Shown here: in pieces, positions 1 to 34,466 of the stretch
How positions within the stretch are numbered: position 1 is the stretch's first letter
How the letters are laid out: every line of letters starts with the position of its first letter
Assembly (NCBI GenBank): GCA_029976695.1
Contig: JARQTN010000151.1
Location: 5,411 to 39,876 of the forward strand
DNA length: 34,466 nucleotides
Source: Lewinellaceae bacterium
Lineage (GTDB): Bacteria; Bacteroidota; Bacteroidia; Chitinophagales; Saprospiraceae
Direction: 5' to 3'
Program-made: the position numbers and the translations under genes
Notes under the pieces: model-generated
The model's input: only the letters and a program-made list of their open reading frames with translations
What the model was told of the DNA's origin: nothing
Database searches by the model: none

Positions 1-190
1 CGACCGCACCGGTGCGAAAGATACCGGATGACTGGTCAAAAAACATGAATCCATCAGTCATTGATTCGTTGCCCGGCAGGCTGTCTGCTCCCACAACTAA
101 ATCCGAATCCAAACGCACCATCTGAGCGGAAATATGGGTCGAATAAAGCAGACTGACGAACAGAAGAAAAACAGGTAAATAAAGCTTCAT
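1..190 (-). CDS. Secreted surface protein, 5' end only (possibly YadA-head/tail-fibre-like)
   Basis: The minus strand is open from an ATG at 188-190 to the window edge, giving 63 codons that are cut off by the edge. The first 23 residues form a signal peptide (MKLYLPVFLLFVSLLYSTHISAQ) with a Bacteroidota-style Ala-Gln cleavage site. The next stretch (VRLDSDLVVGADSLPGNESM, then TDGFMFFDQSSGIFRTGAV) resembles from memory the N-terminus of Bacteroidota secreted proteins with trimeric YadA-like head repeats or an S74 tail-fibre chaperone domain. No such domain is inside the window, so the family is an inference. A 7/8 match to the -7 promoter box lies at 204-211 on the minus strand. Confidence 0.6.
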   Translation of the reverse strand, partial: MKLYLPVFLLFVSLLYSTHISAQMVRLDSDLVVGADSLPGNESMTDGFMFFDQSSGIFRTGAV

Positions 191-463
191 GATCTTTTTA
201 TTCCAAAAATGAGGTATGGGTATAACCTGCACACCACCCAAAAGGACCATTTGTGCCGGATTAAAGCATGGACTGTTGCATGAAAACCTGTTTTTTTTGC
301 AGAATATAATCATGGCGGTCCTCTAAATGGAGGCACAGTGGCTTGTCGATCAATCCAATATTTGCCATAGCCCTGGGCTGGCAAGGGCTGCCTTGAAATA
401 GATGCTAACCAATTGAAATTGATGATATTATGGGAGAATTTCTATCTTGTTTGCGGATTGATC

Positions 464-2434
464 ATGACAAGACATCACCTCAAAAGAATATCTATGTCAA
501 TCTGGAACCGATTCATCTGGATCGCCATTTGCATCTTCTGCACACTCTCAGTGCGCGCAAACGACAAACAGCATTTGATCGATAGCCTGAAGACAATCAT
601 CCAGGTAAAGGCAGATACAAATGCTGCGATGGCATATTATGAACTTGGTAAAGTGTACACCACAATATCACTGGACTCTTCGGTCAAGTATTTCCTGAAA
701 GGACAGGCATCAGCCGTTGATCTGAATTTCACAAAAGGAAAGATCTACAATTGGCGGGGGCTTGGTTCCGTGCTGGGCAGACAGGGAAGATACGAGGAAG
801 CATTATCCTTCCTGGACAAAGGCATGCAGTTGATTCAAAATGAGAATCTGCCAGTGGTCAATCGCGTTGATTTCCTCATCAATACCGGGGCGGCCCACTA
901 CTTCGCTGGGAACATCGGAAAGGCGATCGAATCCTATATTGAAGCCGTCAGGCTATGCAGGGAGAATGGCTTTGACAAAAAACGTGCGTTGTTACTGAAC
1001 AATCTCGGGATCTTCTATCGCAACCTTGAAAGGCATGAGGATGCAATCGGTATCTACGAAGAGGCCCTGGAACTGCGGACCAACATGAAAGACACCATGG
1101 GCGTAGCCAATATATTGTTCAATTCTGCTGCTGCCTACGGGAAAATGAAAGCGTATGAAAAGGCTCTCGAAAACCAGGAAAAAGCGATTGAACTCTACAG
1201 GGCCATCGGGAGTGAGGATGACCTCAGACATGCCCGATTGTCATTGGGTACGATCCTGAAAGATACCGAGAAATATCGTGAAGCCCTGGAAGTCTTGCAA
1301 CCTATTGCCGAAAACCCGAATCGCAACCTGCGGCCATCCAGTGACATTCTTCTCCATTTGACACTCGCTGAGATTTACCTGCACTTTGATCAGGCCAACA
1401 GGGCAAAGGATATGCTCGACAGGATCGAACCACAACTTTCTGAAAGCTCTTTCCTGAAGGAAAAAGTGCATCATGCATCACTTCTGATCGAGATCCATGA
1501 CCGGAAAAACAATGTTGCAGGTGCCAACCAGGCGAGGAAAAGGTACATTTCCCTCCTACAGGAAAAATCGGATGCGGAGAGCAAGGAACTGAAAAAGGAA
1601 ATGGAGACGAAATACCTTTCGATTGAAAAGGACCATGAGATCGATATGCTCAATGCCAAAAATGAAATCGCTGAAATCCAGCTGAAATCAGCCAAACAAA
1701 GGAATATCGGCTTTGCCATCGGATTCGGGATTCTTGCAATCCTTTCCTTCTTTCTTTTCAGGATCTATCAAAAGATCAAGGTGCAACATACTATGATCTC
1801 GAAAGCAAACGAGGAAAAAGCGATCCTGCTCAAAGAAATCCACCACCGGGTGAAAAACAATCTCCAGGTTGTCTCCTCTCTCCTGGGTCTGCAGTCCCGG
1901 TATGTCGGTGATGATACGGCGCTGGATGCGATCAAGACCGGTCGGTCAAGGGTACAATCCATGTCAATCCTGCATCAGAACCTCTACCGCAATGAGAACC
2001 TCAAGTCGATCCGTGTCAAAAAATACTTTGGCGAGCTTGGACACAACCTGTTCAGCACCTATCATCTCGGAGACAAGGAAGTTGAATTTGAAACAGACAT
2101 TGATGACCTCGAACTTGATATTGACATTGTCGTCCCCATGGGATTGATCGTAAACGAGTTGATCAGCAATGCGCTGAAACATGCCTTTCCGGACAAGAAA
2201 AAAGGCACCATCAGGCTGATCATCAAACAAGCGGGAGATAACATCCGGATGTGTGTCCAGGATAATGGTGTGGGTATCCAACAGACGGAATTACCCGACA
2301 GGTCCGCATCACTTGGGCTGCAACTGATCAAGTCATTTTCCGAGAAGCTGGATGCAGATGTCCACATTACGAATGATTCAGGTACATCCATCGAATTGAT
2401 ATTTAATCCTGAAAACCTGGTCCAGGCAGCTTAA
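464..2434 (+). CDS. TPR-containing sensor histidine kinase (HisKA_2 type)
   Basis: This is a membrane sensor kinase of 656 residues from the ATG at 464. A TTG at 413 and an ATG at 494 are alternative starts; either ATG leaves a signal peptide ending near SVRA. Residues about 45-360 are tetratricopeptide repeats placed outside the cytoplasm, followed by a coiled-coil stretch, a single membrane helix (about 416-435, [18 protein letters not shown]) and a cytoplasmic kinase. The phosphoacceptor region reads [11 protein letters not shown] (His 460/461), the signature of HisKA_2 kinases. The ATPase domain shows the N box [10 protein letters not shown] (about 564), the G1 box DNGVGI (about 600) and a G2-like SLGLQL. 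No other ligand domain is visible, so the TPR array is the likely sensor surface. The response-regulator gene starts 39 bp downstream on the same strand, so the two form a two-component operon. The signal is unknown. Confidence 0.9.
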
Positions 2435-2473
2435 TCCAGTCCGGGATGCATATCAGAAAATCATAGATCCAAG

Positions 2474-3097
2474 ATGAACACGGCAGAAAAACACAAGATC
2501 AGGGTACTCATTGTCGAAGATGAGCCTCCCATCGCCCAGGAAATTGCATTCAACCTGGAAGATCACGGATTTGAGATCGCCGGGATCGCCATGAATGCCG
2601 GCAAAGCACTGGACATCCTGTACAAACAAAAGGTGGATATTGCTTTACTTGACATATCCATCATGGGTTCGAAAAATGGTATTGAACTCGGGCAGATCAT
2701 CAATGAAAAATACAAGATCCCATTTCTGTACCTCACTTCATTTGCAGACCCGGATACGATTGACAAGGCAGCTGGCACGTACCCGGAAGGATACCTGGTC
2801 AAACCATTCAAGGATGATGACCTGGCACCGGCATTGAAAGTTGCGCTGGCAAAATTTGAGCGTAGAAAAAATATGGGCCTGCCAACCCTGGAAGAGATCA
2901 ACCGGAAACCGGATGTTCAGATCTCCCCTGGAGAGTACCGTGTCATCCAGCTGATCTGGGCAGGAAAGAAAAATGAAGAAATCGCAAGTGACCTCTACAT
3001 TTCAGTCAATACAGTGAAATCCCACATGTCCAATATTTATCAAAAACTCGGTGTCCACTCGAAACCCATGTTGATCAAGCTCCTCCGGGCTTTCTGA
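2474..3097 (+). CDS. Response regulator, receiver plus LuxR-type DNA-binding domain
   Basis: A two-domain transcriptional regulator of 207 residues. The receiver domain (about 9-125) has the acidic pair at Glu15-Asp16 (VEDEP), the phosphoacceptor Asp60 (ALLD), the switch Thr88 (YLTSF) and Lys110 (YLVKPF). The C-terminal LuxR/GerE helix-turn-helix (about 150-205) carries the usual run EEIASDLYISVNTVKSHMSN. All catalytic residues are present, so phosphorylation by the kinase encoded just upstream is expected. The gap to the kinase is 39 bp and no promoter is evident there, so co-transcription is likely. The next gene converges from the other strand 30 bp away. The target genes cannot be deduced from the window. 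Confidence 0.93.
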   Translation: MNTAEKHKIRVLIVEDEPPIAQEIAFNLEDHGFEIAGIAMNAGKALDILYKQKVDIALLDISIMGSKNGIELGQIINEKYKIPFLYLTSFADPDTIDKAAGTYPEGYLVKPFKDDDLAPALKVALAKFERRKNMGLPTLEEINRKPDVQISPGEYRVIQLIWAGKKNEEIASDLYISVNTVKSHMSNIYQKLGVHSKPMLIKLLRAF

Positions 3098-3127
3098 GAA
3101 TGTAGTGATTCAAGATCTCAATAGAGC

Positions 3128-3715
3128 CTATCCTTTTACAGGGAGCAGGTACCATCCCTGGTTTCCTTTCACTAACTGATATGTATAATTGATGGTATTC
3201 CCTTCCTGGTCTGTAAATGAACGGCGCAGTTTCCCGTTTATCGCAAAGATCCTGTCCGAGTTCATTTTCCGCCGCTCGTTGATCTTCTGCACCTGCACAA
3301 CGCTTGCATCCAGATAGGAATTCGAACGGATCGCGATCATGTCGAGGTTGCCGGAATCATCCGTCAGGCGATAGACAAGATATAATTCATTAAACCCGTC
3401 GCCGTCCAGGTCAAGCAAATGCCCATCAGTGACCTGGCCCTCGATGGTAAATGTCTGGTCAAACTCGTTTTCCAGTCCTTTTGTGCGAATCCTCGGCTTT
3501 GTGATCTCGCCATTCTCTGCCTGGACGAAAAAAGTCACCAGGGCATCTTCATCTTCATAGTAGCGGTTGAAGGAATTTTTGGCGACCTGTGTTTCCACTG
3601 GTTTAACCGATTTTGGGGCGTTTTCCCCGGAAGTTTGATCCGGAGATTGCTTGCATGAAAAACCTGTCAGGATTGCAAGGGCCATGCCGACAGGTAAAAC
3701 CAACTTATTCCACAT
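3128..3715 (-). CDS. Lipoprotein of unknown function
   Basis: A 195-residue exported protein. Residues 1-21 form a lipoprotein signal (hydrophobic core VGMALAILTGF, then Ser-Cys-Lys), with Cys21 as the lipidated residue. The mature part starts with a flexible linker rich in Ser, Pro and Lys, followed by a domain with regular beta-strand spacing. The stretch DGHLLDLDGDGFNELYLVYR resembles an FG-GAP/VCBS-like Asp-rich loop (DLDGDGFNE), which often binds calcium, and it suggests a beta-propeller-like or small beta fold. I do not recognise a named family. A strong -7 box sits 27-34 bp upstream of the start codon, and the left end of the RAYT element begins directly behind it. The gene converges on the response-regulator gene. 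Confidence 0.8.
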   Translation of the reverse strand: MWNKLVLPVGMALAILTGFSCKQSPDQTSGENAPKSVKPVETQVAKNSFNRYYEDEDALVTFFVQAENGEITKPRIRTKGLENEFDQTFTIEGQVTDGHLLDLDGDGFNELYLVYRLTDDSGNLDMIAIRSNSYLDASVVQVQKINERRKMNSDRIFAINGKLRRSFTDQEGNTINYTYQLVKGNQGWYLLPVKG

Positions 3716-3741
3716 ATATCAGACCTTTCAGGTTAATGATC

Positions 3742-3749
3742 CAAAAATA
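3742..3749 (-). promoter_or_regulatory. Bacteroidota -7 promoter box for the lipoprotein gene
   Basis: On the minus strand the bases read TATTTTTG, an exact match to TAnnTTTG. The predicted transcript would start near 3738 and have a leader of about 23 nt before the ATG at 3715. The region where a -33 TTTG box should lie falls at or inside the first palindrome of the RAYT element (from 3768), and no TTTG is seen there. Confidence 0.5.
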
Positions 3750-3767
3750 CATATCTGTGTGAAAAAT

Positions 3768-3842
3768 GTACCGGCTCCTTCAGGTGCTGCACGCAAAAAC
3801 AATTCGACCAACCCATTATGCGGCAGCTAAAGCAGCCGTTAC
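3768..3842. repeat. 75-bp palindromic unit 1 of RAYT element
   Basis: The left arm is GTACCGGCTCCTTCAGGTGC. The right arm, at the end of the unit, is GCAGCTAAAGCAGCCGTTAC. The arms are inverted repeats with a few mismatches (one more than unit 3-type perfect ends because the end reads GTTAC rather than GGTAC). This unit is nearly identical to the unit at 4693-4767. Confidence 0.8.
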
Positions 3843-3881
3843 TGTTAGAACTTCGAAGTATTTTTTTGGCTCGCATATCCA

Positions 3882-3956
3882 GTACCGGACCCTTCAGGTG
3901 CCGACTCTACAATCTCCAAAAACAATATTCAAAACAGCAGCTGAAGCAGCCGGTAC
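3882..3956. repeat. 75-bp palindromic unit 2 of RAYT element
   Basis: Arms are GTACCGGACCCTTCAGGTGC and GCAGCTGAAGCAGCCGGTAC, matching at 16 of 20 positions as an inverted repeat. The centre has diverged from the other three units, while the arms and the 75-bp length are kept. It pairs with the unit at 4807-4881. Confidence 0.8.
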
Positions 3957-4039
3957 AGTGGGAAACTTGACTTCAATTGAAAGATCATCTATATTATAGT
4001 CTCTCTTCTCAGCGAAGTTTACAATTCATTTTTATTGGA

Positions 4040-4693
4040 ATGAAAATCTTATACCGAAACCGGCTTCCGCATTTGGCCCCTCCTGGCGGTACATTCTTCA
4101 TCACATTCAGGTTATTTGATTCTTTACCAAAGCAGGTTTTGAAATATCTTTTAGAAGAATATTCCAGGGAGGAGTCTGAAATAATGAAAAGAGAACCGCA
4201 TGATTTTAGGGCAAAATTAAACTCACTATATTTGAAAAAGTTTGAATCTCTCGAACACCATCTAGAAGAAAATCCATTTGGCAAGTGCTTCCTCAAGGAT
4301 AAAAGAGTTGCCCATATTGTTGCACAGAAAATCAGGGAATACAATCTTAGCCTGTACGATCTGAGAGCATATTGCATTATGCCCAATCATGTGCATCTTC
4401 TCATTGACACATCAGTCCAAATGATAAATGACCGATATACCTACCAGGTTGATGTGCCGGATAATTATATACAATTAGACAAAATCATGCAGTTGATCAA
4501 AGGCGGATCCGCCTTTCTTGCGAATCAAATCCTGAGCCGAAAGGGATCATTCTGGTCGAAAGACAGCTATGACCGATATGTAAGAAATAATCATGAGTAT
4601 CAAAACATATATCAATATATCATTGAAAATCCTGTGAAAGCAGGATTGGTCTCAGACCCAAAAGAATATCCATTCACCTATTTCGGCGAATAG
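4040..4693 (+). CDS. REP-associated tyrosine transposase (Y1_Tnp, IS200-like)
   Basis: A single-strand DNA transposase-like protein of 217 residues from the ATG at 4040; an upstream TTG at 3977 would add 21 residues with no family support. The start RNRLPHLAPPGGTFFITFRL is the typical opening of RAYT proteins. The HUH motif is His117-Val-His119 (CIMPNHVHLLID). The likely nucleophile is Tyr177 in KDSYDRYVR, and the family block YIIENPVKAGLV follows. All key residues are intact, so it may be active. The TAG stop overlaps the first base of palindrome unit 3. Such proteins nick and move their cognate palindromic repeats; here those are the 75-bp units around the gene. Confidence 0.9.
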   Translation: MKILYRNRLPHLAPPGGTFFITFRLFDSLPKQVLKYLLEEYSREESEIMKREPHDFRAKLNSLYLKKFESLEHHLEENPFGKCFLKDKRVAHIVAQKIREYNLSLYDLRAYCIMPNHVHLLIDTSVQMINDRYTYQVDVPDNYIQLDKIMQLIKGGSAFLANQILSRKGSFWSKDSYDRYVRNNHEYQNIYQYIIENPVKAGLVSDPKEYPFTYFGE

Positions 4694-4767
4694 TACCGGC
4701 TCCTTCAGGTGCCGCACGCAAAAACAATTCGACCAACCCATTATGCGGCAGCTAAAGCAGCCGTTAC
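4693..4767. repeat. 75-bp palindromic unit 3 of RAYT element
   Basis: A near-identical copy of unit 1, starting one base before the end of the transposase stop codon. The left arm is GTACCGGCTCCTTCAGGTGC and the right arm GCAGCTAAAGCAGCCGTTAC. The shared non-symmetric middle CAAAAACAATTCGACC shows recent common origin with unit 1. Confidence 0.8.
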
Positions 4768-4806
4768 TGTCAGTGACGCGAAGTATTTTTTTGGCTCGCA
4801 TATGCA

Positions 4807-4881
4807 GTACCGGACCCTTCAGGTGCCGTTTTCAAAAACAATTCAAACGGCCCATTATGCGGCAGCTAAAGCAGCCGGTAC
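4807..4881. repeat. 75-bp palindromic unit 4 of RAYT element
   Basis: Arms are GTACCGGACCCTTCAGGTGC and GCAGCTAAAGCAGCCGGTAC. The last base is also the last base of the alpha-amylase stop codon on the minus strand, so the unit may serve as the transcription end of that gene. Confidence 0.8.
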
Positions 4882-6350
4882 TATCGGTGCTGGATTTTGT
4901 ATCTAAAGGGACGCAAACTGATAGGTGCATATCCACCGTCGTCATCCAGGTATCGGCCCTTTGACAGGACAGGTGAAAAATTCACCACGAAAGTAACTGA
5001 CTTTCTGCCTCTCTTCCAGATGTAACCAAACAGGTTCTGATGTGTGTCATCATCCGGATTTACAGGTTCAAATTCAATAAACTCCCATTTGCCCTGCTTC
5101 AGGATGTTGGAATTGGTATGTTTCAGAAGCCGCTGGTAATGCATCCAGGTGCACAGGCAGTTGATGTCCGTGATCCCTGGCAGGAGGGTGTCTTTCCAGT
5201 CATCATCCATCGTTTCTGTCAGCAGGCATTCGCAATTGGGCTCAGTGGGCCGGCGGCGCAGCTGCACCGGGACCAGGACACGCTTCCCTTCCCACTGGCC
5301 GCCGTGGTAGAACCGCATGCCCGGCATGTGGGCAATGAGCATCGAGGCGGCAAAATGCTGTTCCTGGTGCATCGTCGTCTGAACCGGCGCTTCGTCATGG
5401 TTTTCGAGGAAACGGACAGACCTGTTTTGATAATCTGCCGATGCACGCAGGTGCCACCTCATCTCGTGGACATTCCCGCTGATCATTTTGTCCAGCAGGG
5501 CTTTGTCATACGTATAGTCAAAACCGTGGTCGAGCATTTCCTGTTCCATGCTCCAATAGCATTCGGCAATGAAAATAAAGTCCGGTTTCGTTTCTTTCAC
5601 TTCCTGTATAGCCTCTGACCAGAACGGGTCATCCCATTCTTCCATTTGCCCGGGATCCACCAGGTGCCCCCAGGTGCGCTGAAAGACATGTTTCTGGAGC
5701 AGCATGCTCATGTCACACCTCAGCCCGTCGCAATATTCCGAGATCCCGATCAGCACTTGTTGCATGAATGCCCGGGCTGCCTGTGAGGCATAATTGACCT
5801 GGATCGTGTCCATCCAGGGGTCAAAATTCGGATCTTTCCCATGAGCGAAGATCCGGCCGGAAGCATGCCGGAAAAAGGTCCTTGGGTGATTTTTCATAGA
5901 TGTTTCATTCCCCTGGAGAAAAACTTCGGGGAATTTCCCGATCAGGCTGCTGTGCGCCCCAAAATGATTCGGGACAAAATCAAGGATCAGTTTCAGGCCC
6001 GCATCATTGATTCGATGTTTCAGGACCTTCAGGTCTTTCGCCTTTCCCATTTGCGGATCCAGGCGGTACTGGTCAATGGCGTAGGGGGATCCCCTGAGGT
6101 CGTCTTCCGTGAAATCGGGCAAAACAGATGTATATTTTTTCAACTCCCAGTCCTGCCTCTCTACCCTGAAGCCGATCTCGTTGGTATTCCAGACGCCCAT
6201 GAGCCATACATAGTCCATCCCTATTTCCCTCAGCCACTTCCAGTATTCCTGTGGAATATCAAGCAGCTTCGCACGACTGCGATCTTTACTGATCCTGCTC
6301 AGCAAAAGCCGTGTATTTACCTGGTAAAGGCTGGGATGCATGACATTCAT
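4881..6350 (-). CDS. Alpha-amylase family glycoside hydrolase (GH13)
   Basis: A 489-residue protein with the GH13 (beta/alpha)8 barrel and no signal peptide, so it is probably cytoplasmic. The conserved regions appear in order: region I DFVPNH (124-129), region II GLRCDM with nucleophile Asp213, region III IFIAECYW with acid/base Glu263, and region IV FLENHDEAP with His318 and Asp319. The set is complete, so the enzyme should act on alpha-glucosidic bonds, by hydrolysis or transfer. The short B domain and the C-terminal beta domain (from about 410) recall trehalose/maltose-type and maltosyltransferase-like GH13 members, but the substrate cannot be read from sequence. The gene lies 49 bp downstream of an outer-membrane barrel gene on the same strand. 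Its stop codon abuts the RAYT element. Confidence 0.88.
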   Translation of the reverse strand: MNVMHPSLYQVNTRLLLSRISKDRSRAKLLDIPQEYWKWLREIGMDYVWLMGVWNTNEIGFRVERQDWELKKYTSVLPDFTEDDLRGSPYAIDQYRLDPQMGKAKDLKVLKHRINDAGLKLILDFVPNHFGAHSSLIGKFPEVFLQGNETSMKNHPRTFFRHASGRIFAHGKDPNFDPWMDTIQVNYASQAARAFMQQVLIGISEYCDGLRCDMSMLLQKHVFQRTWGHLVDPGQMEEWDDPFWSEAIQEVKETKPDFIFIAECYWSMEQEMLDHGFDYTYDKALLDKMISGNVHEMRWHLRASADYQNRSVRFLENHDEAPVQTTMHQEQHFAASMLIAHMPGMRFYHGGQWEGKRVLVPVQLRRRPTEPNCECLLTETMDDDWKDTLLPGITDINCLCTWMHYQRLLKHTNSNILKQGKWEFIEFEPVNPDDDTHQNLFGYIWKRGRKSVTFVVNFSPVLSKGRYLDDDGGYAPISLRPFRYKIQHR

Positions 6351-6399
6351 GGGCTACCGAATTCTGTTCATTGATCAGAAATACGCACAAAAGAACGGA

Positions 6400-7143
6400 T
6401 TAATCCTGAAATGGCGCATACCAGCTTAGGCCTATGGCGTAAAATCCGGATCTGGTAGTGAGACCGGTACCCATGGAAAAATCAAACTGGAGGTTGGGTA
6501 AGACAAGGTAGGTCAGCCCGTGATCGTAAAGGGCTTCGAGCCGCTCAAAGCCGGTCCAGCTTCCATATATTTCAGTGAAAAAACCAATTCTTTCCGTTAA
6601 TGGAAAACCGAAGGAAAGGGAATACAAACCATCTGCGGTTTCGCCATGAAAATGTTCAATGCCGAGATTGCAGGAAACAGCCAGCCAGTCGGCTAACGGG
6701 TAGCCAAATGCGATGCGGTGACTCATACCGGTTTCTCCTTCCGACAATTGCCCTGTGCCTGTCGGCAAGACCACGTGTCCAAGGTATGCCCCCTGCACTA
6801 CCCCGTCCAGAAACTGGTATTTCAGTCCAAATTGCAAGTCCCCAATGCCAAGCTCAGCATCAGATTCGCCCAGATTCCCACGATTCTGTAAAAGTTCCGT
6901 GACCAACCTGATTTCAAGGTTCTTCGTGATCCCGTACCTGAACAAACTCGTATTGAATATCCAGTTGCGCTCTGATTCACTGATATCGAGGCTTACTCCC
7001 GTTTCAAGCTGAAAAACCCCTTTTGCTACTACGACCGCAGACTCCGTCTGGTCCGGCCGGTCCGTAATGATCTCTTGCGAAAACACGTGAAGGGGTATGC
7101 TCAACAAGAAAAAGATGAATGCAAACTTCGGGCATTTAGACAT
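6400..7143 (-). CDS. Outer-membrane beta-barrel, MetA-type transporter family (copy 2)
   Basis: A 247-residue protein with a signal peptide ending HVFSQ and a chain of short amphipathic beta strands. It starts with the block EIITDRPDQTES and shows GIGDLQFGLKYQF and GFFTEIYGSW, features of the Phenol_MetA_deg-like outer-membrane family (PF13557). It is a clear paralogue of the next upstream gene (7316-8083): the blocks TDRP-Q, GIGDLQFG-KY, RIGFFTEIYGSW, YDHGLT and SWYAPF are shared in order. Members are thought to pass hydrophobic compounds through the outer membrane, but the substrate here is unknown. A -7 box at 7163-7170 lies inside a palindrome (7152-7177), so this copy has its own, probably regulated, promoter. 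Confidence 0.8.
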   Translation of the reverse strand: MSKCPKFAFIFFLLSIPLHVFSQEIITDRPDQTESAVVVAKGVFQLETGVSLDISESERNWIFNTSLFRYGITKNLEIRLVTELLQNRGNLGESDAELGIGDLQFGLKYQFLDGVVQGAYLGHVVLPTGTGQLSEGETGMSHRIAFGYPLADWLAVSCNLGIEHFHGETADGLYSLSFGFPLTERIGFFTEIYGSWTGFERLEALYDHGLTYLVLPNLQFDFSMGTGLTTRSGFYAIGLSWYAPFQD

Positions 7144-7177
7144 ATCTATATAAATTTTTAGACAAATCTAAAATTTT
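7138..7177 (-). promoter_or_regulatory. Tandem palindromic operator overlapping a promoter and start codon
   Basis: Two copies of TAGA-N4-TCTA lie 21 bp apart (7138-7149 and 7159-7170), about two helical turns. The upstream copy extends into an inverted repeat with 11-bp arms (7152-7162 and 7167-7177, one mismatch) around CAAA, with core TTTTAGACAAATCTAAAA. That copy covers the -7 box TAGATTTG; the other covers the start codon. The form TTTAG...CTAAA resembles DtxR/MntR-type metal-repressor boxes, which is only a suggestion. Confidence 0.5.
7163..7170 (-). promoter_or_regulatory. -7 promoter box for the second MetA-type barrel gene
   Basis: The minus strand reads TAGATTTG, an exact TAnnTTTG match, 20 bp upstream of the ATG at 7143. 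A leader of about 16 nt is predicted. No clear TTTG is seen in the -33 region. Confidence 0.5.
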
Positions 7178-7315
7178 ATTTTAAATGCCTGAATCATTCT
7201 TGACTCCGGAAGGCCTTCTAAACCAGCGTGTGTAAGTGAATGGGATGAAAGATGCCCCGAAAAGGAACGGTATCTTCTCGTGTGACATGGATAGAAAACG
7301 AAAGTTATGGGATAC

Positions 7316-8083
7316 TCAATTGCGAAATGGCGCGTACCAGCTCACTCCAACAGCATAGTAGTTGGATTTGCCAGTTATGCCGGTGCCGGTCGAAAAATCA
7401 AGCTGCACGTTGGAGGAAAGCACCCATGTCAGCCCGTGATCGTAATACAAGTCGGTACGTTCAAAGCCCAGCCAGCTTCCGTAGATCTCCGTGAAAAACC
7501 CGATCCTGTCAGTGATCGCAAAGCCAAATGACAGGGCAAACAGCCCGTTCCAGGTGTCTTCAGCAAAATACTCAAAGCCGGTATTCAAAGTAGCCGACAG
7601 CCAGTTAGCGAACTGATGGGTGACCGCTATGTGGTGGTTCATGCCAAAGCTGCCGCCGCTCACTTCACGCGTGCCGCTGGGGACAAACACGTGGCCCAGG
7701 TACCCCAGATCTGTATTTCCGCTACTTAAAAAGTGGTATTTGACCCCAAACTGAAGGTCACCGATCCCAAGCGTATTCACTTCACCAAGCGGCCTCGATT
7801 TAATATGGATAAGTGAGGGCAAAATCCTGATCTCCAGGTCTTCCATGATCCCATACTTGAGCAGTGTACCATTCAGGACCCAGTACCTTTGACCCGCATC
7901 GATCTGCATAAAGCTGCCCGTTTCGACCTGGAAGATCCCTTTCGGCACGGAAACCGGAGAGTCATTCTGTCCTGGCCGGTCCGTGACAATTGTATGTTGC
8001 GCATCGATTGCAATCGGAAAAAGGATCAGGGGAAGAAGAAGGGCAAGAAAGTGTTTTCCAGGCATGTCGAACCAGTTTCTCAT
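7316..8083 (-). CDS. Outer-membrane beta-barrel, MetA-type transporter family (copy 1)
   Basis: A 255-residue protein; an internal Met at residue 7 (8065) could also start it and gives a more typical signal peptide (PGKHFLALLLPLILFPIAIDA). The mature protein begins near QHTIVTDRPGQNDSP and keeps the family blocks GIGDLQFGVKYHF, GYLGHVFVPSGT, RIGFFTEIYGSW and GVSWYAPF. It is a tandem duplicate of the gene at 6400-7143, separated by 172 bp that contains a promoter for the latter. The P450 gene ends 30 bp upstream on the same strand, so this copy is probably co-transcribed with it. That hints at a shared hydrophobic substrate, which is an inference from position only. Confidence 0.8.
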   Translation of the reverse strand: MRNWFDMPGKHFLALLLPLILFPIAIDAQHTIVTDRPGQNDSPVSVPKGIFQVETGSFMQIDAGQRYWVLNGTLLKYGIMEDLEIRILPSLIHIKSRPLGEVNTLGIGDLQFGVKYHFLSSGNTDLGYLGHVFVPSGTREVSGGSFGMNHHIAVTHQFANWLSATLNTGFEYFAEDTWNGLFALSFGFAITDRIGFFTEIYGSWLGFERTDLYYDHGLTWVLSSNVQLDFSTGTGITGKSNYYAVGVSWYAPFRN

Positions 8084-8113
8084 TCGCCTGCTAAAGATAA
8101 GACTTTGTTCTTC

Positions 8114-9478
8114 CTATCCCTTTCTGTGCTGCAATTTTACCTGGATACCATTTCGTGGCCGCAATGTGATCATGGGTGCCATTTCAGGCTCTTCAGTGAG
8201 TTCAATGGTAAACCTTCTGAACAGCTCCGCAAGGATAACCTGCATTTCCATCATCGCAAAATGGTTTCCAATGCACAGGCGGGGACCACCGCCAAATGGC
8301 TTGTATGCCAATTTTGGGAACGTATCCCGGTGATTTGCATCAAACCGTTCTGGTTGAAAGGTATCAGGATCTTCCCAGTAAGCAGGGCTTCGGTGCAGGC
8401 CATACAGGTACAAAATGTAGAGTGTACCTTTTGGTATATGCCAGGAGCCAAACGTGTCATCCTCAAGGGAAATCCGGTCGGTCACCCAGGCCGGCGGATA
8501 CAGACGCATCGTTTCCTCGATCACCTGCCGTGTATAATCGAGTTTTGGCAGGTCGGCGGTTTCAATTTTCTTTTGACCAACCACACGGTCAATTTCCTCC
8601 AGTAGTTTTCTCAGTTTGTCCGGATGGGTGGCCAGCAGGTAAACGGCCCAGCTGAGTGCATTGGCAGAGGTTTCATGCCCGGCCGTGAACAGGATCAGGG
8701 CCTCCTCGATCAGTTGCTGCCGCTCCATCCCTTCACCTGTGTCTTCATACCGGGCCGAGAGCAGCATGTCCAGGAGATCCGAATGCGTTTCCTGCGCTTC
8801 CTGCCGCATATCCACCATTTCCCCAATAATATCAAAGGTCTCATGCGCCAGCCTGATGTGTTTCCTGATCTTGCCGCTCAAATCGAACCACCAGTGGAGA
8901 AAAGGCTGCCTGACCTCGCGGATGATGAATGCCTGGACATGTTCGATCAACCAGCGCAGCCGCTTCAGCTTTTCCTCTCCCATGCTTGTGCTGAACAAGG
9001 TCCTGGCGATGATCCTGAAAGCCAGGATATTCATTTCTGTGTGCATGTTGAATTCCGGCCCCATATTCTCAATCCGCTCGTCCAGCTGGTCAAAATATGC
9101 AGAGGTTTCGTCTACCATCAGCTTGGTCAGATCCTGCAGGCGCTGTTTATGGAATCCGGGCTGGATCAAACGCCTTTGCCGGAGCCAGAAATCACTTTTC
9201 GATGTCAGCAGGCCGTGCCCGATATACTGGGACAAGGTATCCGTCTGCAGCGGGGATTTTTCAAAAGCCCTGTGATTCTTTTGCAGCACATGCTGGATAA
9301 AATCCTGATCTGCAGTCACAATGGATTTGCGCATGCCACCCATGTAAAATGTGTAGGTCGGACCATATTTTCGGATATGCTTGTCCAGGACCGGGATCGG
9401 GTTTCGGATGAACCGTGCAGACTTCAGAAATGTGGGACCCCGGGGAACAACAGGCGGAAATTGATACACATCATCCAT
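8114..9478 (-). CDS. Cytochrome P450
   Basis: A soluble bacterial P450 of 454 residues with all the class signatures. The oxygen-binding I-helix motif AGHETS is at 266-271, the K-helix ExxR motif at Glu322-Arg325 (EETMR), the PERF motif at 376-379, and the haem loop FGGGPRLCIG with the ligand Cys402. It would use O2 and two electrons to hydroxylate a hydrophobic substrate. No ferredoxin or reductase gene is adjacent and there is no fused reductase domain, so redox partners must lie elsewhere. The length and motifs resemble the CYP4/CYP102-haem-domain-like bacterial group often acting on fatty acids or terpenoids, but substrate assignment is not safe. The barrel gene 30 bp downstream is probably in the same transcript. 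Confidence 0.95.
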   Translation of the reverse strand: MDDVYQFPPVVPRGPTFLKSARFIRNPIPVLDKHIRKYGPTYTFYMGGMRKSIVTADQDFIQHVLQKNHRAFEKSPLQTDTLSQYIGHGLLTSKSDFWLRQRRLIQPGFHKQRLQDLTKLMVDETSAYFDQLDERIENMGPEFNMHTEMNILAFRIIARTLFSTSMGEEKLKRLRWLIEHVQAFIIREVRQPFLHWWFDLSGKIRKHIRLAHETFDIIGEMVDMRQEAQETHSDLLDMLLSARYEDTGEGMERQQLIEEALILFTAGHETSANALSWAVYLLATHPDKLRKLLEEIDRVVGQKKIETADLPKLDYTRQVIEETMRLYPPAWVTDRISLEDDTFGSWHIPKGTLYILYLYGLHRSPAYWEDPDTFQPERFDANHRDTFPKLAYKPFGGGPRLCIGNHFAMMEMQVILAELFRRFTIELTEEPEMAPMITLRPRNGIQVKLQHRKG

Positions 9479-9692
9479 TCCTTGAGGAAAATTAGTTTTT
9501 CAGGCAAAGAACAATCGAAAGGGGGAAATGATCATTCTGACTGAGAGACATAAATCTCCAAATGCAATTGTTCAGTATTCGCCTGAATTTTCATGTCATA
9601 GATCAAAGCCTCCGCTACAGATGGCGGCTACTGATGAAGCATTGCTTGTCAGCATTCCAAACCCTTTAGGTGGATGATATCGTCGCCCAACG

Positions 9693-9727
9693 CGGAACAC
9701 GGAACACGGAACACTAAACACGGAACA
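9693..9727. repeat. Heptamer array, five CGGAACA units
   Basis: Five head-to-tail 7-bp units: three exact CGGAACA, one CTAAACA, one exact. The variant unit (9714-9720) supplies the TAG stop codon of the minus-strand FAD/Fe-S oxidoreductase, and the last unit encodes its final residues. Confidence 0.85.
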
Positions 9728-12578
9728 GCTCCACCCAATGGACCGCCTTTCGGCCGGTAAAATCGCGGATCTGATGGCGGCAGCTGAACCCGTTTGCTAC
9801 AACAGGCACTTCGGGTCCAGCATCCTCAATCGCTTTGAACAACACCCGGTCACCGATTTTCCTGGATATTTCATAATGCTCTTTTTCATATCCGAAAGCG
9901 CCGGCCATGCCGCAACAACCCGAATCGGGCTCCTGTATAGTCACCCCAAGATGGGAAAAGATTTTATGGACATCGCCGGTACCGAAAATAGCCTTCTGGT
10001 GGCAATGCCCGTGCAGCAGTATTTGTTTGGGCAATTCGATCTTCAACTGGTCGAAGCGGTCAAGGTAATCGGCCAGGAACGACTCGATCGGTAGCACCGA
10101 GGATTTCGCCTTCTCACCAAGCTTGACATCATCGATCAGGTCGGGAAGGTCAACGGTCAGGGCTGTCGCACAGCTCGGTTCAAGGGTCAGTACCGGGTAT
10201 TCCTCCGAGAAATATCCATCCATGTTCATCAGTGTCTGCCCGCCCTCTTCACGAGCCTCCTTCAGGAATCCATTTGAAATGCGTGGTCTTTGGCAGCATC
10301 CCTGGTCTGCGAGGAGCACATCAAACCCAAGCCTGTCAAGCAGCTTTACGGCAGCGATCCCGGTAGAGGATTCATGGTGGTTGCAATAGGTGTCTGCAAA
10401 CAGAACCACTGTATGCCCGTACCTTCCGGGCTTGTACTGCTTCCCGTACCAGGAGTGCAAGGTTTGTTTGGCATAGGAAGGAAGGCGCCGATTCGAAGAA
10501 AACCCCAACGCTGACTGAACTGTATGCCGGAACAGGGATGAGGACTGGACCGCATTGACCACGCCGGCAAACGGACCGGAAAAAAGCCTGGCCATTTGGG
10601 CAGATTCCCGGACCATGCGTTCTTTCATTGTCACCCCCCTGGCATCATACTGCATTTGCAGCACTTCGCTTTTCAGCCTGGCCATATCCACGCTGCTGGG
10701 GCATTCCGCCTTGCATGCCTTGCACGACAGGCAAAGGTCAAGCGCTTCCTTCAGGCGAGGATCCAGCAACCCATCTTCACCAAGTTGCCCGGACATTGCC
10801 AGCCTCAGGGCATTTGCCCGGCCCCGCGTCGTATGCTCCTCGTCCCGGGTCACCATAAAGCTCGGGCACATTGTCCCCTGTCCAAGCTTTCGGCAGGCAC
10901 CGATACCTGAACACTGGTGGACAGCCGTATGGAAATCGATCTGGTCACGGTAGTGGTACACAGTGGATACATCCTGATCATGGTATCCGGAACCGTAGCG
11001 CAGATTCTGGTCGATCGGCGGCGCTTCGATGACCCGACCCGGATTCAGGAGATGATCAGGATCAAAAAGCTTTTTGACCTCAAGGAAAGCCTGGTATATC
11101 CTTTCCCCGTAAAAATCCTTCTGATACCCTGCCCGTACAATGCCGTCCCCGTGCTCGCTGCTCCAGGACCCACTGTATTCCTTAACAAGTTTGTATACGG
11201 AACGGGAGATCGATTTCATTTTGCGGATATCCTCCTCATCCGTCATGTCCAGCAGCGGCCTCACATGGATCACACCAACGCTGGCATGGGCATAATATGT
11301 CGCAGCAACACCAAGCTCATCGCATACCTGCATGACCCGTGAAATATATTCCGGCAGCACTTCAAGGGGGATGGCCGCGTCTTCAATGAGCGCCTGTGCC
11401 CTCTTCTTTCCCGGCTCACCCAACAGCAGCCCAAGGCCCTTTTTCCTGATGTCCCAGACATGCCTGTACATGAGGTCCATTTCGCGATAAATGTCGTAGG
11501 CATAACCGAGGTCCATCTCGACAAGCTGGTCACACATGCGTTTTGCCCGATCCATCATGTCCTTTTCAGAATCACCGTAAAACTCCACCATCTGGACCGA
11601 TTCCGGTTCCCCTTTGATAAACCCGCACATGGGCTTTGTTTCGAGGTTTTTCCTGCTGAAATCAAGGAGCAGCCTGCTGAGGATCTCGACTGCTGCAGGT
11701 TTGTAGCTGACCATCGTTTGCACTGCCCTGACTGCATCCAGCACATTGTCAAAATGCACCACAGCCAGGCATTTGTGTGCGGGCAGGGCCACCAACCGAA
11801 GTTTTGCTTCAAGAATGATCCCGAGGGTGCCTTCACTCCCGATCATGATCCTGCCCAGCATCCAGTCATCCTCATCAAGGAACCTGTCCAGGGGATACCC
11901 ACCTACCCTGCGCATGGTCTTCGGGTAGCGGTCAACGATCTCCCCCCTGTGCGTATCCACGATCTCTTTCAAACCACGGTAGAGTTCGCCTTCACGATCC
12001 TGCCTCTGAAGCATAGATCCCAAACTCTCCCGGTCGAGTGGTTTTGTGGTCAGGATCGTGCCATCGGCCAGCAGCACCTTCAGTTCGATGACGTGATCGA
12101 TGGTCATGCCATAGAGGATGCTCTTTGTACCCGATGAATTGTTGGCCACGATCCCCCCGATATTCGCCCTGCTTGAAGTCGCCGGGTCGGGGCCGAATTC
12201 CAGCCCGTCCTTTTTCACCAGTGCATTCAGGACATCCCTGTTGATCCCGGGCTGTACGCGGATCCATTTCTCTTCGGGCCGGTATTCCAGCACCTTGTCC
12301 ATATACTTGGAAAAGTCAATGACCATCCCGGTATTGACCGTCTGGCCAGCCAGGCTGGTCGCCCCTCCCCTCGGGAGGACAGATACACGATACTCCCTTG
12401 CCAGAGTGATGGCTGAAACGACATCTTCCTCGTCTCTCGGCACGACCACTACGTCAGGAAAAACCTGGTACATACTTGCATCCGTTGCATAGATACCACG
12501 TGAAAGCTTGTCATCCATGACATCACCCCGGAGACGGGACCTCAGTGCATCAACAAATGATCCTTGCGCCATTCTCAT
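9714..12578 (-). CDS. FAD-linked and 4Fe-4S oxidoreductase (GlcD-GlpC-type fusion, D-lactate dehydrogenase-like)
   Basis: A 954-residue fusion. Residues about 40-260 form a PCMH-type FAD domain (PRGGATSLAGQ, FGPDPATSSRANIGGIVANNSSG, IGSEGTLGI), and about 265-520 the FAD-oxidase C-terminal domain ending FDPDHLLNPGR. The Fe-S part has Cys556, Cys562 and Cys571 (QCSGIGACRKLGQGTMCPSF) and CLSCKACKAECP (Cys616, 619, 622, 626). Two CCG-type cysteine domains follow (GCCQRP at 760 and HGHCHQ...GCCGMAG at 858-890). This matches large D-2-hydroxyacid (D-lactate or glycolate) dehydrogenases that pass electrons to the membrane quinone pool. The exact substrate is not certain. ATG at 12578 is used; Met3 is possible. 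The extreme 3' end lies within a heptamer array. Confidence 0.9.
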   Translation of the reverse strand: MRMAQGSFVDALRSRLRGDVMDDKLSRGIYATDASMYQVFPDVVVVPRDEEDVVSAITLAREYRVSVLPRGGATSLAGQTVNTGMVIDFSKYMDKVLEYRPEEKWIRVQPGINRDVLNALVKKDGLEFGPDPATSSRANIGGIVANNSSGTKSILYGMTIDHVIELKVLLADGTILTTKPLDRESLGSMLQRQDREGELYRGLKEIVDTHRGEIVDRYPKTMRRVGGYPLDRFLDEDDWMLGRIMIGSEGTLGIILEAKLRLVALPAHKCLAVVHFDNVLDAVRAVQTMVSYKPAAVEILSRLLLDFSRKNLETKPMCGFIKGEPESVQMVEFYGDSEKDMMDRAKRMCDQLVEMDLGYAYDIYREMDLMYRHVWDIRKKGLGLLLGEPGKKRAQALIEDAAIPLEVLPEYISRVMQVCDELGVAATYYAHASVGVIHVRPLLDMTDEEDIRKMKSISRSVYKLVKEYSGSWSSEHGDGIVRAGYQKDFYGERIYQAFLEVKKLFDPDHLLNPGRVIEAPPIDQNLRYGSGYHDQDVSTVYHYRDQIDFHTAVHQCSGIGACRKLGQGTMCPSFMVTRDEEHTTRGRANALRLAMSGQLGEDGLLDPRLKEALDLCLSCKACKAECPSSVDMARLKSEVLQMQYDARGVTMKERMVRESAQMARLFSGPFAGVVNAVQSSSLFRHTVQSALGFSSNRRLPSYAKQTLHSWYGKQYKPGRYGHTVVLFADTYCNHHESSTGIAAVKLLDRLGFDVLLADQGCCQRPRISNGFLKEAREEGGQTLMNMDGYFSEEYPVLTLEPSCATALTVDLPDLIDDVKLGEKAKSSVLPIESFLADYLDRFDQLKIELPKQILLHGHCHQKAIFGTGDVHKIFSHLGVTIQEPDSGCCGMAGAFGYEKEHYEISRKIGDRVLFKAIEDAGPEVPVVANGFSCRHQIRDFTGRKAVHWVELFRV

Positions 12579-12777
12579 TGAATTGTTGAGTGCCTAATTT
12601 AGCCCGACTTCTGCAGAAATCTCTATAAACTTCAAATAATCCGGAACACGACCCAGATTGAAATGTGTCATGACGAAAATCATCTGGAAAACAAGCGAAA
12701 AACATCCATTATAAACCGATTCGATCATATTTTCGCTCACCGACCATCAAAAATATCTTTCAACGAACCCAGTCAAT

Positions 12778-13677
12778 ATGTTCAGAGCACTCGCGTTCAC
12801 ACTATTCCTGTTTATCACTGATTCCATTATCGGCCAGTCATATGCACCTTATATCCTCGGGACCACAATCTCCGATCAATTGGAGGATGCCAGAAATACA
12901 GTAGAAAGAGAAGTTGAACTGGCCGGGCTTGAGATCGCAGGGCAATATCGGCCGGCAGAAGATAATAACCGCTGGATCATTGTATTTACCAGCTCCGAAT
13001 TGAAAAATGCAGTGCGCAAAACCGGTGGGTTGGCAGGGTTTGCCGCCGCCCTGCGCATTGGCATCACACGGGAAGGAAGCCAGACCAAAATTTCCTATAC
13101 GAATCCGGTTTATTGGGGCATGGCTTATTTCAGGGATGATTACGAAAAAGTAGCAGAAGAATACGGGGCCTTGTCCGCAAAACTCGAAAAAGTCATGCGC
13201 AGGATCGGTCCTTTTGATGGCACTTCGTTTGGCTCCGAGAAAGGGATAGAGGCAGAGAAGCTGAAAAAATACCGGTACATGCTGGGCATGGCACAATTTG
13301 ATGACACGATCGAATTCGGAAAATTCAGCAGCCATGCTGAAGCTGTCAAAAAAATCGATGGATCGATCAAGGCAGGAAAGCCGGATATCTCACTCGTGTA
13401 CAAAGTCGAAATCCCGGAAAAGGAGATCATCCTTTACGGATTTGCCCTTTCCGGTGAAAAGGGGGAGGGAAAGTTTCTCCCGGTCATTGACATCAGTGAA
13501 CCCAGACATACTGCATTTCTTCCGTACGAAGTGCTGGTTACCGGAAATGAAGTGCATATGCTCCATGGCAGGTTCCGGATCGCCTTGTCATTCCCCGACC
13601 TGACAATGGGTACATTCACGAAGATCATGTCCACTCCGCCAACAATTAAAAAAATGCTTGCGCAACTTGTGGAATAA
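12778..13677 (+). CDS. Secreted protein of unknown function
   Basis: A 299-residue protein with a signal peptide ending near SIIGQS. The mature protein has an alpha/beta pattern. The run IIVFTSSELKNAV, GGLAGFAAALRIGIT, SYTNPVYWGMAYF suggests a small domain like DUF302 (amphipathic helix plus five-stranded sheet), which is a weak impression. A second half (VYKVEIPEKEIILYGFALSG, then FLPVIDISEPRHTAFLPYEVLV and HGRFRIALSFPDLTMGTFTKIM) is striking for its conserved-looking His and Asp residues. I do not recognise a named family. A 7/8 match to the -7 box (TATCTTTC, 12754-12761) lies 16 bp upstream. It is divergent from the FAD/Fe-S oxidoreductase, 199 bp apart, and precedes acs on the same strand. 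Confidence 0.75.
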   Translation: MFRALAFTLFLFITDSIIGQSYAPYILGTTISDQLEDARNTVEREVELAGLEIAGQYRPAEDNNRWIIVFTSSELKNAVRKTGGLAGFAAALRIGITREGSQTKISYTNPVYWGMAYFRDDYEKVAEEYGALSAKLEKVMRRIGPFDGTSFGSEKGIEAEKLKKYRYMLGMAQFDDTIEFGKFSSHAEAVKKIDGSIKAGKPDISLVYKVEIPEKEIILYGFALSGEKGEGKFLPVIDISEPRHTAFLPYEVLVTGNEVHMLHGRFRIALSFPDLTMGTFTKIMSTPPTIKKMLAQLVE

Positions 13678-13757
13678 TTCCCGGGGTTCATTGAATGACC
13701 AGGCAGATGCAGGTATCCAAATGACTTAATGAAAAATCGCTATTTTATGATTGATAT

Positions 13758-13799
13758 AGAGCGTTTGGATCAATGACTTAGATCATTCTATAAAGCTCT
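13758..13799. promoter_or_regulatory. Nested inverted repeats upstream of acs
   Basis: Outer arms AGAGC (13758-13762) and GCTCT (13795-13799) enclose inner arms AATGA (13772-13776) and TCATT (13783-13787), almost concentric. The stretch lies 57-98 bp upstream of the acs start codon and may be an operator. No protein can be named. Confidence 0.3.
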
Positions 13800-13855
13800 G
13801 CACATCATTACTTTTAAGTTCAATTTTTTCACACGATTGATAAAAATCTCCAGAT

Positions 13856-15763
13856 ATGACACATGTGATTAAAACTTTTGACGAATACAGGCAAGCCTGG
13901 AAAAAAAGTGTTGAAGATCCGGAAGGATTCTGGGCCGAACAGGCCGAAACATTCCAGTGGCACAAGAAGTGGGACAAGGTACTGGAATGGAATTTCCAGG
14001 ATCCGGATGTAAAATGGTTCATCAACGGGAAGCTGAACATCACGGAAAATGCCCTTGACCGCCATCTCGATACGAGGGGGGACAAGGTCGCTATCCTGTG
14101 GGAGCCAAATGACCCGAACGCCATGGTACGCGAGTATACATACCGCGAACTCTATCATGAGGTAAACAAAATGGCGAATGCCCTCAAGGCCAAAGGCATC
14201 GGCAAAGGTGACCGCGTATGTTTTTACATGCCGATGGTTCCCGAACTTGCAATCGGGGTGCTTGCCACGGCACGCATCGGGGCGATCCATTCTGTTGTTT
14301 TTGCAGGCTTCTCGGCACAGGCACTTGCGGACCGGATCAATGATTCCGACTGCAAAATGGTGATTACCTCCGACTACAACCACAGGGGTGCCAAAAACAT
14401 CCCTGTGAAAAAGATCGTCGATGATGCCCTGGAGATGGGATGTCCAACGATCAAAACCGTAATCGTGCATAAAAACACCGGCGATGACATTGCCTGGAAT
14501 GAAGGCCTTGATGTCTGGTGGCATGAAGTGATGGAAGGCCAGCCGGACACCTGCCCTGCCGAGGTGATGGACGCCGAGGATCCCCTCTTCATCCTCTACA
14601 CATCCGGTTCGACTGGCAAACCCAAAGGGGTATTGCATACGATCGGAGGCTACATGGTGTATGCAGAATATTCCTTCAGGAATGTCTTCCAGTATGAAGA
14701 CGGAGATACTTATTGGTGCACCGCTGATGTGGGCTGGATCACGGGACATACCTATATCATTTACGGGCCACTCCTTGCCGGTGCCAAAACGATGATGTTT
14801 GAAGGGGTACCGACTTATCCCGACGCCGGCAGGTTCTGGCAAGTCTGTGAAAAACACCAGGTCAACCAGTTTTATACAGCCCCGACCGCAATCCGCGCCC
14901 TGATGGCCCAGGGAGACGAATGGGTGGAAGGATATGACCTAAGCAGCATCAAGGTCCTTGGTTCCGTCGGAGAACCGATCAATGAGGAAGCATGGAACTG
15001 GTACAACGAGGTGGTCGGTAAAAAGAATGCACCAATCGCGGATACCTGGTGGCAAACAGAAACAGGAGGCATCCTGATCACCACGTTGCCTGGCGTGACC
15101 GACCAGAAACCAACTTATGCCTGCTACCCATTGCCAGGTGTACAGCCGATACTTGTGGATGCTGAAGGAAATGAGCTTGAAGGCAATAATGTGGAAGGGC
15201 TGCTTTGCATGAAATTCCCGTGGCCATCCATCCTGAGAACAACCTGGGGAGACCACGAGCGTTGCAGGAGTACTTACTTTTCCATGTACGATGGACTCTA
15301 CTTCACCGGAGACGGTGCAAAACGGGATGCTGATGGACGGTACAGGATCATTGGCCGCGTTGATGATGTGATCAATGTCTCTGGCCACAGGATGGGCACT
15401 GCTGAAGTTGAAAATGCGATCAATGAGCATGAAAATGTAATTGAGTCCGCCGTTGTCGGGTATCCGCATAATATCAAGGGCCAGGGCATTTATGCCTACG
15501 TGATTACCGATCACAATGTGTCTGATCTTGACAAATTTGCCAAGGAACTGCGTGCCGTAGTGACCAGGGAAATCGGCCCGATTGCGAAACCGGATCGTAT
15601 CCAGGTGGTTTCAGGACTGCCCAAAACGAGGTCAGGCAAGATCATGCGCCGGATCCTGAGGAAGGTTGCCGCGCATGACCTGGACTCACTAGGTGATACC
15701 TCTACCTTACTGAATCCGGAGGTTGTGGAAGAGATCATCGAAGGCAGCGAAAAACCGGTATAA
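13856..15763 (+). CDS. acs: Acetyl-CoA synthetase (AMP-forming)
   Basis: A 635-residue ANL-family enzyme that converts acetate, ATP and CoA to acetyl-CoA, AMP and pyrophosphate in the cytoplasm. The N-terminal ACS segment is present (residues 1-60). The P-loop YTSGSTGKPKGV is at 248-259, the acetate-pocket motif WCTADVGWITGHTY at 287-300, the adenylate motif TWWQTETGG at 397-405, and the hinge FTGDGAKRDADGRYRIIGR around 483-501. The catalytic Lys595 in KTRSGKIMRR is the residue controlled by acetylation in characterised homologues. Length and order match the family without gaps. It is preceded by a 178-bp non-coding gap with nested inverted repeats and followed by a rho-independent terminator. 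Confidence 0.97.
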   Translation: MTHVIKTFDEYRQAWKKSVEDPEGFWAEQAETFQWHKKWDKVLEWNFQDPDVKWFINGKLNITENALDRHLDTRGDKVAILWEPNDPNAMVREYTYRELYHEVNKMANALKAKGIGKGDRVCFYMPMVPELAIGVLATARIGAIHSVVFAGFSAQALADRINDSDCKMVITSDYNHRGAKNIPVKKIVDDALEMGCPTIKTVIVHKNTGDDIAWNEGLDVWWHEVMEGQPDTCPAEVMDAEDPLFILYTSGSTGKPKGVLHTIGGYMVYAEYSFRNVFQYEDGDTYWCTADVGWITGHTYIIYGPLLAGAKTMMFEGVPTYPDAGRFWQVCEKHQVNQFYTAPTAIRALMAQGDEWVEGYDLSSIKVLGSVGEPINEEAWNWYNEVVGKKNAPIADTWWQTETGGILITTLPGVTDQKPTYACYPLPGVQPILVDAEGNELEGNNVEGLLCMKFPWPSILRTTWGDHERCRSTYFSMYDGLYFTGDGAKRDADGRYRIIGRVDDVINVSGHRMGTAEVENAINEHENVIESAVVGYPHNIKGQGIYAYVITDHNVSDLDKFAKELRAVVTREIGPIAKPDRIQVVSGLPKTRSGKIMRRILRKVAAHDLDSLGDTSTLLNPEVVEEIIEGSEKPV

Positions 15764-15784
15764 AACGGAACCTATTGTAACTTG

Positions 15785-15812
15785 AAGGGCGGCGTGCATG
15801 TCGCCCTTTTTT
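15785..15812 (+). terminator. Rho-independent terminator after acs
   Basis: A 7-bp stem AAGGGCG/CGCCCTT (15785-15791 and 15802-15808) closes a 10-nt loop and runs into a T tract (15807-15812). It lies 22 bp after the acs stop codon. Confidence 0.85.
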
Positions 15813-15813
15813 A

Positions 15814-15847
15814 TTTGACCCTGATTTCGTCACATTTCTTATTTTTG
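15814..15847 (+). promoter_or_regulatory. Complete Bacteroidota promoter for mnmG
   Basis: A -33 box TTTG (15814-15817) and a -7 box TATTTTTG (15840-15847) are separated by 22 bp, within the usual range. The transcript would start near 15851, giving a leader of about 26 nt. This is the best promoter in the window because both boxes are present. Confidence 0.65.
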
Positions 15848-15876
15848 CGCTCCTAATAATTGTAAATCAGAGCGTT

Positions 15877-17742
15877 ATGTTCCCGATGTATGATGTGGTT
15901 GTGGTTGGTGCCGGACACGCGGGCTGCGAGGCTGCTGTGGCGGCAGCAAACCTGGGGAGCAGGGTCATGCTGGCGACGATGAACATGAATACCATCGCGC
16001 AAATGAGCTGCAACCCTGCTATGGGCGGTGTGGCAAAAGGGCAGATCGTCCGGGAAATCGATGCGCTTGGTGGGTACAGCGGAATTGTAACCGACCACAC
16101 CATGATCCAGTTCCGAATGCTCAACCGGTCAAAAGGCCCTGCCATGTGGAGTCCGCGTGCACAGAGCGACCGGATGCGCTTCGCGGAAAAATGGCGCCTG
16201 ATGCTGGAAGCACACCCCAATATCGACTTCTGGCAGGAAATGGTCACCGGCATCACGGTAAAGGACGGCGTGGTGACAGGGGTCGGCACTGGCCTCGGAC
16301 TTGAGATCCCGGCACGTTCTGTCATCCTCACCAACGGCACTTTCCTGAACGGGATCATCCACATCGGTGAAAAGCAGTTTGGAGGGGGAAGGGCAGGTGA
16401 AAAAGCGGCAAAAGGAATCACCGAACAACTGATTGAACTGGGATTCGAATCGGGCCGCATGAAGACGGGAACACCGCCCAGGATTGACGGACGGACCATC
16501 GACTACTCAAAAATGGAGCTCCAGCCTGGTGACGAGAATCCGGGAAATTTTTCTTTTTCAGATACGCCAAAACTGGATAAACAGCGGCCCTGCCATATTG
16601 CATATACCAATCCGGTTGTGCATGATGAACTGAAAACAGGATTTGACCGCAGCCCAATGTTCAACGGCCGCATCCGGGGGATCGGCCCTCGGTATTGCCC
16701 CAGCATCGAGGACAAGATCGACCGGTTTTCGGACCGGGACAGGCATCAGCTTTTTGTAGAACCGGAAGGATGGGAGACGATCGAGGTTTACGTGAACGGG
16801 TTCTCTTCTTCACTTCCGGAAGAAGTTCAGTACAATGCATTGCGAAGGGTGCCCGGATTTGAAAATTGCAAGATGTTCAGGCCCGGCTATGCGATCGAGT
16901 ATGACTTCTTTCCACCGACACAGCTCAAGATCTCCCTGGAGACACATCTGGTAAAGAACCTGTTCTTCGCAGGCCAGATCAACGGCACGACAGGATATGA
17001 AGAGGCCGGCAGCCAGGGGCTGATCGCAGGTATCAATGCCCACCTGACCATTAATGACCATGCGCCATTCGTGCTGAAAAGGTCCGATGCATACATCGGG
17101 GTGCTGATCGATGACCTGGTCAACAAGGGCACGAAAGAACCGTACCGGATGTTCACCTCGCGGGCAGAACACCGAATCCTGCTCCGCCAGGACAATGCGG
17201 ATATCCGGCTGACGCCAATGGCTTATGAGCTGGGCATGCGCAACATGGAATCACGCATGGAGCGTGTCCGGGAAAAGGAAGATGCAACCAGGGAAATTTC
17301 AAAATTCCTGAATGGCTACTCCGTTGCCCCTGAAATGATCAACCCGATGCTGGAAGAATTGAAATCCTCCACGATCAACCAGAAGGTAAAGCTGATCCAG
17401 ATCCTGAGCCGTCCGCATGTCACCCTCGATGCCCTGCGTAAGCGCGTTGGTGACCTTGACCAGATCCTATCCCGTTTTGACGATGAAGTCATCCAGCTTG
17501 CCGAGATCGACACGAAATATGCGGGCTACATCAAGCGGGAAATGGAAATGGCAGAAAAACTCAACCGCCTGGAGTCCGTCAAATTGCTCCCCAACATGGA
17601 CTACCACGAGATCAAGTCGCTGAGCAAGGAAGCCCGCGAGAAGCTGGCGCGCATCAAGCCGGAAACGATCGGCCAGGCCAGCCGGATCAGCGGGGTGTCG
17701 CCGAGTGATATTTCGGTGTTGCTGGTACACATTGGGAGATAG
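15877..17742 (+). CDS. mnmG: tRNA U34 carboxymethylaminomethyl-modification enzyme, FAD subunit
   Basis: The protein has 621 residues, the normal length for MnmG (GidA). With MnmE it installs the 5-carboxymethylaminomethyl group on wobble uridine 34 of several tRNAs, using FAD, NADH and a folate. The FAD-binding motif [10 protein letters not shown] is at 11-20. The family blocks [31 protein letters not shown] and [13 protein letters not shown] are present, the last holding the conserved active-site cysteine. [17 protein letters not shown] and the C-terminal helical part that contacts MnmE and tRNA are complete. The ATG at 15877 is preferred over Met4 because family members have a short lead before the FAD motif. 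A full promoter and an upstream terminator make it an independent unit. Confidence 0.97.
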
Positions 17743-18145
17743 CGCGAGGAAGGCACAAGGAACAATTACTGAATTGTCCAATTAAATTCCAAATAACAAT
17801 TTCCAAACGGATTCCAAACTCCAAAACCCAATCCCGAACAATAGCCTGGAGCAGAGGCAGTCAAGCCAACTCTGCATACCGAAACTTCAACCCGGGATTG
17901 TGACTAAAAGCAATAGGCCTGAGCATCACCTCATCACCTTATCACCTCATCACCTTATCACCTAAAACACATCTTTGCGGCATTGGTACGCCATATTCAG
18001 GAAGAGAAATATTTGGAAGCAGCAGTTTTCAAACTGGTTGGGTGTTTCGTCAATCGATGACTTTCTTTTATCTTCAGATCAGGAATTTGAAGCTGAACAT
18101 CAGGTCCTCCAGCAATCCCTATTGTTGTATAAATTTCATTTTCAC
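17743..18145. other. Non-coding stretch after mnmG with two degraded short-repeat arrays
   Basis: About 400 bp without a convincing gene. It contains four degenerate TTCCAAA units (17786-17825) and a five-unit octamer array (17925-17963). A reading frame joined to the next gene from 17975 exists, but its sequence has no domain and family length favours the later ATG at 18146. Confidence 0.6.
17925..17963. repeat. Octamer array, ATCACCTC/ATCACCTT alternating
   Basis: Five units in strict alternation: ATCACCTC, ATCACCTT, ATCACCTC, ATCACCTT and a final seven bases. The 16-bp higher-order period shows expansion by duplication of a two-unit block. Confidence 0.85.
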
Positions 18146-18529
18146 ATGAACTTCTTCAGAAAAACCATCCTGCCCATCCTGCTGGCAACGATCTGGATCA
18201 GCCTGTCAGAGTTCTTCCGTAACGAGATCCTCCTGAAAGCATACTGGCAGGAGCATTATGCAGATATGGACCTTGTCTTTCCGGCCGAACCCATCAACGG
18301 GGCAATCTGGGGTGTCTGGTCCCTTTTGTTTGCTGTAGGGATCTTCCTTCTCCAGAAGAAGTTCAACGTCCTCCAGACCACTTTCCTGTCCTGGTTTTTC
18401 GGGTTTGTACTCATGTGGGTGGTGGTCGGCAACCTGGGAGTGCTGCCACACGGCATTCTCCTGACCGCGGTACCACTGAGTATCCTGGAGGCATTTGTAG
18501 CGACGTTGATTTTGAAAAGACTCTCCTGA
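18146..18529 (+). CDS. Small conserved four-helix membrane protein
   Basis: A 127-residue integral membrane protein from the ATG at 18146. The frame stays open upstream to 17975, but the added sequence is hydrophilic and unlike the rest. Four hydrophobic helices are visible: TILPILLATIWISL, PINGAIWGVWSLLFAVGIFLL, TTFLSWFFGFVLMWVVVGNL and GILLTAVPLSILEAFVATLIL. The loop FPAEPINGAIWG looks conserved. I recall similar hypothetical proteins in Bacteroidota, but no function is known. It stands alone between two low-complexity intergenic regions. Confidence 0.7.
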   Translation: MNFFRKTILPILLATIWISLSEFFRNEILLKAYWQEHYADMDLVFPAEPINGAIWGVWSLLFAVGIFLLQKKFNVLQTTFLSWFFGFVLMWVVVGNLGVLPHGILLTAVPLSILEAFVATLILKRLS

Positions 18530-18774
18530 AGTGGAAGGGACAAGAAACAATCACCTGTGTTCCGACCCGGTAGAAGAAACAAGAGACAATCACTTAATTT
18601 CCAATCAAGGTACAAGGCCCAAATGATCAGGGAACAAATCCTTGGTCACAGTCCACGATAGATAAGGTTCTGACATCTGCCCTCTGGATTCTGCAATCTG
18701 ATATCCGCAAGTACACTCTCCTCCGATTTCAGAGATCAGATGGCAGAACAATCGAAATCAGAATGGGCCAAAAT

Positions 18775-18804
18775 CGTAATTCGTAATCCCCGTAATTCGT
18801 AATT
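18775..18804. repeat. Heptamer array, CGTAATT units
   Basis: Four units CGTAATT, CGTAATC, CGTAATT, CGTAATT, with two extra C bases in the middle. The array ends 8 bp before the minus-strand stop codon of the YdeI-family gene. The surrounding 18530-18811 holds no gene; an imperfect direct repeat (ACAAGAAACAATCAC and ACAAGAGACAATCAC) is also present there. Confidence 0.75.
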
Positions 18805-18811
18805 AAACAAA

Positions 18812-19318
18812 TCACTCTTTTCCAAGCAGGAAACGAAAAGAAAACGTCCCCTCCGGCATCCGCTTCAGGTTCTCCATCAGCAGGGCGGTCCGCTCCATGC
18901 GCTTCTGCGGGCTTTTCACGCCGCTGACATAATAAATAATATAGCGTTGTTTACCCGGGGAAAGCTCGTCAAAACGTTCCCTTGCCTCGATATCCTGGGC
19001 TAGCCATTCTTCGAGTTCTGCCGGCACATCCATGCCATATTTACTGTTGTCAGGTACGAGGGAAACGCGCACTTCATCACCCAGGTCGACACCAAGTGTT
19101 TTGAGATGCTTTTTGTTCAGTGTAATATATCCTTTGCCTTCTCCAAGGGCGACCATCCCGCATTGAAAGGTCAATGTATCATTGACCGTGCACAGCAGGC
19201 GCTGCTTTGAAATTCCGCCCAATTGATCGACAATTTCAGAAGGGACTTCCAGGTAGCGCACATTGAGCAGGTACTCAAGCCGGTGGATATGTGTAGTGAA
19301 ATGAATTGGGGGCTCCAT
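18812..19318 (-). CDS. YdeI/OmpD-associated family protein with DUF1905 domain
   Basis: A 168-residue cytoplasmic protein from the ATG at 19318. The frame extends upstream to 19480, but the added 54 residues do not match the family and cross a strong RNA hairpin sequence. Residues about 5-95 form the DUF1905 beta domain (YLEVPSEIVDQLGG, LLCTVNDTLTFQCGMVALGEGKGYITLNKKHLKTLGVDLGDEV read in parts). Residues about 105-160 form the YdeI/OmdA helical domain (LSPGKQRYIIYYVSGVKSPQKRMER). The biochemical role of the family is not established; links to envelope stress and antibiotic tolerance were suggested in enterobacteria. An exact -7 box lies only 4 bp before the ATG, so the transcript could be leaderless. 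Confidence 0.85.
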   Translation of the reverse strand: MEPPIHFTTHIHRLEYLLNVRYLEVPSEIVDQLGGISKQRLLCTVNDTLTFQCGMVALGEGKGYITLNKKHLKTLGVDLGDEVRVSLVPDNSKYGMDVPAELEEWLAQDIEARERFDELSPGKQRYIIYYVSGVKSPQKRMERTALLMENLKRMPEGTFSFRFLLGKE

Positions 19319-19322
19319 TCCC

Positions 19323-19330
19323 CAAAAATA
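19323..19330 (-). promoter_or_regulatory. -7 promoter box directly at the YdeI-family start
   Basis: The minus strand reads TATTTTTG, followed by GGGA and the ATG. With the box centred at -7, transcription would begin within a base or two of the start codon. No TTTG -33 box is clear. Confidence 0.4.
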
Positions 19331-19395
19331 AAAAAGGCGCACATCACTTTTGACATGCACCTTATGAATCCCTGATAATAAATCTTTGTCAGAGT

Positions 19396-19430
19396 GCCGG
19401 ACAAGTCCCGAGAATCCGGGACTGGCCGGC
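19396..19430. other. Long imperfect stem-loop in intergenic DNA
   Basis: Inner arms AGTCCCG and CGGGACT (19404-19410, 19417-19423) close a 6-nt loop; outer arms GCCGG and CCGGC (19396-19400, 19426-19430) continue the stem after a short interruption. No T tract follows on either strand, so a simple terminator is unlikely. Confidence 0.5.
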
Positions 19431-19620
19431 GTTTCACAAACTCCAGAAAAGTAGAATTTTCCGTAACGATTCATATACATGTATGCATTGGCTGGGGGAA
19501 AGGTTGCCTGCAGATTGAAGGTTTTTCAAACAGAGTATCGCAACATGGTGTACTTTTTTTTGTTTACCAGGCAACGAATCGTAAAGCAACTGCACATATC
19601 AATTATCTAAACATCACATC

Positions 19621-20184
19621 GTGATCCCTGAGGAGAAAATTATCAAGAGGTGTTTAAAAGGTGACCGTCGCGCTCAGAAAGAGCTATACAGTCGGTATAA
19701 AAATGCTTTTTTCATGCTGGTGCAGCGTTATGCAGCCCATCGTGAAGAAGCACAGGATTATCTTCAGGATGGCTTCATCAAGATCTTCAAGGACCTGAAG
19801 CAGTATGATTCAAGGAAAGGCAGTTTTTATTCCTGGGGCCGTAAAGTGATGATCCATACTGCCCTGCAGCATATCCGGAAAAGGCGCATTTTGATTGCTG
19901 ACTCGCAAATTGAGGATCACAATGATACTTTTTCCACAAACGCCGACGCATTTGAAAACCTGAAGACGCAGGATTTGTACCGGTTGATCAGTGAATTGCC
20001 GGTTGGATATAAATCAGTCTTCAACATGTACGTCATTGAAGGTTATTCACACAAAGAAATCTCAGCGTTATTGGATATCACCGAAAGCACATCTAAATCT
20101 CAATTATATAAAGCAAAGAAAGCCTTGCAAAAGAAACTGGAAGGCCTGGTTTATGAAGAGTCTGTGAAGTATGAGTCAAACTAA
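19621..20184 (+). CDS. RNA polymerase ECF-type sigma factor
   Basis: A 187-residue sigma-70 family protein of the extracytoplasmic-function group, starting with GTG at 19621. Region 2 is visible at about 22-88 (LYSRYKNAFFMLVQRY, EAQDYLQDGFIKIFKDLKQYD, FYSWGRKVMIHTALQHIRKRR). Region 4 is at about 120-172 (LPVGYKSVFNMYVIEGYSHKEISALLDITESTSKSQLYKAKKAL). The next gene begins 14 bp before the stop codon, so the two are translationally coupled. In Bacteroidota such pairs usually encode a sigma factor and its membrane partner, and the downstream protein has a suitable cytoplasmic N-terminus and membrane helix. Confidence 0.92.
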   Translation: MIPEEKIIKRCLKGDRRAQKELYSRYKNAFFMLVQRYAAHREEAQDYLQDGFIKIFKDLKQYDSRKGSFYSWGRKVMIHTALQHIRKRRILIADSQIEDHNDTFSTNADAFENLKTQDLYRLISELPVGYKSVFNMYVIEGYSHKEISALLDITESTSKSQLYKAKKALQKKLEGLVYEESVKYESN

Positions 20185-21733
20185 GAAACCATTCGATTTA
20201 GAATCCTTTTTTCGCAAAAGGATCAAAGCAGCTGAAGATGCAGGGGCATCCCAGCAGTGGAACGAACCAGATGATGGTATGTGGGACCAGATTGAACAGG
20301 CTTTGCCAGAACATAATCCGTTCAGATACAGGTTTTTGCCATGGATCATCGGTATTACTCTTTGCGGCATGATCGTATGGCTCTACATGCAAAACAGGTC
20401 GTTAAAACAGGAAATTGCCTTATTGGAGCAGCAATCAATAGATTTACCCGGGGATAGCCATTCAATGGTAAAAATGCCGGACGATACGGCTGAAAGTGAT
20501 TTGATCAAAAAGCCGGAAGACACTGGAATTGACCAGCAAACAAGGATAAATGATGGTGCTTTCGGGAAAATAGATACTGAGGATATCTCACATGCAGATG
20601 AATTAAGAGTCCTCGCTGAACCGATAATCCAGAAATCAGATACACAGGGTACTCTCAATTCAAAAGTCAAAAGTTATTCGAAAGCCACGAATATGGTTAC
20701 ACAAGGAGAAAACGATGTTTCACTTGTTGAGAATCCGGCTGATCAAGAGTCCTCAAAAAAGATATCGCAGCACACCGAAGAAGGACCCGTTGGAAAGCAC
20801 GTCATTACAAAGCAATCGATGGTTGATGTCAACTTGCGGGAGGAGCGTCCGGTAAATGTTCTGCCTTCTGCAAATATCATTCATACAATCCCCGATCGGA
20901 AAATCCAGGTACCACATACCCTCCCGAACGTACAGTTTATCGAGCCCGTGCAGAAGAATCGGCATGCATGGCAGCTGTCCATTGGGTATGAACCCTCTTT
21001 TGCCAAGCTAAAGAATACAACACAATACCCGGATGCGCCTGAATTCAGGGGAATCAACGATCTAGGTGTATGGTCAGATGCCTTCTCAGTGCGTCTCTCA
21101 AGAAACCTGAATAAAGGCCTTCAGGTATTCTCCGGCATCCGTTACGGGGCATACCAGTATCAGACTGCATACTACATCGCACTTCCCTATGATCCGCTGC
21201 TTGAGGTAGAAGGAAATGACGGGAACTTCACAAGTGATTTCAGCCATTCATTTCCATCCCCGGTTGGTGATGTTGAAGCAAATTTTGGATTGCTCAGGCT
21301 TGCAGAAGACGATATCGAGCCCCAAACCATCCTGAACCTGGACCTGCATGCAAGACACAAGCTGAAACTGATCGAGATTCCTCTTGGAGTTTCAAAATCA
21401 ATCAATATTTCAAAACGTTTCAACCTGACAGGCAGCCTGTCCCTGATCCCTGGCATCGTCACTGGAAAAGAAAGCACTGCGTATGCTTTTGAATCCCATC
21501 ACCAGGCAATGCATCATCGGTACTCCGGCTTTAAAGGAAAAACAAAAGCATACAATCACCTGACTCTATCGAGCGGAGTTGACCTCAGGTTCTCCTATCT
21601 CTTTTCACCACAAATTGGTGTTTTCGCTGGTGGTGGATTCCAGGCAGGTTTAACAAATGTGTATAGTGATTTGAATGTCCATAGCAAAATCAGGGCGTAC
21701 AGGATGTCATTCGGGATTACAAATTATTTCTGA
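20171..21733 (+). CDS. Membrane-anchored protein with C-terminal beta-barrel-like domain, putative sigma partner
   Basis: A 520-residue protein overlapping the sigma gene by 14 bp. Residues 1-52 are cytoplasmic-looking and polar (DLESFFRKRIKAAEDAGASQ, MWDQIEQALPEHNPFRYR). One membrane helix follows (about 55-73, FLPWIIGITLCGMIVWLYM). Residues about 75-255 are a low-complexity polar linker. From about 263 a beta-rich domain begins (WQLSIGYEPSFAKL, VRLSRNLNKGLQVFSGIRYGAYQYQ, LIEIPLGVSKSINISKRFNLTGSLSLIPG, FAGGGFQAGLTNVYSD) and ends in Phe, like an OmpW/outer-membrane beta-barrel protein. The N-terminal part probably binds the sigma factor like an anti-sigma protein. One chain with both an inner-membrane helix and a barrel-like domain is unusual. 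Confidence 0.8.
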   Translation: MSQTKKPFDLESFFRKRIKAAEDAGASQQWNEPDDGMWDQIEQALPEHNPFRYRFLPWIIGITLCGMIVWLYMQNRSLKQEIALLEQQSIDLPGDSHSMVKMPDDTAESDLIKKPEDTGIDQQTRINDGAFGKIDTEDISHADELRVLAEPIIQKSDTQGTLNSKVKSYSKATNMVTQGENDVSLVENPADQESSKKISQHTEEGPVGKHVITKQSMVDVNLREERPVNVLPSANIIHTIPDRKIQVPHTLPNVQFIEPVQKNRHAWQLSIGYEPSFAKLKNTTQYPDAPEFRGINDLGVWSDAFSVRLSRNLNKGLQVFSGIRYGAYQYQTAYYIALPYDPLLEVEGNDGNFTSDFSHSFPSPVGDVEANFGLLRLAEDDIEPQTILNLDLHARHKLKLIEIPLGVSKSINISKRFNLTGSLSLIPGIVTGKESTAYAFESHHQAMHHRYSGFKGKTKAYNHLTLSSGVDLRFSYLFSPQIGVFAGGGFQAGLTNVYSDLNVHSKIRAYRMSFGITNYF

Positions 21734-21777
21734 TCTTCAGGAGGAGCATTGCCTCACGCTATTTTTTTTATCGCAGA

Positions 21778-22695
21778 CTAATTGCTGTCAGCATGGATTC
21801 TTTTCATGTTGTTTTGTGTGATCGACAATTTCTGTTCTCCAGCAAATTCAAGCGTACGGATCGGGTAAGGGATCGTAATCCCGGCATCATCAAAAGCTGC
21901 TTTGATCTTCTTGATTGCAAGGCTTCTTGCAGTGAGATAATTTCTTAAAGTTGGGGCCTCAAGCCAGAAACGGACGAGCAAGTTGATCGAACTATCCCCA
22001 AATGATTCATATAATACATCTACTGACTTCTCCCTATCTACCATGTCAAGTTGTTGTATTGCCTTTCTTGCAGTTTCTTCTACCTGTGACAAATCATCAT
22101 CATAATGGACGCCGACCGGAATATCCACGCGGCGGATTCCGGAAGTATCAAAATTCTTCAAAGGGTTCTGGATGACCAGTTTATTCGGGATCGTCACCTC
22201 CTCGCCTCCCGGCAGTTTGATCCTTGTCGCTCTGAGGTCAATTTTTGAAATGTATCCAAAATATCCGTTCGTCTCGACCAGGTCGCCAATGCGATATAAT
22301 TCCCGAACTGACATAAAAACACCGGAAAAAAGATTGTTCATCGGGTCCTGTAAAGCCAGGCCTACTGCGAGACCGAGCACCCCTGCAGTGGCAAGGATCT
22401 TGTTGATCGCTTCACCAAGGTTCAAAATGCCAAGGATTACAAACAACATGAGCACTCCAAAAACAACAGAGACCAGGTTTGAGCTGAAACCCAGTACAGT
22501 CTTGTTTTCGGTTACTTTCGATATAGACCGGACAGCCACTTTTCGCACATATTTGGAAAATAAAAACGACAGCAGCCCGATGAAAAGCGCCAGAAGAATA
22601 TTTGGCAGAAACATGACCAGGTCGTTGATCCATTGATCAGCATTGGACATGAGGTTATCAAATGCAGCTGAAAAGCTTTCCATAAATGATTGCAT
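21778..22695 (-). CDS. Small-conductance mechanosensitive channel (MscS family)
   Basis: A 305-residue inner-membrane channel that releases solutes during hypo-osmotic shock. Three membrane helices appear at about 26-48, 70-92 and 98-125. The third is the pore-lining TM3 with the family pattern ATAGVLGLAVGLALQDPMNN. The beta domain (VETNGYFGYISKIDLRATRIKLPGG in parts, TIPNKLVIQNPLKNF) and the C-terminal alpha/beta domain are complete. It matches the short MscS type. It lies 111 bp downstream of an RpoD-like sigma gene on the same strand and could be read from the same promoter. Its stop codon is 44 bp from the end of the convergent barrel gene. Confidence 0.93.
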   Translation of the reverse strand: MQSFMESFSAAFDNLMSNADQWINDLVMFLPNILLALFIGLLSFLFSKYVRKVAVRSISKVTENKTVLGFSSNLVSVVFGVLMLFVILGILNLGEAINKILATAGVLGLAVGLALQDPMNNLFSGVFMSVRELYRIGDLVETNGYFGYISKIDLRATRIKLPGGEEVTIPNKLVIQNPLKNFDTSGIRRVDIPVGVHYDDDLSQVEETARKAIQQLDMVDREKSVDVLYESFGDSSINLLVRFWLEAPTLRNYLTARSLAIKKIKAAFDDAGITIPYPIRTLEFAGEQKLSITQNNMKRIHADSN

Positions 22696-22806
22696 GTGAA
22701 TAATTTATTGAATACAGGCCTTCAAAGCCATGGATTGGGCGATGAAGTATGCCCGATATTCGAATTCAATGAATTGGACGGGAGTGGGAGAAAATGTTCC
22801 TGCTGT

Positions 22807-23676
22807 TTACACCCTCAACTGTTCATATGCCGGCATCTGCTTGACATACCGTTTCAGCTTGTGGATCGCCTTGTCCCTGATCTGGCGGACGCGCTCTTTG
22901 CTCAGGTCGAGATCCTGTGCGATATCAGATAGCGTTTTCGGGAATGGGGCATTCAGTCCATAGTATTCCGAGACGATATACCTGTGTTTCGGCGGCAACC
23001 CTTTCAGGATATTCTCAAGGTATATCCTGCTGCTTTCATTCTGGGAAAGCTTGTGATCCGGAGACTTCATGCTCTCATCTGCAAACAGGTTTCCAACGGT
23101 TGTATCGGTATCATGACCGGCAGGTTTGTCGAGGGACGTTGTTTTCTGACCTACCTGGAGCACCAGGGATACCTTTTCTTCGGGAATCTCCATGATTTCA
23201 GAAATTTCCTCATGGCTGGGCTCCCGGTCGTTGGACTGGACAAACTGTCTGCGTACTTCGAAAATCTTGGACTGGAGGGTTTGCATATTGAGGGGACTGC
23301 GGATCTTCCGGCTTTTCTCGTTGATGGCCTGGATGATCGACTGCCTGATCCACCAGACCGCGTAGGAAATGAATTTGAATCCGCGTGTTTCATCAAAACG
23401 ATGGGCCGCTTTGATCAGTCCAACATTTCCCTCATTGATCAGGTCGGGCAGTGAAAGGCCGCAATGCTGGTATTTCTTTGCAACCGACACGACAAACCTC
23501 AGGTTATGGCGGACTATTTTTGTCATTGCCGCATCCCTCTCCGGACCACGAGTGCTGAACAGACGGTACTCCTCATCAGGTGACAACACATCATACTTTG
23601 AGATATCGTTCAGGTATTTATCCAGAGATTTCTCGTCCCTCCGGGTGATGGATGCAGTAATTTTAATTGATCTCAT
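22807..23676 (-). CDS. RpoD/RpoS-like alternative sigma-70 factor
   Basis: A 289-residue sigma-70 protein of the short Bacteroidota architecture. Region 1.2 is at about 17-50, and region 2 at 55-125 with HNLRFVVSVAKKYQ, LSLPDLINEGNVGLIKAA and the core-binding and melting segment FKFISYAVWWIRQSI. Region 3 spans about 150-200 and region 4 about 225-280 (LPPKHRYIVSEYYGL, DLDLSKERVRQIRDKAIHKLKRY). The housekeeping protein of the phylum has very similar segments, but residues such as KYDVLSPDEEYRLFSTRGPERD and the C-terminal tail differ from the housekeeping protein as I remember it, so this is more likely a group 2 stress sigma. A 7/8 match to the -7 box (TATTTTTC) lies just upstream. Confidence 0.9.
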   Translation of the reverse strand: MRSIKITASITRRDEKSLDKYLNDISKYDVLSPDEEYRLFSTRGPERDAAMTKIVRHNLRFVVSVAKKYQHCGLSLPDLINEGNVGLIKAAHRFDETRGFKFISYAVWWIRQSIIQAINEKSRKIRSPLNMQTLQSKIFEVRRQFVQSNDREPSHEEISEIMEIPEEKVSLVLQVGQKTTSLDKPAGHDTDTTVGNLFADESMKSPDHKLSQNESSRIYLENILKGLPPKHRYIVSEYYGLNAPFPKTLSDIAQDLDLSKERVRQIRDKAIHKLKRYVKQMPAYEQLRV

Positions 23677-23729
23677 TAACTCTTTTTTCGTGAAAAATAA
23701 TTTGTACTATGCCTCTTGAAACTGGGTAT

Positions 23730-24098
23730 TCAACTCAACGCCTGAACCTCGGAGCGGATATTGTACCTGTCTACGATACGTTCTGCAAATGCTTTGTGTC
23801 CGTATGGTGCCAGGATAAAGAATTTACTCCCGGAATGTCTGGCTATCTTGGAAAGTAGTTTCCATTTCGTCACCATCCGATTCAGGTTTTCTGTATTCCG
23901 GTCTGCAATTTCAATGTATCTTTTCTTGCTCCGCAAAAACGCTGTGATATCAGGTCTCATCGGGTTATTCGTTTTCTGCCTGATAAATGATTTTGGGTCC
24001 TCATATTCATCAATGACGGATTTAATGGTGTGCATGCCTTTCTTTTGGGCCCAGTCTATCGCTTTGCGAATCATTTTTTCCTTTTTCATCACATTCAT
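23730..24098 (-). CDS. Small protein resembling a degenerate PD-(D/E)XK nuclease fold
   Basis: A 122-residue protein from Met at 24098; 24125 and 24089 are other possible starts. The N-terminus is basic (KKEKMIRKAIDWAQKKG). The middle reads RPDITAFLRSKKRYIEIAD, an Asp50 and Glu63 spaced as in PD-(D/E)XK nucleases, followed by KWKLLSKIARHSGSKFFILAPYG, a pattern seen in several small restriction-like proteins. The third catalytic residue, normally Lys two positions after Glu63, is Ala here, so it may be inactive or use another residue. The fold is an inference from pattern. It lies just upstream of the alternative sigma gene on the same strand. Confidence 0.6.
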   Translation of the reverse strand: MNVMKKEKMIRKAIDWAQKKGMHTIKSVIDEYEDPKSFIRQKTNNPMRPDITAFLRSKKRYIEIADRNTENLNRMVTKWKLLSKIARHSGSKFFILAPYGHKAFAERIVDRYNIRSEVQALS

Positions 24099-24220
24099 TT
24101 TAAGTTTGGAAAATAAGGGGAACATATACCTTACCCGTATATCTCGTAATTGTTCGGTCAGCGGCAGAAATACCAGGGAAATGCATGAGTTGCCATAAAG
24201 GACCGATCTATACAGTATGG

Positions 24221-24254
24221 AAAAAATCAGTCAATTGCAAGGAAATCGGCAATT
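24221..24254 (-). terminator. Possible terminator of the DUF4199-like gene
   Basis: Arms AATTGC and GCAATT (24233-24238, 24249-24254) form a 6-bp stem on the minus strand, followed 6 nt later by six T. It begins about 9 bp after the stop codon of the gene at 24263. The stem is short. Confidence 0.4.
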
Positions 24255-24262
24255 TTCTGGTT

Positions 24263-24724
24263 TCAGAAATTTACAGACTCCTTTAAATAGGTGAGATTGA
24301 CAAAGGAAAAGATCACACCAAAAGCAATGGTGGCAAACAAGAGAATTGAAGATATGATGAATGCCTGTCCAATGGAATGCGGCTCAATCGCAAACACAGA
24401 AAATGCCAGGTCATCGGCAAAGATGAACAGGAATACATTCAACACAAAGAGCACTGAACCGGCCACCAGACTGGACCTGAAACCGATATCAAACCCCTTG
24501 ACAAAGATCTTCCGCCCGTGCATTTCCTGCTTGAATATACTTGTCGCTAATGCAATACAGATGAACAATGGTACAAACTGCAGGAGTTTCAGATAGGGGG
24601 CTGAATCACCAAGAAAATATTCAAGGAAAACAAGGACCGCAGCCATGAGTATACCCGCGATGAGACCAAATCTTACAGATAGCGCTTTCTTGCGTGCCTG
24701 ATCTTTAAATTCTATTTTATTCAT
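24263..24724 (-). CDS. DUF4199-like four-helix membrane protein
   Basis: A 153-residue integral membrane protein. Helices are visible at about 17-36 (VRFGLIAGILMAAVLVFLEYFL), 45-62 (LLQFVPLFICIALATSIF), 83-104 (SLVAGSVLFVLNVFLFIFADDL) and 121-145 (AFIISSILLFATIAFGVIFSFV). The loop between helices two and three (MHGRKIFVKGFDIGFRSSL) fits the DUF4199-like group, common in Bacteroidota and of unknown function. A strong terminator hairpin separates it from dps upstream. The gene sits among stress-related genes, but nothing ties it functionally to them. Confidence 0.65.
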   Translation of the reverse strand: MNKIEFKDQARKKALSVRFGLIAGILMAAVLVFLEYFLGDSAPYLKLLQFVPLFICIALATSIFKQEMHGRKIFVKGFDIGFRSSLVAGSVLFVLNVFLFIFADDLAFSVFAIEPHSIGQAFIISSILLFATIAFGVIFSFVNLTYLKESVNF

Positions 24725-24772
24725 TTTTCTAATTATGACAGTGAAAGACTAAAAATCGTTTTCAGAGAACAG

Positions 24773-24799
24773 AAAAGCCAGCTCGATTTGCTGGCTTTT
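24773..24799 (-). terminator. Rho-independent terminator after dps
   Basis: A perfect 10-bp stem AAAAGCCAGC/GCTGGCTTTT (24773-24782, 24790-24799) with a 7-nt loop. The arms end in A and T runs, so it could work on both strands. It lies 30 bp after the dps stop codon and closes the four-gene operon. Confidence 0.8.
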
Positions 24800-24828
24800 C
24801 CCGTTTCATTTATGCTGCTTCAGATCTC

Positions 24829-25344
24829 TCATTTTTTAGACCAGGCAGTATACATCCAGTGACGCTCTTCCGTCGCTTTCATGTATCCGTTCACCATGTC
24901 TATCGTAGCTGAATCACCGCATTCCTGTGCCGCATTGACGACATCAATCATGTGTGATACCAGGGTCACAAGATCTGATTTGATTTCCTGGACCATTTCA
25001 TATGAAGAAAGAGGTTGTGACGTCTCTTCAATGGTCGAATGTTCAAGATATTCCTGCATCGTGCTCATTGGGTGCTTGCCGAAAACGCGGATACGTTCAG
25101 CAATTTCGTCAATCCTCGTTCGGACATTGTGATAATCGATCTCGAATTGTTCATGCAACTCGAAAAAATCCTGTCCTTCGATATTCCAGTGATAATTTCT
25201 AAGTTTCTGATAATGCACCTGCAGATTTGCGAGGAGCATGTTCATTGCTGTAACAAGTTCTGCTGTTTCCATCTTTGAAAACCCGAGCTTGATATTCGGT
25301 TTTTTGGCTTCCTGGGTTGCATTGTTTGTTGTGATGGTTTCCAT
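24829..25344 (-). CDS. dps: DNA-protecting ferritin-like protein Dps
   Basis: A 171-residue ferritin-like protein that forms dodecamers, oxidises iron with peroxide and protects DNA. The ferroxidase residues follow the Dps pattern: His52 (NYHWNIEG), His64 and Glu68 (FELHEQFE), Asp79 and Glu83 (RIDEIAERI). The N-terminal tail of about 25 residues holds several Lys and could contact DNA. It is the last gene of an operon: the preceding stop codon is only 2 bp from this ATG. Expression with membrane-stress genes is plausible. A strong hairpin follows the stop. Confidence 0.93.
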   Translation of the reverse strand: METITTNNATQEAKKPNIKLGFSKMETAELVTAMNMLLANLQVHYQKLRNYHWNIEGQDFFELHEQFEIDYHNVRTRIDEIAERIRVFGKHPMSTMQEYLEHSTIEETSQPLSSYEMVQEIKSDLVTLVSHMIDVVNAAQECGDSATIDMVNGYMKATEERHWMYTAWSKK

Positions 25345-25346
25345 AT

Positions 25347-25667
25347 CTATCTTTTTTGTGATTTATTAAAATGAAGTTGCTGGATCAGGACGGAGAAAGC
25401 TGTCTCCATCAGGACTGCCTTTATCTTTTGCCCTGCCTCGCTGAGAAAGCGCTTCCAGGCACTCAATTCCCGATCGCTGTAGGCAAGTTGCCTGTTCTCT
25501 GGCTGGGTGAGGACTGCGGGAAAATGCGAAGAAGAACGGGCAATGATTTCCTGTGCATATGTGATTTCCCGGTCAATAAAAAACTGGATATTCCGGAGCC
25601 GGATTTTTGAATTCCGGATCTCCTTTTCCAGATCCTCCATTGTGTCAATCTCTTGCGTCCTTTTCAT
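25347..25667 (-). CDS. Small coiled protein between DUF1469 and dps genes
   Basis: A 106-residue protein from the ATG at 25667, which overlaps the TGA of the upstream gene in an ATGA arrangement. A longer reading frame from 25841 exists but runs inside the upstream gene. The sequence is mostly helical with charged heptads (TMEDLEKEIRNSKIRLRNIQ) and a basic C-terminus; no membrane helix is present. I know no family. By position it corresponds to YqjK in the proteobacterial yqjD-yqjE-yqjK cluster, which is analogy only. Two bases separate its stop from dps. Confidence 0.7.
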   Translation of the reverse strand: MKRTQEIDTMEDLEKEIRNSKIRLRNIQFFIDREITYAQEIIARSSSHFPAVLTQPENRQLAYSDRELSAWKRFLSEAGQKIKAVLMETAFSVLIQQLHFNKSQKR

Positions 25668-26026
25668 GATCCAGCGTTTTTGAATATGAGTCTGATGAAA
25701 TATGGGAGGATTGCATTCGTGATCAAAGCCTTCTTGAACAGGATGATAAAGACAGCAAGCAAAATATTCATGCCGCCAATGATCAACAGAGAGATGAGCA
25801 AAGACTCGAGGGAAATGAAAAGCACATACATCAGGGCGCATTCAAAAAACACCAGGGCAATCATGCTGAATACAAAAGCAATGATTTTCGACGTGATTTC
25901 CGAGGCGACCTGTGCTGTCTTATGGGCAACTTCCAGTTTGGAAAGGTGCACTTTCTCTTCGATATACTGTCTGCCAAATTCAGTCAGTCGGCCGACCTGT
26001 TCGGTTGCATTCCGGATCTCCTCCAT
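25664..26026 (-). CDS. Phage holin/DUF1469 (YqjE-like) membrane protein
   Basis: A 120-residue protein with an N-terminal amphipathic helix (TEFGRQYIEEKVHLSKLEVAHKT in parts) and two long membrane helices at about 48-68 (IIAFVFSMIALVFFECALMYVL) and 76-98 (LLISLLIIGGMNILLAVFIILF). The layout matches the Phage_holin_3_6/DUF1469 family. These are ordinary bacterial membrane proteins, not lysis proteins, and they often accompany a YtxH or DUF883 protein. It starts 24 bp after the YtxH-like gene and overlaps the next by 4 bp, so it is the second gene of the operon. Confidence 0.75.
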   Translation of the reverse strand: MEEIRNATEQVGRLTEFGRQYIEEKVHLSKLEVAHKTAQVASEITSKIIAFVFSMIALVFFECALMYVLFISLESLLISLLIIGGMNILLAVFIILFKKALITNAILPYFIRLIFKNAGS

Positions 26027-26050
26027 GGTTTTTCCTGGGAATTCGCTTTA

Positions 26051-26410
26051 TTAAGATTTGGCGCTTTCTTCCTCAAGTTGATGTTCCAGGTCAGCAATTG
26101 CTTTCTTTGCCCTGGCAACGCCTTTTGAGAATGAATCTGACATCGTTGAAGAAACATCATTCGTTTCTGCCTGTACATGATTCATTGCGCCTTTTGCCAG
26201 TTCAATACTCTTTTCGATTAACTGGCCAGCATGATTTTTAATCGATTCGGCTTCGTCAGTCACATAAGACTTGACTTTATCCACCTGCTCAATAGAGGCA
26301 TCAGCAACTTGAGTGCGTACTTCCCTGCCCTGCTTGCTGTTCAACCAGTAACCAGCTGCAGCTCCTGCTAATGCGCCAAAAATCAAATAATTTCTTTCTC
26401 TGTTTTCCAT
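26051..26410 (-). CDS. YtxH-domain protein
   Basis: A 119-residue protein. Residues 7-23 (NYLIFGALAGAAAGYWL) form one membrane segment directly followed by NSKQGREVRTQ, the YtxH signature of a glycine-rich helix and a charged tail. Residues about 35-115 form a long amphipathic helix (DKVKSYVTDEAESIKNHAGQ, IELAKGAMNHVQAE, GVARAKKAIADLEHQLEE). Related proteins in other bacteria are induced in stationary phase or by general stress and lie at the membrane. It heads the operon YtxH, DUF1469, 106-residue protein, Dps. No exact -7 box was found in the 120 bp upstream. Confidence 0.8.
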   Translation of the reverse strand: MENRERNYLIFGALAGAAAGYWLNSKQGREVRTQVADASIEQVDKVKSYVTDEAESIKNHAGQLIEKSIELAKGAMNHVQAETNDVSSTMSDSFSKGVARAKKAIADLEHQLEEESAKS

Positions 26411-26505
26411 GTTATATTTTTTTTGATTAAAAGATTACGTAGTTGTTGACCCTTGATCTGATCAATACTACTTCATTTATGATTATGGGGTTTGTCCGGC
26501 ATCGA

Positions 26506-26532
26506 ACACCTCTGATCTCAACCGGGAGGTGT
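26506..26532 (-). terminator. Stem-loop directly after the gene at 26534
   Basis: Perfect 7-bp arms ACACCTC and GAGGTGT (26506-26512, 26526-26532) with a 13-nt loop, beginning one base after the stop codon on the minus strand. No T tract follows, so it may stabilise the 3' end rather than terminate. Confidence 0.45.
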
Positions 26533-26533
26533 G

Positions 26534-27031
26534 TCAGCTGCGGAGAGGAAAAATTTGCTTTGTTTTTACAATTCTCTTGAGCTGGGACTCAATACGTGTA
26601 TACATACCGAGAATTTTCTTTGTAATGTGATAAATGTCAGTGGGTATCCCTTTCCGGTATAATTGGTGCCTGACATAATTCATCTGATCTGATTCGATCT
26701 TATAAAACATCGAACACATGCTGATCTCATCTTCAAAATTGGCATGACTGCTCATTTTGTGAGAACTGACTCCCTTGCGTTGGGGAGGTGCAACAGCTTC
26801 AGGGAATACACCATACGGCTCATTGATCAACTTGAGCATTTTTTTCTTTGCATTGATCAGGCTTGTGAGCAGCATTTTGAACGACTTCGAAAAAGACTGG
26901 TGTTGATTGATCGATTCCAGAACCTTGACATCCTCTTCCAGCATTACCTTGATCTGTGAGAGTACGGTAATGCTTGAAATCTTTTCTTTTCCAATATTAA
27001 ATAATTCAGCTCCGCGTGTTTTCATATTCAC
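26534..27031 (-). CDS. Helical cytoplasmic protein of unknown function
   Basis: A 165-residue protein with no signal or membrane segment; Met3 is another possible start. The first part (KISSITVLSQIKVMLEEDVKVLESINQHQSFSKSF read in parts) and the end (IYHITKKILGMYTRIESQLKRIVK) are predicted helices, joined by a flexible middle with Met and Cys (SMCSMFYKIESD). I do not recognise a family. A stem-loop follows its stop codon. It lies 54 bp downstream of an XRE-type regulator gene on the same strand and may be in its transcript. Confidence 0.65.
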   Translation of the reverse strand: MNMKTRGAELFNIGKEKISSITVLSQIKVMLEEDVKVLESINQHQSFSKSFKMLLTSLINAKKKMLKLINEPYGVFPEAVAPPQRKGVSSHKMSSHANFEDEISMCSMFYKIESDQMNYVRHQLYRKGIPTDIYHITKKILGMYTRIESQLKRIVKTKQIFPLRS

Positions 27032-27085
27032 TATTTACCTATCAGAGCGGACGAACTTTCAATTTGTTCGATGAGAGGGATAATA

Positions 27086-27598
27086 TTATTGATTTGATGG
27101 TACGCTCTCAAAAAATCTTTTGTTTGCTTCAGTAAGCATGTGCATGACGGAAAGCAGGTCTTCATACAAGCTGAACAGCGCACCTTCATCCTCAGATCTT
27201 TCCATTCCTATCTTTGTGGATCGCAGGGTTTCGTATCCATCGAGGATCCTGCTGAATTCGCCAGTATCCAGACTGAGTTTATTCAGGGCTTTGATCAATT
27301 CTCCTTTATCTGCTGGTCGTCTTTTCGAGGATGGAGTTTCTGATACAGGTGTGTGGGGCCCTGGATCCTCGACCATCTCATTCAGCATCCGGGAAGGCCG
27401 GATATCGAACCAGGCACAAATGGCCAGGAATACGCTGGCATTGGGTTCGACGATGCCGGTTTCATAGGATGCGATCTTCTGTCGTGTCAGTCCGAGTTCG
27501 GCAGCAAGTGCACCCTGGCCGATACCTTTTCCCGTGCGCAGGGTGCGCAGGTTTTTACCAAAATTGGTCGGGGAAGGAATGCGCTTTTTCATTGCCAT
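27086..27598 (-). CDS. XRE-family transcriptional regulator (copy A)
   Basis: A 170-residue DNA-binding protein from the ATG at 27598; the frame runs 8 codons further upstream. The HTH_3 domain (about 13-66) reads LRTLRTGKGIGQGALAAELG, then LTRQKIASYETGIVEPNASVFLAICAWFDI, a standard Cro/C1-type fold. A Pro/Ser/Lys-rich linker follows. The C-terminal helical domain (about 100-165) includes FSRILDGYETLRSTKIGMER and LYEDLLSVMHMLTEANKRFF. That domain resembles the C-terminus of the divergent neighbour (27730-28278), so the two are paralogues. A 12-bp sequence shared with the downstream ECF sigma promoter region lies 40 bp upstream. Confidence 0.9.
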   Translation of the reverse strand: MAMKKRIPSPTNFGKNLRTLRTGKGIGQGALAAELGLTRQKIASYETGIVEPNASVFLAICAWFDIRPSRMLNEMVEDPGPHTPVSETPSSKRRPADKGELIKALNKLSLDTGEFSRILDGYETLRSTKIGMERSEDEGALFSLYEDLLSVMHMLTEANKRFFESVPSNQ

Positions 27599-27637
27599 TG
27601 TCTTTGAAAACACTTGAAACAATGATCCAATTTACCG

Positions 27638-27649
27638 ATTTTGTGAATA
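27638..27649. promoter_or_regulatory. 12-bp motif ATTTTGTGAATA between divergent XRE genes
   Basis: The same 12 bases occur at 28411-28422 upstream of the ECF sigma gene. Its position between two divergent regulator genes is that expected of an operator for one or both. Overlapping palindromes ATCATGAT and ATGATCAT lie about 10 bp further on. Confidence 0.4.
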
Positions 27650-27729
27650 AAATAAACATCATGATCATAATTGAACATTCTCGACCATTACGTGTAAGAA
27701 GCATGTAATCCATCGCAAGATATTCCTGT

Positions 27730-28278
27730 ATGTCTTCAAATACACCACTTTCAAATAATATCCGGGTCCTGAGGAAAAAACGCAATCTCAGTCAGGAACA
27801 ATTAGCTGCCAGACTTGGGATCAAACGATCCAATATTGCCGCATACGAGAGTAAAAACGTCGAGCCACGGTTACGGATCATCCTGGAAATGGCGAAACTT
27901 TTTGATATTCAACTGAAAACATTCATCGAAAAGAAGCTTGATCAAGAGGATCAATACAAGCGTTTCAAAGATGAGGAGGAAATTCGGAAAAATACCGCCC
28001 GGCTGCCTGTGACCCGGGAAATTCCACCCAAAAAGGTGGTGAACTCCTTCAAGGAAAGTTCGTTAAAAATCAGGAAAATACTGGAGGGATTCAAAGCCTT
28101 CTACCAGTTCAGGAAAGAACGGATAAAACAAAAGACACCCGAGATCTCAAAACTGATGTTCGATATTGAAAATTTTATTCAGCTCACAGAGCATCTGCTC
28201 ACCCAAAATGAATTTGTGATCAATTCAATCTCCCCGGGTGACCAGAAGACAGGCCACGAGCATGAATCTGCCGAATAA
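27730..28278 (+). CDS. XRE-family transcriptional regulator (copy B)
   Basis: A 182-residue DNA-binding protein. The HTH_3 domain (about 8-63) reads IRVLRKKRNLSQEQLAARLG, then IKRSNIAAYESKNVEPRLRIILEMAKLFDI. A charged linker rich in Lys and Glu follows. The C-terminal helical domain (about 105-170) holds SLKIRKILEGFKAFYQFRKER and KLMFDIENFIQLTEHLLTQNEF. It shares with copy A the order IL-G, then D-(I/L)-(E/L) and LT-(E/Q)-N, which supports a common ancestor. The genes are divergent with a 131-bp gap. An RNA-level hairpin region follows the stop, then the ECF sigma gene on the same strand 205 bp on. Confidence 0.9.
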   Translation: MSSNTPLSNNIRVLRKKRNLSQEQLAARLGIKRSNIAAYESKNVEPRLRIILEMAKLFDIQLKTFIEKKLDQEDQYKRFKDEEEIRKNTARLPVTREIPPKKVVNSFKESSLKIRKILEGFKAFYQFRKERIKQKTPEISKLMFDIENFIQLTEHLLTQNEFVINSISPGDQKTGHEHESAE

Positions 28279-28297
28279 CCCATCCATCCAATATCGA

Positions 28298-28357
28298 TTC
28301 TGTCTTCAGTGCCCTAAAGAGCTCCGAAGAGCTTCTAACTTCAGTTCGGAGACAGAA
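28298..28357 (+). other. Competing hairpins between XRE copy B and ECF sigma gene
   Basis: Long arms CTCCGAA (28322-28328) and TTCGGAG (28345-28351) pair, extended by TTCTGT (28298-28303) with ACAGAA (28352-28357). A different hairpin, AGCTC-CGAA-GAGCT, uses part of the same left arm, so the two cannot form together. No T tract follows. Confidence 0.45.
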
Positions 28358-28390
28358 ATATAAAACCATTTCAAATATCACAAATCGCCC

Positions 28391-28440
28391 AAATTGTGAA
28401 TATTAATTACATTTTGTGAATATTTTGAACAAATTGGGTG
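28391..28440. promoter_or_regulatory. 20-bp-phased repeats upstream of ECF sigma gene
   Basis: AAATTGTGAATATT (28391) and ATTTTGTGAATATT (28411) are spaced exactly 20 bp, two helical turns, with a partial third unit AAATTGGGTGA at 28431. The outer parts also form an inverted pair (TCGCCCAAATTGT and ACAAATTGGGTGA, 11 of 13). The second unit contains the 12-bp motif found between the XRE genes. Confidence 0.5.
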
Positions 28441-28483
28441 ATGATCACGTTGTATCATATGTATTGTTCACGAAAAATCCTGT

Positions 28484-28996
28484 ATGACAAGGAAAGAATT
28501 CAGAAAACTTCACAAAAAATATACCCCTGCACTTTATCATTTTGCCAAGCAACTCACGGAAGATCTGGTCGAATCGGAAGATCTCGTCCAGGAGACAGCT
28601 TTGAAAGCATTTCGAAGCAGGCATACGTTCCGTAAAGATTCCAGTTACAAAAGCTGGGTGTTCACGATCCTGAAGAACACATTTATCAATAAATATCATA
28701 AACGGAAAAGACGCGGTGTCGTCCACAAGCCTGTTGAGGAACTTTCTTTTGCTATTGACCGGAAAGGGATGGCCAAAAACAGGGGATATTCAAATCTTCG
28801 TGTCCAGGAAATCCGCTCGAATATTGAGGAACTCAGTTATAAAAGCAGGATGCCCCTGCTCATGCACGCTGAAGGTTACCAGTACAATGAAATAGCGGAC
28901 AAACTCGATATCCCGATCGGAACTGTAAAGAGCAGGATCAGTTTTGCACGGCAAAAACTCAGGCAAAAAATGAAAGCTGCAGCGATCGCCTCCTGA
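28484..28996 (+). CDS. RNA polymerase ECF-type sigma factor
   Basis: A 170-residue sigma factor. Region 2 is at about 10-78 (YHFAKQLTEDLVESEDLVQETALKAFRSRHTF, then SYKSWVFTILKNTFINKYHKRKRR read in parts). Region 4 is at about 112-165 (SYKSRMPLLMHAEGYQYNEIADKLDIPIGTVKSRISFARQKLRQ in parts). The linker between them is short and basic. No anti-sigma gene is adjacent; the next gene points the other way. Instead, phased repeats and the 12-bp XRE-linked motif lie upstream, so control may be at the level of transcription by the XRE proteins. That is an inference from position. Confidence 0.93.
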   Translation: MTRKEFRKLHKKYTPALYHFAKQLTEDLVESEDLVQETALKAFRSRHTFRKDSSYKSWVFTILKNTFINKYHKRKRRGVVHKPVEELSFAIDRKGMAKNRGYSNLRVQEIRSNIEELSYKSRMPLLMHAEGYQYNEIADKLDIPIGTVKSRISFARQKLRQKMKAAAIAS

Positions 28997-29090
28997 CCTC
29001 CACTCCACTCCAACCCCATTCAACTTATCCCATTTTCATTTATACATTGGATTGTTATGAGTGCACTATGTCATTGTTGTCCATAACGTA

Positions 29091-29744
29091 TCAGAACATC
29101 ACGTGCGTTCGGGCCCGCACTCCATTATAGTCACATTCCAGCACATATTGTCCGGATGCAAGGTGAGCAATAGAGACCATATTACCGCTTTCAAGGTGGT
29201 CAGTTTCAAAGACCACGTTGCCTGAAAAATCGAATAGCATCACATGTTCCACCCTTTCAGAGGGAGGCCCCTCGAAAAAAAGGAGGGCACTTTCCTTGTC
29301 CGTGTAGGCAACAATTGAATCTGGCTGACCGGTAAAATGCAGGGATACCACATTTGAAAAGGTTTCCACCCCGAACATATCTTCCTGGACCAGCCGAAAA
29401 TAGTACTGGCCGGTCATCAGGTCCTCAAACACAAATTTGTATTCCGGAGAGTCAAAACTCTCTGATGTGGCCTCAATCCAGCCGATCTTTTCCCAGGACT
29501 GGTTGTTCAATTTCATTTCAACGGAAAATCCATTATGTTCCAGATCGACAGCGGACATCCAGGTAAGCAGCACCTGGTCCCTCAGCAATTTGCCCTTGAA
29601 ATAGACAAGCTGAATGACTTCAGGGCGTTCATCTTCGACCCATTTGACTGCATGGTCAATGGAAAAAGCGGAAAACGACAACCCGAAAACCATCCAGCAC
29701 AATAATCCGGTAAAAAACATTCTATGTGAACTTGACACCATCAT
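29091..29744 (-). CDS. Short secreted protein with type IX sorting-tail-like C-terminus
   Basis: A 217-residue protein with a signal peptide (FFTGLLCWMVFGLSFSAFS). Residues about 45-135 form a beta-sandwich-like domain: VLLTWMSAVDLEHNGFSVEM, then EKIGWIEATSES, YKFVFEDLMTGQYYFRLVQEDMFG and SNVVSL. This is the fibronectin-III-like pattern that precedes the sorting tail in many Bacteroidota surface proteins. The last 55 residues (VMLFDFSGNVVFETDHLES, IAHLASGQYVLECDY) match a type A T9SS tail: Gly-Asn turn, a Leu-x-x-Gly-x-Tyr block and a final short strand. With no catalytic or large binding domain in front, its role is unclear; it may be an isolated tail domain. Confidence 0.75.
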   Translation of the reverse strand: MMVSSSHRMFFTGLLCWMVFGLSFSAFSIDHAVKWVEDERPEVIQLVYFKGKLLRDQVLLTWMSAVDLEHNGFSVEMKLNNQSWEKIGWIEATSESFDSPEYKFVFEDLMTGQYYFRLVQEDMFGVETFSNVVSLHFTGQPDSIVAYTDKESALLFFEGPPSERVEHVMLFDFSGNVVFETDHLESGNMVSIAHLASGQYVLECDYNGVRARTHVMF

Positions 29745-29949
29745 TGTTGCACATTTTTTTACTTATTAATTAAACGGTTTCAGGGGCCCAATAGTTACAT
29801 TTTCATTTTCCTTTCGACCAACCTTGAAAGTCTATCGATCGATTCCTGCCAGAAGCACAAATCAGATTGCGAAAGTCTGATTTCCCACCCATTTTTTCAG
29901 TTCCAGGGATGATTCCGAAACCTTTGAATTTCCGAAACGTTCAACCATC

Positions 29950-30705
29950 ATGCTGATCATCATTGCAATCATCGGGTTTATCCATATCGCAGGTTTCCTG
30001 TATGCATTCCTGCGGCAGTCAGACCAGTTTACGGATGTCATCTATGCCCTGAGCTTCGCCCTGATTGCAGGATATGGCCTGGCCATGACCGGCACACCAG
30101 ATGCATTTCACTGGATCCTGGCATCGATGGTCTTCCTGTGGGCAGTCCGCCTGGGCATTTACCTCGGGATAAGAATTCATCGATGGGGAAAGGACAGGAG
30201 GTTTGACAGATGGCGAAAAGACTGGCTGCGCCTTGCCCGGTTCTGGGTCTTGCAATTCATTTCAATCATCGTCATAGGCTTGCCGGTCATTTTCGGCATG
30301 CAGGATCCGGACCCCGCCCTGGGTTTTTGGCAGGGTTTCGGAATGGTCGTCTTCCTGGTGGGATTGCTGGTGGAAACAATTGCCGATTACCAGAAATTTA
30401 CTTTCAAACAACAGGATAAGAACAAGGGAGACTTTATCCATTCAGGCCTGTGGAAATACTCCCGACACCCGAATTACCTGGGGGAATGGTTGGTATGGAC
30501 GGGGATATTCCTGTACTGCATGACGACTCTTTCCGGATGGCAGTGGATCGCGGTCATCAGCCCGGTCTGGATCTTCATCCTGCTCAGGTACATCAGCGGA
30601 GGCAACCTGCTTGAGGCATCCGCAAAAAAGAAATACGGGGACCGAAAAGAATATCAGGCCTATGTGGAACGCACGGGGGTCTTTTTCCCGAAATTCAACT
30701 TCTAA
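29950..30705 (+). CDS. DUF1295 membrane protein (steroid 5-alpha-reductase-like)
   Basis: A 251-residue integral membrane protein with about six to seven helices (ADIIA-type start IIIAIIGFIHIAGFLYAFL; YALSFALIAGYGLAM; ASMVFLWAVRLGIYLGI; FISIIVIGLPVIFGM; GMVVFLVGLLVETIADY; WIAVISPVWIFILLRYI). The family signature is GLWKYSRHPNYLGEWLVWTG at about 176-195, followed by an end with YGDRKEYQAYVERTGVFFP. The fold is that of the steroid-reductase/isoprenylcysteine-methyltransferase group, where this motif binds NADPH or a methyl donor. The substrate is unknown. The stop codon overlaps the stop of the convergent TMEM220-like gene. Confidence 0.88.
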   Translation: MLIIIAIIGFIHIAGFLYAFLRQSDQFTDVIYALSFALIAGYGLAMTGTPDAFHWILASMVFLWAVRLGIYLGIRIHRWGKDRRFDRWRKDWLRLARFWVLQFISIIVIGLPVIFGMQDPDPALGFWQGFGMVVFLVGLLVETIADYQKFTFKQQDKNKGDFIHSGLWKYSRHPNYLGEWLVWTGIFLYCMTTLSGWQWIAVISPVWIFILLRYISGGNLLEASAKKKYGDRKEYQAYVERTGVFFPKFNF

Positions 30706-31091
30706 TCAAGGCCCTCCTCTGCTGCGCGCTGAAGGCTCTTTTTCCGATAATTGAAGTAGTGGAAGATCAGAACCACAAAGCAAATCAACAGGCCGAGGAA
30801 TTCCCGTACAAATTCAATGTGGGGTTCTTCCGCCTTCATGGAAGAGATGATGCTGGGCATCCCGTCCTGCACCCAGCCGGTGATCGACGGGAACAGCTTG
30901 AACAGCTCGAAGATCAGCACAGCCAGGACAGCCAGCATGAGCCAGAGGTTATACTTTCTGAATGCCGCAAATCCGGAAATGAGCGCCATGATCCCGTAGA
31001 TCAGCGTCCAGAAGAGCGGGTCCGGGTCATTCAGCTGAACCACGGCGAAAACGGCGAAAAGTAAAGCCAGGAATAGGTTGAGGTATTTCAT
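30702..31091 (-). CDS. TMEM220-like membrane protein
   Basis: A 129-residue protein from the ATG at 31091; an in-frame ATG at 31115 adds eight polar residues. The start MKYLNLFLALLFAVFAVVQLNDPDP, with its NDPDP turn, is the family hallmark. Helices are at about 4-20, 28-45 (FWTLIYGIMALISGFAAF), 50-66 (NLWLMLAVLAVLIFELF) and 98-116 (EFLGLLICFVVLIFHYF). The function is unknown. The gene converges with the DUF1295 gene and the two stop codons share three bases (TAA and TAG on opposite strands), leaving no space for a terminator. Confidence 0.8.
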   Translation of the reverse strand: MKYLNLFLALLFAVFAVVQLNDPDPLFWTLIYGIMALISGFAAFRKYNLWLMLAVLAVLIFELFKLFPSITGWVQDGMPSIISSMKAEEPHIEFVREFLGLLICFVVLIFHYFNYRKKSLQRAAEEGLD

Positions 31092-31168
31092 CTGATGGAT
31101 CACATTTACTTGCACATACCTTCGAGGCTGCCAAGGTAATCATTCCTGACCCGAAATGATATGAATTC

Positions 31169-31208
31169 GATGGTTCAGTTATTCTGTTGTTCGATTATTC
31201 TGTTATTG
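31169..31208. repeat. Degenerate octamer array, GRTTRTTC-like units
   Basis: Five 8-bp units in a row: GATGGTTC, AGTTATTC, TGTTGTTC, GATTATTC, TGTTATTG. The shared form is nnTTnTTC. It lies between the start of the TMEM220-like gene and the stop of the propeller gene, both on the minus strand. Confidence 0.65.
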
Positions 31209-31243
31209 CATATCCAAATAGAAACTACCGGAAGCCCTCCACT

Positions 31244-34200
31244 TCACGGACGGATCACCTTCATAAAGATATGGGTCATCCCCGCCTGTTCCAGGGTTTC
31301 GTTGTATATTTTGATGTCTTTTTCAAAGAATACGCGGATATTTTCCCGGTGCGTGGCCCACTCATCCTCCAGGTCAGCAAACCGCTCGAATGCGCCTTCA
31401 TTGGGCTTGTCATCCTGCCTGTTCAGCAAGGAATACAGGTACGCGGCCTGATCGTCAAGCATGGGCGGATAATTGATCGGGTCCTGCCCGGATTCGCTCT
31501 TCGTCTGGATCAGCATCTCCTCCTGTTTCGTCAGCCATTTCACCAGGCGGTCTGCTTCCTTTTTCAATTCATCCCCTTCCTGCATCGATTCAAACCTCGG
31601 GATCAAGGCCCGGATCTGCTTGCGTGCTTTCCTGATCCGGCGGATGGAGGCATGGATCTCCTCGAGCAATTCCTTCGCTTTCATGGTCAGCGCATACTGC
31701 GAAAACAGGTTTTCGACAGGCTGGTCCCAGCGGGGATCCAGCACAACTTCCAGCGGCTGGGCGATCACCTTGTCGCCCATGACCAATTCAACCTGGTGCA
31801 CACCGGGCAGTGCTTTAATACCGTATGTCGATGCCAGCGAAAAGAAAGCATCATCAAGGATCTCCGGTTTTTCATACCTCAGGTCCCAGCTGACGGTATT
31901 CAGGCCTTCCTTCAGTTTCAGTTTCTCTTCCTTTTTATCCTTGTCCGGGGAGGTGGAAAATGTCCTTCGCACCCGGCCTTCCGGGTCCCTGATCCGGAGG
32001 GTGACAAGCGAGTCCGAGGATATCCCCTCGGGAACATACACGGTCATCGTCGCCCCGTCAGGCGCCCTGTCGATACCGGGGGCACCGCGGTTTGCCCTGT
32101 ACTGGGTGCGGACCGCGTTTTCGGGAGGCAGCAGGGAAATATCCGAAAGGGCCCTGACCTCCGGATACGCGCGCAGGGCATCCAGCCCGTCCAGGATCCA
32201 GAACGACCTTCCCTGTGTCGCAATTACAAGGTCATCCTCTTTGACCAGCATGTCAGTGACCGGGACCACCGGCAGATTCTGCTGGAATGCATGCCAATGC
32301 TTTCCTTCGTCGAAGGAGATATACATCCCGAATTCCGTCCCGGCATAGAGGAGGCCTTTATTCTCCGGATCCTCACGGGTCACGCGGACAAAGTGGTTTT
32401 CCGGTATGCCGTTCTTGCCGTCCGTCAGCAGTTTCCAGTCCTTCCCGAAATTGTCCGTCAGGAATACATGCGGCCTGAAGTCATCCTCCCGGTACCTGAA
32501 GACCGTCGCGATCGCCCTGCCATTTGCATGCACGGAAACGTCGATCGCATTGACCGTGCCACCTGCAGGCATGCCGCGGGGTGTCCGATTTTCCCATGTT
32601 TCGCCATTGTCCCTTGAAATATGGATCAGCCCGTCGTCGCTGCCCGCCCAGAGCACGCCGGGTTCGATGGGCGACTCCTCAAATGCGAAAATCGTGGTGT
32701 ACAATTCCACGCCGGTGTGGTCATGCTGAACCGGCCCGCCCGGGATGTCCTGCCAGGCATCGTTGTTTGTTGTCAGGTCGGGACTGATCGTCTCCCAGGT
32801 CTGGCCTTTGTCACGCGACCGGTGGACGAATTGCGAACAATGGTACAGCACATCGGGATCGTGCGGGGAGATCCGGATCGGCGCATTCCACTGGAACCGG
32901 TATTTGATGTCCCTGGGGGCGACGCCATCGTGCATCTGGGGATAAGCCACGATATTCTTTGTGAAGCCCTTGCCCCTGTCCAGGTAGGTGATCTGGCCGA
33001 TATAGTTGCCCGCATACACGATATCCGGGTTGCGCGGGTCGACGGCAATGTGCCCGCTCTCGCCTCCCCCCACGCTATACCAGTCCTGGTAGGGTGTGAG
33101 GCCATCAGGTCCCATGCTGGAGATTGAGATCGTCGAATTATCCTGCTGTGCGCCGAAAACGCGGTAGGGAAACTGGTTGTCCACCGTCACCCGGTAAAAC
33201 TCGGCAGTCGGCTGGTTGTTCAGCGTCGACCAGGTATCCCCGCCGTTCAGCGTCACGCAGGCCCCGCCGTCATTCCCTTCGATCATGATCTCCGTCCGGT
33301 GCGGGTTGATCCAGAGCGCATGGTTATCGCCATGTGGCGTACGGATGGATGAGAAATTTTTTCCGCCGTCGATCGACTTCCAGAAACGGACATTCATATT
33401 GTAAAGCGTGTTTTCGTCCTGCGGGTCGGCGACGATCCGGTTGTAGTACCAGGCCCGCTGCCGCAGGTTGTGGTCCCGGTTGATGCGGTCCCACGTCCTG
33501 CCGCCGTCATCGGAGCGGTACAGGCCGCCTTTTTCTTCCTCTGCCGTTTCGATCTGTGCCCAGATGCGGTCGCCATTTACCGGGGAGATCGCCAGCCCGG
33601 TTTTTCCGACCAGGCCTTCCGGCAGGCCGCCCTTCACTTTCGTCCAGGTATCGCCGCCATCGGTGGTCTTCCAGATGCCGCCTTCTTCGCTGCCGTCGAT
33701 GAGCGTCCAGGGCTTCCGTTCAGCCGTCCACATGGCTGCAAAGAGGATGCGCGGGTTCTCCGGGTGCATGGCCAGGTCGATGGCGCCTGTCCTTTCGCTT
33801 ACAAAGTGGACTTTTTTCCAGGTCTCGCCGCCATCGGTTGTCCTGTAGACGCCCCGTTCCGGGTTTGGCCCGAAGATATTGCCCAGCACGGCGACAAAGG
33901 CCCGGTCCGGGTCTTGCGGGTGGACGATGACCTTACCGATCAGCCCGGCCTTCTCCAGCCCGATATACTTCCAGGTCTCGCCCGCATCGGTGGAGCGGTA
34001 CACCCCGTTGCCGATCGAAACATTTCCGCGGGGCTCGGCAGACCCCGTCCCGACATAGACCACATTCGGGTCCGAAGGCGCCACAGCAATCGCCCCGACA
34101 GATCCCACCTTGAAATATCCGTCCGAGATATTCCTCCAGCTCGTCCCGGCATCGGTGGTCTTCCACACGCCGCCCCCGGTGGCCCCCATGTAAAAGGTAA

Positions 34201-34363
34201 ACAGCTCCGAGGGCACGCCTGCCACTGCAGTGACCCGGCCGCCCCGGCTCGGCCCGATGCACCGGTACTGCAGCCCGTGAAGGTCATTTGTATTGATTTC
34301 TGGTTGTGCATCCAATACAACTGAACCTGCCGAAAGGAAGAAGAGGAGAAATATTCTGGTCAT
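31244..34363 (-). CDS. Secreted VPS10/sortilin-type beta-propeller protein
   Basis: A 1039-residue exported protein with a signal peptide ending VVLDAQ. The N-terminal two thirds (about 35-690) are built from many propeller blades with Asp-box motifs of the form S/T-x-D-x-G-x-T-W: STDAGETW, TTDGGETW, TTDGGDTW, SDDGGRTW, SRDKGQTW, SRDNGETW and SFDEGKHW. A beta-sandwich domain follows (about 730-850) with LRIRDPEGRVRRTF and LNTVSWDLRYEKPEI. The C-terminal 180 residues are helical (AKELLEEIHASIRRIRKARKQIRALI). Databases often label such proteins glycosyl hydrolase, but no hydrolase active site is visible. They are common in Bacteroidota and probably act at the cell surface or in the periplasm. 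No T9SS tail is present. Confidence 0.88.
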   Translation of the reverse strand: MTRIFLLFFLSAGSVVLDAQPEINTNDLHGLQYRCIGPSRGGRVTAVAGVPSELFTFYMGATGGGVWKTTDAGTSWRNISDGYFKVGSVGAIAVAPSDPNVVYVGTGSAEPRGNVSIGNGVYRSTDAGETWKYIGLEKAGLIGKVIVHPQDPDRAFVAVLGNIFGPNPERGVYRTTDGGETWKKVHFVSERTGAIDLAMHPENPRILFAAMWTAERKPWTLIDGSEEGGIWKTTDGGDTWTKVKGGLPEGLVGKTGLAISPVNGDRIWAQIETAEEEKGGLYRSDDGGRTWDRINRDHNLRQRAWYYNRIVADPQDENTLYNMNVRFWKSIDGGKNFSSIRTPHGDNHALWINPHRTEIMIEGNDGGACVTLNGGDTWSTLNNQPTAEFYRVTVDNQFPYRVFGAQQDNSTISISSMGPDGLTPYQDWYSVGGGESGHIAVDPRNPDIVYAGNYIGQITYLDRGKGFTKNIVAYPQMHDGVAPRDIKYRFQWNAPIRISPHDPDVLYHCSQFVHRSRDKGQTWETISPDLTTNNDAWQDIPGGPVQHDHTGVELYTTIFAFEESPIEPGVLWAGSDDGLIHISRDNGETWENRTPRGMPAGGTVNAIDVSVHANGRAIATVFRYREDDFRPHVFLTDNFGKDWKLLTDGKNGIPENHFVRVTREDPENKGLLYAGTEFGMYISFDEGKHWHAFQQNLPVVPVTDMLVKEDDLVIATQGRSFWILDGLDALRAYPEVRALSDISLLPPENAVRTQYRANRGAPGIDRAPDGATMTVYVPEGISSDSLVTLRIRDPEGRVRRTFSTSPDKDKKEEKLKLKEGLNTVSWDLRYEKPEILDDAFFSLASTYGIKALPGVHQVELVMGDKVIAQPLEVVLDPRWDQPVENLFSQYALTMKAKELLEEIHASIRRIRKARKQIRALIPRFESMQEGDELKKEADRLVKWLTKQEEMLIQTKSESGQDPINYPPMLDDQAAYLYSLLNRQDDKPNEGAFERFADLEDEWATHRENIRVFFEKDIKIYNETLEQAGMTHIFMKVIRP

Positions 34364-34411
34364 CTTGTCGTGAAAATTTGAATCTGCAATTTAATGGATT
34401 GGAGGGAATGT

Positions 34412-34451
34412 GGATGCTGTGGATGCGAAGGATGCTGTGGATGCGAAGGAT
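34412..34451. repeat. 18-bp repeat array upstream of the propeller gene
   Basis: GGATGCTGT and GGATGCGAA alternate twice and a fifth GGAT follows, so the unit is 9 bp with an 18-bp higher period. The array is 48-88 bp upstream of the minus-strand start codon at 34363. Confidence 0.85.
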
Positions 34452-34466
34452 CTAAATCCTGAGCCT

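Follow-up and report, generated by a model that had tools for sequence, protein, structure and literature searches.

An ECF sigma factor gene (SIG) and two paralogous XRE regulator genes (XRE-A and XRE-B) form a conserved block in Saprospirales, in which a 17-bp palindrome, TGT-N11-ACA, overlaps ECF-like promoters. The evidence speaks for feedback of XRE-B on the sigma factor, with XRE-A as an additional partner in one clade. A connection between the three genes had been noticed in the initial annotation of the window (the whole stretch of DNA analysed, 34,466 nucleotides); that observation is confirmed, and the relatives strengthen the case. The annotation had named three findings that would count against it, and none materialised: the exact 12-mer is uncommon in the genome, relatives keep the order of the genes, and the C-terminal domains of the XREs are homologous. 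The features of the locus are:

27086-27592, minus strand: XRE-A, an ORF with an HTH_31/HTH_3 domain and a C-terminal two-helix hairpin (Pfam; AlphaFold2)
27638-27649, plus strand: first 12-mer, ATTTTGTGAATA, exact match, between XRE-A and XRE-B
27642-27658, no strand assigned: putative XRE operator O1, TGTGAATAAAATAAACA, between XRE-A and XRE-B
27672-27699, plus strand: putative ECF-type XRE-B promoter, TGAACA, GAAC-N17-GTAAGA
27730-28278, plus strand: XRE-B, an ORF with HTH_3 (Pfam) and a C-terminal two-helix hairpin, paralogue of XRE-A
28395-28411, no strand assigned: putative XRE operator O2, TGTGAATATTAATTACA, upstream of SIG
28411-28422, plus strand: second 12-mer, ATTTTGTGAATA, exact match, upstream of SIG
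28415-28431, no strand assigned: putative XRE operator O3, TGTGAATATTTTGAACA, overlapping the SIG -35 box
28426-28454, plus strand: putative ECF-type SIG promoter, TGAACA, GTTGTA (GAAC-N18-GTTGTA)
28484-28996, plus strand: SIG, ECF sigma factor of 170 aa, Pfam Sigma70_r2 and r4_2

The ORF listing bore out the positions originally given for XRE-A, XRE-B and SIG; the likely start of XRE-A is the ATG at 27592, the listed start being a TTG at 27622. Both XRE proteins have HTH_3 (PF01381, Cro/C1-type HTH) and HTH_31 above the Pfam cut-off. SIG has the ECF architecture, with Sigma70 regions 2 and 4 only (PF04542, PF08281, TIGR02937), and among the 25 NCBIfam models listed only the superfamily model TIGR02937 was above cut-off. 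SIG had been described as lacking an adjacent anti-sigma gene, and none was recognised beside it in the window by the Pfam scan: its neighbours are XRE-B and a gene at 29091-29744, which lies 3' of SIG in the reverse orientation and is without a Pfam match. No anti-sigma was recognised among the recurrent neighbours scanned in relatives (YtxH, holin-like, AI-2E permease, DUF2383, MscS, PRC, thioredoxin and receiver).

The gene order is conserved: SIG is found downstream in 37/39 XRE-B loci and a divergent XRE-A in 19/39. Both this order and the common palindrome support a connection of the XRE pair with SIG. Relatives of SIG that are 46-58% identical adjoin XRE-B in L097-L107, L111 and L112. 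Two loci with no SIG in the stretch examined (L155 and L175) were excluded from the motif counts, and L097-L136 from the 38-locus counts, being largely from the same genomes as L137-L174. Among lower-ranked XRE matches (L054-L066), 10 of 13 have an ECF gene within about 1.5 kb. ECF genes are frequent neighbours of the XRE family at large, and the idea that no ECF other than SIG adjoins such an XRE was accordingly discarded. A sigma54-type -24/-12 element is present upstream of SIG in 15/18 loci of the sister clade without XRE-A. In that clade SIG seems to have a sigma54-dependent promoter, and gating of SIG by XRE may therefore not extend to all loci. In the window's clade sigma54 control of SIG was rejected, the element being found in 0/20 loci, window included.

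The 12-mer is exact at both of the sites originally reported, but it is not a free element: it forms the left part (about half) of the palindrome, which overlaps an ECF-like promoter. It is rare genome-wide, with 3 exact copies in the 4.12 Mb genome (backward control 0), the third within a long open frame. Its presence in both intergenic regions is, on its own, no more than mildly surprising, as a common word of at least 12 arose in 23/2000 dinucleotide-shuffled pairs; the weight of the case rests on comparative data. Allowing 2 mismatches yields 8 matches in the window, which is at chance level (at least 8 in 13/100 shuffles); a copy with 2 mismatches lies at 28391-28402. The palindrome TGT-N11-ACA was counted 17 times in 20 XRE-A/XRE-B intergenic regions (shuffle mean 1.2, maximum 5) and 29 times in 20 SIG-upstream regions (mean 3.5, maximum 10; 100 shuffles each). 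Its count peaks at the N11 spacing in both sets, and inside SIG genes it is 1 versus 0.7. When 64 triplets were scanned at 15 spacings, TGT-N11-ACA ranked first in the XRE-A/XRE-B regions, second upstream of SIG and first in 16 distant divergent XRE|ECF pairs (21 versus 1.43). L117-L132 were chosen for an XRE near an ECF gene (L130-L132 as further XRE matches), so adjacency there is no evidence, while the palindrome there is. Upstream of SIG in the sister clade without XRE-A it occurs 9 times versus 1.7 (maximum 5). As in XRE/HTH_3 regulators with a palindrome near their own promoter, the putative site O1 lies between the two XRE genes. A search of the window's genome for TGTGAATANNNTNNACA, allowing 1 mismatch, gave 32 matches versus 7 in the control, and 21 of the 30 examined for context were called intragenic by a script that misplaced 4 short loci. 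One match between rpoN and a peptidase-like gene was set aside, being nearer the peptidase-like gene.

An ECF-like -35 box, (C/T)GAACA, is present in many SIG and XRE-B promoters and also upstream of stress genes. In the form [CT]GAACA[AT] it was found upstream of XRE-B in 20/38 cases (shuffle mean 3.63, maximum 8 in 60 shuffles), and the box precedes SIG in 13/37 (expected 5.6, maximum 11), YtxH in 18/31, Dps in 8/17, DUF2383 in 15/16 and thioredoxin in 9/10. It is below expectation upstream of the holin (2/23) and the AI-2E permease (0/21). GAAC-N17/18-GTTATA, when at most 1 mismatch is allowed in its second part, occurs in 10/20 SIG-upstream regions (shuffle mean 0.12, maximum 2 in 200). 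In the XRE-A clade, 9/20 SIG-upstream regions have no GAAC[AC] box and 7/20 have a sigmaA-type TAnnTTTG (mean 3.1), while 3/20 XRE-B upstream regions have no box; a sigma70-consensus scan gave 5 sites versus 4.0 expected. The initial annotation had proposed a switch in which opposing XRE proteins control each other and the sigma factor. Its connection of XRE and sigma genes is supported; control of the XREs by each other is not, as the box is not enriched upstream of XRE-A (1/20, expected 1.6) and, among the 37 loci with SIG, 18 have no XRE-A in the stretch examined.

Cluster neighbours and possible targets lie on the other side of XRE-A:

26534-27031, minus strand: 165-aa protein, no Pfam/NCBIfam match, CGAACA box 38 bp upstream (27070, minus strand)
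26051-26410, minus strand: YtxH-like protein, Pfam PF12732 at 34.6 bits, below the 37.5 cut-off; family F2, 31/38 loci
24829-25344, minus strand: Dps/ferritin-like protein, Pfam PF00210; family F5, 17/38 loci
23730-24125, minus strand: 131-aa protein, promoter-like CGAACA...GTAAG at 24156-24130 (minus strand)

The 165-aa protein is a possible target and may head a same-strand row of YtxH, holin-like, 107-aa and Dps proteins; no GAAC occurs within 150 bp upstream of the window's YtxH and Dps genes. The site of the 131-aa protein is one of 2 matches to CGAACAWN{14,16}GTAAG in the 4.12-Mb genome. Genome-wide, promoter-pattern counts showed no clear excess over control. GAACN{17,18}GTTNTA was below its backward control, a poor one of different composition, in 11/14 genomes. 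CGAACAWN{14,16}GTAAG gave 58 matches versus 58 in the control over 15 genomes. Sixteen of the 58 fall in module stretches, which make up little of the roughly 71 Mb; 7 of the 16 came from the promoter alignment, 1 was known before the pattern was chosen and 8 are new. An earlier hand count had given 20 such matches within 10 kb, and 16 were located in the sequence examined. For GAACATN{13,15}CGTTNTA there were 32 matches versus 20 in the control over 15 genomes, and the context of 30 was examined. In these 15 sister-clade genomes 17/30 are intergenic (baseline 10.5%), and 13/30 lie 45-59 nt before genes: TerC-like (5 genomes), Dps (3), a 63-aa protein (2), and DUF1328-, DUF4142- and MgtC-like genes (1 each). 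The 3 Dps matches belong to the set that suggested the pattern, and the other gene names were assigned by eye.

The putative operator lies over the -35 box in 12/28 SIG and XRE-B promoters versus 1/63 effector promoters (Fisher p 1e-6). As the palindrome in many loci covers the box at SIG and XRE-B and hardly ever does so at effectors, the XRE proteins would gate the amount of sigma factor and not the stress genes directly. We consider it probable that the locus is a stress ECF sigma module under transcriptional control, without an anti-sigma factor, in which XRE gates the SIG and XRE-B promoters. SIG would read (C/T)GAACA-N15 to 17-GT(T/A) promoters, close to the EcfG consensus, and would activate, besides its own promoter (a positive feedback), the genes for XRE-B and for the stress proteins Dps, YtxH, DUF2383 and thioredoxin. 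The 17-bp palindrome would be bound by XRE-B and, in loci that have it, by XRE-A, perhaps in interaction with each other. The XRE protein would most likely repress, thereby setting a threshold, and its production by SIG would close the loop. The operators could also serve activation, with XRE-A/B at about -37 to -57 bringing polymerase with SIG or with the housekeeping sigma factor to the promoters of SIG and XRE-B, and effectors needing SIG only. The near restriction of the overlap to SIG and XRE-B promoters is consistent with this, as are the operator copies both upstream of and over the -35 box (O2 and O3 of the window are spaced by 20 bp) and the operator centre, which we estimate at about -37 from the start, a position where activators can also act, as lambda CI does at PRM. 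However, palindrome copies occur also away from the -35 position, and the conserved ACA half falls within the -35 bases expected to be recognised by sigma region 4, an arrangement that speaks for competition. We regard activation as unlikely, and repression as the better reading.

The signal is perhaps sensed by the C-terminal hairpin. AlphaFold2 models have a mean pLDDT of 85 for XRE-A (hairpin helices 96-127 and 134-163) and 86 for XRE-B (101-131 and 137-167). The two C-terminal domains had been called similar, pending alignment, and they proved homologous (hhalign probability 97.5, score 66.8 versus a top score of 15.9 in 20 column-shuffled controls). The hairpin, common to both XREs, is almost confined to their own family in the genomes sampled, with 13/248 genomes of the same order, 12 in that family (profile A7; sparse draw), and 5/395 of the same phylum, 4 in that family (profile A6, also a sparse draw, which failed to detect the window's own genome). 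This distribution, and the frequent company of the XRE family with ECF genes, would suit XREs that hold SIG at the protein level, as anti-sigma-like partners acting through the hairpin, with the DNA sites serving autoregulation only. Yet the 50 of 472 Foldseek matches listed, which are all weak (best E 0.0046) and mostly HTH proteins, include no named anti-sigma factor, and DNA binding alone accounts for the palindrome upstream of SIG; such a partnership appears improbable. Ordinary co-location of an autoregulated XRE pair with an unrelated neighbour SIG, the repeats being AT-rich chance, could accommodate the shuffle results for the 12-mer and its near matches, but it is largely contradicted by the gene order, the N11-specific enrichment and the recurrence of the palindrome in distant XRE|ECF pairs, and is extremely improbable.

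To our knowledge, Bacteroidota are without sigmaB and RpoS, and their general stress response is not settled. We tentatively suggest that Saprospirales may have a general stress response of their own, in which an ECF sigma factor came to use EcfG-like promoters independently of alphaproteobacteria, a SinR-like XRE pair replaces the anti-sigma factor or partner switch and gates only SIG and XRE-B, and the input was rewired to sigma54 in the Lewinella/Phaeodactylibacter branch. The module, which occurs in named Portibacter, Neolewinella and Phaeodactylibacter strains, supplies a sigma factor together with its probable promoter, its probable targets and a putative 17-bp operator, all directly testable. 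With two likely inputs in sister clades, XRE/ECF-type and sigma54-type, it offers a case for the rewiring of sigma factor control.

SinR/SlrR and SinI of Bacillus form a switch. The XREs resemble SinR/SlrR in being two paralogous proteins with an XRE HTH and C-terminal helices, and SinR is among their PDB matches by sequence and fold; the likeness rests mainly on the HTH, and the XREs of the module would act on an ECF sigma gene. Neither an XRE-linked ECF module nor a Saprospirales stress sigma factor is described in the open-licence titles and abstracts searched, and XRE occurs 0 times in the main texts of an ECF review (PMC8999054) and of PMC12596196, on ECF114. Excerpts of the latter tie the Bacteroides ECF114 factors SigR-1 and SigH-1 to oxidative and starvation stress; SIG is likewise a Bacteroidota ECF. 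EcfO of Bacteroides/Phocaeicola, like SIG a Bacteroidota stress ECF, has an anti-sigma factor, Reo, that spans both membranes (PMC13114119, in part), whereas none was recognised beside SIG. Passages of PMC8999054 give HrpL/ECF32, SigE/ECF39 and P. gingivalis SigH/ECF114 as transcriptionally controlled ECFs, with TetR-linked ECF203 proposed, and ECF265 as PadR-linked. The module likewise lacks a recognised anti-sigma gene, its regulator gene adjoins the sigma gene as in ECF203 and ECF265, and the sister-clade SIG promoter is sigma54-type like that of hrpL; unlike these ECFs, it has an XRE pair and a 17-bp palindrome over the -35 box. From the EcfG general stress response of alphaproteobacteria the module differs in its phylum, in apparently transcriptional control via XRE and in that no NepR/PhyR was recognised among the module neighbours. 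Extracts of PMC7083833 give the EcfG promoter as GGAAC-N16-CGTT and include an mscS channel in the regulon of S. granuli. Similarly, MscS is found near 13/38 of our loci, and 8 aligned thioredoxin promoters share GAAC-N16-CGTT, a geometry that the sister clade shows in its thioredoxin promoters and in some of its Dps promoters, with GTAAG or GTTATA in the clade of the window.

The divergent block proposed in the initial annotation, two XRE regulator genes next to an ECF sigma gene, was confirmed by ORFs and Pfam between 27086 and 28996:

27086-27592 (-), XRE-A, XRE regulator
27730-28278 (+), XRE-B, XRE regulator
28484-28996 (+), SIG, ECF sigma gene

The source genome has 4.12 Mb and is 97% complete. 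Relatives of XRE-B are found in Saprospirales, phylum Bacteroidota, and an XRE-B profile scan of public genomes gave 39 loci. The gene order is conserved: 37 of them carry SIG downstream of XRE-B in the same orientation, the two exceptions, L155 and the short contig L175, being without SIG. In 19 of the 39 (the window clade) XRE-A and XRE-B diverge, the arrangement found in the window, and no XRE-A was seen in the remaining 18 SIG-bearing loci (the sister clade), mostly Phaeodactylibacter, Lewinella and Neolewinella. Two opposite-strand genes, receiver-domain and thioredoxin-like, lie between XRE-B and SIG in L162, L164-L170, L172 and L173 (Pfam for L166 only). The C-terminal domains of XRE-A and XRE-B, described as similar at first reading, are homologous: hhalign gives a probability of 97.5 and a score of 66.8, against at most 15.9 in 20 shuffled-column controls. 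In their AlphaFold2 models the HTH domain leads into a long hairpin of two helices (mean pLDDT 85 for A, 86 for B). Foldseek of the XRE-B model against the PDB gave weak matches (best E 0.0046), the top ones being XRE-type repressors, SinR and a phage repressor among them.

The window carries other sigma genes. An RpoD-type gene (22807-23676, minus strand) lies about 3.4 kb from XRE-A. It has three more relatives in the genome at 47-52% identity, and therefore some of these genes are probably group-2 sigma paralogues. At 19621-21733, another ECF-like sigma gene has directly after it the gene of a 520-aa protein with a single likely membrane segment (by eye), and the two resemble an ordinary sigma/anti-sigma pair.

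The 12-bp word reported at 27638-27649 and 28411-28422 is present at both places and is rare, with one further exact copy in the whole genome, inside a long open frame. It is the left half, plus flank, of a 17-bp palindrome, TGT-N11-ACA, a putative XRE operator with these matches in the window:

27642-27658, TGT-N11-ACA
28395-28411, TGT-N11-ACA
28415-28431, TGT-N11-ACA

The 20 loci that have XRE-A (the window and the other 19) contain 29 copies of the palindrome in 4000 bp of SIG-upstream DNA, against a mean of 3.5 and a maximum of 10 in 100 shuffles. Their A/B intergenic DNA, 3154 bp in all, has 17 (mean 1.2, max 5), and the SIG gene itself has one (0.7 shuffled). Among the other spacings from 5 to 16, only N9 upstream of SIG rose above the range of the shuffles (14 vs 3.6, max 9). 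A scan of all 64 triplets by 15 spacings put TGT-N11-ACA at the top both in the A/B regions and in a more distant set of 16 divergent XRE|ECF pairs, L117-L132 (21 vs 1.43, max 5). Upstream of SIG it ranked second after GTG-N9-CAC, which is the same palindrome moved one base inward. Next to the ECF gene, several of the 16 distant pairs carry a very clean palindrome, TTTGTAAATAATAATTACAAA. Elsewhere in the genome of the window (L234, 1501-1517), TGTGAATTGCTTTCACA lies between a peptidase-like gene and one recognised by eye as rpoN.

Putative ECF-type promoters were also found. In 10 of 20 loci the SIG-upstream region contains GAAC-N17/18-GTTATA, allowing at most one mismatch in its second part; 200 shuffles gave a mean of 0.12 and never more than 2. 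The -35 box, [CT]GAACA[AT], precedes XRE-B (20/38, expected 3.6), SIG (13/37, 5.6), YtxH (18/31, 3.75), Dps (8/17, 1.8), DUF2383/PA2169-like (15/16, 2.3) and thioredoxin (9/10, 1.3) genes more often than expected. For MscS it stands at 4/13 (expected 1.6), below the shuffle maximum of 5. No enrichment was seen before XRE-A (1/20, expected 1.6), holin (2/23, 3.4) or AI-2E permease (0/21, 2.2). The surrounding genes form a stress-type cluster, in which YtxH occurs in 31 of 38 loci, holin-like in 23, permease in 21, Dps in 17, DUF2383 in 16 and MscS in 13, with families named from their representatives' domain matches. The window's own YtxH and Dps have no box within 150 bp upstream; one lies upstream of the 165-aa gene heading their same-strand row.

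Most likely, SIG would drive itself, XRE-B and the stress genes, and an XRE protein on the palindrome would limit SIG and XRE-B. XRE-A may be a constitutive partner, not driven by the box. Control of SIG and XRE-B rather than the effectors is supported mainly by the overlap of palindrome and -35 box, which separates the two groups. Among regions with a GAAC[AC] box, TGT is so placed that the palindrome's right end falls within that box in 12 of 28 SIG and XRE-B regions vs 1 of 63 effector regions (Fisher p 1e-6), and with 2/3 TGT bases in 22 vs 14 (p 5e-7). An XRE protein activating from the same palindrome is the less preferred reading; repression is favoured because palindrome and box have bases in common.

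The size of the regulon was examined by promoter pattern. Whole-genome counts gave no clear excess (weak in one pattern), and match context is more telling. Of 30 matches examined in sister-clade genomes, 17 fall between genes, against a baseline of 10.5% (p 7e-10), and 13 are placed 45-59 nt ahead of a gene, two of these 13 being called inside an opposite frame. The genes that follow are TerC-like (5 genomes), Dps (3; these sites helped suggest the pattern), a 63-aa protein (2) and DUF1328-, DUF4142- and MgtC-like (1 each), all but Dps named by eye. The window clade gave 58 matches, 16 of them within the examined module stretches; 8 of these 16 had no part in choosing the pattern.

The sister clade has a different candidate input. 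A sigma54-like -24/-12 element resembling TGGCAC-N5-TTGC lies upstream of SIG in 15 of its 18 loci (L154, L156-L170, L172, L173; 0.07 expected) vs none of 20 in the window clade. The palindrome TGA-N10-TCA often lies about 70-120 bp further upstream (14 vs 0.98, 18 regions), and three loci carry a sigma54-activator gene (family F33; Pfam for one). Together these suggest a possible sigma54-to-ECF cascade in Lewinella/Phaeodactylibacter, for which HrpL is a known parallel (PMC8999054).

Among known systems, EcfG has the consensus GGAAC-N16-CGTT (PMC7083833), the geometry found here on aligning thioredoxin promoters (n=8, GAAC-N16-CGTT) and sister-clade Dps promoters (GAAC-N16/17-CGTT) on the box. 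CGT is the -10 box of an ECF-type motif from flavobacteria (PMC9723704), ECF114 members are active in Bacteroides stress (PMC12596196), and EcfO is described with an anti-sigma (PMC13114119). Searches of open-access literature turned up no description of an ECF module gated by an XRE protein. ECFs under transcriptional control without an anti-sigma are known (PMC8999054); the proposed XRE gating of the ECF would be the new element.
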